DNA of 49,855 nt from Actinomycetospora sp. (GTDB lineage: Bacteria; Actinomycetota; Actinomycetes; Mycobacteriales; Pseudonocardiaceae). The notes below the pieces were generated by a model, which worked only from the letters and a program-made list of their open reading frames with translations, was not told where the DNA came from and ran no database searches. Positions 1 through 49,855 of this stretch are shown here, one piece after another (within the stretch, counting starts at the first letter, position 1; each line of letters opens with the position of its first letter). The position numbers and the translations under genes are program-made. The DNA lies in assembly GCA_029266415.1 (NCBI GenBank), contig JAQSWW010000001.1:1-49855 (forward strand), in the 5' to 3' direction.

Positions 1-2
1 GG

Positions 3-755
3 CGCGCGCTGGACGTCGACGAGGTCGTCGACACCGTGCTGGCGCACAGCCGCCGGTTCGTCGACCGGATCGCCGACACCCGCCTGCTGCTCAACGAGGC
101 GCTCGAGCGCGGCGAGACGATCCTGCTCGAGGGCAGCCAGGGCACGCTGCTCGACGTCGACCACGGCACCTACCCGTACGTGACCAGCTCGAACCCGACG
201 GCCGGCGGCGCCGCGGTCGGCTCGGGCATCGGCCCCACCCGGATCACCCGGGTGATCGGGATCCTCAAGGCCTACACCACCCGGGTCGGCTCGGGCCCGT
301 TCCCCACCGAGCTGCACGACGCGATGGGCGAGCGGCTGCGCAAGGTCGGCGGCGAGGTCGGAGTGACCACCGGCCGTCCGCGCCGGTGCGGCTGGTTCGA
401 CGCCGTGATCGGCCGCTACGCCGCGCGGGTCAACGGGATCACCGACTTCTTCCTGACGAAGCTGGACGTGCTCTCCGGCCTGGAGACCGTGCCGGTGTGC
501 GTGGGCTACGAGGTCGACGGCCGGCGGGTCGACGAGATGCCGATGACGCAGGCCGAGGTCGGCACCGCGACGCCGGTGTACGAGTCGATGCCGGGCTGGT
601 TCGAGGACATCTCGGCGTGCCGATCGTTCGCCGACCTGCCCGCCAAGGCGCGCGACTACGTCGAGCGGATCGAGGAGCTCTCCGGCGCCCCGGTGTCCGC
701 CATCGGCGTGGGCCCGGGTCGCGACGAGACGGTCACCCGGGACGTCGCCCGGTAA
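3..755 (+). CDS. purA: Adenylosuccinate synthetase, C-terminal part (5' end outside window)
   Basis: PurA condenses IMP with aspartate using GTP, the first committed step to AMP. Only about 250 C-terminal residues are present. The frame is open from base 3 with no start in view, and the family is usually about 430 residues, so roughly 40% lies upstream. Recognisable stretches are [18 protein letters not shown] near the start of the fragment and the IMP/GTP-site sequence [13 protein letters not shown]. The end, VGPGRDETV, is typical of the family. The TAA stop (753-755) is also the first half of the TAAACT -10 hexamer proposed for the next gene. It is the first of nine purine biosynthesis genes in the window. 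Confidence 0.97.
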
Positions 756-765
756 ACTCGCCCGG

Positions 766-1065
766 GTGGGCGCCTGTGAACACCTCCTGACCATCGGCAC
801 CGGGGGCGTGGCCACCGACCCGACCCCCGACGCGGTCGCGACCGACGGCGAGACGCTGCTGTGCCCCGACTGCCGGGCCGAGGGCTCGACGGCGTGGGCG
901 CACCTGCGCAAGTGCCTGGAGTGCGGACACGTCGCGTGCTGCGACTCCAGCCCTTACCGCCACGCCTCGAAGCACCACGAGGTCACCGGGCACGCGGTGA
1001 TGCGCTCGTACGAGCCCGGCGAGACCTGGCGCTGGTGCTACGTCGACCGCCGCCTCGCGCCGTAG
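766..1065 (+). CDS. UBP-type zinc-finger protein
   Basis: A 99-residue protein that is almost entirely a UBP-type (ubiquitin-hydrolase-like) zinc finger. Metal ligands visible are the CPDC pair, CLECGHVACC, and histidines in HASKHHEVTGH. The stretch TWRWCYVDR closes the fold. Bacterial single-domain members are common in actinobacteria; their partner is not known to me. The start GTG at 766 is supported by TAAACT (753-758) with a 7-nt spacer, giving a leaderless mRNA. The gene is separated by only 10 bp from purA, so read-through from purA is also possible. Its stop lies 3 bp from the stop of the convergent phosphodiesterase gene. Confidence 0.88.
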   Translation: MGACEHLLTIGTGGVATDPTPDAVATDGETLLCPDCRAEGSTAWAHLRKCLECGHVACCDSSPYRHASKHHEVTGHAVMRSYEPGETWRWCYVDRRLAP

Positions 1066-1068
1066 GAG

Positions 1069-2286
1069 CTACGCGGGCCGGACCGCCGCCAGGGCGGTGT
1101 CGGGGCCGTCGCTGAACACCGCGTCGACGCCGAGCGCGACGTACTGCTGGTACTCGCCGTACGCGTCGCCGTAGGTGTCGGCGTGCGCTGCCACACCATC
1201 TCCGGCCGGACCCCCGCGTCGCCGCCCGGCCGGCAGGAACTCGTTCTCGTTGCGGAACGTGTAGGGCATGACCTGCAGGCCCGCCGCGTGCGCGTCCTGC
1301 ACCAGCGTCGTCGGCGCGGTCTCGGCGTCACCGGGGCCCAGCGGCACGATCAGCTCCTTGGCGGGCCCGAGCCAGGTCGCGTAGCCGGCGACGTCGCGCA
1401 GCCCCGCCGGCGTCACGAGCGTCTCCGACGTGCGCGGGTCGCCCGCCGCGACGAGGTCGGCGGGCCGCGTGCCGGCGGCGTCGACGAGCTGCAGCAGCGG
1501 GCACCCGACCTGGCCGGCGAGCGCGCGGAGGTTCGCGGTCTCGAACGACTGGATGACCACCCCGGAGTCGGCGCGGTCGCGACCGCGGCGGCGCAGGGTC
1601 TCCACGAGCGCCGGCTCGACGGGCAGGCCCAGGCTCGCGAAGTAGGTCGAGTGCTTGATCTCGGGCAGCACGCCGACGGGGCGGCGGAGCTCGGCGGCGA
1701 GGCGGTCGAGCAGGTCGAGCACCTCGTCGAGCGTGACCACGCCGAACCGGCCGTCGTAGAGCGTGTTGTGGGGGCGGGTCTGCGGGATGCGCTCGACGGC
1801 GCGCAGCGTGCGCATCTCCGCGAGCGTGAAGTCGGTGGTGAACCAGCCGGTCGCCGCGGTGCCGTCGATCTCCTTCGTGGTGCGGCGGGAGGCGAACTCG
1901 GGGTGCGTGCCGACGTCGGTGGTCCCGCCGATCTCGGGCTCGTGGCGCGCGACGAGCGCCCCGTCGCGGGTGGGGACGAGGTCGACGTCGACCGCGTCGG
2001 CGCCGAGGCGGATCGCCAGCTCGTAGGCGGCGAGCGTGTGCTCGGGGCGATAGCCGGAGGCGCCGCGGTGCCCGACGACGAGGACGCGCCCGGGCTCGAC
2101 GGGCCCGAGGCCGTCGCCGGGCGGCGGGGCGGGCGCGGGGCCGGCGGGCGGCGCCGTCGTGGCGGGCGGCGCGGCGGTCGCGCCCGGCGGAGCGTTGGTG
2201 CACCCCGTCGCGAGCGCCCCGGCGGCGGCGAGGCCACCCCAGAGCGCGGACCGTCGGGACACGGGTGGCCACCCCGGCGAGATCAT
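1069..2286 (-). CDS. Glycerophosphodiester phosphodiesterase, Tat-type lipoprotein
   Basis: A 405-residue GDPD-family TIM-barrel enzyme, expected to hydrolyse glycerophosphodiesters to glycerol-3-phosphate and an alcohol outside the membrane. The N-terminus has a twin-arginine motif (SRRSALWGG, Arg11-Arg12) and a lipobox ending at Cys29 (LATGC), so the mature protein should be lipid-anchored. A proline/alanine-rich spacer precedes the catalytic domain, which begins [15 protein letters not shown] and carries the family His-Arg-Gly and a Glu/Asp pair ([13 protein letters not shown]). The chosen ATG at 2286 gives a normal signal peptide; GTG at 2262 would still keep the Tat motif. It is divergent from purD and convergent with the zinc-finger gene. 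Confidence 0.9.
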
Positions 2287-2445
2287 CGCGGCGCAGTGTT
2301 CCCGAGGCCGTCGATCTTCGCCACCGCCGGCCGTCGACGCGGGCGTGAACGGCCGGTGCTCGTGCCAGCGTGGCGGCCACGCTGGCGTTGAACGTCAGGA
2401 AAGCCCCCATCTCGCGCCTCGCCCGCTCCCCGTAGCGTGTCCTCC

Positions 2446-3711
2446 GTGCGCGTCCTGGTGATCGGTTCCGGTGCCCGCGAGCACGCCCTGCTGCTCGCTC
2501 TGGCCGGCGACCCGCAGGTCACCGCCCTCGCCGCCGCCCCCGGCAACGCGGGCACCGCCGCGCTGGCCGAGCACCCGGGCCTCGCCGACGCAGGAGACCC
2601 CGAGCTCGTCGTGGCCCTGGCCCGCCGCTGGCGCGCGGACCTCGTCGTCGTCGGTCCCGAGGCGCCGCTCGTGGCGGGGGTGGGCGACGCGCTGCGCGCC
2701 GCCGGGATCGCCTGCTTCGGCCCGAGCGCCGCCGCGGCGCGCATCGAGGGCTCCAAGGCGTTCGCGAAGGACGTCATGGCGGCGGCCGGCGTGCCCACCG
2801 CGCGCAGCGAGGCCGTCCACGACGCCGTCGAGCTCGACGCCGCGCTCGCCCGCTTCGACCCGCCCTACGTGGTCAAGGACGACGGCCTGGCCGCGGGCAA
2901 GGGCGTCCTCGTCACCGAGGACCTCGAGGCCGCCCGCGACCACGCCGCCGCGGTGCTCGGGGCCGGGCACCCGGTGCTCCTCGAGTCGTTCCTCGACGGC
3001 CCGGAGGCCTCGCTGTTCTGCGTCGTCGACGGCACCACGGTCGTCCCGCTCGTCCCCGCCCAGGACTTCAAGCGCCTCGGCGACGACGACGCCGGCCCCA
3101 ACACCGGCGGCATGGGTGCCTACGCCCCGCTGCCGTGGGCGCCCGAGGGCCTCGTGGACGAGGTCGTCGACCGGATCATCGCTCCGGTCGTCGCCGAGCT
3201 CGCCGCCCGCGGCACCCCGTTCTCGGGCCTGCTCTACGCCGGCCTCGCGCTGACCTCCTCGGGCCCGCAGGTGATCGAGTTCAACTGCCGCTTCGGTGAC
3301 CCCGAGACCCAGCCCGTCCTCGCGCTCCTGCGCAGCTCGGCGGCCTCACTGCTCGCCGCGGCCGCGGCCGGGCGTCTCGCCGAGGAGCCGCCACCGACCT
3401 GGGCGTCGGGCGCCGCCGTGACCGTCGTCGTCGCGGCCGAGGGCTACCCGGGCTCCGTGCGCACCGGCGACGTGCTGCGCGGCGCCGACGGCCACGGCGT
3501 CCTGCACGCGGGCACGCGGCGACGCGACGACGGGGCCGTGGTATCGAGCGGCGGGCGGGTGCTGTCGGTCGTCGGGACCGGCGACGACCTCGAGGCCGCT
3601 CGCCGCGACGCCTACGAACGCCTCGCCACCGTGCACCTCCCGGGCGGGCAGTACCGCACCGACATCGCGCGGGACGCCGCCGCCGGCCGGGTCGCCGTGC
3701 CGGTGCTCTGA
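2446..3711 (+). CDS. purD: Phosphoribosylamine-glycine ligase (GAR synthetase)
   Basis: PurD joins phosphoribosylamine and glycine with ATP, the second step of de novo purine synthesis. The 421-residue protein has the N-terminal sequence [18 protein letters not shown], the ATP-grasp segment [13 protein letters not shown], a PNTGGMGAY loop and the metal/ATP site [16 protein letters not shown] start it at GTG 2446, not the in-frame GTG 2437. The family begins MRVLVIGSG, and TAGCGT (2433-2438) with a 7-nt spacer would place the transcript 5' end exactly at 2446. GTG 2437 falls inside that -10 hexamer. It is monocistronic here. Confidence 0.97.
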
Positions 3712-3766
3712 CCGGATCTCACGGAACGGCCCCACGCGGGCGAGGCGCCGACCTACCCTCGCGCCC

Positions 3767-4063
3767 ATGCCCGACCTCGACCTCGCCCCGGCGGCCCTCG
3801 AGCAGGCCCGCACGGGCGTCGCCGCCGAGGCGCGGAGGCTGCCCGCGATGATCGACCAGGTCGTCGCCCCCCGCGGTGGCCTCGGCGACCTGACGTCCGC
3901 CGGTGCGATGCTCGGCGCGCTCGACCAGGTGGTCCGGGCCCTCGACGCCGAGCTCGGTGCCGCGGGCTCGTGTCTCGACGGGCTCGACCGCGCCCTCGAC
4001 GCCGCCCTCACCGCCGTCCGCTCGGGCGACGGGAACGCCGCCACCGCGCTCACCGCGGCCTGA
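3767..4063 (+). CDS. Small helical ESX/EspC-like protein, cassette copy 1
   Basis: A 98-residue all-helical protein with no signal peptide or membrane segment. It resembles small type VII secretion-associated proteins of the EspC/WXG100 superfamily in length and heptad-like Ala/Leu pattern but has no WXG motif. It aligns along its whole length with the 101-residue protein at 5930-6235 (shared pattern DLDL...ALE.AR..VA.EA.R.P and LD..ERALDAA-like end). Leaderless start: TACCCT (3754-3759), 7-nt spacer, ATG. Four bases separate its stop from the WXG/transglycosylase gene, so the two are likely co-translated. I infer a partner or chaperone role; the sequence does not prove it. Confidence 0.7.
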   Translation: MPDLDLAPAALEQARTGVAAEARRLPAMIDQVVAPRGGLGDLTSAGAMLGALDQVVRALDAELGAAGSCLDGLDRALDAALTAVRSGDGNAATALTAA

Positions 4064-4067
4064 CCCC

Positions 4068-5870
4068 GTGGTGGCCTTCGACGCCGTCGGCGAGCTCGCG
4101 GCGCAGCCCGGTGGGCAGGAGCTCAGCGCGCTCGCCGACCGGGTACAGCGCATCGACCCCGAGGTCCTGCGCGCCGTCGGTCGCGGGCTCGGGGCGATGG
4201 CCGAGGGCGTCGACGGCTCGCTGGCCGCGGTGGGCCGCCACGGCGAGGCCGTGCGCGCCGGCTGGGGTGGTCGGGGCGCCGAGGCGTTCGCCGAGCACGT
4301 CGGCGACCTCGGCCGGGCGGGTCGCACCACGCTGGAGGCGACCGGCCGGATGCGCGAGCGCGTCGACGGCGCGGGGCAGGTGCTCGACGGGCTGCGTCGC
4401 GAGGTCGACGGGCACGTCACGCGGGCCCTCGACGCCGCCCGCCGCGCCCGCGCCGAGGCCCTCGCCGACCCCGCCCGCGCCCCGCTGGCCGACCAGCTCG
4501 CGGCCCGGGCCATGGCCGAGCCCACCGCCGCGGCCCGCGCCGCCCTCACCCGTGCCGAGACGGACCTCGGCGACACCGCGACCGTGCTGCAGGAGCTCGC
4601 CGCCGACACCCGCGCCATCTCCCGCCTGCCCACCCCCGACGTCCGCGCGATCGGCGCCTCCGGCTGGACCCCGGCGCCCACCGGCGAGTCGATCGCCACC
4701 GCCCCGACGCTGTTCGAGGGCTCCGGTTCCGGTGCCGGCGGGTCCGACCGTGGGGTGCAGGGCATCGACCTCTCCGACGGCACCGGCTCCTCGTCCGGGT
4801 CCTCCTCGGCGGCGGACGTCACCGATGGTGCGGACAGCACCTCCGACCTCGCGGACGCCGGGTCGACGAGTGCTGACGCCGGGAGCGGGAGCGGTGTGGA
4901 CGACTGCTCCGACGCCGGGACCGGTGCTGGAGATGCTTCGGTTTCCGAAGCATCTGGCGGCGGCGGATCGGGTGCGCCGGGCGCGGGAGCGTCGGCGGGC
5001 GGTGCCGCGGACGTGGGCGATGGCTCGGGTGCCGGGGATGCTTCGGTTTCCGAAGCATCCGGGGGCGGGGCCGAGCCGGGGTCGGCGACCGCCGCCGCGC
5101 CGGACGAGACCGGTGCGGCCGAGGGCACGGCCGGCAACGATGTGTCCCCCGGCGACCGGGAGGACGGCTCGGGGGACACCGGAAACGGCGCGGACCCGGC
5201 CGCCGCGGACGACGCCGACGCGGGGGACGACGACTATGCCGGTGAGACGGCCGTCGGCGCCGAGGACGACGACGCTGGAGCCGGCACGAATGCCGATGCC
5301 CAGGACGACGACGCCGCAGCTGACGTCGAGGACGACGACACCGCCGATGACGCGGACGCCGGCGCTGAGGACGACGAGGCTGCAGCCAGCACGAGTCCCG
5401 GCGCCGACGAGGGCACGGATGCCGCTCAGGGCGACGACGCCGAGGCCGAAGACACCGACGCCGAGAAGGACCCCGACGCCTCGGGCGACGCCGCGCCGAC
5501 GGGCGGGCCGCAGGGTCAGGTCGGCGACTGGATCCGCGAGGCGATGGCGGTGCTGCAGGCCGAGGGCGTGCCCGTGGACAAGATGGACCCGGACGACATC
5601 GCGACGATCATCGAGCACGAGTCGGGCGGCGACCCCGAGGCCACCAACGACTGGGACTCGAACGCCGCGAAGGGCACGCCGTCGCAGGGGCTGATGCAGA
5701 CGATCGGGCCGACGTTCGACTCCTACAAGCTCGACGGCCACGAGGAGATCAAGGACCCGGTCGACAACATCATCGCCGGCGTCCGCTACGCCATCGACCG
5801 CTACGGCTCGGTGTCGCAGGTGCCCGGCGTCGAGGCCGTCGCGCGCGGCGACGCGTACGTCGGCTACTGA
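4068..5870 (+). CDS. WXG100-like domain / acidic linker / SLT lytic transglycosylase
   Basis: A 600-residue protein in three parts. Residues about 1-190 are helical, with a WXG-type turn at Trp66 (AGWGGRGAEAFAEH). Residues about 200-480 are a low-complexity Ser/Gly then Asp/Glu/Ala linker. Residues about 483-600 are an SLT-type lytic transglycosylase domain (catalytic Glu518 in IIEHESGGDP, then GLMQTIGPTF and GVRYAIDRYGS). It should cleave peptidoglycan glycan strands. There is no Sec signal, so export through a WXG/type VII route is inferred. GTG 4068 or 4071 is the start; the frame is open further upstream but overlaps the preceding gene. Two identical palindromes (4932-4954, 5037-5059) sit in frame in the linker and each encode DASVSEAS. 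A shorter paralogue is at 6240-7175. Confidence 0.85.
   Translation: MVAFDAVGELAAQPGGQELSALADRVQRIDPEVLRAVGRGLGAMAEGVDGSLAAVGRHGEAVRAGWGGRGAEAFAEHVGDLGRAGRTTLEATGRMRERVDGAGQVLDGLRREVDGHVTRALDAARRARAEALADPARAPLADQLAARAMAEPTAAARAALTRAETDLGDTATVLQELAADTRAISRLPTPDVRAIGASGWTPAPTGESIATAPTLFEGSGSGAGGSDRGVQGIDLSDGTGSSSGSSSAADVTDGADSTSDLADAGSTSADAGSGSGVDDCSDAGTGAGDASVSEASGGGGSGAPGAGASAGGAADVGDGSGAGDASVSEASGGGAEPGSATAAAPDETGAAEGTAGNDVSPGDREDGSGDTGNGADPAAADDADAGDDDYAGETAVGAEDDDAGAGTNADAQDDDAAADVEDDDTADDADAGAEDDEAAASTSPGADEGTDAAQGDDAEAEDTDAEKDPDASGDAAPTGGPQGQVGDWIREAMAVLQAEGVPVDKMDPDDIATIIEHESGGDPEATNDWDSNAAKGTPSQGLMQTIGPTFDSYKLDGHEEIKDPVDNIIAGVRYAIDRYGSVSQVPGVEAVARGDAYVGY
4932..4954. repeat. Perfect palindrome, copy 1, inside the linker-coding region
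   Basis: A 23-bp element with 10-bp arms (GATGCTTCGG and its exact complement) around a TTT centre. It is identical to the copy at 5037-5059. Both lie in the same reading frame and encode DASVSEAS. It resembles a mobile or REP-type palindrome captured in a permissive disordered linker. Confidence 0.9.
5037..5059. repeat. Perfect palindrome, copy 2, inside the linker-coding region
   Basis: Second exact copy of the 10-3-10 palindrome at 4932-4954, 105 bp (35 codons) downstream. The flanking bases are also similar (GGAGATG.../GGGGATG... on the left, CATCTGG/CATCCGG on the right). Confidence 0.9.
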
Positions 5871-5929
5871 CGCGGCGGGTTGTCCCGAACCGCACCCACG
5901 GCCGCCGACCGCCACCTACCGTCGATCCC

Positions 5930-6235
5930 GTGGCCGACATCGACCTGGAGCTCGACGCCCTCGAGGAGGCGCGCGCGGCCGTGGCGGGAGAGGCCGGCCG
6001 GGTGCCGGGGCTGGGCGACCGGCTCGGGTCGGCGCCCGCTCCGGACCTGGGCACGCTGGACGCCGCGCCCGCCGTCGCCGACGCGATCACGGCGCTGACG
6101 CGCGCGGTCGTCGCCGACCTCGAGGCCGCGGGCCGGCGCCTCGACGAGGCCGAGCGGGCGCTCGACGCGGCGATCCGGCGGGTCCAGCAGGCGGACGCAG
6201 CGGGCGCCGCGGTGCTGGCGTCGGCCGGGGGCTGA
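5930..6235 (+). CDS. Small helical ESX/EspC-like protein, cassette copy 2
   Basis: A 101-residue helical protein, full-length paralogue of the protein at 3767-4063 (MADIDLELDALEEARAAVA against MPDLDLAPAALEQARTGVA). No cysteine, signal peptide or membrane segment. Leaderless start: TACCGT (5917-5922), 7-nt spacer, GTG. Its stop is followed by four bases and the GTG of the second WXG/transglycosylase gene, exactly as in copy 1. The gene pair was therefore duplicated as a unit with its promoter. Function is inferred only from the cassette context. Confidence 0.7.
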   Translation: MADIDLELDALEEARAAVAGEAGRVPGLGDRLGSAPAPDLGTLDAAPAVADAITALTRAVVADLEAAGRRLDEAERALDAAIRRVQQADAAGAAVLASAGG

Positions 6236-6239
6236 GCCC

Positions 6240-7175
6240 GTGTCCACCGACCACGGGCTGGCGGGCGAGCCCGCGGCGGCCGAGCTCGTGGCCCTCGCCG
6301 CCCGCGTCCGGACGGCCGACCCGGGCGCGGTGCGGGCGTCGGCCGAGGAGGTGCGGGCGGTCGGCGACGGCCTCGGGCACGCGGCCGGCGCCGTCGACCG
6401 GGGCGTGACCGCCGTCGGCAAGCGCTGGCGCGGTCGGGGCGCTGATGCGTTCGCCGACTGGACCCGCGCCTTCGGGACGGCGGGCGACCGCGACCGACAG
6501 GTCCTCGTCGAGGCCGGCGCCGCACTCGCGCAGGTGGGGGCGGTGCTCGACGACCTGCGCAGCGAGGTCGACCACCAGGTGGCCCGGGCCCTCGACCTGC
6601 TCGCCGCCGCCCGTGCCCGGCCGGACACGCCGCCCGAGCTCGCCGACAGCCTGGCCCGCGACGCCCTACGCGCGCCCACGGAGGCGGCACGGGCGGCGGT
6701 CGCGCTCGCCGAGACCGACCTGCGCGCGACGGCAGCGAGGATCCGTGATCTCGCCGACGACCTCACCGCCTACGCCGAGCTCCCGGCGCCCGGCCGCCAC
6801 GGACGGCAGAGCCGCACCGGCCAGGTCGGCGACTGGATCCACCAGGCGGTCGCGATCCTGAAGGACGCCGGGGTGCCGCCGGAGCAGATGGACCCGCAGG
6901 CCATCGCCCTGATCATCGAGCGCGAGTCCGGCGGCGACCCGGACGCGGTCAACGACGACGACGTCAACGCCGCGCGGGGCACGCCGTCGCGGGGGCTCAT
7001 GCAGACGATCGGCCCGACCTTCGAGGCCCACAAGCTGCCGGGCCACGACGACATCCGCGACCCGGTGGACAACATCATCGCCGGCGTCCGCTACGCGATC
7101 GCCCGCTACGGCTCGGTCTCGCGGGTGCCCGGCGTGCTCGCCGTGGCCCGCGGCGACCCGTACGTCGGCTACTGA
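6240..7175 (+). CDS. WXG100-like / SLT lytic transglycosylase, short-linker paralogue
   Basis: A 311-residue protein with the same domain order as 4068-5870 but with a linker of only about a dozen residues. Trp63 marks the WXG turn (KRWRGRGADAFADW). The helical part runs to about residue 185, and the SLT domain follows with catalytic Glu229 (IIERESGGDP), GLMQTIGPTF and GVRYAIARYGS, ending PYVGY like its paralogue. No Sec signal or membrane segment. The close match of the ends, with an almost absent middle, shows that the copies differ chiefly by linker growth or loss. Peptidoglycan cleavage is a family inference; the secretion route is not shown. Confidence 0.85.
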   Translation: MSTDHGLAGEPAAAELVALAARVRTADPGAVRASAEEVRAVGDGLGHAAGAVDRGVTAVGKRWRGRGADAFADWTRAFGTAGDRDRQVLVEAGAALAQVGAVLDDLRSEVDHQVARALDLLAAARARPDTPPELADSLARDALRAPTEAARAAVALAETDLRATAARIRDLADDLTAYAELPAPGRHGRQSRTGQVGDWIHQAVAILKDAGVPPEQMDPQAIALIIERESGGDPDAVNDDDVNAARGTPSRGLMQTIGPTFEAHKLPGHDDIRDPVDNIIAGVRYAIARYGSVSRVPGVLAVARGDPYVGY

Positions 7176-7195
7176 GCCCGACCTAGGGTGTGCCG

Positions 7196-8389
7196 GTGAC
7201 GACTCTGGCGCGCCTCGGTCCGGCGGTGCGGGCGATGGTCCCCCCGTTCCACGTGATGGACGTGTGGGCGGCCGCCGGGGAACGGGCACGCACCCACGGC
7301 GACCTGGTCAACCTCTCGGCGGGCCAGCCCTCGACGCCCGCGCCGGCCGACGTGCGCGCGGCCGCCCGGCGCGCCCTCGACGAGCAGATCCTGGGGTACT
7401 CGAGCTCGCTCGGGACCCTCGAGCTGCGCGGGGAGATCGCCGCGCACCACCGCGCCCGCTACGGCGACGACACCGTGCGCGCCGAGGACGTCGTGGTCAC
7501 CACCGGCGGCTCCGGCGGGTTCCTGCTCGCGTTCCTCGCCGCGTTCGACGCGGGCGACACCGTGGTGCTCGCCCGTCCCGGCTACCCCTGCTACCGCAAC
7601 ATCCTCGCGGCGCTGGGGTGCGAGGTCGTCGAGCTGCCGTGCGGGGAGGAGACACGCTTCCAGCCGACGGTCGCCATGCTCGAGGCGCTGGACCGCCCGC
7701 CGAAGGGCCTCGTCGTCGCGAGCCCCGCCAACCCGACCGGCAGCGTCATCGAACCCGGCGAGCTGGCCGCCCTCGCGCGCTGGTGCGAGGAGCACGGCGT
7801 CCAGCTGATCAGCGACGAGATCTACCACGGCATCGAGTACGGGGGCGCCCCGGCGACCGCGAGCGCGTGGAGCACCTCCCACGAGGCCATCGTCGTCACG
7901 TCGTTCTCGAAGTACTGGTCGATGACCGGCTGGCGGCTGGGCTGGCTGCTCGTGCCCGAGCGGCTGCGCCGGGCCGTCGACGTCATCGCGGGCAACTTCA
8001 CGGTCTGCCCGCCGGTGCCCGCGCAGTACGCCGCGCTCGGGGCGTTCACCGAGGCCTCGGTCGCCGAGGCCGACGGTCACGTCGGGCGCTACGCCCTCAA
8101 CCGGCGGCTGCTGCTCGACGGCCTCCCGCGCCTCGGGCTGACACGGCTCGCCCCGGCCGACGGCGCGTTCTACGTCTACGCCGACGTCGCGCACCTCACC
8201 GACGACACGCTGGCCTTCGGGCAGCGGATCCTCGCCGAGACCGGCGTCGCGGTCGCCCCGGGCATCGACTTCGACCCCGTCGACGGCCACACCTGGATCC
8301 GCCTGTCGTTCGCCGGGGCGACGGCCGACATCCGCGAGGCCCTCGACCGCCTCGGACACTGGCTGCCGCGCGGCGGTGGCCCGCTCTAA
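7196..8389 (+). CDS. Class I/II PLP-dependent aminotransferase
   Basis: A 397-residue fold-type I aminotransferase. Diagnostic segments are NLSAGQPSTPAP near the N-terminus, the ASPANPTGSVI loop, SDEIYHGIEY, and the PLP lysine Lys239 in SFSKYWSMTGWRLGW. The amino-donor specificity cannot be read from sequence; aspartate/alanine-type and valine-type enzymes look similar. I start at GTG 7196 because TAGGGT (7184-7189) with a 6-nt spacer points to it; an in-frame GTG at 7190 is the alternative. Its TAA stop (8387-8389) forms the first half of the -10 hexamer TAAGGT of the channel gene. Confidence 0.9.
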   Translation: MTTLARLGPAVRAMVPPFHVMDVWAAAGERARTHGDLVNLSAGQPSTPAPADVRAAARRALDEQILGYSSSLGTLELRGEIAAHHRARYGDDTVRAEDVVVTTGGSGGFLLAFLAAFDAGDTVVLARPGYPCYRNILAALGCEVVELPCGEETRFQPTVAMLEALDRPPKGLVVASPANPTGSVIEPGELAALARWCEEHGVQLISDEIYHGIEYGGAPATASAWSTSHEAIVVTSFSKYWSMTGWRLGWLLVPERLRRAVDVIAGNFTVCPPVPAQYAALGAFTEASVAEADGHVGRYALNRRLLLDGLPRLGLTRLAPADGAFYVYADVAHLTDDTLAFGQRILAETGVAVAPGIDFDPVDGHTWIRLSFAGATADIREALDRLGHWLPRGGGPL

Positions 8390-8398
8390 GGTCCCGCC

Positions 8399-9241
8399 AT
8401 GCGCCCGCAGACCGACGAGCCCCGCCTCGAGGCGTGGGAGCGTCGCACCGACTACCCGCTCACCGGGCTCGCGGTGTTCTACCTGGCGATCTACGCGGTG
8501 CAGGTGCTCGCGACCCGCCGCCCGGATCCGTGGTGGTGGCGGCTCGACGTGGCGCTGTGGGCGGTGTGGGCGCTGTTCGTCGCCGACTACTTCGTGCGCC
8601 TGGTGCTCGCGAACCGGACGTGGCGGTTCATCTACCGCCACCCCCTGGATCTGCTGATCGTCGCCGCCCCGTTCTTCCGCTTCCTGCGCCTGCTGCGCCT
8701 CGTCGCCGCGATCTCGACGCTGGGGCGGGTGCTGCGCGACGACTTCCGCGGCCGCGTCGGCAGCTACCTCATCGTCTCGGTGTCGCTGCTGAGCCTGGTG
8801 GCGGCGCTGGGCGTCTTCGAGGCCGAGAGGGACGCGCCCGACGCGTCGATCCTGACGTTCGGGGACGCGCTGTGGTGGGTGCTCACGACGATCACGACGG
8901 TCGGCTACGGCGACCTGTCGCCGGTCACCGTCGAGGGCCGGCTGGTCGCGGCGGGCCTCATGCTCGCCGGCATCGCCGTCCTGGGCACCGTGACCGCCGC
9001 GATCGCGACGTGGTTCCTCGAGCAGGTCGGCGCCCGCGACCCGGCCGACGCGGTCCGCGGCCCGTCCCCGGAGCCGGCCGGCGGCGCCGTCGACCCGCCC
9101 GATCCGCCGGACGCGGGGATCGGTCCGGGCGTCCCGGACGGTGGTGCGGGCACGCACGAGGTGCACGAGCTGCTGGCCGAGATCCGCGCCCTGCGCGCCC
9201 GGCTCGACGAGGTGGAGGGCCGGGAGCAGGCGTCACGCTGA
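8399..9241 (+). CDS. Six-helix voltage-gated-type potassium channel
   Basis: A 280-residue membrane protein of the Kv-like ion-channel family. Hydrophobic helices are at about 22-40, 50-70, 84-92 and 123-140. An arginine-bearing S4-like helix spans residues 94-118 (RFLRLLRLVAAISTLGRVLR). The pore helix and filter have TTVGYGD (Thr167-Asp172), followed by a last helix to about residue 208. The cytosolic tail is Pro/Gly-rich and ends in a charged coiled coil (EVHELLAEIRALRARLDEVE), a likely tetramerisation element. Leaderless ATG: TAAGGT 8387-8392, 6-nt spacer. The last 9 bp overlap the 3' end of the convergent threonine aldolase gene. Confidence 0.92.
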   Translation: MRPQTDEPRLEAWERRTDYPLTGLAVFYLAIYAVQVLATRRPDPWWWRLDVALWAVWALFVADYFVRLVLANRTWRFIYRHPLDLLIVAAPFFRFLRLLRLVAAISTLGRVLRDDFRGRVGSYLIVSVSLLSLVAALGVFEAERDAPDASILTFGDALWWVLTTITTVGYGDLSPVTVEGRLVAAGLMLAGIAVLGTVTAAIATWFLEQVGARDPADAVRGPSPEPAGGAVDPPDPPDAGIGPGVPDGGAGTHEVHELLAEIRALRARLDEVEGREQASR

Positions 9242-10252
9242 GGGAGCCGGCACCGCCGCGGCGCGCTCGAGCACCGTGTCGAGGTCGTCGTCGGCGACGT
9301 CGCGGTGGGTCACGAACCGCACCCCGGGCCCGAACGTCACCGCCCGCACGCCCTCGGCGAGCAGGGCCGCGACCAGCGTCGCGGGCTCGGCGGTCGGGAC
9401 GAGGACGATGTTGGTGTCCGGGGCGATCACGGGCCAGCCCAGCGCCCGCAGCCCGTCGGCGAGCCGCGCCGCGCGGACGTGGTCGCCGGCCAGGTCGTCG
9501 CGCTGGTCGAGCGCGACGAGGCCCGCGGCGCCGACGACACCGCCCTGGCGCACGCCCCCGCCGAGCATCTTGCGCAGCCGCCAGGCCTCGTCGACGAAGG
9601 CGGCGGAGCCCGCGACCAGTGAGCCCATGGGCGCGCCGAGGCCCTTCGACAGGCACACGCTGACCGTGTCCACGCCCGCCGCCAGGTCCGCGGGCGGTAC
9701 GCCGAGCGCGGCGGCGGCGTGCCAGATCCGGGCGCCGTCGAGGTGCACGGCCAGGCCCGCGTCCCGAGCCGCGGCGACGAGGTCGCGGTGCTCGTCCACC
9801 GGGGTGACCGCCCCGCCGGCGCCGTTGTGGGTGTTCTCCAGGCACAGCAGCGTGGTGCGCAGCGCGAAGTACGGGCCGGCGGGCGCCGCGGCCGCGGTGA
9901 CGGCGGCGGGCGTCGGCCGGCCCGGCCCGGCGTCGTGCTCCAGGGCCACCGGCAGCCCGCCCGCCAGCCACGCCGAGGTCCCCAGCTCGGCCTCGAGCAC
10001 GTGGGCGTGGGCGGGCGCGAGGAACCTGTCACCGCGTGTCAGGTGGTGCATGAGCGCGATGGTGTTGGCCATGCAGCCCGTCGGCGTCCACAGCGCCGCC
10101 TCCACGCCGAGCAGGTCGGCGACGCGGTCCTGCAGCGCGGCGAGGGTGGGGTCGCCGTCGAGCACGTCGTCGCCGACGTCCGCGGGCGCCATCGCCTCGC
10201 GCATCGCGGGCGAGGGCCGCGTGACGGTGTCCGAGCGCAGGTCGAGCGTCAC
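9233..10252 (-). CDS. Low-specificity threonine aldolase family PLP enzyme
   Basis: A 339-residue fold-type I enzyme related to L-threonine/L-allo-threonine aldolase, which splits threonine to glycine and acetaldehyde. Family signatures are [18 protein letters not shown] at the N-terminus, [30 protein letters not shown] and the PLP lysine Lys203 in [15 protein letters not shown] 10252 overlaps the stop of the upstream response-regulator gene by 4 nt (GTGA). It is therefore the last member of the signalling chain, although its function is metabolic. The stop region overlaps the channel gene on the other strand. Confidence 0.9.
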
Positions 10253-10686
10253 CGGGGGAGCTTCACCACCGTCACGAAGAAGTCGTCGATCTGCCGGATG
10301 ACCTCGATGAACCGCTCGAAGTCCACCGGCTTGGCGACGTAGGCGTTGGCGTGCAGGTCGTAGCTGCGCAGGATGTCCTCCTCGGCCTGCGAGGTGGTCA
10401 GCACGACGACCGGGATGCTGCGCAGCGCCTCGTCGTTCTTGACCTCCTCCAGCACCTGGCGCCCGTCCTTACGGGGCAGGTTGAGGTCGAGCAGGATCAG
10501 CCCGGGACGCGGCGCGTCGGCGTACTCGCCCTCGCCGCGCAGGAACGCCAGCGCCTCGACGCCGTCGGCGGCCACGTGCAGCTGGTTGCGCAGCTTGTGG
10601 TGCTCGAAGGCCTCCTGCGTCATGAGGACGTCGCCGGGGTCGTCCTCGACGAGCAGGACGTGGATCTCGTCGGCGGGATCGGTCAC
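10249..10686 (-). CDS. Rcp1-like single-domain response regulator
   Basis: A 145-residue stand-alone receiver domain with no output domain. The acidic pair is Glu14/Asp15-Asp16 (LLVEDDPGD), the phospho-acceptor is Asp67 ([13 protein letters not shown]), the conserved Thr/Ser is in VVLTTSQ, and the lysine is in AKPVDF. Sequence style ([22 protein letters not shown]) matches the Rcp1 class found beside CHASE3 or phytochrome-like kinases. GTG 10686 is chosen because it overlaps the kinase stop (GTGA, 10683-10686); the frame continues upstream only as an antiphase extension within the kinase gene. It probably relays phosphate from the adjacent kinase. Confidence 0.9.
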
Positions 10687-12356
10687 GGGGCGGCCTCCGG
10701 GGCACGGTCGGGGTCGGCGTCGGCAGGGGTGGCGGTGGCGGTCTCGGTGGCGGTCTCGGTGCCGGGCAGGACGGGCAGCGCCACGACGAAGGTGGTACCG
10801 GGGCCGGGACGCGGCTCGAGCCACATCTCGCCCTCGTGCCGCTCGACGATCTTGCGACACATCGCCAGCCCGATGCCGGTGCCCGGGTAGTCGCTCTTGG
10901 CGTGGAGCCGCTGGAAGATCACGAAGATCCGCTCGGCGTACTCGGCGTCGATCCCGATGCCGTTGTCGGTGAAGCGCAGCAGCCACCGGTCGCGCTTCGG
11001 GTCGGTGACGCGCTCGGCCTCGACCTGCACCCGGGGCGGCTCGTCGCCGCGGAACTTCAGCGAGTTGCCCAGCAGGTTCTGGAACACCGTGGTGAGCAGG
11101 GTCGGCGCGCCGAGGACGGTGGGCAGCTCACCGCGCTCGACGGTGCCCCCGCTCTCCTCCAGGGCGCCGGCGACGTTCTGCACGGCCCGGTCCACCAGCG
11201 TGTTCAGGTCCACCGGCTCCATCGCGTCGCCCTGGCGGCCGACGCGGGAGAAGGCGAGCAGGTCGTTGATGAGCACCTGCATCCGCTTGGCGCCGTCGGT
11301 GGCGAACTCGATGTACTGGTCGGCGCGCTCGTCGAGCTGACCGGCGTAGCGGCGCTGCAGCAGCTGGCAGAAGCTCGCGACCTTGCGCAATGGCTCCTGC
11401 AGGTCGTGCGACGCGACGTAGGCGAACTGCTCGAGGTCGGAGTTCGAGCGGGCGAGCTCCCGGCGGGACCGCTCCGAGTCGGCGAGCTCGCGCACGATGA
11501 GCACACGCATCGCCTCGACGTCCTCGGCGAGCTCGGTGATCTCCTTCGGGCCGGACGTGCCCAGGCGGTGCTCGAGGTCGCCGTCGACCACCTGGCGGAC
11601 CTCGTGCGCCAGCCGGTGGGTGGGCACGACCACCACGCGCCGCAGCCAGGCGAGCAGCGCGGCGACGCCGAGCGCGAGCAGCACGATCGTGGCGGCGCCG
11701 ACGACGTAGAGCGTGTCCGCCGCGCCCTCGAGCGCGTCGCGGGCGTCGTCGCGCAGCGCCAGCAGGCGGCTCCGCTGGGCCTCGACGGCGTCGCGGACCC
11801 GGTCGAAGGCGACCTTGCCGACCTCGAGCGGCGGGCCGGGTGCACCCGCCGTCGTCGCCGCCAGCGTCGGCTCGGCGTAGGTGGCGCGCCACGCGTCCGT
11901 GGCGTCCTCCACCGCGTCCAGCTCGGCCAGCGCGTCCGGGCGGCCCGCCAGCAGCGTCCGCAGCTCGCCGACCAGCCGGTCCTCGTCGGCGCGTCCCCGC
12001 TGGTAGGGCTCGAGGAGGTCGGGGCGCGGGACGAGCGCGTAGCCCCGCACCCCGGTCTCCTGGTCGACCGTGGCCGCGTCGAGCTGCTGGGCCGCGAGCA
12101 GGGCGGGGTCGAGACGGTCCACCAGCTCGGTGCGGTGGCGGTCGAGCGTCGCGAGGCCGACGATCCCGACGACGGCCGCGATGACGAGCAGCACCGCCAG
12201 CGCGGTGCCGGTGACGACGAGGATGCGCAGCAGGGACCAGCGGCTCACGCCCTCCCGGCGCCGCCGGCGGGGGCGGGCGAGGGGCGCCGGGGCGTCGCCG
12301 TCCGCCGGGGCGTCCGCGGCCGGGGCCGCGTCGGGGGAGACCGCAGGCGCGCTCAC
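10683..12356 (-). CDS. CHASE3-HAMP sensor histidine kinase
   Basis: A 557-residue membrane kinase. A Pro/Ala and Arg-rich cytosolic start (1-40) leads to TM1 (about 42-68). An extracytoplasmic CHASE3 domain (about 70-210, with [11 protein letters not shown]), TM2 (about 216-238) and HAMP (about 240-292) follow. HisKA has phospho-acceptor His317 in [14 protein letters not shown]. HATPase_c has [16 protein letters not shown] and [18 protein letters not shown] Thr/Ala/Pro tail ends the protein. GTG 12356 overlaps the phosphatase stop by 4 nt; an upstream extension in frame would lie inside that gene. Its partners are likely the overlapping receiver proteins on either side. The stimulus is unknown. 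Confidence 0.93.
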
Positions 12357-13540
12357 CGGTCGCACACCAGCAGCACGGCGGCCACGTCGTCGGTCTGCGC
12401 CGTCGAGAGCGACCGCACCCGTTCCATCACGCCGTCCAGCATCGCCGCCGGGTCGTCGCGCCAGGGCTCCGGGGCACCGGTGACCTCGCGCAGCAGCTCC
12501 AGCAGCCCGTCGGTCCACAGCACGTCACCGGACGGCTGGCGGCCCTCGATGAGCCCGTCGGTGTAGAGCAGCAGCGTCCACTTGGGTGGGAGCTCCACCT
12601 CCACCGGCGCCCAGGTGCTCCCGTTCCCGACGCCCAGCGGCATGCCGAGCCGCTCGTCGGAGAGGATCCGGGAGTCCTCGCCCTCGCCCACCAGCGCGGG
12701 TGGCGGGTGGCCCGCGAGGCGCAGCGTCATCCGGCTGCGCGTGGGGTCGACCGTGGCGGTGGCGAGCGTGGTGAACAGGGCGGGGTTGCTGCGCTCGTGC
12801 ACCAGCAGCTCGTGCATCGTCGGCAGCACCCGGTCGGGGTCGATGCCGCTGAGCACCAGCGTGCGCCAGGCGATGCGCAGGCTCACCCCGAGCGCGGCCT
12901 CGTCCGGCCCGTGCCCGCAGACGTCCCCGATGACCACGTGCAGCGAGCCGTCGGTGCCCTCGACGACGTCGTAGAAGTCGCCCCCGAGCAGCGTCTGCTC
13001 GGTGCCCGGCTCGTAGCGGGCGATGATGTGCAGGTCGGGGTCGGTGAGCAGGGGCGTCGGCAGCAGGCCCCGCTCGAGGCGCGCGTTCTCGTCGGCGCGC
13101 AGGTGGGCGTCGCGCAGCGCCCGGCGCACCCGGTCGGCGCGGCGGCGCTCGACGGCGTAGCGCACCGCGCGCGCCAGCGTCGGCCCGTCGACGGCGTCCT
13201 TGACCAGGTAGTCCTGGGCGCCGGCGCTCACCGCGTCGGCGCCGAGCTGCTCGTCACGCCGCCCGGTGAGCACCAGCACGGCGGGGCCCTCCGTGGCCAG
13301 CAGGCGGCGCAGGCCCTCGAAGTCGAGGGCGTCGGGCAGCGCGAGGTCGAGCAGCACGCAGTCGGGGACCTCGCCGTCGGCCAGCGAGCGCTCGGCCTCG
13401 CCCAGCGACCGGGCGCGCTGGAGGTCGACGGCCAGGGTCGCGTCGGAGAAGTGCTCGGTGACCAGGAGCGCGTCGGCGTCGTCGTCCTCGACGAGCAGGA
13501 CGCGCAGGGGCGCGGACGTGTCCGGATCGACCGGCTCCAT
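12353..13540 (-). CDS. Receiver-PP2C (RsbU/SpoIIE-type) phosphatase
   Basis: A 395-residue response regulator with a serine-phosphatase output. The receiver domain (residues 12-130) has phospho-acceptor Asp65 (CVLLDLALPD) and KDAVDG. A helical linker (131-165) follows. The PP2C/SpoIIE domain (170-395) keeps all metal-binding acids: Asp188 (GGDFYD), Asp206 (GDVCGHG), Asp328 (YTDGLIEG) and Asp384/385 (TDDVA). Such proteins dephosphorylate anti-sigma-factor antagonists; no antagonist gene is nearby. ATG 13540 has a strong Shine-Dalgarno sequence (AGGAGGAGGGAG, 13559 down to 13548, 7-nt spacing). It is first in the four-gene minus-strand chain. Confidence 0.93.
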   Translation of the reverse strand: MEPVDPDTSAPLRVLLVEDDDADALLVTEHFSDATLAVDLQRARSLGEAERSLADGEVPDCVLLDLALPDALDFEGLRRLLATEGPAVLVLTGRRDEQLGADAVSAGAQDYLVKDAVDGPTLARAVRYAVERRRADRVRRALRDAHLRADENARLERGLLPTPLLTDPDLHIIARYEPGTEQTLLGGDFYDVVEGTDGSLHVVIGDVCGHGPDEAALGVSLRIAWRTLVLSGIDPDRVLPTMHELLVHERSNPALFTTLATATVDPTRSRMTLRLAGHPPPALVGEGEDSRILSDERLGMPLGVGNGSTWAPVEVELPPKWTLLLYTDGLIEGRQPSGDVLWTDGLLELLREVTGAPEPWRDDPAAMLDGVMERVRSLSTAQTDDVAAVLLVCDR

Positions 13541-13571
13541 CAGCCCACTCCCTCCTCCTGCTGCCGCAGAG

Positions 13572-13577
13572 ACGGTA
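13572..13577 (-). promoter_or_regulatory. -10 hexamer (TACCGT) of the phosphatase-kinase-regulator-aldolase chain
   Basis: TACCGT on the minus strand, 31 bp upstream of ATG 13540. It gives a short 5' UTR containing the AGGAGGAGGGAG ribosome site. This is one of the few operons here that is not leaderless. It is divergent from the purB promoter. Confidence 0.5.
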
Positions 13578-13646
13578 GTCGGCCCGGCCGTCCGTGCCGT
13601 CCTCGGCTGCGTCCCTGCTCCGAGCGGTGCCCGTAGGCTCGCCCGG

Positions 13647-15077
13647 GTGAGTGCCGCGATGGTCCCGAACGTGCTCGCCGCCCGGTACGCCTCCCCGCAG
13701 CTGACCGAGCTGTGGTCCCCGGAGCGCAAGGTCGCCCTCGAGCGCGGGCTGTGGATCGCCGTGCTCGTCGCCCAGCGCGAGCTCGGGGTCGACGTGCCCG
13801 ACGGGGTGATCGAGGACTACCGCGCGGTCGTCGACGACGTCGACCTGGCGTCGATCGCCGCGCGCGAGCGCGTCACGCGCCACGACGTCAAGGCGCGCAT
13901 CGAGGAGTTCGACGCGCTCGCCGGCCACCAGCACGCCCACAAGGGCATGACCAGCCGCGACCTCACCGAGAACGTCGAGCAGCTGCAGGTCCGCGACTCG
14001 CTGCGCCTCGTCGCCGACAAGACCGTCGCCGTGCTCGCCCGCCTGGCCCGGCGCGCCGGCGAGTACGGCGAGCTCGTCATGGCCGGGCGCAGCCACAACG
14101 TCGCCGCCCAGGCCACGACGCTGGGCAAGCGCTTCGCGAGCGCCGCCGACGAGACCCTCGTGGCCCACCGGCGGCTCGTCGAGCTCGTCGAGCGCTACCC
14201 GCTGCGCGGGATCAAGGGGCCGGTCGGCACCGCGCAGGACATGCTCGGGCTGCTCGGCGGGGACGCGGACAAGCTCGCGGAGCTGGAGCGCCGGGTCGCC
14301 GCGCACCTGGGCTTCGGCGAGGTGCTCACCAGCGTCGGGCAGGTCTACCCCCGCTCGCTGGACCACGACGTGCTCTCCGCGCTGGTGCAGCTCGCCGCCG
14401 GGCCGTCGTCGCTGGCCACCACGATCCGGCTCATGGCCGGCCAGGAGCTGGTCACCGAGGGGTTCCGCGCCGGGCAGGTCGGCTCCAGCGCCATGCCGCA
14501 CAAGATGAACACCCGGTCCTGTGAGCGCGTCAACGGGCTCGCGGTGGTGCTGCGCGGCAACGCGGCGATGGTCGCCGAGCTCGCCGGCGCCCAGTGGAAC
14601 GAGGGTGACGTCTCCGACTCGGTCGTGCGCCGGGTCGCCCTGCCCGACGCCTTCTTCGCGGTCGACGGGCTGCTCGAGACGATCCTGACGGTGCTCGACG
14701 AGTTCGGCGCCTACCCGGCGGTGATCGCCCGCGAGCTCGACCGCTACCTGCCGTTCCTCGCGACCACGGCCGTGCTCATGGGTGCCGTGCGCGCCGGGGT
14801 CGGCCGCGAGACCGGGCACGAGATCATCTCCGAGCACGCCCGCGCGGTGGCGCTGGACATGCGCGAGAAGGGCGCCGAGGGCAATGACCTGCTCGCCCGC
14901 CTCGGCGCCGACGCCCGCCTCGGGCTCTCCGCCACCGACCTCGACGCCGCCGTCGGCGATCCGCGGGCCTTCGTCGGGGCCGCCGGTGCCCAGATCGCCG
15001 AGATCACCCGCCGCGTCGGCGCGCTCGTCGCGGCCCACCCCGGCGCGGCGGAGTACAGCCCGGCGCCGATCCTCTAG
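13647..15077 (+). CDS. purB: Adenylosuccinate lyase
   Basis: PurB removes fumarate from SAICAR and from adenylosuccinate, acting twice in purine synthesis. The protein is 476 residues, the long-form length of the fumarase/aspartase superfamily. Signature: [17 protein letters not shown] with the mobile catalytic-serine loop. The substrate region [17 protein letters not shown] and GRSHNVAAQ are also clear. GTG 13647 is the start because TAGGCT (13634-13639) plus 7 nt reaches it exactly; the frame upstream is open but overlaps the divergent regulator gene. It begins the large purine block. Confidence 0.97.
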
Positions 15078-15138
15078 GAGGGTCGAGCTCCCCTCTCGGC
15101 GTGCTCCCCTGTCGGCGTCTCCCGTAGCCTCCCCGCCC

Positions 15139-16038
15139 GTGGTCGCGCTCAGCTCGTACCGGCACCTCGCGTCCGGCAAGGTGCGTGACCTCTACGAGGT
15201 CGACGACGAGACGCTGTTGCTGGTGGCGTCCGACCGCATCTCGGCCTACGACCACGTGCTGTCCACGCCGATCCCGGACAAGGGACGGGTGCTCACGGCG
15301 ATGAGCGTGTTCTGGTTCGGGCTGCTGGGCGGCGCGGACGTGGCCACGCCGCCCCTGGCGCACCACCTGATCGCCTCGCGTGACGAGCGCATCCCCGAGG
15401 AGGTCCGGGGCCGCGCGCTGCTCGTGCGGAGGCTGCGGATGATCCCGGTGGAGTGCGTCGCCCGGGGCTACCTCGCCGGCTCGGGCACCACCGACTACCA
15501 GCGCGACGGCGCGGTGTGCGGCGTGCCGCTGCCCGACGGCCTGGTCGAGGCGAGCATGCTGCCCACCCCGATCTTCACGCCGGCGACGAAGGCCCCGCAG
15601 GGCGAGCACGACGAGAACGTCAGCTTCGAGGTCGTCGCCGAGACCGTCGGCGCGGACCTGGCCGGCGCGCTGCGCGACCAGACCCTCGCGGTCTACGCCC
15701 GCGGGTCGGCGTACGCGGCCTCGCGCGGGCTGATCCTCGCCGACACCAAGCTCGAGTTCGGCCTCACGCCCGAGGGCACGCTGGTGCTCGGCGACGAGGT
15801 GCTGACGCCGGACTCGTCGCGGTTCTGGCCCGCGGAGGGCTACGCGCCGGGCCGGGTCCAGCCGAGCTTCGACAAGCAGTACGTCCGCGACTGGCTCACC
15901 TCGCCCGCCTCGGGGTGGGACCGCCACTCCGGCGAGCCGCCGCCCCCGCTGCCCGACGACGTGGTCGAGGCCACCCGCGCCCGCTACGTCGAGGCGTACA
16001 CCCGGCTGACCGGCGCGCAGTGGCCACCCGCGGTGTGA
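15139..16038 (+). CDS. purC: SAICAR synthetase
   Basis: PurC adds aspartate to CAIR with ATP. The 299-residue protein starts [18 protein letters not shown] and contains the glycine-rich nucleotide loop, [12 protein letters not shown], the signature [13 protein letters not shown], and DTKLEFGL. Its length matches the actinobacterial form. GTG 15139 lies 8 nt after TAGCCT (15125-15130), a leaderless arrangement; upstream in-frame sequence overlaps purB. No purE or purK is in the window. Confidence 0.97.
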
Positions 16039-16126
16039 CGCCTCCCTGAGCGGTGACGACACCGACGTCCGACCGAGCCGCTCCGTTCATCCCCCGGTCG
16101 CGTGGGCGGCACCTCGGACTGGCCTC

Positions 16127-16831
16127 ATGGGGGACGTGGACGAGACGACCCCGCGCCTGCTGGTCTCCGTGTCCGGGATCCTGCCCGGAGCGCCGCTCGT
16201 CGCCGCCGTCGCGCTGGCCGACGCCCTCGACGCCCGGCGCGTCCCGCTGACGCTGCTCGTCGGCCCGCGGCCCCACCCCGAGGTGTCGGCCTGGGCGGCC
16301 GCGCGGCGCCGCGCCGGTGACGTGGCGCTGCTCCACGGCACCCGGAGCGAGGCCGTCCACCCCCGCCCGTACCGCCGGCTGCCCGCCCACGAGGCCGGGC
16401 TGCGCCTGGCCGGCGCGTTGCGCACCCGTGACGCCCTCGGCCCGGTCGTCGACGGCTTCGCCGCCCCGGGCTGGTCGACCTCGCCCGGCACCCGCGGCGC
16501 GCTCGTCGCGGCCGGTATCGGCCTGTGCGTCGACGACGCCGGCGTGCACCGCCTCGGCGTGGGCGGGGCGACCGTCCGCTCGTGGCTCGGGCCGGTGGTC
16601 ACCGGCGAGCCGCGCCGGGACGCGCGCCGGACCCTGCGTCGCCGCCCGGAGCCCGACCTGGTGCACCTCGCGCTGACCGCGACGACCCCGGCTGCCCGCG
16701 CCGGAGCCCTCGTCGACGCCGCCCTCGACGGCGGCGCAACGCCGCTCGCCGCGTCCGAGCTCGTCGCCCGGCGGGTCCCGCGCCGCCCCGGCGCCGCCGG
16801 TGACCCGGAGCAGTGGTCGATCACGGCTTGA
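16127..16831 (+). CDS. DUF2334-like (polysaccharide-deacetylase-fold) protein
   Basis: A 234-residue protein whose first half fits the DUF2334 group: LLVSVSGILPGAPLVAAV, VPLTLLVGPRP, and a shifted core with HEAGLRLAGALRTRDALG and VVDGFAAPGW. DUF2334 proteins resemble carbohydrate deacetylases, but the usual HGY-type metal motif is not clear here (LLHGTRSEAVHPRPYR may be its remnant), so I do not claim enzyme activity. Proteins of this group sit beside purC in several actinobacteria, as far as I recall. It is convergent with the metallo-hydrolase gene, with 18 bp between stops. Confidence 0.6.
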   Translation: MGDVDETTPRLLVSVSGILPGAPLVAAVALADALDARRVPLTLLVGPRPHPEVSAWAAARRRAGDVALLHGTRSEAVHPRPYRRLPAHEAGLRLAGALRTRDALGPVVDGFAAPGWSTSPGTRGALVAAGIGLCVDDAGVHRLGVGGATVRSWLGPVVTGEPRRDARRTLRRRPEPDLVHLALTATTPAARAGALVDAALDGGATPLAASELVARRVPRRPGAAGDPEQWSITA

Positions 16832-16849
16832 CCAGATCCACGGCCGGGA

Positions 16850-17482
16850 TCAGGGGGTGAAGGACGTGCCCCGGGGCGCGATGCGGACCTCCGTGCCCTC
16901 GGGGCCGAGGTTGCTGAACAGCTGGTAGTGCAGGTCGGGGTTGGCCAGCACGGCCTCGTGGATCGGCACCGCGAGCGGCGGGGCGACCGCGCGCAGGTAG
17001 TCCACGGCCTCCGAGGCCTTGAGCCAGGGCGCCGCGGTGGGCAGCAGCAGGACGTCCGGGGTGCGCTCGGGGACGGTGAACGCGTCGCCGGGGTGCAGCA
17101 CCGTCCCGTCGAGCAGGTAGCCGTTGTTGGCGATCCGCGGGATGTCGGGGTGGATCACCGCGTGGTCGCCGCCGACGACCTCCACGGTGGTGCCGCCGAC
17201 GGAGAACGTCTCGCCGGGCTCGCGGACGGTGTGGGCGATGTCCCGCTCCCGCAGCTGCTCCGCGGTGCCGGTGTCGACCACCAGCTGGGCGTCCGGGTTC
17301 TGCCCGAGCAGGGCCGGCAGTTTGTCCAGGTCGAGGTGGTCGGGGTGCTGGTGCGTGACGAGGATCGCGTCCAGCCCCTCGAGCATCTCGTAGCCCGAGG
17401 AGAAGGCGCCGGGGTCGAGCAGGATGCGGGCCGAGCCGGTGTCCGCGACGACGCACGAGTGACCGAGGTGCACGAGTTCCAC
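16850..17482 (-). CDS. MBL-fold metal-dependent hydrolase
   Basis: A 210-residue metallo-beta-lactamase-fold protein. The metal motif THQHPDHLD appears early (VELVHLGHSCVVAD precedes it). Further ligands are in HPGDAF and PIHEAV. The short form, with the chain starting directly on the first strand, resembles the UPF0173/UlaG-like group; the substrate is unknown. GTG 17482 is chosen because it begins the first beta strand; the frame continues upstream into the divergent purS gene, where it is not coding. TACCGG, 6 nt upstream, is a near-match to the -10 pattern. Only 42 bp separate it from purS. Confidence 0.85.
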   Translation of the reverse strand: MELVHLGHSCVVADTGSARILLDPGAFSSGYEMLEGLDAILVTHQHPDHLDLDKLPALLGQNPDAQLVVDTGTAEQLRERDIAHTVREPGETFSVGGTTVEVVGGDHAVIHPDIPRIANNGYLLDGTVLHPGDAFTVPERTPDVLLLPTAAPWLKASEAVDYLRAVAPPLAVPIHEAVLANPDLHYQLFSNLGPEGTEVRIAPRGTSFTP

Positions 17483-17524
17483 GCCACCCCGGTACCCACG
17501 GACGGGGCCGGTAACCTGGGGCGC

Positions 17525-17764
17525 GTGGCCCGCGTGATCGTCGATGTCCTGCCCAAGGCCGAGATCCTCGACCCGCAGGGCCAGGCCGTGGCCCGGGCGA
17601 TGGGTCGCCTGGGGGTCGCCGGCGTCGCCGACGTCCGGCAGGGCAAGCACTTCGAGCTCGAGGTCGACGACACCGTCGACGACGCCGAGCTCGAGCGGAT
17701 CGCCGGCACGCTGCTGGCCAACCCCGTGATCGAGGAGTGGGTCGTGCGGAGGCTGCCGTCGTGA
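17525..17764 (+). CDS. purS: FGAM synthase subunit PurS
   Basis: A 79-residue small subunit that tethers PurQ and PurL in the three-part FGAM synthase. The sequence [21 protein letters not shown] begins like the family, and the ferredoxin-like alpha/beta pattern runs to [14 protein letters not shown] 17525 is 7 nt after TAACCT (17512-17517), a leaderless start. The stop overlaps the purQ start by 4 nt (GTGA), so purS and purQ are translationally coupled. Confidence 0.96.
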
Positions 17765-18444
17765 GCCGCGTCGGGGTCATCACGTTCCCGGGCACGCTCG
17801 ACGACGTCGACGCGGCCCGCGCCGTCCGCTACGCCGGCGGCGAGCCGGTGGGGCTGTGGCACGACGACGCCGACCTGCGCGGGGTCGACGCCGTGGTCGT
17901 GCCCGGCGGCTTCTCCTACGGCGACTACCTGCGCGCCGGCGCCATCGCGGCCCGCTCGCCGGTGATGGGGCCGGTCGTCGAGGCCGGTCGTGCGGGCATG
18001 CCGGTGCTGGGCATCTGCAACGGCTTCCAGATCCTCTGCGAGGCCGGACTCCTCCCGGGCGCGCTGGTGCGCAACCACGGCCTGCGGTTCGTGTGCCGCG
18101 AGGTCGGGCTGCGCGTCGAGGCCGCCACGGCGTGGACCTCGTCGTTCACCGTCGGCCAGGAGCTGCGCGTGCCCCTGAAGTCGGGCGAGGGCCGCTACGT
18201 CGCCGACGCCGCCACCCTCGACGCGCTCGAGGCCGAGGGTCGCGTGGTGTTCCGCTACACCGAGCCCGCGCCCAACGGGGCGCTGCGCGACATCGCCGGC
18301 GTCAGCTCGGCCGACGGCCGCGTCGTCGGGCTCATGCCCCACCCCGAGCACGCCATCGACCCCCTGACGGGACCGAGCACGGACGGGCTGGGCCTGTTCA
18401 CCTCCGTGCTGGCCCAGCTCACGGCGTCCGCCGCCCTCCGCTGA
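17761..18444 (+). CDS. purQ: FGAM synthase glutaminase subunit PurQ
   Basis: A 227-residue class I glutamine amidotransferase that feeds ammonia to PurL. Nucleophile Cys86 is in [19 protein letters not shown], and the His/Glu pair is in [10 protein letters not shown]. The N-terminus [20 protein letters not shown] is typical. GTG 17761 is preferred to an upstream in-frame GTG because of the 4-nt overlap with purS and the family start. The third component, purL, begins 870 bp further on, after an oppositely oriented gene. Confidence 0.97.
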
Positions 18445-18495
18445 CGGGCGCGCGGAGCGACGAAGGAGCTCGCGGGCGCGGTCAGCCTGGAGGAT

Positions 18496-19005
18496 CTAGG
18501 GCAGCAGCGTGACGCGGAGCTCCCACAGGTCGGCGTAGACCATCAGCATGCGGCCGCCGAGGTGCAGCACGAGGCCGCGCATCTCGTCGGGGCTCTCGAC
18601 GTGGGTGAGCAGGCGGGACACGTCCTCGAGCGCCTCGCCCGCGACCTCGGCGAACGGCTCCTCGTCGGTGACGTCGCGGCCGCCCGGCTCGGCCGGCTGC
18701 ACCGCGGGGATCAGCGGCACCACCGTGTCGCCCCGCGCCCCCGGGGCGAGGGCGAGCACGACGACACCGCCGGAACCGTCGTCGAGCAGGAACTCGAGCA
18801 TGCCCTGCGCGACGTCCACGTGCGGGCGCACGCTGTCGGGCACGCGGCCGGCGAGCTCGAGCTCGTGGCGGCGCACCCCGATCAGCTCGCGGTCGAGCAC
18901 CAGGCGGAGCCGGGCGAGGCCGTCGGCCACACCCCGGTCGGGGGCGGTGAGGACCGCGTCACCGGACGCCGGGCCGGTCGCCGAGGAGACGGAGGCGGTG
19001 GTCAT
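18496..19005 (-). CDS. Conserved-looking hypothetical protein, 169 aa
   Basis: I do not recognise this protein. From ATG 19005 it has 169 residues, mostly predicted helical, with no signal peptide, membrane segment or cysteine. It reads as a charged alpha/beta domain (RLRLVLDRELIGVRRHELEL, then GGVVVLALAPGARG, then EALEDVSRLLTHVESPDEM and GGRMLMVYADLWELRV). The last segment, a buried-looking strand with Trp, suggests a compact fold. The frame is open upstream through the intergenic repeats, but codon bias breaks down there, so I start at 19005, preceded by TACATA/CATAGT. It lies between purQ and purL on the opposite strand and splits the FGAM synthase genes. Confidence 0.65.
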   Translation of the reverse strand: MTTASVSSATGPASGDAVLTAPDRGVADGLARLRLVLDRELIGVRRHELELAGRVPDSVRPHVDVAQGMLEFLLDDGSGGVVVLALAPGARGDTVVPLIPAVQPAEPGGRDVTDEEPFAEVAGEALEDVSRLLTHVESPDEMRGLVLHLGGRMLMVYADLWELRVTLLP

Positions 19006-19090
19006 GGCTCCACTATGTATCGAGGGTCCGACACCCCCGGGGATTGGACGACACGCCCGCACCGTGTCGCGGTGAAATGGCCTTGTTGGA

Positions 19091-19141
19091 CCATGAGCGG
19101 CATTCGATCGGATGAACGGTCTAGTGGGTTGCCGCTCATGG
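19091..19141. repeat. Perfect 12-bp inverted repeat, 27-nt loop
   Basis: Arms 19091-19102 (CCATGAGCGGCA) and 19130-19141. The loop includes CGATCGGATGAACGG. It is too far from any stop codon to be an obvious terminator; it may be an operator or RNA structure. Confidence 0.85.
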
Positions 19142-19171
19142 CGGTGCGCACGGTGGACGTGTGGTGCACGT

Positions 19172-19203
19172 CGACCGGTGGACGTGGTGATGTCCACCGG
19201 TCG
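19172..19203. repeat. Perfect 12-bp inverted repeat, 8-nt loop
   Basis: Arms 19172-19183 (CGACCGGTGGAC) and 19192-19203 around GTGGTGAT. The strong stem has no T-tract. It lies about 100 bp upstream of the purL -10. Confidence 0.85.
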
Positions 19204-19304
19204 TGGTTTCGTGACCGCCTGCCGTGGGTAAGCGCGCGCTCGGCGAGCCGGACCCACCGGGGAGACCGTGCTCATGGCCGCGGGACCCACTCGGGCGGGC
19301 GTCC

Positions 19305-19310
19305 TACCCT
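19305..19310 (+). promoter_or_regulatory. purL leaderless -10 hexamer (TACCCT)
   Basis: TACCCT followed by a 6-nt spacer and GTG 19317. It decides the purL start against the longer open frame that begins upstream. Confidence 0.65.
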
Positions 19311-19316
19311 CGTGGG

Positions 19317-21659
<2,343 letters not shown>

Positions 21660-21666
21660 CCGCGCC

Positions 21667-21720
21667 GGTGATCGACGTACCGATACGGACACTCGACGTC
21701 AGCGAAGCCACTTCGCTGAC
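21667..21720. repeat. Intergenic repeat element A, copy 1, with 10-3-10 palindrome
   Basis: The first 36 bp (21667-21702) match 37922-37957 at 33 of 36 positions, sharing ACCGATACGGACACTC and ACGTCAG. Bases 21698-21720 form a perfect inverted repeat (GTCAGCGAAG, CCA, complement). It lies between the convergent stops of purL and the SGNH hydrolase gene and may act as a two-way terminator. Confidence 0.8.
21698..21720. terminator. Candidate bidirectional terminator between purL and the SGNH hydrolase gene
   Basis: Perfect 10-bp stem with a 3-nt loop (GTCAGCGAAG/CCA), 39 bp after the purL stop and 7 bp from the converging stop. There is no T-tract, as is usual in this GC range. Confidence 0.55.
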
Positions 21721-21726
21721 ACGGCC

Positions 21727-22368
21727 CTACTGCTCGAGCGCCTCGACGAACGCGCGGCCGTAGCGCCGGTACCCCCGACCGTTGGGGTGGGCGAGGTCAG
21801 GGCCCGCCTCCCACACGTGGATGCCGTGCGCCGCCGCCTCGAGGGCGACGGGGCGCAGCCCCGGGTGGGCGGCGACGACCTCGCGCGCGACCTCGGCGAG
21901 CCGCATCCCGCGCTCGCGGACGACGCCGCGCTGCAGGTCCGGGACGTCGGCGACGAGCGCGCCGGCGGGCAGGGCCGCGCAGACGGCGTCGAGGTCGCGG
22001 CGGAAGTCCTCGGCCGGCACGTCCTGGGCGGCGTCGTTGGTGCCGACGGCCAGGGCGACGATCGCCCGGGGCCCGAGCGCGGGCACGTCCGGCAGCTGGC
22101 GCGCCCGCACGTCGGCGACGGTCGCGCCGACGACCCCAAGGTTCACCACGCGTACCCGCACCCCGTCGCGCGCCTCGATCGCGTCGGCCAGCCGCCCCGC
22201 CCACGACCGCTCGGGGTGCAGGGCGCCCAGGCCCTGGGCCAGCGAGTCGCCGAGCGCCACGAGCAGCACGTCGCCGGGGCTGCGCGAGCGGCGTCGCCAG
22301 TACGCGGCGTGGTCGTCCTCCATGGTGGTGGCGCGCCAGAGCCGGCGTGCCTGCCAGGCCACGAACAC
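21727..22368 (-). CDS. SGNH/GDSL-type hydrolase
   Basis: A 213-residue lipase/esterase-fold protein. Block I is VALGDSLAQGLGA with the catalytic Ser, block II has VVGATVADV, block III is ALAVGTNDAA, and block V is DLAHPNGRGYRRYG with the Asp/His pair. The substrate is not predictable. GTG 22368 follows a hydrophobic stretch that would encode STVLAGAGVVAGVF if translation began at CTG 22419. That CTG has TAGCGT close upstream, so a membrane-anchored longer form (230 aa) is possible. It converges on purL and is divergent from the sterol-carrier-like gene. Confidence 0.85.
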   Translation of the reverse strand: MFVAWQARRLWRATTMEDDHAAYWRRRSRSPGDVLLVALGDSLAQGLGALHPERSWAGRLADAIEARDGVRVRVVNLGVVGATVADVRARQLPDVPALGPRAIVALAVGTNDAAQDVPAEDFRRDLDAVCAALPAGALVADVPDLQRGVVRERGMRLAEVAREVVAAHPGLRPVALEAAAHGIHVWEAGPDLAHPNGRGYRRYGRAFVEALEQ

Positions 22369-22455
22369 CCCGGCGACGACGCCGGCACCGGCCAGGACGG
22401 TCGAGCGGACGCGCGGCAGGTGCCCACGCTAGCGACGGCACTATCGTGGGCGATC

Positions 22456-22857
22456 GTGCCCCGACGTGCCCCCGACCCCGCGCAGGTGCGCGAGGAGCTG
22501 CTCGCGGTGGCCCCGTGGGTCCGCGACCCCGAGGCCGTCGACCGCCCCCCGCGCCCCGTGCTCGCCGCCGCCGTGCGCTCGTCGCTGCGCACGCTCGAGC
22601 ACACGGCCCCGGGCCACGCCGTCGAGGTGCGGGTGCCGCCGTTCGGCGCCGTCCAGTGCGTCGAGGGGCCGCGCCACACCCGGGGGACCCCGCCCAACGT
22701 CGTCGAGACCGACCCCGCGACCTGGCTCGCGCTGGCGCTGGGGCTCCTCGACTGGGACGCGGCCGCGGACCGCGTGTCGGCCTCCGGGCACCGTGCGGGC
22801 GAGGTCGCGCGATGGCTCCCGGTGGTGGATGTGCACCGGAAGTGTGAGAACGGCTGA
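22456..22857 (+). CDS. Sterol-carrier-family (SCP2-like bacterial) protein
   Basis: A 133-residue protein of the bacterial sterol-carrier-family group that sits between purL and purF in many actinobacteria (in my recollection like Rv0807). Its pattern is LRTLEHTAPGHAVEVRVPPFGAVQCVEGPRHTRGTPPNVVETDPATWLAL, given here only as landmarks: an N-terminal helix, a strand-rich core with VEVRVPPFGAVQC, and TDPATWLALALG followed by a helix. The function is unproven; lipid binding is a fold inference. Leaderless GTG: TATCGT 22442-22447, 8-nt spacer. Confidence 0.85.
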   Translation: MPRRAPDPAQVREELLAVAPWVRDPEAVDRPPRPVLAAAVRSSLRTLEHTAPGHAVEVRVPPFGAVQCVEGPRHTRGTPPNVVETDPATWLALALGLLDWDAAADRVSASGHRAGEVARWLPVVDVHRKCENG

Positions 22858-22912
22858 GCCGGTCCGGTGGTCTCCGTACTATCGGGGGACCCGATCGTGA
22901 CGACTCGTCAGG

Positions 22913-23740
22913 GTGGGCGAGACGGAAGGGGTGCGGGTGCAGCGGCCGAACTGGGCTCCCGACGAGGTCGACGTCGACCGGCCGAGTGCCGCGCGCGTCT
23001 ACGACTACTACCTCGGGGGCCTGCACAACTTCGCCGCCGACCGCGAGATGGCCGCGCGCGCCGTGGCCGACTGGCCCGAGCTGCCGAGGATCATGCAGGC
23101 CAACCGGGCGTTCCTCCGCCGGGCCGTGCGCCACCTCGCCGCGCAGGGCATCGACCAGTTCCTCGACATCGGCTCCGGCATCCCCACCGCCGGCAACGTC
23201 CACGAGATCGCCCAGGCCGCGGTCCCCGGCGCGCAGGTGGTCTACGTCGACATCGACCCCGTCGCCGTCGCGCACGCCCGCGCGCTGCTCGCCGACGACC
23301 CGCGCACCGGCGTCGTCCAGGCCGACTTCACCGACGTCGACGCGGTGCTCGGCGACCCGATCACCCAGTCGCTGCTCGACCTGTCCCGCCCGGTCGGCGT
23401 GCTGGTGGTCGCCCTGCTGCACTTCGTCGGCGACGAGCGCGGCCCGGCCCAGGTGCTCGCCCGCTACCGCGCCGCCATGGCGCCGGGCAGCCACCTGGTG
23501 GTCAGCCACGCCAGCGCCGACGGGGCGCCCGACCGCGCCGACGAGCACCAGTCGCTCTACCGCCGCACCGCGACGCCCATGACCATGCGCACGCGCGACG
23601 AGGTCGCCGCCCTGCTCGACGGGTTCACCCTCGTCGAGCCCGGCATCGTCTTCCTCCCGCAGTGGCGCCCCGACGACCCCGTCCCCGCCGCGAACCCCGA
23701 GCGGTTCACCGGCTACGCCGCCGTGGGCCGTCGTGACTGA
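22913..23740 (+). CDS. DUF574-family SAM-dependent methyltransferase
   Basis: A 275-residue protein of the S-adenosyl-methyltransferase DUF574 family, typically abundant in actinomycetes. The N-terminus PSAARVYDYYLGGLHNFAADRE is the family hallmark. The SAM-binding motif is FLDIGSGIPTAGNVHE, and the acidic strand end is VVYVDIDPVAV. The substrate is unknown. The stop overlaps the GGDEF-EAL gene by 8 nt (23733-23740). GTG 22913 has a purine-rich upstream (AGGGTGGGC). An internal GTG 22934 (VQRPNW) is a plausible shorter start. Confidence 0.9.
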   Translation: MGETEGVRVQRPNWAPDEVDVDRPSAARVYDYYLGGLHNFAADREMAARAVADWPELPRIMQANRAFLRRAVRHLAAQGIDQFLDIGSGIPTAGNVHEIAQAAVPGAQVVYVDIDPVAVAHARALLADDPRTGVVQADFTDVDAVLGDPITQSLLDLSRPVGVLVVALLHFVGDERGPAQVLARYRAAMAPGSHLVVSHASADGAPDRADEHQSLYRRTATPMTMRTRDEVAALLDGFTLVEPGIVFLPQWRPDDPVPAANPERFTGYAAVGRRD

Positions 23741-25877
23741 GCCGGGACGCCTGGCCGGCGCCGACCCGCTCGAGGTGCTCGCCGCCGAGTGGGCCGAGGA
23801 GGTCGAGGGCACGAGCTACGTGCCGATGGCGGCGGACGAGCTGCGCGCGCACCTGCGCGAGCTCGCCCGACTGGTCGTCGCGGCGGTCCACGCCGAGCCC
23901 CCGCGCCCCGAGGCCGGGGCCGAGGTGGGGCGGCGCCTCGTGCTCGCCCACTTCACGGGGCCGGCGACGGTGGCGCGCACCGTCCTGCTGCTCGGCGAGC
24001 GATTGCCCGCGCTGTACGGGCCGCGGGTGCGCGCGGCCGCGCACGCCCTCACCGGGGCGCTGGCCGCCGGCTACGCCGCCGCCCTGCGCGACCGCACGCT
24101 CGACGAGCAGGAGGCCATCCGCCGCGCGGTGCTCGTCGCCCGGCAGCACACCGAGCTGGCCCTGCACGCGAGCGAGGCCCGCTTCCGCGCCATGTTCCAC
24201 GAGGCCGCGATCGGCATCGGCCTGGGCGACATGCAGGGCCGGATCATCGACGTCAACCCCGCGCTGTGCCGGATGTTCGGCTACACCCCCGAGGAGTTCA
24301 CCCAGCGCTCCGTCGTCCAGCAGATGCACCCCGACGACGCCCCGTCGGTGTGGGAGCGCTACGAGCTCCTGGTGCGCGGCGTGCTCGACAACTTCCGCGT
24401 GGAGAAGCGGTTCTACCGCGCCGACGGCACCGAGATCGTCGTCCACCTCACGCTCTCGCTGGTGCGCGACGAGCTCGGCGAACCCGCGTACCAGGTGGCG
24501 ATGCTCGAGGACGTCAGCGAGCGCCACCGCCTCCAGGAGCACCTCGAGTACCAGGCCTACCACGACCCGCTGACCACGCTGGCCAACCGCGCCCGGTTCA
24601 CCGAGCGCCTCGAGCGGGTGTTCGCCGAGGCCGGCCCGACCTCGACCCGTCGGGTGGGGGTCTGCTTCCTCGACCTCGACGGCTTCAAGACGATCAACGA
24701 CAGCCTCGGCCACCACGTCGGCGACGTCATGCTCCAGGAGGTCGCCCGGCGCCTCGCGGCGTGCGCCGGCGAGGGCGAGCTCGTGGCCCGCACCGGCGGC
24801 GACGAGTTCGTCGTGCTCGTCGAGGACTCCCACGGCGTCGAGCGCCTCGTCGACCTGGCCGACCGCGTGCTCGCCGCGCTCGAGCCCCCGTTCCGCCTGG
24901 TGGGCCAGGAGCTCGTCACGGGCGCGAGCATCGGCGTCGTCGAGAAGGCGGTGGCCGAAACCACGGCGTCCGAGCTCATGCGCGCGGCCGACATCACGCT
25001 CTACACCGCGAAGGCCGAGGGGCGCGGGCGCTGGGCCGTGCACGACCCGAGCCGCGACGAGGCCGAGACCGCGCGGTTCACGCTGTCGGCGGCCCTGCCC
25101 GCGGCCGTCGCCCACGACGAGTTCTTCGTGCTCTACCAGCCGCTGGTCTCGCTGGCCGACCACCGGATCCGGGGCGTCGAGGCGCTCGTGCGCTGGCAGC
25201 ACCCCCGCCTCGGCGTGCTCTCGCCGTCGCTGTTCATCGGGCCCGCCGAGGAGACGGGCGTCATCGTGCCGCTCGGGCGGAAGGTGCTCGAGGCCGCGTG
25301 CCGCGACGCCCGCGCGTGGCACGCCGAGTTCGGCGACGCCTCCCCGTTCGTCAGCGTCAACGTCGCCCCGCGCCAGCTCCACGAGCCCGGCCTGGTCGCC
25401 GAGGTCGCCGCGCTGCTCGATCGCACCGGCCTGCCGGCCGACCGCCTGCAGGTCGAGCTCACCGAGCGCGCGCTGACCACCGACGACGGCGCGCCGCTCA
25501 AGGCCCTCGACGGCCTCCGCGCCATGGGCATCAAGATCGCCGTCGACGACTTCGGCACCGGCTACTCCAACCTGTCCTACCTGCGCCGACTCCCCGTCGA
25601 CGTGATCAAGCTGGACGGGTCGTTCGGCGAGGGGCTGCGCGAGGAGGAGCTCTCCGACGAGGTCGACGAGCGCATCGTCGGCACGCTGGTCGCGCTCGGC
25701 CACGCCCTGGACCTGACCGTCACCGCCGAGGGCGTCGAGACCGCGCCGCAGGCCGCCCGGCTGCGCGCGCTGGGCTGCGACGAGGGCCAGGGCTGGCTGT
25801 TCGCGCCCGCCCTGCCCGCCGGCGACATCGCGGCGATCCTGCACCGCGGGCTCCCGCTGGGCGCCGAGCCGACCTGA
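23733..25877 (+). CDS. PAS-GGDEF-EAL cyclic-di-GMP turnover protein
   Basis: A 714-residue soluble protein with an N-terminal helical region (1-140), PAS domain (145-265), GGDEF (275-440) and EAL (450-705). The GGDEF active site is intact (Gly355-Phe359) and there is no RxxD I-site five residues before it. The EAL domain keeps Glu483, Asn543, Glu575, Asp605-Asp606, Lys626, Glu666 and Gln686, the residues expected for phosphodiesterase activity. Both synthesis and breakdown of c-di-GMP look possible; which dominates cannot be told from sequence. There is no membrane segment, so the PAS domain probably senses a cytosolic signal. It overlaps the methyltransferase gene by 8 nt, implying coupled translation. 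Confidence 0.95.
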   Translation: MTEPGRLAGADPLEVLAAEWAEEVEGTSYVPMAADELRAHLRELARLVVAAVHAEPPRPEAGAEVGRRLVLAHFTGPATVARTVLLLGERLPALYGPRVRAAAHALTGALAAGYAAALRDRTLDEQEAIRRAVLVARQHTELALHASEARFRAMFHEAAIGIGLGDMQGRIIDVNPALCRMFGYTPEEFTQRSVVQQMHPDDAPSVWERYELLVRGVLDNFRVEKRFYRADGTEIVVHLTLSLVRDELGEPAYQVAMLEDVSERHRLQEHLEYQAYHDPLTTLANRARFTERLERVFAEAGPTSTRRVGVCFLDLDGFKTINDSLGHHVGDVMLQEVARRLAACAGEGELVARTGGDEFVVLVEDSHGVERLVDLADRVLAALEPPFRLVGQELVTGASIGVVEKAVAETTASELMRAADITLYTAKAEGRGRWAVHDPSRDEAETARFTLSAALPAAVAHDEFFVLYQPLVSLADHRIRGVEALVRWQHPRLGVLSPSLFIGPAEETGVIVPLGRKVLEAACRDARAWHAEFGDASPFVSVNVAPRQLHEPGLVAEVAALLDRTGLPADRLQVELTERALTTDDGAPLKALDGLRAMGIKIAVDDFGTGYSNLSYLRRLPVDVIKLDGSFGEGLREEELSDEVDERIVGTLVALGHALDLTVTAEGVETAPQAARLRALGCDEGQGWLFAPALPAGDIAAILHRGLPLGAEPT

Positions 25878-25933
25878 GAGCGGGATCGCCCCACCCGGCC
25901 CGTCGCCCGTCCCTGCCGGCCGGTCGGTGCGCG

Positions 25934-25939
25934 TAGGCT
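25934..25939 (+). promoter_or_regulatory. purF -10 hexamer (TAGGCT)
   Basis: TAGGCT lies 48 bp before GTG 25988, giving about a 42-nt leader with an AGAGGAG ribosome site (25973-25979, 8-nt spacing). Unlike the other purine genes, purF is therefore not leaderless. Confidence 0.55.
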
Positions 25940-25987
25940 GGCTCTCGGTACGACTCGAGGCAGCCCCGTCGAAGAGGAGCCGTCCCG

Positions 25988-27646
25988 GTGGACGAAGCCG
26001 GCGATCCCGGGCCCACGTCACCCACCACCACTCCCGCCGACGCCCCCGCGTTCGACGAGGGGCCGAAGGAGGAGTGCGGCGTCTTCGGCGTGTGGGCGCC
26101 CGGCGAGGAGGTCGCGAAGCTCACGTACTTCGGGCTCTTCGCCCTCCAGCACCGTGGCCAGGAGGCCGCGGGCATGGCCGTCAGCGACGGCCGCCAGATC
26201 GTGGTCTTCAAGGACCTCGGGCTGGTCAGCCAGGTGTTCGACGAGCAGACGCTCTCGTCGCTGCGTGGGCACCTGTCGGTCGGGCACACCCGCTACTCGA
26301 CCACCGGCTCGCCCACCTGGGAGAACGCCCAGCCCACGTTCCGCACCACCGCGGCGGGCACCGGGCTGGCCCTGGGGCACAACGGCAACCTCGTCAACAC
26401 CGCCGAGCTCGTGCGCCGCCGTGACGCGGCGGCGCCGGTCGGCGGCGCGCGCCGCCGCGGGCGCTCCGCGCTCGACGGGGCCACCACCGACTCCGACGTC
26501 GTCACCGGCCTGATCGCCGACGCCGCCGCCGACCTCGGGGTCGAGGAGGCGGCGCTGCGCCTGCTGCCCGACCTGCGTGGCGCGTTCAGCCTCGTGTTCA
26601 CCGACGAGACCACGCTCTACGCCGCGCGCGACCGCCACGGCGTGCGCCCGCTGGTGCTCGGCCGCCTCGACCGCGGTTGGGTCGTGGCGTCCGAGACCGC
26701 CGCGCTCGACATCGTCGGCGCGTCGTTCGTGCGCGAGGTCGAGCCCGGCGAGCTGCTCGCCATCGACGCCGAGGGCCTGCGCAGCGCGCACTTCGCCGCG
26801 CCCGAGCCCAAGGGCTGCATCTTCGAGTACGTCTACCTCGCGCGTCCCGACACCACGATCTCCGGCCGGGGCGTGCACTCCGCCCGCGTCGAGATCGGGC
26901 GCCGCCTGGCCGACGAGCACCCGGCCGAGGCCGACCTCGTCATCCCGGTGCCCGAGTCGGGCACGCCCGCCGCGATCGGCTACGCCGAGCGCTCGGGCAT
27001 CCCGTACGGCCAGGGCCTGGTCAAGAACGCCTACGTCGGCCGCACGTTCATCCAGCCGTCGCAGACCATCCGCCAGCTCGGCATCCGCCTCAAGCTCAAC
27101 CCGTTGCGCGAGATCATCCGCGGCAAGCGCCTCGTCGTCGTCGACGACTCCATCGTGCGCGGCAACACCCAGCGCTCGCTGGTGCGGATGCTGCGCGAGG
27201 CGGGCGCGCTCGAGGTGCACGTGCGCATCGCGAGCCCGCCCGTGCGCTGGCCCTGCTTCTACGGCATCGACTTCGCCTCGCGCGCCGAGCTGATCGCCAA
27301 CGGACTCGAGTCCGACGGGGTGCGTCGCTCGGTCGGGGCCGACAGCCTCGGCTACATCTCGCAGGAGGGCCTCGTCGCCGCCACCGACCAGCCGCGCTCG
27401 CGGCTGTGCACGGCGTGCTTCTCCGGCGAGTACCCCATCGCGCTGCCCGAGGACGCGATGGTCGGCAAGCACCTGCTCGAGGACGTCACCGGCGCCAGCT
27501 GCGGCGACGGCGGCGACGCGGGCGGACCCGTCGTGCACACCGGCCGGTCCAACGGCTCGGTGCCGGCGGAGGCGCCGCGGGGAGCGCGACCGGAGATGCT
27601 GGGCGCTCCCGGATACGGTGCCGAGGACGCCCTGAGCCGTCCGTAG
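25988..27646 (+). CDS. purF: Amidophosphoribosyltransferase
   Basis: PurF makes phosphoribosylamine from PRPP and glutamine, the committed step. The 552-residue protein has a 29-residue propeptide ahead of nucleophile Cys30 (KEECGVFGVW), implying autoprocessing. The N-terminal glutaminase domain (HNGNLVN, RDRHGVRPLVLG) precedes the phosphoribosyltransferase domain with VVVDDSIVRGNT. Cysteines in the GCIFEYVY, RWPCFYGIDF and LCTACFSGEYP segments match the [4Fe-4S] ligand set of the Bacillus-type enzyme. The Gly/Ala tail beyond residue 500 is longer than in Bacillus. The gene is followed 44 bp later by purM. Confidence 0.97.
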   Translation: MDEAGDPGPTSPTTTPADAPAFDEGPKEECGVFGVWAPGEEVAKLTYFGLFALQHRGQEAAGMAVSDGRQIVVFKDLGLVSQVFDEQTLSSLRGHLSVGHTRYSTTGSPTWENAQPTFRTTAAGTGLALGHNGNLVNTAELVRRRDAAAPVGGARRRGRSALDGATTDSDVVTGLIADAAADLGVEEAALRLLPDLRGAFSLVFTDETTLYAARDRHGVRPLVLGRLDRGWVVASETAALDIVGASFVREVEPGELLAIDAEGLRSAHFAAPEPKGCIFEYVYLARPDTTISGRGVHSARVEIGRRLADEHPAEADLVIPVPESGTPAAIGYAERSGIPYGQGLVKNAYVGRTFIQPSQTIRQLGIRLKLNPLREIIRGKRLVVVDDSIVRGNTQRSLVRMLREAGALEVHVRIASPPVRWPCFYGIDFASRAELIANGLESDGVRRSVGADSLGYISQEGLVAATDQPRSRLCTACFSGEYPIALPEDAMVGKHLLEDVTGASCGDGGDAGGPVVHTGRSNGSVPAEAPRGARPEMLGAPGYGAEDALSRP

Positions 27647-27690
27647 ACGCCCGTCCCTGTCCTGGACCGACTCCCCAGCGAGGCCCGCCG

Positions 27691-28809
27691 ATGACGCACG
27701 CCCCCGACGACACCACCCGTGAGGCCGGCCCGGCCGGCCAGGCCAGCTACGCCGCGGCCGGGGTGGACGTCGAGGCCGGCGAGCGTGCGGTCGACCGCCT
27801 CAAGCCGCTGGCCAAGTCGACCGCCCGCGCCGAGGTGCTCGGCGGCATCGGCGGGTTCGCGGGCCTGTTCGCGCTGCGGACCGGCAAGTACCGCGAGCCC
27901 GTGCTGGCCGCGTCCACCGACGGCGTCGGCACCAAGCTCGCCGTCGCCCAGGCCGCGGACCGCCACGACACCGTCGGGCGCGACCTCGTCGCCATGGTGG
28001 TCGACGACCTCGTCGTGTGCGGCGCCGAGCCCCTGTTCCTCCAGGACTACCTGGCGATCGGCAAGCTCGTCCCGGAGAAGGTCGAGAAGATCGTCTCGGG
28101 TATCGCCGAGGGCTGCCGGCTCGCCGGCTGCGCGCTCCTCGGGGGCGAGACCGCCGAGCACCCCGGCGTCATGGAGCCCCACCACTACGACCTCTCGGCC
28201 ACCGGCGTCGGGATCGTCGAGGCCGATGCCATGCTCGGGCCCGACCGCGTGCGCCCCGGCGACACCGTGGTCGCCATGGCCGCGTCCGGCCTGCACTCCA
28301 ACGGCTACTCGCTCGCGCGCCAGGTGCTGCTCGAGATCGGGCGGATGTCGCTCGACGGCCACGTCGAGGAGTTCGGCCGCACGCTGGGCGACGAGCTGCT
28401 CGAGCCGACCCGCATCTACGCCCGCGACTGCCTGGCGGTCGCCGCCGAGACCGACGTGCGCACGTTCGCCCACGTCACCGGCGGGGGCCTGCGCGCCAAC
28501 CTCGCCCGCGTGCTGCCCACCGGCCTCACCGCCGAGCTGGACCGCACGACGTGGACCCCGGCCCCGGTGTTCAAGCTCATCGCCTCCCGCGGCCGCGTGA
28601 CCCGCGAGGAGATGGAGCGGACCTTCAACATGGGCGTGGGGATGGTCGCCGTCCTCCCGCCCGACGACGTCGACCGCGCCATGGCGGTCCTCACCGCCAA
28701 GCACGTGCCGTCGTGGGTGATCGGCGAGGTCCGGGCGACGAGCGAGGCCGACGCCGCCGCGCCCGGCAGCGGCCACGCCGTGCTCCGGGGCGACCACCCC
28801 CGCTTCTAG
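27691..28809 (+). CDS. purM: AIR synthetase (phosphoribosylformylglycinamidine cyclo-ligase)
   Basis: PurM closes the imidazole ring with ATP. The 372-residue protein begins at ATG 27691. The conserved core starts SYAAAGVDVEAGERAVDRLK and includes ASTDGVGTKLAVAQ, the DDLVVCGAEPLFLQDYLA segment and LLGGETAEHPGVM, then GLHSNGYSLAR and VTGGGLRANLARVLP. All are standard. It is 44 bp after purF on the same strand, probably co-transcribed. A weak GGGGCGC/GCGCCCC stem (28813-28845) follows. Confidence 0.97.
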   Translation: MTHAPDDTTREAGPAGQASYAAAGVDVEAGERAVDRLKPLAKSTARAEVLGGIGGFAGLFALRTGKYREPVLAASTDGVGTKLAVAQAADRHDTVGRDLVAMVVDDLVVCGAEPLFLQDYLAIGKLVPEKVEKIVSGIAEGCRLAGCALLGGETAEHPGVMEPHHYDLSATGVGIVEADAMLGPDRVRPGDTVVAMAASGLHSNGYSLARQVLLEIGRMSLDGHVEEFGRTLGDELLEPTRIYARDCLAVAAETDVRTFAHVTGGGLRANLARVLPTGLTAELDRTTWTPAPVFKLIASRGRVTREEMERTFNMGVGMVAVLPPDDVDRAMAVLTAKHVPSWVIGEVRATSEADAAAPGSGHAVLRGDHPRF

Positions 28810-28969
28810 CCCGGGGCGCCAAGAAGATCCGGCGGTCAGCGCCCCTGCGTCGCGCTGTGCAGCGACCTGCGCCGCGCTCCGGGGTCACCTGGGGCAGCGA
28901 AGGACGCCCCCCGGGGGTCGTCGACGGGGTACCGCAGCCGCGCGGCGTCGACCTGCGCGAGCTGCATGC

Positions 28970-29191
28970 TCAGTCGTCGGGCATGAGCTCGGAGTGCAGC
29001 TTGAGCACCTTCTGCCCGTTCGACTGCTTCAGCACGTAGGCCGGGTTGTCGTCCGAGCCGTTGCGGGTCTTCGTCTTGCCGTCGATCGTGCGCTCGACCC
29101 GCTCGGTGTGGACTTCCTCCACCGTGCCCTCGGCCTGGCCGGGGCCCCAGTTCCACTTGACGTCGTCGCCCTTGCTGAACGTCTTGGCCAC
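28970..29191 (-). CDS. DUF2945 (HVA1/Tudor-like) small protein
   Basis: A 73-residue protein of the DUF2945 group, a small SH3/Tudor-like barrel. Landmarks are FSKGDDVKWNWGPGQAEGTV, a central VHTERVERTIDGKTKTRNGS and PAYVLKQSNGQKVLKLHSEL. The cellular role is unknown; members are found beside stress and redox genes. GTG 29191 is preferred over GTG 29194 because GAGGAG (29203 down to 29198) is then spaced 6 nt instead of 3. It ends in the purM-DUF3073 gap. Confidence 0.85.
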   Translation of the reverse strand: MAKTFSKGDDVKWNWGPGQAEGTVEEVHTERVERTIDGKTKTRNGSDDNPAYVLKQSNGQKVLKLHSELMPDD

Positions 29192-29315
29192 CACGCGCTC
29201 CTCGCCCGTCGGGAGGCCGCCCCCGTGGACGACCGACGCGCGCGGTTACCCGCCCCGGGAGCGATGATGCGTGCTCCCCGAGCGGGTGACCGTGGTGGCG
29301 TGCGTCAGCGGCGTG

Positions 29316-29510
29316 TCACCGCTCGTCGTAGCTGTACTCGCCCCAGCGCGGGTCGACCGTCTCGTCGTCGCTGGAGACCGAGCGGGGGGAGAACGGGTCC
29401 TCGCCGCTGCCCAGCTCGCGCTGCAGCGCGTCGAAGTCCGTGTTGGGGGAGCTGTACTTGAGCTCTCGGGCCACCTTCGTCTGCTTGGCCTTGGCTCGTC
29501 CGCGTCCCAT
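29316..29510 (-). CDS. DUF3073 small protein
   Basis: A 64-residue actinobacterial protein. The N-terminus MGRGRAKAKQTKVARELKY and the following SSPNTDFDALQREL are the DUF3073 signature; the second half is acidic (GEDPFSPRSVSSDDETVDP). It is conserved next to purM in mycobacteria (Rv0810c, from memory). ATG 29510 is chosen because it starts the conserved MGRGRAK sequence; a GTG at 29528 would add six unconserved residues. Function unknown; the basic N-terminus could bind RNA or DNA. Confidence 0.9.
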   Translation of the reverse strand: MGRGRAKAKQTKVARELKYSSPNTDFDALQRELGSGEDPFSPRSVSSDDETVDPRWGEYSYDER

Positions 29511-29629
29511 GGCTGGACCCCCTCGCACAGGGCGGGGGCGGCCGGAGCATCTCCGGCGGCCCCCTGAAATCTGAGGTAACTCTCGTACTCACGACAATAC
29601 CGTGTGTCCGATCGGGGTCGCGACGTGAC

Positions 29630-30550
29630 ATGGCACGATCGACGGCCGTGCCCGCACCCTTCGTCTGCTACCTGCGCGTCTACGAGCCGCTGGGTGCACT
29701 GCGGGCGCCGTTGGCCGCGCGGGTGCGCGCCGGATTGGCCCGGGGGGCGGTTCCGGTGGCCGAGGCGGGGCTCCGCGACCGGGAAGTGTGTCTCCGCGCA
29801 CAGTTGAGCGTCCCGGCGCGGCTGCTGCCCGGCGAGCGCAGCGACGGCACCCCGCTCGACGTGCCCGCCGACGTGCTCCTCGCCGAGGCGCCGGCGGGGG
29901 CCGGGCAGGAGCCGGTGGGGCCCAAGACCCTCGTCTGTCCCCTCGAGACGCGGCCGCGGGCGGCGGCGGCGCTCGTCGGCTTCCTCGGCAGCGAGACCCC
30001 GGTGCTGCGCAGCGCGGCGCTCGCCACCGAGGAGTCGGTGGTCCGCTCGCGGGCCGAGGCCGTGGTCGCCGAGCTGGGCGACGCCGCCACCCACATCATC
30101 TCGGCCAACTGGACCGTGCCGCTCCCGTGGTTCGCGCTCGTCGACCCGGCCGAGCGGGTGCTCGTCCTGCCCAGCGACGACGCGGTCACCGCGCCGGAGG
30201 CACCCACGCGCCGCTGCTACTGGCGCGTCGGGGTGGCCGACGCCCTGGCCCGCGCCGACGCCGCGGCCGACCTCCTCGCCGACACCCTGGGTGACGACGG
30301 GCCCGCCGAGATCCTCCGCGACACCGCCCGGTGGCTGCGCCACTTCGACCCGGGCGCGCTGGTCGAGCTCGACTACGGCGGGCTGGTCGCGCTGATGGAC
30401 GACCAGACCCTCGCCGCCGACACCTCCGCGGAGGACGTGGCCGAGGCCCTCCGGGCGCTGCGCGCCGGGGACCCGGAGCGGGCGATGGCGAGCTACCGGC
30501 GCCTACGCGACTTCTGGGCGCTCCGCGCCGCCCGCCAGCGAGCCAACTAG
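29630..30550 (+). CDS. Conserved-looking actinobacterial protein of unknown function, 306 aa
   Basis: I do not recognise a domain. The 306-residue protein has no signal peptide or membrane segment. The first half has a strand-rich hydrophobic pattern (FVCYLRVYEPLGALRAPLA, LRAQLSVPARLLPGERSDG). The centre has THIISANWTVPLPWFALVDPAERVLV, and the C-terminal third is helical with acidic runs (DDQTLAADTSAEDVAEALRAL). Start ATG 29630; GTG 29648 is an alternative because ATG 29630 has no ribosome site. It is divergent from DUF3073, with TACCGT at 29597-29602 as a possible -10, and converges on the RsiG-like gene. Confidence 0.7.
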   Translation: MARSTAVPAPFVCYLRVYEPLGALRAPLAARVRAGLARGAVPVAEAGLRDREVCLRAQLSVPARLLPGERSDGTPLDVPADVLLAEAPAGAGQEPVGPKTLVCPLETRPRAAAALVGFLGSETPVLRSAALATEESVVRSRAEAVVAELGDAATHIISANWTVPLPWFALVDPAERVLVLPSDDAVTAPEAPTRRCYWRVGVADALARADAAADLLADTLGDDGPAEILRDTARWLRHFDPGALVELDYGGLVALMDDQTLAADTSAEDVAEALRALRAGDPERAMASYRRLRDFWALRAARQRAN

Positions 30551-30551
30551 T

Positions 30552-30573
30552 CGCGCCAGGGAGATCCGGCGCG
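30552..30573. terminator. Weak bidirectional terminator candidate
   Basis: CGCGCC/GGCGCG stem of 6 bp with a 10-nt loop in the 40-bp gap between two convergent genes. Too short to be confident. Confidence 0.3.
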
Positions 30574-30590
30574 CTCCGGTGGTCCGGTCC

Positions 30591-31190
30591 TCACTGCATC
30601 TCGCGGCGCAGGAGGTCGTCCACCGACGCCGAGCCGTCGCGGTAGCGCCGGCCCAGCTCGTCGTTGCACGCGTCCATGACCTGCTGCACGCGCCCGCGGA
30701 ACTCCGAGACCGCCCGCTCCTCGTCGGCGTAGGCCGTGGCCGCCGCGGTGAGGTCGTCGTCGGAGAGCGTCGCGACGTCGGAGAGGCCGGTGTCGGCGAG
30801 CAGCGCCTCGACGTGGCGGCGGTGCGACTCGGCCCGCGAGGGCTGCACGGTGTGGTGGCGCCCGCGTCCGGCCGACGGGCCGAGCGCGTTGTCGGCGAGG
30901 ATCCGGGGCAGCTCGTCGACCAGCGAGGGAGACGTGGCGGAGCGGAGCTCGACCCCATCGGACGGTGCGTCCTCGCCGTGCGGCGCGGCCCGGCGCCGCT
31001 GCTCGAAGCGCACGATGTCCATCCGCGCGTGCAGCAGTCGCCGCAGGTAGGACAGGTCGGTCTCCTCCTGCGCGGCGTCGTCGCGCCGGGCCCGGACGTC
31101 GTCCATGGGGCAGGTGCCCAGGTCCGCGAGGAAGGCGGCGTCGAGCACGCGGTCGAGGCGTCGACGTCCACCCTGGCGGAACTCGATCAT
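30591..31190 (-). CDS. RsiG-like c-di-GMP-responsive anti-sigma factor
   Basis: A 199-residue coiled-coil protein of the RsiG family, which in Streptomyces binds sigma WhiG when c-di-GMP is bound through paired E(X)3S(X)2R(X)3Q(X)3D motifs. Motif 2 is perfect: Glu158, Ser162, Arg165, Gln169, Asp173. Motif 1 is Glu43, Ser47, Arg50, then His54 in place of Gln, Asp58. The helices are separated by about 100 residues including a polar loop. I start at ATG 31190; a longer GTG 31226 start is open. No sigma gene is adjacent. The GGDEF-EAL protein at 23.7 kb and the GGDEF protein at 49.5 kb could supply the ligand. The family call rests on the motif pattern and the DLSYLRRLL helix. Confidence 0.8.
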   Translation of the reverse strand: MIEFRQGGRRRLDRVLDAAFLADLGTCPMDDVRARRDDAAQEETDLSYLRRLLHARMDIVRFEQRRRAAPHGEDAPSDGVELRSATSPSLVDELPRILADNALGPSAGRGRHHTVQPSRAESHRRHVEALLADTGLSDVATLSDDDLTAAATAYADEERAVSEFRGRVQQVMDACNDELGRRYRDGSASVDDLLRREMQ

Positions 31191-31298
31191 CGCTCCATCG
31201 TGCGCGACGCCCCACGGTGGTGTCACGCCGCCGCTCGGGGTCGCGCGTCGAGAGGTGTGTGCGGCGCGCGCGCCGGTCGGGCGGGGCGGGCGGGCGGC

Positions 31299-32255
31299 TC
31301 ATCTGACCGTCGGCACCCCGCGCCCGTCCGCCAGCACCCGGGCGAGCCACGCGGGGTCGACGTTGCCGCCGCTGACGACGGCGACGGTGCGCCGGGCGCG
31401 GTCGGCCCCCCCGAGCGCGCGGTACCCGGCGGTCGCGACGGCGCCGCTGGCCTCGCACGGCACCCCGGCCGCGTGCAGGTGGCGGGTGGCGTCGGCGATG
31501 GCCTCCTCGTCGACCGTGACGACGTCGGCGACGAGGTCCCGCACGTGCGGCCAGGTGAGCTCGCCGAGCACGGTGGCGCGCAGCCCGTCCGCGGCGGTCG
31601 CGGCGACCTGCTCGCGGGGGAAGCGGACCCGCTCACCGGCCCGCTTGCTGGCCGCGGCGTCGCCGGCGAGCTCCGGCTCGGCGCCGAGCACCCGCACGCC
31701 CGAGCCGCGCAGCGCGGCGGCGATCCCGCTGATCAGCCCACCGCCGCCGATGGGCACGACGACCTGCTCGACGTCCGGGCGGTCGGCCAGGATCTCGGCG
31801 CCCACCGTGCCCTGGCCGGCGATGACGTGGGGATGGTCGTAGGGCGGGACGAACGCGCCGCCGGTGCGCGCGACCTCCTCGGCCGCCGCCGACTCCCGGT
31901 CGTCGGCGGGCACCCGGACCAGGCGCGCGCCCAGCGCCGCCATCGCGTCGACCTTGGCGGCCACCGCGTCGTCGGGCACCACGACCGTGCACGGCACCCC
32001 GAGCCGGCGGGCGACCCAGGCCAGCGCGCGCCCGTGGTTGCCCGAGGAGTGGGTGACGAGGCCGGCCGCGCGGGTGTCGGCCTCGAGGCGCCTCGCGGCG
32101 TGGAAGGCCCCGCGGAGCTTGAAGGCGCCGACGGGCTGGAGGTCCTCGCGCTTGACCGCGAAGCCGGGCGCGAGGTCCTCCACCGGCGTGCGGACCGCGA
32201 CGCCCTCGAGCACCGCGGCGGCCCTGGCGACGTCGTCGGGACCGAGCAGCGTCAT
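31299..32255 (-). CDS. Threonine/serine dehydratase (catabolic type, no ACT domain)
   Basis: A 318-residue fold-type II PLP enzyme. The lysine is Lys46 in VGAFKLRGAF, the substrate loop is THSSGNHGRALA, and the phosphate loop is VPIGGGGLISG. It lacks the C-terminal ACT regulatory domain of biosynthetic IlvA, so a catabolic threonine ammonia-lyase or a serine/threonine dehydratase-like activity is most likely. ATG 32255 overlaps the ygfZ stop by 4 nt (ATGA); the long upstream open frame is inside ygfZ. It is the third gene of the fur-ygfZ-dehydratase chain. Confidence 0.88.
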   Translation of the reverse strand: MTLLGPDDVARAAAVLEGVAVRTPVEDLAPGFAVKREDLQPVGAFKLRGAFHAARRLEADTRAAGLVTHSSGNHGRALAWVARRLGVPCTVVVPDDAVAAKVDAMAALGARLVRVPADDRESAAAEEVARTGGAFVPPYDHPHVIAGQGTVGAEILADRPDVEQVVVPIGGGGLISGIAAALRGSGVRVLGAEPELAGDAAASKRAGERVRFPREQVAATAADGLRATVLGELTWPHVRDLVADVVTVDEEAIADATRHLHAAGVPCEASGAVATAGYRALGGADRARRTVAVVSGGNVDPAWLARVLADGRGVPTVR

Positions 32256-33412
32256 CCCTGCAGGCGCCGCACGGCCGCGCGCCCCGGGGGCTCGCCGGTG
32301 TCCGGGGGGACGGAGTCGGGATCGACGGCGGCGGGGCCGGGCGCGGCGTCGTCGCCCTCGGGCGCGACCCAGAGCTCGCTGCCCGGCGCGGCGTTGACCG
32401 CGGAGCGCTTGACCAGCGCCAGCGCCACCGTGCCGAGCTCGTGGTGGCGCACGGCCGTGCCCACGCGGCCCACCGAGCGCCCGCCCTCGGCGTTCAGCAC
32501 GGGGGTGCCGGGTGGGGGCAGCGGGTCGTCGCCGGACTGCAGGTGCAGCAGCACCATCTGGCGCGGCGGACGGCCCAGGTTGGCCACGCGCGAGACCGTC
32601 TCCTGGCCCCGGTAGCAGCCCTTCTGCAGGTGCACGGCCTCGCCGATCCAGCCCATCTCGTGCGGGATCGCGCGCTCGTCGGTGTCGAGGCCGAGCCGGG
32701 GGCGCAGGGAGCCGACCCGCAGGGCCTCGAAGGCGTCGTGCCCCGCGGGGCGTGCGCCGGCGCCGCGCAGCCGCGACCACCAGGACGCGAGCTCGCCGCG
32801 CGGGACGAGGAGGTCGACGGCCGCCTCGGGACCCGGGCCGGGCCACGGCATCCGCCGCACCACCCCGCCGCCGGGCAGGGCGGCCGCGGCGTGGTCGCCG
32901 TGCGGCGCCACCACGCCCGCGGCGGTGAGGACCTCGTCGACGGCCGGCCCGACGACCGAGAGCACGGCGTACTCGTCGGACGCGTCGGTGACGGTGACGT
33001 CGGACCAGAAGCGCATCCGGTCGAGGTAGGTGGCCAGCGGCTCCGCGGTGCCGGGCTCCACGTCGAGCCACACGGTGTCGTCGACGTGGGCGAGCACGGC
33101 GTGGTGCTCGACGCGGCCCTGGGCGTCGAGCACCAGGGCCTCGGTGCCCGCGCCGTCGGGCAGATCGGCGACCTGCTGCGTCAGCAGCAGGTGCAGCCAG
33201 CTCAGACGCTCGGGACCGGTGACGCGGACGACGCCGCGGTGGGAGCGGTCGACGACGCCCGCGCGGCGGGTGAGCGCGCGCTGCTCGCCGAACGGGTCGC
33301 CGTAGTGGCCGGGCACCGCGGCGTCGCGGGGCTCGGGCGCGTCGTCGTCATCCGTCGCGGGCTGGGGCGCGACGGCGCCGGACTCGGCGAAGGCGGGAGA
33401 GGGGTCGGTCAC
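32252..33412 (-). CDS. ygfZ: Folate-binding protein YgfZ (IbaF57 family)
   Basis: A 386-residue GcvT-like folate protein that assists Fe-S cluster assembly or repair. Its diagnostic motif is QKGCYRGQE (Lys264 to Glu271, Cys266), and the N-terminal fold has RGVVRVTGPERLSWLHLLLTQQV. The first 35 residues are an acidic, non-conserved tail. GTG 33412 overlaps the fur stop by 4 nt; I chose it for that reason and because the open frame above it lies in fur. Fur-type control of an Fe-S protein is plausible. Confidence 0.9.
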   Translation of the reverse strand: MTDPSPAFAESGAVAPQPATDDDDAPEPRDAAVPGHYGDPFGEQRALTRRAGVVDRSHRGVVRVTGPERLSWLHLLLTQQVADLPDGAGTEALVLDAQGRVEHHAVLAHVDDTVWLDVEPGTAEPLATYLDRMRFWSDVTVTDASDEYAVLSVVGPAVDEVLTAAGVVAPHGDHAAAALPGGGVVRRMPWPGPGPEAAVDLLVPRGELASWWSRLRGAGARPAGHDAFEALRVGSLRPRLGLDTDERAIPHEMGWIGEAVHLQKGCYRGQETVSRVANLGRPPRQMVLLHLQSGDDPLPPPGTPVLNAEGGRSVGRVGTAVRHHELGTVALALVKRSAVNAAPGSELWVAPEGDDAAPGPAAVDPDSVPPDTGEPPGRAAVRRLQG

Positions 33413-33852
33413 GGTAGGTCCTCCGTGAGCTCGGCGTCGGCCCGCTCGGCGCAGGCGCCGCACGTGCCCGACAGGGCGACGTGGGCGGCGTCGAGACGGA
33501 ATCCCCGGGACGAGCGGAGCGCGGCGGCCAGGTCGTCGAGCGCGTCGACGTCGATCTCGTCGACCGTCCCGCAGTGGTGGCAGACGAGGTGGACGTGCTC
33601 GTGCTCCGAGGTCGCGTAGGTGGGCGCCCCGTGCCCGAGGTGGGTGTGCCGGACCACGCCGAGCTGTTCGAGCAGGTCGAGGGTCCGGTAGACGGTGGTG
33701 ATGTTCACTGCCGGCGCGGTCTCCTGCACCCGGGTGCAGATGGCCTCCGGCGTCGCGTGGCCGAGCTCGGTGACGGCGTCGAGCACCAGCTGGCGCTGCG
33801 GGGTCATCCGCAGGCCACGGCGGTGCAGCGTCTGCCGCAGTTCGGTGTCCAC
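33409..33852 (-). CDS. Fur-family metal-responsive repressor
   Basis: A 147-residue regulator with an N-terminal winged helix (LRMTPQRQLVLDAV, NITTVYRTLDLLEQLGVV) and a C-terminal metal-binding dimer domain. The structural zinc site is Cys91/Cys94 and Cys131/Cys134, and metal ligands are in HEHVHLVCHHC. Which metal (iron, zinc or peroxide sensing) cannot be decided. GTG 33852 follows TACGAT by 7 nt, so the mRNA is leaderless. Its promoter shares the 14-mer CCTACGATCGGGGA with the divergent DivIVA-like gene promoter. Confidence 0.93.
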   Translation of the reverse strand: MDTELRQTLHRRGLRMTPQRQLVLDAVTELGHATPEAICTRVQETAPAVNITTVYRTLDLLEQLGVVRHTHLGHGAPTYATSEHEHVHLVCHHCGTVDEIDVDALDDLAAALRSSRGFRLDAAHVALSGTCGACAERADAELTEDLP

Positions 33853-33853
33853 C

Positions 33854-33867
33854 TCCCCGATCGTAGG
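33854..33867 (-). promoter_or_regulatory. fur promoter core CCTACGATCGGGGA
   Basis: Contains -10 TACGAT (33865 down to 33860). The identical 14 bases occur on the plus strand at 33967-33980 in front of the DivIVA-like gene. A shared binding site for the Fur protein is possible. Confidence 0.6.
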
Positions 33868-33966
33868 CCTCCCGGAGCCCGGCCGGTGGCGGGCGTGCAC
33901 GCCGTCCAGCGGTGCGTCCACCCGGGCGTGTGCGGGTCCCGGTCCGTGCGCCCGGCGGTGGCGGTC

Positions 33967-33980
33967 CCTACGATCGGGGA
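33967..33980 (+). promoter_or_regulatory. DivIVA-like gene promoter core CCTACGATCGGGGA
   Basis: -10 TACGAT at 33969-33974, about 58 bp before ATG 34032. Same 14-mer as the divergent fur promoter 100 bp away in opposite orientation. Confidence 0.6.
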
Positions 33981-34031
33981 CTCCGCGTCCGACGCCGGGC
34001 GCACCGAGCCCCGGCCAGCAGGTAGGTGACG

Positions 34032-34922
34032 ATGACGACCGGTGAGCAGGGACGCACACCGCCCGACGCCGAGCACTACCTGGACCTCTCCGGGATCGAG
34101 GAGGACAGCCCGGGGCCACACTTCGACGTCGTGCTGCGGGGCTACGACCGCCGCCAGGTGGACGAGCACGTGGCCGGCCTACGGCGCATGAACGCCCAGC
34201 TCCGGGCCCAGCTCGCGGTGCGGGAGCGCCGGCGCGCCGGGGCCACCTCGGCGCAGGCGCTCGAGGGCGCGCTGTCGGACACGATGCCCGAGGCGCGTCG
34301 GTCGTCCGCGCCCGACGAGGGCGCCGCCGGCAGCCCGGACATGGTCGGGGCCTTCAACGACCGCCTGCGCGGCATCCTCCAGGCCGCCGAGCAGGAGGCG
34401 CAGCTCGTGCGCAGCAAGGCCGCCGAGTCGCTGCTCGCCGAGCACGCCGAGTCACGCGCCGCCCTCGCCGAGCTGCGCGCCCAGCGCGACGCCGTCGTCG
34501 ACGAGCTCGTGCGGCTGCGCGGACGGCTCGACGAGATCGTCTCGGGGCCCGCGCGCCCGTCGGGCTCTCCCCAGGCACCCCCCGGGCCGCCGCGTCCCGG
34601 CGCGCCCTGGCGCGGCCCCGGCCGTCCTCCTGGCCCGCCGCCGTTCCCCGGACCGCGCCCGCCCGGTCCGTACGGGGGCCCGCCCAGCGCGCCGGTGCCG
34701 ATGGGTCCGCCCGCCGGTCCCGAGCGGCACGAAGGGGGCAATGACGCGTCCGTCGAGGACACCGTCGCGGTCGACGCCACGCCGGCCGAGGTGGCCGACG
34801 CCGACGCCACCGACGACGGCGTGGCGGTCGGCGGTGAGGGCGCCGGGATCGACCCCGCGGCCGACGTGACCGACGGCGCCCTTCCCACGCCGTCCACCTC
34901 GGGGCGTGCGGCAGACGGGTGA
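34032..34922 (+). CDS. DivIVA-domain-like coiled-coil protein
   Basis: A 296-residue protein. A short polar lead-in is followed by a DivIVA-like segment FDVVLRGYDRRQVDEHVAGL (residues about 34-53). A long coiled coil follows (to about 170, including AAEQEAQLVRSKAAESLLAEH). The tail is disordered: proline-glycine-rich (PPGPPRPGAPWRGPGRPPGP-type, about 180-235) then acidic. DivIVA-type proteins sit at poles or septa; this one may be a polar or septal scaffold. ATG 34032 has AGGTAGG at suitable spacing; GTG 34026 is in frame. There is no membrane segment. Confidence 0.8.
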   Translation: MTTGEQGRTPPDAEHYLDLSGIEEDSPGPHFDVVLRGYDRRQVDEHVAGLRRMNAQLRAQLAVRERRRAGATSAQALEGALSDTMPEARRSSAPDEGAAGSPDMVGAFNDRLRGILQAAEQEAQLVRSKAAESLLAEHAESRAALAELRAQRDAVVDELVRLRGRLDEIVSGPARPSGSPQAPPGPPRPGAPWRGPGRPPGPPPFPGPRPPGPYGGPPSAPVPMGPPAGPERHEGGNDASVEDTVAVDATPAEVADADATDDGVAVGGEGAGIDPAADVTDGALPTPSTSGRAADG

Positions 34923-34987
34923 GTCCTTCGTACGGACGGTGACTGACGGTCCCCGAGCCGCGGCCGGACGGCGTAGTCTCCAGAGCC

Positions 34988-35641
34988 ATGCGCGTGCTCG
35001 AGTCCCCGGTCACGTGGATCGTGCTGGCGGCCATCCTCGTGGTGGTCGCGCTCCTGCTCTTCCTCGTGGCGGCGCCGCGCCGTCGTCGGGCGCAGCGGGC
35101 CGCGCCCGACGCGGCGTGGCCGCCCCCCACGATCGAGCCGGCCCTCGGTACTCCGTCCGCGGAGACCGAACCGGCGACCGGGCCCATCGACGTCGACGCG
35201 CTGCGCGCGCGGCTGGCCCCCGACCGGTCCGCCCCGTCCGGTCCCGGGGAGCCCGGGGCGCCCCGGCGCCCGCGCCACGCCGCGAGCGACGAACCCGGCG
35301 GCGTGGAGCAACCTCTCGACACCGAGTCCGCCAAGGACCGCCTGCTCGCGGTCCTGCTGCACGATCCGCGCGGCGCGGTCGGCGCGCTCGCCGCCGCCGA
35401 CCGGGACACCGGGCCGTCGGCCGCCGCCCTGCTGCGCGCGGGCCTGACCCCTCCGCAGGTCGCGCGCCTCGTGGGGGTCGAGCAGCACCGCCTCGCGACG
35501 GTCGTGGCCCAGGGCCTGGGTCTGCTCGCCGGGGGTCAGGGCACCGGCGGGGCCACCGGCGCGAACCGCACCGACGAGCCGGGCCGGAGCTGGGCGAACA
35601 CCGCCAGCTCGGCGGGGTCGACCACGCCGACCACGGGATAG
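34988..35641 (+). CDS. Single-pass membrane protein of unknown function
   Basis: A 217-residue protein with one N-terminal transmembrane helix (VTWIVLAAILVVVALLLFLV, residues 8-28) and an Arg-rich cytosolic stop (PRRRRAQR). A disordered Pro/Ala region leads to a helical domain (SAKDRLLAVLLHDPRGAVGALAAAD). The family is unknown to me. Leaderless ATG: TAGTCT 34974-34979, 8-nt spacer. The last roughly 35 codons overlap the 3' end of the convergent pxpC gene by 106 bp. That tail (GGQGTGGATGANRTDEPG) is probably not conserved, so a real stop further upstream cannot be excluded by sequence alone. Confidence 0.65.
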   Translation: MRVLESPVTWIVLAAILVVVALLLFLVAAPRRRRAQRAAPDAAWPPPTIEPALGTPSAETEPATGPIDVDALRARLAPDRSAPSGPGEPGAPRRPRHAASDEPGGVEQPLDTESAKDRLLAVLLHDPRGAVGALAAADRDTGPSAAALLRAGLTPPQVARLVGVEQHRLATVVAQGLGLLAGGQGTGGATGANRTDEPGRSWANTASSAGSTTPTTG

Positions 35642-36432
35642 CCGCCGGTCGTCGGGTGGTCGGCGAGGAACACCACCGGCCGGCCGTCGGGCGGCACCTG
35701 CACGGCGCCGCCGATCAGGCCCTCGCTGCGCAGTTCCTCGCCGACGCGCGCGGGCGCCCGTTCCAGGGCCGGGCCCTCGAGGCGCACGCCGACCCGGTCG
35801 CCGGTCGGCGCCACCGTCCAGGTGCCGGCGCGCAGGCGCCCGGCCGCGTCGTCGACCCAGTCGGCCCGCGGGCCCAGGTGCAGGGTGACGACGACCGCGT
35901 CGGGGACCGCCGACACCCCGACCGCGCCCGTGCCGATCGCCGGCACCGTCGTCGGCGCCCCCACCGGCAGCTCGGTGCCGACCTCCAGCGGCGCCGGGCC
36001 GAGCCCCGAGAGCGTGTCCGCGCTGCGGCTGCCCAGCACCGCGTCGACCGCGACGCCGCCGCCGACCCCGAGGTAGCCGCGCAGGCCCGAGGTCGGCGCC
36101 GGGACGACGAGGACGTCGTCCGCGTCGAGGTGCACGGGCTGGTGCGACGCCGCCACGCGCTCCGGCGCGCCGGACCGGCGGACGCGCAGGCCGCCGGGGG
36201 GACCGGTGAGGGCGACGGTGGTCGCGGCGGTGACGCGCAGGGCGAGGCCGCCGAGCAGGACCTCCAGGCCCGCCGCGTCCGGGTCGTTGCCCACGAGGCG
36301 CTGCGCGAGGGCGTGCGCGGGCCCGTCGAGGGCTCCCGCCGTCGGCACGCCGACGTGCGCCCAGCCCGGCCGGCCCCGGTCGACGACCAGCGCCTGCGGC
36401 CCGACCTCCTCGACGACCAGCGCGCGGCTCAC
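35536..36432 (-). CDS. pxpC: 5-oxoprolinase subunit PxpC (biotin-dependent carboxyltransferase-like)
   Basis: A 298-residue cyclophilin-like (KipA/AHS2) protein. It contains ALVVEEVGPQALVVDRGRPG, VPTAGALDGPAHALAQRLVGN, GLEVLLGG, GLRGYLGVGGGV and a final GSSVRFAPV. It is the partner of PxpB, with which, plus PxpA, it opens 5-oxoproline to glutamate using ATP. GTG 36432 overlaps the pxpB stop by 4 nt. No pxpA (LamB/YcsF-type) gene is in the window, so the complex must be completed from elsewhere or has another role. Confidence 0.9.
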   Translation of the reverse strand: MSRALVVEEVGPQALVVDRGRPGWAHVGVPTAGALDGPAHALAQRLVGNDPDAAGLEVLLGGLALRVTAATTVALTGPPGGLRVRRSGAPERVAASHQPVHLDADDVLVVPAPTSGLRGYLGVGGGVAVDAVLGSRSADTLSGLGPAPLEVGTELPVGAPTTVPAIGTGAVGVSAVPDAVVVTLHLGPRADWVDDAAGRLRAGTWTVAPTGDRVGVRLEGPALERAPARVGEELRSEGLIGGAVQVPPDGRPVVFLADHPTTGGYPVVGVVDPAELAVFAQLRPGSSVRFAPVAPPVP

Positions 36433-37070
36433 GCGCGCCCCGCGTCCCGGAACCGGACCGTCGTCCCCGGCTGCAGCAGGGCGGGCGGGTCGCGGTCGGG
36501 GTCGAACAGGGTCGGCGCGTCCGCGGTCAGCCGGCCCAGCAGGCGCCAGCCGCCGGGGGACGTGCGCGGGTAGACGCCGCCGAACTCGCCGGCCACGCCG
36601 ACGGAGCCGGCGGGGATGCGCGGGCGCGGGGTGTCCAGGCGCGGTTGCTGCAGGGACTCCGGGAGCCCGGCGAGGTACGCGAAGCCGGGCGCGAAGCCCC
36701 CGAACGCGACGGTCAGGGTGGCGCCGGTGTGGCGGGCGATCACCTCGTCGACGTCGCACCCGGCGTCGCGGGCGACGAGCTCGAGGTCCTCGCCGTCGTA
36801 GTGCACGTCGAGCTCGACGGTGCCGGCCGCGCCCCGCTCGGGCACCGCGGTGGTGTCGACGCCGGCGAGCAGCGACCGGACCCCGGGCAGCGCCTCGCGG
36901 GCGCCGGGGGCCGTGACCAGCACCGTCCGCGCCGCCGGCACCACGTCGACGACCCCGGGCAGCTCGCCGCGGGACAGCGCGTCGCGCAGGGCCGCGCCCA
37001 CGGCGGCCACCGCGTCGAGGCCGTCGAGGTCGACGAGCAGCGCCTCGGGCCCGACCGGGAGGACCTCCAC
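36429..37070 (-). CDS. pxpB: 5-oxoprolinase subunit PxpB (KipI-like)
   Basis: A 213-residue AHS1/KipI-family protein. Landmarks are LPVGPEALLVDLDG, the histidine region IARHTGATLTVAFGGFAPGF and LQQPRLDTPRPRIPAGSVGVAG then SPGGWRLLGRL. It pairs with PxpC (4-nt GTGA overlap). GTG 37070 is 9 nt downstream of the nitrobindin stop, so it belongs to the same operon. The N-terminus EVLPVGPEALLVDLDGLDAV is complete. Confidence 0.9.
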   Translation of the reverse strand: MEVLPVGPEALLVDLDGLDAVAAVGAALRDALSRGELPGVVDVVPAARTVLVTAPGAREALPGVRSLLAGVDTTAVPERGAAGTVELDVHYDGEDLELVARDAGCDVDEVIARHTGATLTVAFGGFAPGFAYLAGLPESLQQPRLDTPRPRIPAGSVGVAGEFGGVYPRTSPGGWRLLGRLTADAPTLFDPDRDPPALLQPGTTVRFRDAGRA

Positions 37071-37079
37071 GGGACGACC

Positions 37080-37739
37080 TCAGCCGGCGATGCGGTGCAG
37101 GCGGGCCGAGGTGTGCGGCTGCACGGGCTGGCCGACCATGGCGCGTTCCTCGACGTAGGCCAGGTCGCCGTCGTCGACGATGCCGTAGAGCCGCGTCGCG
37201 CCGTTGACCTCCTTGGCGGAGGAGGTGCGGGCGATCGCGTCGGTCTGCAGCTCCCACGACGTCTGGGTGCGGCTGGCGCCGTAGTACAGCTCGATGATCC
37301 CGGTGTGGTGGGCGAGGAGGAGCTCGATCGTCCCGTCCTCCTGCGCGCGCCACCAGCCGACCTCGCGCGCGGCGGGGCGCACGACCGCGCCGCCCGGCCC
37401 GTCGAGCAGCCACGACCGCGCCTCCCAGGACAGGAAGGGCCGACCGTCGTGGGCGACGGTGATCTGCTGGCCGAAGTGGAACGGGCCCTCGATGGTCGGG
37501 TAGACCACCTCGCCCTCGCCGCGCCACACCCCGACCAGCGGCAGCAGGCCCAGCAGGGCGTCGTGGAGCTCCGGGCCGAGCCGCAGGTTCGCGGTGTCGT
37601 TCGGCACCGGCAGATCGGGCCAGCCGGGGAGGTTCGCGTCGCGGGTGCGGGCGGCGCGCTCGGCGGCCGCCCGGATCGCCTCGTTGCCGCTGCTGCCCTC
37701 GGGCAGGTCGCCGGCCTCGTCGGCGAAGGGCGCGTTCAT
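37080..37739 (-). CDS. Nitrobindin-family (FABP-like) protein
   Basis: A 219-residue beta-barrel of the nitrobindin family (related, as I recall, to Rv0813c). The signature GVWRGEGEV begins the barrel (about residue 69), followed by FGQQITVAHDGRPFLSWEARSW and LLLAHHTGIIELYYG. The C-terminal SARLHRIAG supplies His215, the expected haem ligand. The N-terminal 55 residues are polar and not conserved. ATG 37739 overlaps the stop of a 41-residue membrane protein. A peroxynitrite or haem-sensing role is a family inference. Confidence 0.9.
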   Translation of the reverse strand: MNAPFADEAGDLPEGSSGNEAIRAAAERAARTRDANLPGWPDLPVPNDTANLRLGPELHDALLGLLPLVGVWRGEGEVVYPTIEGPFHFGQQITVAHDGRPFLSWEARSWLLDGPGGAVVRPAAREVGWWRAQEDGTIELLLAHHTGIIELYYGASRTQTSWELQTDAIARTSSAKEVNGATRLYGIVDDGDLAYVEERAMVGQPVQPHTSARLHRIAG

Positions 37740-37861
37740 CGAGCCTCCTCGTCGCCGCTGGTGAGGAGCTCGTCACGGAAGAGCCGACGCGTCAGCGCGA
37801 TGCCGGCGCCCAGGATGCCGGCGCTGCACGCGGCGAGCAGGACGGTGTAGAACCACGCCAC
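37736..37861 (-). CDS. Small single-pass membrane protein, 41 aa
   Basis: Not recognised. It encodes 41 residues: a hydrophobic helix (FYTVLLAACSAGILGAGIAL) followed by a charged tail (TRRLFRDELLTSGDEEAR). The start GTG 37861 is 6 nt after TAGGCT (37873 down to 37868), a leaderless arrangement. The stop TGA (37738-37736) overlaps the ATG of the nitrobindin gene by 3 nt. Together they give promoter, start, membrane helix and coupling. The gene leads an operon with nitrobindin, pxpB and pxpC. Confidence 0.75.
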   Translation of the reverse strand: MAWFYTVLLAACSAGILGAGIALTRRLFRDELLTSGDEEAR

Positions 37862-37867
37862 CGGACC

Positions 37868-37873
37868 AGCCTA
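37868..37873 (-). promoter_or_regulatory. -10 TAGGCT of the small membrane protein-nitrobindin-pxpBC operon
   Basis: TAGGCT reads on the minus strand, 6 nt before GTG 37861. It decides that the short gene, not the nitrobindin gene, is the first translated unit. Confidence 0.6.
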
Positions 37874-37921
37874 ACGACACCGCCCGCCCCACCCTGGCGG
37901 GCGGGGCGGGCGGGTCGTGGC

Positions 37922-37995
37922 GGTGATCGAAGGACCGATACGGACACTCAACGTCAGATGAGACGAGCACGCCGATAGGGGCACTTCGCCGACAC
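37922..37995. repeat. Intergenic repeat element A, copy 2 (longer form)
   Basis: Bases 37922-37957 match 21667-21702 at 33 of 36 positions. The element continues with a second, related half: CCGATA recurs 37 bp later at 37972, and CACTTCGCCGACAC (37982-37995) matches CACTTCGCTGACAC of copy 1. Copy 1 looks like a form with an internal deletion of about 24 bp. It lies immediately after the stop of the DUF1416 gene. Confidence 0.75.
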
Positions 37996-37996
37996 C

Positions 37997-38295
37997 TCAG
38001 GCCACCGACACCTCGGAGGTGAACAGGCCCGGACCACCGACGGTGACCTCGGTCTGGCCGTTGCCCGAGCGCGAGAGGGCGCGCACGGTCCAGGTGCCGG
38101 GGCGGGCGAAGAAACGGTAGTCACCGGACGCCGAGGACACGACCTCGGCGGTGAACTCGCCCGTGCCGTCGAGGAGCCGCACGTAGGCCCCGCCGATCGG
38201 CGAGCCGGACGCGGTGACCTTGCCGACGAGCACCGACTCCTTCGACAGGTCGGTGCCGGCGGGCAGCTCTGCGGTCTGCTCAGGTGCGCCACACA

Positions 38296-38296
<1 letters not shown>
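37997..38296 (-). CDS. DUF1416 protein (SseC-like)
   Basis: A 99-residue protein of the DUF1416 group, known beside actinobacterial thiosulfate sulfurtransferases (SseC2 in M. tuberculosis, from memory). It has a CNA-B-like beta-sandwich (VLVGKVTASGSPIGGAYVRL and GDYRFFARPGTWTVRALS). ATG 38296 shares one base with the sulfurtransferase stop (TGATG), so it is translated with it. Cys2 is the only cysteine, and MCGAPEQT is the conserved start of the family. Confidence 0.9.
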
Positions 38297-39138
<842 letters not shown>

Positions 39139-39270
39139 GTGTGGTGCTCCTCGGTTCGTTTGCTCGTGGTTCGGACGGGGGCGGCGACACACGCGGCCCG
39201 TCCCGCGATCGGCCTGGAGCGGGGTGCAGGTGGGCGGTTCGGGACCGCGTCGTCGTCCGGGAGAGCCGGG
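39139..39270 (-). other. Sulfurtransferase 5' leader, candidate attenuator region
   Basis: 132 bp between the leader-peptide stop and ATG 39138. It contains complementary arms GTCCCG (39200-39205) and CGGGAC (39239-39244 region) on the plus strand and several GC-rich alternative stems. I see no further gene in it. Alternative pairing controlled by ribosome stalling on the Cys codons is a hypothesis. Confidence 0.45.
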
Positions 39271-39339
39271 TCAGCGACAGAGGCTGGAGTCGACGCGGCA
39301 CAGGTCCACCGCACGTCGCTGGGTGAGCCCGCCGTCCAC
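39271..39339 (-). CDS. Cys-containing leader peptide of the sulfurtransferase operon, 22 aa
   Basis: A 22-residue peptide on the minus strand ending TQRRAVDLCRVDSSLCR, with two Cys codons (TGC and TGT). Peptides with RRxVDLCR...SLCR are recurrent leader peptides in front of actinobacterial sulfur and cysteine genes. GTG 39339 is 7 nt downstream of TAGCGT (39352 down to 39347), a leaderless start. Ribosome stalling when cysteine is scarce would alter downstream RNA folding and raise sulfurtransferase expression. That mechanism is documented for cysteine leaders in mycobacteria; applying it here is inference. Confidence 0.8.
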   Translation of the reverse strand: MDGGLTQRRAVDLCRVDSSLCR

Positions 39340-39404
39340 GACCCTCACGCTACCGAACGAATCGCCCCCGTCCGAGGGTGATGTCACCCGTGCGTTGCTC
39401 GGGG

Positions 39405-39914
39405 TCAGCCCGTCCGGCGCAGCGGGGCCAGGGTGCCGAGCAGGTCGCTGCGCCGTGGGACGCCGACGGTGCGGGCGAGCTCGACGCCGGCCGGGTCGAC
39501 GACGAGCGTCGTCGGGGTGCGGCGGATGCCCAGGAGCCGCACCAGCTCGGGCCGGACGGCCACGTCGATCTCGCGCACCGTGACCCCCGGGTGCTCGGAC
39601 GCCACGTCGGTGAGCACCGAGCGCGACGCCCGGCACTCCGCGCAGAACTGCGACGAGAGCTGCAGCAGCGCGAGACCGCCGGCCGGGGCGGCGAGGTCGC
39701 GGGGCAGCACCCCGCTGACCGGCTGGCCGGGACGCTGCGCGCCGACAGCCCGCAGGTCGCGCCGCGTGCCCTCGGGGCCGGGGTCGTGCGCCGGCACGTC
39801 GGGGATGTCGTCGTCCGCGCGCAGCCGCCGCAGCCGGAGCACGGCGAGCGCGAGCCCGACCAGGAGCACCACGGCGAGGGCCACCGCCGCGACCAGGAGC
39901 ACCCAGCCCGTCAC
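39405..39914 (-). CDS. Membrane-anchored thioredoxin-fold protein with CAEC motif
   Basis: A 169-residue protein with an N-terminal membrane helix (WVLLVAAVALAVVLLVGLALAVL, residues 4-26), an Arg-rich junction and a thioredoxin fold. The redox motif is SSQFCAECRASR (Cys91, Cys94) instead of CGPC, and the cis-Pro region is RRTPTTLVVD. This matches the actinobacterial ThiX/TlpA-like protein found between the sulfurtransferase and glnR. The topology places the redox domain outside if the positive-inside rule is violated, and inside otherwise, so the compartment is uncertain. GTG 39914 is preferred over longer frames. Confidence 0.85.
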   Translation of the reverse strand: MTGWVLLVAAVALAVVLLVGLALAVLRLRRLRADDDIPDVPAHDPGPEGTRRDLRAVGAQRPGQPVSGVLPRDLAAPAGGLALLQLSSQFCAECRASRSVLTDVASEHPGVTVREIDVAVRPELVRLLGIRRTPTTLVVDPAGVELARTVGVPRRSDLLGTLAPLRRTG

Positions 39915-39956
39915 CCGCACCCCCCCGCCCCGGTCTCCCCGCCTACCGCCCGCCGA

Positions 39957-39976
39957 CGCGGGCACCGCTGCCCGCG
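39957..39976. repeat. Perfect 8-bp inverted repeat in the thioredoxin-glnR intergenic region
   Basis: CGCGGGCA, CCGC loop, complement. It lies about 45 bp upstream of the thioredoxin start and 125 bp upstream of glnR. It could be an operator or a chance GC hairpin. Confidence 0.4.
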
Positions 39977-40102
39977 GAGAGCGTCCGCGCAGGGTAGCCC
40001 GCGGGCGTCGCGCGCCCGTGACCGGCCGGTACGCCGCGGAGGGCGCAGCCCGGGCGACGTGACGTGGAACGCGCAGGCGGGTGACGGCGCGGTGAACTCG
40101 GC

Positions 40103-40108
40103 TATCGT
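40103..40108 (+). promoter_or_regulatory. glnR -10 hexamer (TATCGT)
   Basis: TATCGT 30 bp before GTG 40138. The short leader carries GGAGGGAG (40124-40131), so glnR is translated from a normal ribosome site. Confidence 0.55.
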
Positions 40109-40137
40109 CCCCCTCACGATCGCGGAGGGAGACACGC

Positions 40138-40986
40138 GTGGAGCTGCTGCTGCTCACCGCCGACCCCGAGCCGACGTCAGTGTTGCCGTCGCTGGCCCTG
40201 CTACCCCACGGACTCCGGACCGCGGCCCCCGAGGTCGCGGCCCTGCTCGACGCCGGACCGCACGACGCCGTGCTGGTCGACGCCCGTCACGACCTCGCCG
40301 CCGCCCGCAGCCTGTGCCGCCTGCTGGGCTCCACCGGGCTCGACGTGCCGGTGATCGCGGTCCTCACCGAGGGCGGCCTCGTCGCGGTGTCCCTCGAGTG
40401 GGGCGTCGACGAGGTCCTGCTGCCCGGTGCGGGCCCGGCCGAGGTGGACGCCCGGCTGCGCCTGCTCAAGGCCCGCCGCACCCCCGACGGCGCCGGGGCC
40501 GAGGGCGCGCTGGTGCTGGGCGAGCTCGTCATCGACGAGGCCACCTACACCGCCCGCCTGCGCGGGCGCCCGCTCGACCTCACCTACAAGGAGTTCGAGC
40601 TCCTCAAGTACCTCGCCCAGCACGCCGGGCGCGTCTTCACCCGGGCCCAGCTCCTGCAGGAGGTGTGGGGCTACGACTTCTTCGGCGGCACCCGCACCGT
40701 GGACGTCCACGTCCGGCGGCTGCGCGCCAAGCTCGGGCCGGAGCACGAGCAGCTCATCGGCACCGTGCGCAACGTGGGCTACAAGTTCGTCCGCCCGGTC
40801 CGCGGGGTCCTCGGCGCGGCCGGCGCGGTGGGCGCCGAGCCGTCGGAGGGTCGCGGCGAGGTCGACGAGGAGGACGCCTCGGGGCGGCCCCCGGCGCCAC
40901 CGTCCGCACCGCGGCTCCCGCGGGGCGGCGCGTCGTGGGACGACGCGCGCGTGGTGCGTCCCGCCGCCTGGGCCCGCGGCGGCTGA
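40138..40986 (+). CDS. glnR: Orphan winged-helix response regulator GlnR
   Basis: A 282-residue OmpR-like regulator of nitrogen genes. The atypical receiver begins [21 protein letters not shown] and keeps the central Asp48 (DAVLVDAR) but lacks the full acidic pocket. The effector domain contains [21 protein letters not shown] and [20 protein letters not shown]. The C-terminal 60 residues are a Pro/Gly/Arg-rich tail longer than in mycobacteria. There is no paired kinase gene nearby, consistent with its orphan status. It is followed 31 bp later by mshD. Confidence 0.93.
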
Positions 40987-41017
40987 CCCGACCCGTCCGG
41001 AGCGCTACGGTCCCGCC

Positions 41018-41941
41018 GTGCTCACGCAGCGGTGGGTGTCGACGGCGACGGCCGACGACGCCGAGCAGGTCCGGGCCCTCGCGGCCGCCGTCGCCGCGAC
41101 GGACGGGGTCGACGCGTACGCCGAGCCCGCGCGCCGCGACCTCGCCGCGCTCGGGGTCGGCGGCGGGCGGCCGACGACCCGCCACCTGCTGGTGCACGAC
41201 GGGGACGACCTCGTCGGCCACGCCCTGCTGGACGGGGAGCACCCCGACGACCCCGTCGCCGAGCTCGCCGTCCACCCCGAGCGCCGCCGTTGCGGGATCG
41301 GCGCGCAGCTCGTCGCCGCGGTCCTCGAGGCCGCGCCGGGCGCGCGGTTCTGGGCGCACGGCGACCACCCGGGCGCGGCGCCCCTCGCGGCGCGCATCGG
41401 CTGGCGGCGTGCCCGCGAGCTGTGGCGCATGCGCAGGCCCGCGCCCGGTCACGAGGCCACGCCCCTGCCGGCGCTCGCCGTCCCCGACGGGGTCGCGATC
41501 CGTCCGCTGCGCGTCGGGCGTGACGAGGACGCGGTGATCGCCGTCAACAACCGCGCGTTCGCCTGGCACCCTGAGCAGAGCGGCTGGACGCCCGCCGACG
41601 TCGCCGAGATCGAGGCCGAGGACTGGTTCGACGCCGAGGGCGTGCTGCTGGCGTGGGACACCGGCACCGAGGAGCTTCTCGGCTTCCACTTCACCAAGGT
41701 GCACGCGGCGGCTCCGAACGTGCCCGAGCCCCTCGGCGAGGTCTACGTCGTGGGCGTCGACCCGGGCGCCCAGGGCCGTGGGCTGGGCCGGGCGCTGACC
41801 CTCGCGGGGCTGCACCACCTCGCCGACCGCGGGCTGCGCACGACGATCCTCTACGTGGAGGGCGACAACGCCGCCGCGATCGCCACCTACCGCCAGCTCG
41901 GCTTCGAATGCGACGCGGTGGACGTCTCCTACCAGCGCTGA
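41018..41941 (+). CDS. mshD: Mycothiol synthase (tandem GNAT acetyltransferase)
   Basis: MshD acetylates Cys-GlcN-Ins, the last step of mycothiol synthesis. The 307-residue protein has two GNAT domains. The N-terminal one ends with VHPERRRCGIGAQLVAAVLE; the C-terminal one has the active acetyl-CoA loop VDPGAQGRGLGRALTLAGL, and LYVEGDNAAAIATYRQLGFE near the end. GTG 41018 lies 6 nt after TACGGT (41006-41011), a leaderless start; upstream frame extension overlaps glnR. Mycothiol confines the host to Actinomycetes. Confidence 0.94.
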   Translation: MLTQRWVSTATADDAEQVRALAAAVAATDGVDAYAEPARRDLAALGVGGGRPTTRHLLVHDGDDLVGHALLDGEHPDDPVAELAVHPERRRCGIGAQLVAAVLEAAPGARFWAHGDHPGAAPLAARIGWRRARELWRMRRPAPGHEATPLPALAVPDGVAIRPLRVGRDEDAVIAVNNRAFAWHPEQSGWTPADVAEIEAEDWFDAEGVLLAWDTGTEELLGFHFTKVHAAAPNVPEPLGEVYVVGVDPGAQGRGLGRALTLAGLHHLADRGLRTTILYVEGDNAAAIATYRQLGFECDAVDVSYQR

Positions 41942-41999
41942 TCGCGCAGCGTGACCTACATCGCACCGGTCACCCGTTGAGTTGTACGCCACGGGGCCC

Positions 42000-42039
42000 G
42001 TTCATCCCGCGTTCACCCTTCCAGCTCCGAGCGTCCACC
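42000..42039 (+). promoter_or_regulatory. PHO box upstream of pstS
   Basis: Direct repeats with an 11-bp period: GTTCATC at 42000 and GTTCACC at 42011, then a degenerate unit (42022) and GTCCACC at 42033, again in phase. GTTCACC is the core of actinomycete PhoP boxes. The second unit ends 27 nt before the -10 TAGCCT (42049-42054). Confidence 0.8.
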
Positions 42040-42048
42040 CTGCCTGCC

Positions 42049-42054
42049 TAGCCT
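42049..42054 (+). promoter_or_regulatory. pstS -10 hexamer (TAGCCT)
   Basis: Followed by 7 nt and an in-frame GTG at 42062. That GTG would make a leaderless, 22-residue longer PstS. The more conventional start is GTG 42128. Confidence 0.6.
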
Positions 42055-42127
42055 CCGGATCGTGGCGCGAATCCCGCGCCGCGGCGTGCCCACGTGGGGG
42101 TGGGCCAACGGACTCGGAGGACTCTCT

Positions 42128-43237
42128 GTGAGGTATCAGCGGCGCGCGGCGGCGGTCGGTCTGATCGCGGCTTCGGCGCTCCTGCTCGGCGCGTGCGGCA
42201 GCGACGAGAACGCCGGTGGCGGCGGGGTCTCCGCAGCACCGGGAGTCACCTGTGGCGGCAAGCCCGACCTGCGCTCCAGTGGCTCGTCGGCCCAGAACAA
42301 CGCCATGACGCGCTTCGTCGCGACCTACCAGCAGACCTGCCAGGGGCAGACGCTGAACTACACCCCGAGCGGCTCGGGCGCCGGACGCAACGAGTTCCTC
42401 GGCGGCCAGACCGACTTCGCCGGCTCGGACTCCGCACTCAAGGACGGCGACGAGACCACCCGCGCGGAGCAGCGCTGCGCGTCGCCGGCCTGGAACCTCC
42501 CGCTGGTCTTCGGCCCGGTCGCGATCGCCTACAACCTCCCCGGCGTCACCGACCTGGTGCTCGACGGCCCGACCGCGGCCCGCGTGTTCAACGGCCAGGT
42601 GGCCACCTGGAACGACCCGGCCATCGCCGCCCTCAACCCGGGCAAGCAGCTGCCGGCCGCGCCGATCGTCGTGAACTTCCGGTCCGACGAGTCGGGCACC
42701 ACCGAGAACTTCCAGAAGTACCTGGTGGCCGCCTCGAACGGCGCGTACGGCAAGGAGGCCGGCCAGACCTTCAACGGCGGCGTCGGCGCCGGTGCCCGCG
42801 GCAGCCAGGGCGTCGCGGACGCCACCCGGAACACCCCGAACTCGGTGACCTACGTCGAGTCGTCGTTCGCCCAGCGCGGGGGCCTCGGCGTGGCACAGAT
42901 CATCAACTCCGGCGGCGGGCAGCCGGTGCCGCTGACCGCCGAGACGGTGGGCAACGCCATCAACAACGTCCAGGTCGAGGGCGAGGGCAACGACCTGAAG
43001 CTCAACCTGGACAGCCTGTACCAGGCGAACGCCCCCGGCGCCTACCCGATCGCGCTGGCGACCTACGAGATCGTCTGCTCGAACTACGCGGACGACCAGA
43101 CCGCCACGGCCGTGCGGGCGTTCCTGCAGACCGCGCTCTCCCCGGGCGCACAGCAGGCGCTGCCGGAGGCGGGCTACGTCCCGCTGCCGGAGCAGTTCAA
43201 GCAGCGGATGACCACCGCGGTGAACGCCATCCAGTAG
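42128..43237 (+). CDS. pstS: Phosphate ABC transporter substrate-binding lipoprotein
   Basis: A 369-residue periplasmic-type phosphate-binding protein. The signal peptide ends at the lipobox LLLGAC (Cys23). The phosphate site is visible in RSSGSSAQNNAM, SGSGAGRNEFLGGQTDFAGSD and DESGTTENFQKYL. The chosen GTG 42128 has GGAGGA 6-7 nt upstream and a short basic n-region (VRYQRR). The alternative GTG 42062 is a leaderless start with a 22-residue extension. A PHO box lies upstream, so phosphate starvation should induce the gene. pstC follows after 51 bp. Confidence 0.95.
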   Translation: MRYQRRAAAVGLIAASALLLGACGSDENAGGGGVSAAPGVTCGGKPDLRSSGSSAQNNAMTRFVATYQQTCQGQTLNYTPSGSGAGRNEFLGGQTDFAGSDSALKDGDETTRAEQRCASPAWNLPLVFGPVAIAYNLPGVTDLVLDGPTAARVFNGQVATWNDPAIAALNPGKQLPAAPIVVNFRSDESGTTENFQKYLVAASNGAYGKEAGQTFNGGVGAGARGSQGVADATRNTPNSVTYVESSFAQRGGLGVAQIINSGGGQPVPLTAETVGNAINNVQVEGEGNDLKLNLDSLYQANAPGAYPIALATYEIVCSNYADDQTATAVRAFLQTALSPGAQQALPEAGYVPLPEQFKQRMTTAVNAIQ

Positions 43238-43288
43238 GCGCTGGCCCGAGCCCACCGAGATCGACGACGAGGCGGACGGACCCCGGTT

Positions 43289-44341
43289 GTGACCGAACGC
43301 ACCACGGAACAGGCCCCACCGCAGGGTCCTCGCGACGAGGACCCCGCGGCCGGGTCGGCCACCCTGGACACCGTGACCGACCCCGGACCCGCTCGCGGCG
43401 GGAGGTCCCGGGGGTCCTCGTCCGGCGGACGCGGTGAACGCGTCTTCCGGGGGCTGACCTCGGGGTCCGGCCTCCTCGTCGTCGTGGCCATCGCGGCGAT
43501 CGGGCTCTTCCTGCTCGTGCAGGCGGTGCCCTCGCTGATGGCCAACAACGCCAACTTCTTCACGTCGCCGCTGTTCGACACGCGCGACCCGGCGAACCTC
43601 AACTTCGGCATCCGCGACCTGGTCGTGGTCACGGTGCTGTCGTCGCTGTTCGCGCTGGTGCTCGCGATGCCGGTCGCGCTCGGCATCGCGCTGTTCCTCA
43701 CCCACTACGCACCGAGGCGGGTCGCGCGGCCGTTCGCCTACGTGATCGATCTGCTCGCCGCCGTGCCCTCGATCATCTACGGCCTCTGGGGCATCGCGGT
43801 CCTCGCCCCGGCGCTGCTGCCGGTCGCGACGTGGCTGCAGGGCAACCTCGGCTGGTTCTTCCTCTTCGCCCCCGGCAACCTGCCGGTGCTCACGGGCACG
43901 ATCTTCACGGGCGGCGTCGTCCTCGCGGTGATGATCCTGCCGATCATCACCGCGGTGACCCGCGAGGTCTTCGCGCAGACCCCGCGCTTCCACATCGAGG
44001 CGGCGCAGGCACTCGGCGCCACGCGGTGGGAGGTCATCCGCATGGCCGTGCTGCCCTACGGACGCAGCGGCTACATCGCCGGCTCGATGCTCGGCCTCGG
44101 CCGGGCGCTCGGCGAGACGATCGCGGTCCTCATCGTCATCCGCGCGGCGACGACGCCGTCGAACTTCAGCCTCTTCGACGGCGGCTACACGTTCGCCTCG
44201 CTCATCGCGTCGGCGGCCTCGGAGTTCAGCCAGCCGCTGCCGACCGGCGCCTACATCGCGGCCGGCCTGGTGCTGTTCGTCCTGACCTTCGTGGTCAACG
44301 CGATCGCCCGCGTGATCGCCGGCGGGAAGGTGAACGGCTGA
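43289..44341 (+). CDS. pstC: Phosphate ABC transporter permease PstC
   Basis: A 350-residue inner-membrane permease with six predicted helices. The N-terminal 50 residues are hydrophilic and Gly/Ser/Arg-rich, then the first helix is [20 protein letters not shown]. The ABC-interaction loop is the [20 protein letters not shown] segment. The protein ends [10 protein letters not shown], and its TGA overlaps the pstA ATG by one base. Start GTG 43289 is the first in-frame start after the pstS gap. Confidence 0.95.
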
Positions 44342-45255
44342 TGGCCACCACCACGGGCCTCGACGCCCCCGAACGCCCGGCCGGCGGGCCGACGTTCCAG
44401 CCCCTCAGCACCGGCCGCAAGGTCAAGGACCGGCTCGCCACCGTGCTGGTGGTCCTCGCGTTCCTCATCGCCGTGGTGCCCCTGGTGTGGGTGCTCGTCA
44501 CGGTCGTCGGGCGCGGCATCGGCGCGATCCTGTCCGCGGACTGGTGGGGCCGATCGCTGTCGGGTGTGCTGCCCGAGTCGTTCGCCGGCGGCGTCTACCA
44601 CGCGATCTACGGCACGCTGATCCAGGCGCTGCTCGCCGCGGTGATCGCCGTCCCGATCGGCATCGCCGCCGCGGTCTACCTCGTCGAGTACGGGCGCGGG
44701 CGCCTGGCGAAGACCACCAGCTTCATGGTCGACATCCTCGCCGGCGTGCCGTCGATCGTCGCCGCGCTGTTCGTGTTCGCGGCCTTCATCTCGATCCTCG
44801 GCGGGGTCCAGAGCGCCTTCATGGTGTCGCTGGCCCTCGTGCTGCTCATGCTCCCGGTGGTCATCCGCAACACCGAGGAGATGCTGCGCCTGGTGCCCGA
44901 CGAACTGCGCGAGGCGTCGTACGCGCTGGGCATCCCGAAGTGGAAGACCATCCTGCGGATCGTGCTGCCCACCGCCCTCTCGGGCACCGTCACCGGCGTG
45001 ATGCTGGCGCTGGCCCGCGTCATGGGCGAGACGGCCCCGGTGCTCGTGCTGGTCGGCTACTCGCAGTCCATCAACTTCGACCCGTTCACCGGCAACATGG
45101 CCTCGCTGCCCCTGTTGATGTTCTCCGAGCTGTCCAACCCGGAGGCCGCCGGCCAGTACCGCATCTGGGGTGCAGCGCTGACGCTGATCCTCATCATCAT
45201 GATCCTGCAGCTCGGGGCGAGCGTCGTGTCGCGCTTCTCCGCCATCTCGAAGTAG
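44341..45255 (+). CDS. pstA: Phosphate ABC transporter permease PstA
   Basis: A 304-residue six-helix permease pairing with PstC. The coupling loop is [20 protein letters not shown]. The first helix is [23 protein letters not shown] 44341 is fixed by a one-base overlap with the pstC stop (TGATG), the usual pstCA junction. The frame upstream belongs to a pstC shadow. Confidence 0.95.
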
Positions 45256-45266
45256 AGGGAATCCCC

Positions 45267-46043
45267 GTGGCCAAGCGTCTCGACCTCAAGGACGTCGACA
45301 TCTACTACGGCGACTTCCACGCCGTGCAGGACGTCAACCTCTCGGTGGCCCCGCGCAGCGTCACCTCCTTCATCGGCCCCTCGGGCTGCGGCAAGTCGAC
45401 CGTGCTGCGCACGCTCAACCGCATGCACGAGGAGATTCCCGGCGCCCGCGTCGACGGCGAGGTGCTCCTCGACGGCGAGGACATCTACGCGCGCAGCTCC
45501 GACGCCGTGTCCGTGCGCAAGACGATCGGCATGGTGTTCCAGCGCCCGAACCCCTTCCCGACAATGTCGATCCGCGACAACGTCGTCGCCGGGCTCAAGC
45601 TCGCGGGCGTGCGGGACAAGAAGAAGCTCGACGAGGTCTGCGAAGCCTCGCTGCGCGGCGCCAACCTCTGGAAGGAGGTCTCCGAGCGCCTGGACAAGCC
45701 CGGCGGCGGCCTCTCCGGCGGTCAGCAGCAGCGCCTGTGCATCGCCCGCGCGATCGCCGTGCAGCCCGACGTGCTGCTCATGGACGAGCCCTGCTCGGCG
45801 CTCGACCCCATCTCGACGCTGGCGATCGAGGACCTGATCGACGACCTCAAGAAGGACTACACGATCGTCATCGTCACCCACAACATGCAGCAGGCCGCGC
45901 GGGTGAGCGACCAGACGGCGTTCTTCAACCTGGAGGCCACCGGCAAGCCGGGCAAGCTCGTGGAGATCGACGACACCGCGACGATCTTCTCGAACCCCAA
46001 GCAGCAGGCCACCGAGGACTACATCTCCGGCCGCTTTGGCTGA
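45267..46043 (+). CDS. pstB: Phosphate ABC transporter ATP-binding protein PstB
   Basis: A 258-residue ATPase. Walker A is GPSGCGKST, the Q-loop is [13 protein letters not shown], the signature is [16 protein letters not shown], Walker B is VLLMDEP with SALDP, and the switch His is in [16 protein letters not shown] 45267 has a GAGGGA ribosome site 7 nt upstream, 11 bp after pstA. The coding region ends in a strong terminator hairpin. In M. tuberculosis the equivalent gene in this position is, as I recall, phoT. Confidence 0.96.
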
Positions 46044-46046
46044 CGC

Positions 46047-46092
46047 CTCGTGCGTGCTTGTCCGTGTTCCAGCACGGACGAGCACGCACGAG
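46047..46092. terminator. Strong bidirectional terminator between pstB and phoU
   Basis: A 20-bp stem with one G-U wobble and a 6-nt loop (TTCCAG). The left arm starts at 46047 (CTCGTGCGTGC...) and the right arm ends at 46092. It starts four bases after the pstB stop; outside it, GCTTTGGC and GCCAAGG can extend the pairing. The phoU stop is 37 bp away on the other strand. Confidence 0.85.
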
Positions 46093-46128
46093 CGCGGAGC
46101 GCCAAGGCTCTGTGCGTGGCGGGGGGGC

Positions 46129-46785
46129 TCAGGCCTCGGGGGTGTTGGGCATCTTGCCGGTGACCATGAAGACCACGCGGCGGGCGACGGCGACGGCGTG
46201 GTCGGCGAAGCGCTCGTAGAAGCGCCCGAGCAGCGTCACGTCGATGGCCGGGGCGACGCCGCCGGGCCAGTCCTTGCTCAGCAGCACCGTGAACAGGTGG
46301 CGGTGCAGGTCGTCCATGGCGTCGTCGTCGGACTCCATGGTGAACGCGAGCTCGATGTCGCGCGTGAGGATGACCTGGCGGGCGTCCTGCGCCAGGTCGA
46401 GGGCGACGCGGCCCATCTCGGCGAAGTAGGGCGCGACGTCGTCGGGGAGCACCTTGACCGGGTGCCGGCGCCGGGCCGCCTTGGCGACGTGGAGGGCGAG
46501 GTCGCCCATCCGCTCGAGGTCGCCCGCGGAGTGGATGGCGGCGATCACCGACCGGAGGTCGCCGGCCACGGGCGCCTGGAGGGCGAGGAGGCCGAACGCC
46601 TGCTCCTCGGCCTGGCTGCGCAGGGCGTCGATCTTGGTGTCGGAGGAGATGACGTCCTCGGCGAGGTCGAGGTCCCCCTCGAGCAGTGCCGTCGTCGCCT
46701 TCTTCATGGCTTCGCCGGCCAGCAGGGACATGTCGGCGAGCTCGCTACTGAGGGCATCGAGCTTCTCGTGATAGGCCGTGCGCAT
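46129..46785 (-). CDS. phoU: Phosphate transport regulatory protein PhoU (PhoY-type)
   Basis: A 218-residue all-helical protein of two PhoU domains. Each has the metal-cluster helix pattern: [20 protein letters not shown] in the first and [20 protein letters not shown] in the second. It restrains the phosphate-sensing kinase when phosphate is plentiful. ATG 46785 has TAGGTT (46799 down to 46794) 8 nt upstream, hence leaderless. The PHO box 46827-46848 makes it a likely member of the phosphate regulon. It converges on pstB. Confidence 0.95.
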
Positions 46786-46793
46786 AGGGCGGA

Positions 46794-46799
46794 AACCTA
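46794..46799 (-). promoter_or_regulatory. phoU -10 hexamer (TAGGTT)
   Basis: Minus-strand TAGGTT, 8-nt spacer to ATG 46785. A PHO box ends 27 nt upstream of it. Confidence 0.65.
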
Positions 46800-46826
46800 C
46801 GTGCTCGCCCAGTCGGGTACCCGACG

Positions 46827-46848
46827 ACGGCGTGAACCGGGGATGAAC
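46827..46848 (-). promoter_or_regulatory. PHO box upstream of phoU
   Basis: Minus strand: GTTCATC (46848 down to 46842), CCCG, GTTCACG (46837 down to 46831): two units 11 bp apart, as at pstS. Its spacing to the -10 is identical to that at pstS (27 nt). It lies between the LCP gene stop and the phoU promoter. Confidence 0.8.
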
Positions 46849-46853
46849 GCGGA

Positions 46854-49238
46854 CTAGGTGCAGGACGAGTCGGCGGCCGTGATGGTCGGGTTGACCGGCG
46901 CGCTCCCCGCGGCCCCGGTCGGGGCGGCGTCCGCGCGCACCGTGCCGTCGAAGTCGTCGCCCAGGGTCAGCGTGAGTGTCCCCGGCACGGTGGCCGTCGG
47001 CTCGAGGGCGGCCCCGGGCACCGAGGCCGACAGCGTCGACGCGGTCGCGGCCTGGTCGGGGGAGTAGCGGATGGTCGTCGCGCGACCCGTGATCCCCGCG
47101 GCACCCTCGCTGACCACCGTGAACCCCGCGGAGCGCAGGCGCTCGGCGACGGCGCCGACGGACGGCCCGTCGGCCTGGTCGGCGCCGGGGAGGGCGGCGG
47201 CGTGCACGGCGGGTGCGGCGAAGCGCCGCTCCTCGTCGTCCCCGTCCCCGTCGTCGTCGCCCCGGTCGCGGTCCTCGTCGCCACCGTCGTCCCCGTCGCC
47301 GCCGTCGTCGGACGACCGGTCGGACGACGCCTCGCCGTCGCCGGAGCCGGAGCCCGCGCCGGCGGGGGATCGGACGTCGACCAGGCGTACCTGCGCCGGC
47401 GCCGCGGCGGGTGCGGACGGGACGAGGCCGCCGGACCCGGGCAGCGGCCGGTCGTCGATGAGCGCCGAGAACAGCGCGCGCTCCTCGCCGCGACGCAGCA
47501 CCTCGTTGCCCCGCTCGTTGGGGACGCCCGTCGTCGGCACGGTCACGAAGCTGACGGTGCGCGGGTCGAGGCTGCCGAGGGACTGCGAGAGCGCGAGCAG
47601 CTGGTCGGAGCCGATGTTCTCGCCGAACGTGGACCGAGCGATGGCCGCGACGAGGCCCTCGAGCCGCGACGGGTCGAGCAGCGTCCCGGCCGAGAGCACC
47701 GAGCGCAGGAGCGCGCCGAGGAACCGCTGCTGGCGCTGGATGCGGCCGTAGTCGCTGGACGGGTCGCCCTCGACGTGGCGGGCCCGGACGAAGTCGAGCG
47801 CCTGGCGACCGGTCAGCACCGTCGGGCCGGCCTGCGGGACGATCGTGCCGAGGACCGAGTCCTCGACGGGCTGTTCCACGCAGATCGGCACCCCGCGCAC
47901 GGCGTCGACCATGCCCTCGAAGCCCTGGAAGTCGACGCCCAGGAAGCGGTTGATCGCCAGCCCCGAGAGCTCCTGGACCGCGCGCGTCACGCAGCGGGGC
48001 CCGCCGGCGGCGTACGCGGAGTTCAGCTTCACCCGGGGCGTGGGCGGCAGCACCTGCGGCGAGTAGGCGCCGCTCACCGGGTCCCAGCGCTCGCACGCGG
48101 GCCGGGTGATCTCCAGGTCGCGCGGGAACGACACCACGGTCACCGCGGAGCGGTCCTCGGGCACGTGGACGATCATGATCGTGTCGGTGCGCGCGCCGGG
48201 GACGTCGGCGGTGTCTCCGGACTCCTCCGACGGCGGGGCGCCGGCGCGACTGTCGGAGCCGACGACGAGGAAGTTCTGGTCGCCGATCTGCGCCGCGGCG
48301 TCCTGGATCGCCGCCGAGTCGGGGTCGAGCGCGCCGATCTGCCGCACGGCCGCCTCGACCCACGACGCCGCGCCCCACCCCAGGCCGCAGACCACGACGA
48401 CGAGCACCGCGCACATCGCCGTGAACACGCGCAGGGTGCGGGGCCAGGTCCAGCCCTGCCGCCACCGGGTCACGCGAGCCCCGACCGAGGCGAGGACGGC
48501 GGACGTCGCGGCCCAGTCCGTGGCGTCCGCTCGCGTCGCGGTCGCGCGCCGGGGCGAGGCGGTCGTCCCCGCGGCGGTCGTCACAGCGGCGGTGGCGGCC
48601 GGCGGCGGATCGGCGGGAGCGGGGGGAGCCGACGGCGGGGGCCCGAGCACCGGCCGGGCCACGGCCGCGGCCGACACCGCCCGGACGTGGCGAACGGCCG
48701 GAGACTCGTCCGGATCGGTGAGGTCGGGAGGGGACTCGACCGGCTCGTCCTGCTCGTCCCCTGGCTCGTCGGGGCCGATCACCGGGTCGTCCTCGCCCTC
48801 GTCGGGCGGCGCGAGCGGGCGGAGGACCAGCGGGGCGCGGGTCGGGGGCGCCGGGGGCACCGTCACGACGGTGGGCGGCTCCTCCGGACGCGGCACGGCC
48901 GCGAGCACCGGGCGCTGACCCGCCGGCAGGGTCACCGCGTCCACGGGCGAGCGCTCGACCGGACGTTCGCTCTCCACCCCGCCGTCGGTCGCCGTGGGCG
49001 TCGGCGCGGTGACGAGCGCGGCGCCGGGCGGGCGCAGCCCGAGGCGCGGACCGCGCTTGCGGGTCAGCGGCACCATCGTCGGCGCGCGACCGACGCGCAC
49101 CGGCGTGCTGACCGGGATCCCGAACGGCACCGACGGGAGCGGGCCGGTACCGGCCGACCCGTGCGCGCGACCGGCGTCGGCCCCGGCGGCACCGGGGGCG
49201 GAGCCCCGGGCCGGGTCACCGGCGCTGTCGTCGGTCAC
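46854..49238 (-). CDS. LytR-CpsA-Psr (LCP) family cell-wall ligase with LytR_C domain
   Basis: A 794-residue protein. A Pro/Ala-rich cytosolic region of about 265 residues precedes a transmembrane helix (about 269-292, [20 protein letters not shown]). The LCP domain (about 320-525) has [27 protein letters not shown] and [23 protein letters not shown], the polyprenyl-phosphate and Arg/Asp catalytic elements. A Gly/Ser/Asp-rich linker follows, then a LytR_C domain (about 700-775). LCP enzymes attach arabinogalactan-type polymers to peptidoglycan. GTG 49238 has GAGGAG 5 nt upstream. It lies upstream of phoU in the same direction, and the gene order matches, in my recollection, Rv0822c-phoY2. Confidence 0.93.
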
Positions 49239-49301
49239 GGATCTCCTCGCGGCTCGTGAGGTCGAACCGCGCGTCCGCGGTCCGGGGAGGTCAGCAGCCG
49301 G

Positions 49302-49307
49302 ATCGTA
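49302..49307 (-). promoter_or_regulatory. LCP gene -10 hexamer (TACGAT)
   Basis: Minus-strand TACGAT, 64 bp before GTG 49238, giving about 55 nt of leader. A perfect inverted repeat (GTGACC, GTCC loop, complement; 49314-49329) lies just upstream and could be an operator. Confidence 0.5.
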
Positions 49308-49313
49308 CGGTCC

Positions 49314-49329
49314 GTGACCGTCCGGTCAC
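49314..49329. repeat. Perfect 6-bp inverted repeat over the LCP promoter
   Basis: GTGACC/GGTCAC with a 4-nt loop, in the -35/spacer region of the proposed LCP promoter. Candidate operator. Confidence 0.4.
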
Positions 49330-49446
49330 CGCCGGGGCCACTACGCCACGCGGGCGTCCAGGCACAACGGACACCACCCGACCGGGCGACCACCGGGCCC
49401 CGTTCGGCCACCGCAATGTTCAGGTCCGGCTCAGGAACGCCACGGA

Positions 49447-49467
49447 CGGGTCAGCGGACCGGACCCG
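49447..49467. terminator. Weak terminator candidate after the GGDEF gene
   Basis: CGGGTC/GACCCG arms of 6 bp around a 9-nt loop, directly after the GGDEF gene stop on the minus strand. Weak. Confidence 0.3.
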
Positions 49468-49469
49468 GC

Positions 49470-49855
49470 TCAGGAGACGGGAAACGCGCCGCGCGCCGCG
49501 GTCTCGATGCCGCGGCGCCGGGCGGCGGGCCCGGCGAGCCGGATCGTCCCGTCGGCGTCATCCTGGTAGGCGACGGCATTGCGCCCGGCGCGCTTGGCGA
49601 CGTAGAGCAGCGAGTCGGCGGCGTCGAGGCCCGGCGCGCCGGGACGTGTCCCGTCGCCCAGGCACGCCACGCCCACACTGACCGTGACGCGCAGGTCCGC
49701 GGCGACCTCGTGCCACGGGTGCGCGTCGACCCGTGCCCGGGCCTCCTCGCACACCCGCACCGCCTCGGCGGGGGCGAGGCCGGGCAGGACGAGCGCGAAC
49801 TCCTCGCCGCCGTACCGGGCGCAGAAGCCGTCCTCGGGCAGGTCCTCGCTCATGA
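49470..49855 (-). CDS. GGDEF-domain protein, C-terminal part (5' end outside window)
   Basis: About 128 residues of a diguanylate-cyclase domain. The active-site motif is RYGGEEFALVLPG (GGEEF), followed by VTVSVGVACLGDG and ADSLLYVAKRAGRNAVAY, the last helix and strand of the fold. The N-terminal half of GGDEF and any sensor domain are beyond the window. The C-terminal tail (ARRRGIETAARGAFPVS) is unremarkable. The GGEEF form is compatible with activity. It adds a third c-di-GMP gene to the window. Confidence 0.93.
   Translation of the reverse strand, partial: MSEDLPEDGFCARYGGEEFALVLPGLAPAEAVRVCEEARARVDAHPWHEVAADLRVTVSVGVACLGDGTRPGAPGLDAADSLLYVAKRAGRNAVAYQDDADGTIRLAGPAARRRGIETAARGAFPVS

What the first reader, a model, noticed from the sequence alone, without database searches (positions are those of the whole stretch)
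3754..7175. Tandem-duplicated cassette: small ESX-like protein plus WXG/transglycosylase fusion, each with its own leaderless promoter
Seen: two gene pairs with the same order, the same 4-nt intergenic gap, the same TACCNT-7 nt-start promoter, and homologous proteins in both positions. They differ mainly in a roughly 280-residue acidic linker present in copy 1 and nearly absent in copy 2. Known: SLT domains cut peptidoglycan and WXG proteins travel by type VII secretion. Inferred: a secreted wall-remodelling pair whose linker length has diversified. No type VII core genes are in the window and I know no description of such a cassette inside a purine island.
Basis: partly seen in the sequence, partly recalled or inferred. 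Interest (0 to 1): 0.7.

Follow-up and report, generated by a model that had tools for sequence, protein, structure and literature searches.

The report
Paired type VII wall-cutting enzyme
Two side-by-side gene pairs in a soil actinobacterium each appear to encode a cell-wall-cutting enzyme that carries a docking domain for the type VII secretion machine, plus a small partner protein predicted to pack against that domain; in related bacteria the same pair sits inside the secretion machine's own gene cluster.

Summary
In detail: window 3754-7175 holds two pairs (small protein + WXG domain-linker-SLT transglycosylase), each with TACCNT 7 nt before the start and a 4-nt gap. The genome is Actinomycetospora-like. 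All 18 genomes of the genus match; 8 have two pairs, 8 one, one has a broken single pair, one is cut by a contig end. EccB and EccC are over cut-off in 18 of 18. The duplication is old. Of 80 named related loci, 36 are at the purine address (mostly Pseudonocardiaceae), 25 beside EccB/C/D (Streptosporangiales). A WXG-only search gave the same trio (small, WXG, SLT) in 19 of 19 fetched loci outside the genus. Read-through models of two orthologous pairs match EspB (fused PE-PPE) at Z 19.0 and 17.6, next unrelated 12.3 and 11.2. The extended export pattern fits 24 of 24 small proteins of the genus, but none has its tyrosine. Best reading: a lytic transglycosylase exported by type VII secretion as a split EspB-like heterodimer, perhaps to open the wall for the machine. 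Export and activity are untested. Unexpected: a dispersed 23-bp palindrome lies in the acidic linkers, 22 of 22 copies in frame.

The parts
3754..3759 (+). TACCCT, -10-like element of a leaderless promoter, 7 nt before ATG 3767
   Evidence: sequence; TANNNT at 6-7 nt in 24 of 24 small genes of the genus against 14 of 1244 control triplets
3767..4063 (+). small partner 1 (98 aa), PE-like helical hairpin by inference; end motif VRSGDGNAATAL
   Evidence: fold inferred from orthologous models
4068..4637 (+). copy 1 WXG / PPE-like domain (W66-x-G68), N-terminal part of the 600-aa protein
4638..5513 (+). copy 1 acidic Ser/Gly/Ala/Asp linker (about 290 aa)
   Evidence: boundaries approximate
4932..4954 (.). 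dispersed palindrome GATGCTTCGG-TTT-CCGAAGCATC, read in frame as DASVSEAS
5037..5059 (.). second copy of the palindrome, 105 nt on, same frame
5514..5870 (+). copy 1 SLT lytic-transglycosylase domain (ESGGDP, GLMQ, C-terminal YVGY) and stop
5917..5922 (+). TACCGT, -10-like element, 7 nt before GTG 5930
5930..6235 (+). small partner 2 (101 aa), PE-like by inference; end motif VQQADAAGAAVL
6240..6788 (+). copy 2 WXG / PPE-like domain (W63-x-G65)
6819..7175 (+). copy 2 SLT domain with almost no linker before it, and stop
2437..3711 (+). purD, left side of the conserved address (context)
   Evidence: synteny in the genus and beyond; gene name recalled from similarity
7190..8389 (+). aminotransferase gene, right side of the conserved address (context)
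   Evidence: gene name recalled from similarity

Best explanation
Each pair encodes one export unit of an ESX/T7SSa machine. The small protein is a PE-like helical hairpin; the start of the large protein is a PPE-like WXG domain; the two pack into one helical bundle of the EspB kind, which the EccC ATPase (encoded elsewhere in the genome) would recognise through the conserved end of the small protein. The bundle carries, on a flexible linker, a lytic transglycosylase (SLT) as cargo, which would cut peptidoglycan glycan strands once outside. Because the pair is encoded inside the ecc cluster in Streptosporangiales and at a fixed chromosomal address in Pseudonocardiaceae, the likeliest role is a standing one: opening or remodelling the wall for the machine itself or at sites where it works. 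In the two-copy clade an old duplication gave a long-linker and a short-linker version, each with its own leaderless promoter. Shown: genes, conservation, synteny, ecc linkage in relatives, predicted fold of orthologous pairs. Inferred: export, catalysis, role.
For: Pair conserved in the genus. EccB 18 of 18 and EccC (TIGR03925) 18 of 18 over cut-off, the 14 control genomes reaching the cut-off in none. Found from the WXG domain alone, 19 of 19 fetched loci outside the genus (the best-ranked of a 200-genome family search) carry the SLT domain in the same frame and the small partner beside it (E 2e-33 to 4e-18). 25 of 80 named loci have EccB/C/D within 6 kb; in L189 EccB, EccC, EccD pass NCBIfam cut-offs, in L183 EccB and EccD pass Pfam and the EccC-like protein has three FtsK/SpoIIIE stretches, in L182 EccB passes; the small gene follows the eccC-like gene on the same strand in L183 and L189. 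In a class sample all 6 genomes with a strong WXG-domain match (E<1e-30, own genome included) have EccB, which 92 of 246 have. Small partners of the genus and of 24 outside loci: hhalign probability 98.7%, E 2.3e-16, 100 columns. Read-through model of the A. chibensis copy-2 ortholog: pLDDT 87.3, pTM 0.62; EspB 6xzc Z 19.0, rmsd 3.4, 241 of 242 residues, model 5-302; the first 11 rows (ten entitled EspB, plus 4wj2 'Mycobacterial protein') at Z 15.9-19.0, next a ferritin at 12.3. Model of an ecc-linked Nonomuraea pair: EspB Z 17.6, 240 of 242, next a ferritin at 11.2. SLT part against Slt70: Z 9.1 and 8.8. Hydrophobic-xxx-D/E...hydrophobic end pattern 24 of 24 in the genus, the pattern that PMC3935865 gives for EspB, EspC and PE25 (passages). 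No strongly hydrophobic N-terminus: largest 15-residue Kyte-Doolittle mean in the first 60 aa 1.28 (large) and 1.19 (small) for the window (no signal-peptide predictor was run).
Against: The tyrosine of the classical YxxxD/E signal is absent in 48 of 48 small proteins examined, and outside the genus only 13 of 24 keep hydrophobic-xxx-D/E. In Pseudonocardiaceae the pair is not within 6 kb of ecc genes, so the link there rests on ancestry and co-presence. The fold models are single chains made by reading a stop codon as Gly, which forces the parts to be neighbours; no PAE, no unfused or mismatched control. Foldseek gives no match at E<=0.001 (best 6e-3 and 1.5e-3), and the aligner's note says that five helical models without a clear match had a typical best Z of 14, so 17.6-19 is above that by a modest step. 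The window's own pairs were not folded (4-nt gap, out of frame). The SLT match covers about positions 11-83 of 117 of the Pfam profile. At the looser limit (E<=1e-8) 7 of 27 genomes with a WXG-domain match lack EccB; six of the seven matches lie in frames of plain WXG100 length, one (G410) in a long frame that I did not look at. Five of the 24 outside partners (L116, L120, L121, L125, L131) are only 15-23% identical to the first row of their alignment and may not be homologous.
Confidence: 0.75

Rival explanations
1. Antibacterial effector: a type VII toxin of the polymorphic kind, whose SLT domain attacks the wall of competitors, the linker being varied for delivery.
For: N-terminal WXG/LXG export domains with C-terminal toxin domains are a known toxin layout (PMC3482391 seen only in the listing; otherwise recalled); tandem copies and variable linkers occur.
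Against: The cargo does not vary: SLT in 24 of 24 copies of the genus and in 19 of 19 outside loci found from the WXG domain alone; no room for an immunity gene between the copies (59 nt) or between copy 2 and the aminotransferase gene (14 nt); the address is fixed in the genus and shared beyond it. An immunity gene elsewhere was not searched for.
Confidence: 0.1
2. Growth or sporulation autolysin: the enzyme remodels the producer's own wall in septation or branching, type VII secretion being only its way out; no role in opening the wall for the machine.
For: Stable chromosomal address next to housekeeping genes in Pseudonocardiaceae; conserved promoter; purifying selection.
Against: Location inside ecc clusters in Streptosporangiales fits a machine-dedicated enzyme better.
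Confidence: 0.35
3. The helical bundle is a cytoplasmic or surface scaffold and the pair leaves the cell by another route, or not at all; the EspB likeness is an old relic.
For: No Tyr in the signal position, 0 of 48; pair not near ecc genes in Pseudonocardiaceae.
Against: No strongly hydrophobic N-terminus; EccB and EccC present in 18 of 18; W-x-G and the ES and GLMQ motifs kept in 24 of 24.
Confidence: 0.1

Closest known systems
EspB (ESX-1 substrate with fused PE and PPE domains)
   Same: Predicted bundle of small protein + WXG domain matches EspB over 241 of 242 residues, Z 19.0; W-x-G in the PPE-like part; end motif at the PE-like hairpin in the place of EspB's YGEVDEEAATAL (EspB motif from PMC3935865, passages).
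   Different: Split into two genes; Tyr of YxxxD replaced by V, M or I; carries an SLT enzyme; 10-14% identity in the structural alignments; not from mycobacteria.
PE/PPE pairs such as PE25-PPE41
   Same: Small gene directly upstream of the large one; the WXG part alone matches PPE41 (2g38_B) at Z 10.2.
   Different: I saw no PE or PPE sequence motif (by eye); enzymatic C-terminus; chaperone dependence unknown.
EssH, the wall hydrolase of the S. aureus T7SSb
   Same: Wall hydrolase encoded with a type VII cluster (PMC13059805, passages).
   Different: EssH is a CHAP-domain, non-lytic hydrolase of the other machine type (T7SSb); no WXG fusion is mentioned in the passages that I saw.
EtgA and other secretion-linked lytic transglycosylases of Gram-negatives
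   Same: Lytic transglycosylase that serves a secretion machine (PMC13059805, passages).
   Different: Other secretion systems; here the enzyme is fused to a type VII export domain.

Membership tests
WXG100 superfamily / type VII secretion target | W-x-G between two helices | tested here: met
   W-x-G in 24 of 24 large proteins of the genus and 27 of 28 outside (L121 the exception); Pfam WXG100 over cut-off for copy 2 (28.6 bits), under it for copy 1 (25.9 against 27.3)
WXG100 superfamily / type VII secretion target | classical YxxxD/E export motif | tested here: not met
   Tyr 0 of 24 in the genus and 0 of 24 outside, at the aligned position of the small proteins
WXG100 superfamily / type VII secretion target | extended pattern HxxxD/ExxhxxxH (H hydrophobic) | tested here: met
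   positions 1, 5 and 12 fit in 24 of 24 in the genus (the less conserved h at position 8 was not scored); outside, 13 of 24 keep positions 1 and 5, 8 of 24 all three
EspB / PE-PPE fold | PE hairpin packed on PPE helical domain | tested here: met
   predicted only, on orthologs: Z 19.0 and 17.6 in two read-through models
EspB / PE-PPE fold | EspG- or EspK-type chaperone binding | not tested
   no search made
SLT lytic transglycosylases (PF01464) | family profile and ES / GLMQ motifs | tested here: met
   E 3.5e-10 and 9.2e-12 over cut-off; ESGGDP and GLMQ 24 of 24; that these are the catalytic motifs is recalled
SLT lytic transglycosylases (PF01464) | full-length catalytic domain | tested here: inconclusive
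   profile positions 11-83 of 117 only; model matches Slt70 over 86 residues at Z 9.1
Type VII machine component or substrate by context | encoded with eccB/eccC/eccD | tested here: met
   in relatives, 25 of 80 loci by tblastn, confirmed in L182, L183, L189; not in the window
Polymorphic toxin | variable C-terminal toxin domain on a common export domain | tested here: not met
   SLT in 24 of 24 of the genus and 19 of 19 fetched outside loci found by WXG domain; weaker matches were not read
Polymorphic toxin | cognate immunity gene | tested here: inconclusive
   none beside the pairs; elsewhere not searched
Type VII substrate | EccC-dependent export | not testable with these tools
   needs a mutant and secretome

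The most novel reading that the evidence does not exclude
Actinobacterial type VII (T7SSa) machines outside mycobacteria have their own dedicated wall-opening enzyme, a lytic transglycosylase that exports itself through the machine as a split EspB-like heterodimer; it is encoded inside the ecc cluster in Streptosporangiales and at the purD address in Pseudonocardiaceae, and in Actinomycetospora its tether grew as a dispersed palindrome spread in frame through the linker.
Probability: 0.38. Interest if true: 0.8.

Novelty: new variant of a known kind. Interest (0 to 1): 0.63.

Why it matters
How type VII substrates and the machine pass the peptidoglycan in Actinobacteria is, as far as I know, open; in the passages that I saw, the EssH paper names for T7SSa only two NlpC/P60 hydrolases tied to a plasmid-borne cluster of mycobacteria (PMC13059805). 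A transglycosylase that carries the export fold itself and is encoded in the ecc cluster would give a direct, testable answer in harmless laboratory actinomycetes, and would show that an EspB-like PE-PPE unit serves as a cargo carrier beyond mycobacteria. The in-frame palindromes are a separate, checkable case of a repeat element in a protein linker.

Tried and rejected
phmmer of copy 2 against PDB sequences: 0 hits at E<=0.01. Pfam scans of the 24 small proteins of the genus: no family with support; outside the genus weak WXG100 in 5 of 24 (best E 0.016) and EspC in 1 of 24 (E 0.018). Paper searches for a description; no title or abstract start in the listings describes this pair, and Actinomycetospora + type VII secretion gave 0 papers; the library lacks most subscription journals, and the papers listed were not read beyond passages of two. 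The family-wide WXG search (123 of 200 genomes at E<=1e-5) is not used as a count of true pairs, since the limit admits plain WXG proteins. RAYT-type transposase as mover of the palindrome: PF01797 in 0 of 18 genomes, while the control found it in 5 of 14. Nonomuraea gerenzanensis record: no annotation at the match. Plasmid and phage searches: in plasmids 1 of 101 records covers at least 80% of the query (a Nonomuraea record of 11.9 Mb filed as plasmid), in phages 0 of 574; the listed rows otherwise hit little more than the SLT part, mostly in tape-measure proteins. My first SLT queries were cut out of frame and gave noise; redone. My composition-based gene caller called several linkers intergenic, so the frame count uses the gene coordinates. 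Outside partners: I read 45 of the 80 loci; 3 were set aside for lack of a start (L094, L107, L130), 2 had no upstream frame (L093, L128), 12 were dropped because the script took a wrong upstream frame or the large protein lacked the WXG part (L071, L080, L082, L086, L088, L090, L092, L096, L106, L110, L114, L118), 28 were kept (L104 with a wrong start, 23 aa), and 24 of these were aligned as A4.
Full report
What is there. The window (49,855 bases) is contig 157 of a 4.73 Mb draft genome in 306 contigs, 84.5% complete. Copy against copy: small proteins 45%, WXG domains 46%, SLT domains 74% identical; linkers about 297 and 8 residues.

Conservation in the genus. A search with the copy-2 protein hits 18 of 18 genomes. 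I fetched the regions of the other 17. purA, purD, the pair once or twice and the aminotransferase gene are found in that order in 16 of these 17; G014 is cut by the contig end and shows the end of a large gene and, of the named neighbours on that side, the aminotransferase, channel-like and aldolase genes. The GDPD-like gene was not detected in L036 and L048, the channel-like gene not in L036, L040, L044, L045, the aldolase not in L040, L044, L045 (gene names recalled from similarity). Eight genomes have two full pairs (G000, G001, G003, G004, G007, G008, G015, G016), eight have one (G002, G005, G006, G009, G010, G011, G013, G017), and G012 has one pair whose large gene changes frame in the linker. 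The 24 intact pairs were used from here on; G012 and G014 were left out. Linker lengths: long-linker copy 249-484 aa (8), short-linker copy 8-82 (8), single copy 100-210 (8). In the WXG tree the three kinds form three groups (SH-aLRT 91, 100, 99) and the same four species pairs recur in both duplicated copies, so the duplication is older than those eight species; the small-protein tree puts the long-linker and single copies together (99) with the short-linker copies outside; the SLT tree does not hold the single copies together. Whether single-copy species lost the second copy or never had it is not settled; the program warns of long branches.

Promoters. All 24 small genes have TANNNT 6 or 7 nt before the start codon; 0 of 24 large genes have one at 6-8 nt; the control rate is 14 of 1244. 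No transcript was measured.

Relatives elsewhere. By flanking genes within 6 kb (less at contig ends), 36 have purD and/or the aminotransferase gene (14 Actinomycetospora; 22 others: Amycolatopsis, Prauserella, Crossiella, Streptoalloteichus, Sciscionella, Pseudonocardia and others, one an unclassified MAG), 25 have EccB, EccC or EccD (Nonomuraea, Microbispora, Streptosporangium, Sphaerisporangium and kin), none has both, and 19 have neither (10 myxobacterial and 4 Nocardia loci, 5 others) (grouping by me from the rows, family names recalled). In L183 and L189 the eccC-like gene lies directly upstream of the small gene on the same strand (gaps of about 130 and 70 nt); NCBIfam confirms EccB, EccC and EccD in L189, Pfam confirms EccB and EccD in L183 and shows three FtsK/SpoIIIE stretches in its EccC-like protein, and NCBIfam confirms EccB beside the pair in L182. 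Upstream partners aligned from 24 outside loci (A4) match the genus's small proteins at hhalign probability 98.7%, E 2.3e-16; five of the 24 are divergent (15-23% to the first row).

A check free of the SLT bias. The 80 loci were found through SLT peptides. The family search used the WXG domain alone; of its fetched loci, the 19 outside the genus (L143-L161, the best-ranked) all have the SLT domain in the same frame (E 1e-47 or better) and a small-partner match on the same strand (E 2e-33 to 4e-18). So the trio, not just the SLT domain, is the conserved unit. Weaker matches were not read.

Type VII presence. EccB and EccC are over cut-off in 18 of 18 genomes of the genus. In a class sample of 246, EccB is in 92; the six genomes with a strong WXG-domain match (E<1e-30, own genome included) all have it. 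Of all 27 genomes with a match at E<=1e-8, 20 have EccB and 7 do not (G220, G264, G275, G338, G347, G410, G432); six of those seven matches lie in frames of 90-126 aa, the length of a plain WXG100 protein, one (G410) in a frame of 1482 aa that I did not look at.

Fold. In some loci the two genes are in frame, so reading the stop as Gly gives a natural-order single chain. The A. chibensis copy-2 pair (432 aa, 52-row alignment) gave mean pLDDT 87.3 and pTM 0.62, with a two-helix hairpin in the small part and three long helices in the WXG domain. The first 11 rows of the structural comparison are EspB (ten by title, plus 4wj2 'Mycobacterial protein'), Z 15.9-19.0; best 6xzc: 241 of 242 residues, rmsd 3.4, model 5-302; the next chain, a ferritin, is at 12.3; PPE41 matches the WXG part alone at 10.2 and Slt70 the SLT part at 9.1. 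Foldseek also ranks EspB first, without any match at E<=0.001. A second model from an ecc-linked Nonomuraea pair (L112, 473 aa; pLDDT 86.7, pTM 0.69) gave EspB Z 17.6 (240 of 242, rmsd 3.6) against 11.2 for the next unrelated chain. Both models join the parts by a short bridge, which favours contact; the bridge does not by itself explain that EspB, and not another bundle, leads by more than 6 Z units over the next fold. The aligner's note that helical models can reach about Z 14 without a clear match tempers this.

Export motif. PMC3935865 (passages read) gives HxxxD/ExxhxxxH as an extension of YxxxD/E and lists EspB YGEVDEEAATAL. At the end of the second helix the window has VRSGDGNAATAL and VQQADAAGAAVL. 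Positions 1, 5 and 12 fit in 24 of 24, Tyr in none; outside the genus 13 of 24 keep hydrophobic-xxx-D/E, and several forms have N or H at the acidic position. So the place is kept and the classical letters are not.

Linker and palindrome. Copy 1's linker holds GATGCTTCGGTTTCCGAAGCATC twice. With up to one mismatch the palindrome occurs 11 times in this genome, 7 in G001, 19 in G003, 3 in G007, 11 in G012, 14 in G016 and 0 in 12 others, while the pattern read backwards gives 0 in all 18. With up to three mismatches the linkers of seven of the eight long-linker copies hold 22 copies, 22 of 22 in one frame (DASxSEAS in intact copies), nine of them in G016 with spacings of 87-114 nt, all multiples of three; at the same looseness the whole window has only the two, and 100 shuffles none. 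Of 29 copies in 20 sampled regions elsewhere, a crude gene caller puts 23 between genes and 6 in genes; it also called some linkers intergenic, so this is a rough count. Flanks show no strong common sequence, though clustered copies share some. Copies within one linker are not independent, and the mover is unknown; no Y1 transposase was found in the genus.

Reading. The simplest account is a type VII-exported lytic transglycosylase with a split EspB-like carrier (0.75). Its role, wall opening for the machine or ordinary wall remodelling, is open; ecc linkage favours the first. In the passages that I saw the EssH paper names no transglycosylase for T7SSa. I found no description of this pair in the searches listed under Tried and rejected.

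Noticed in passing
window 4932-4954 and 5037-5059; G016 C7:59513-60369 (L050): A dispersed 23-bp palindrome (11 copies at up to one mismatch in this genome, 0 for the reversed control) sits in the acidic linkers, 22 of 22 copies in one reading frame. Mover unknown.
   Followed up: partly
L067, L077, L078, L083, L084, L085, L087, L095, L101, L105: Myxobacterial loci (Corallococcus, Archangium, Citreicoccus) encode an SLT domain 64-70% identical to copy 2's, with no EccB/C/D found in the flanks; perhaps transfer between phyla.
   Followed up: no
L046 (G012), about 5501-7503: One pair only, close to the long-linker copy (65-90% identity to copy 1), whose large gene changes frame inside the linker; real break or assembly error not known.
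   Followed up: no
L004 (G000:C5:24239-25015): A further SLT protein of the same genome, 37% identical, in an open frame whose N-terminal part has a hydrophobic stretch and no WXG domain that I could see.
   Followed up: no
phage and plasmid records: The same short SLT type (about 45% of the query in the best phage rows) recurs in phage tail tape-measure proteins of Gram-positive phages.
   Followed up: no
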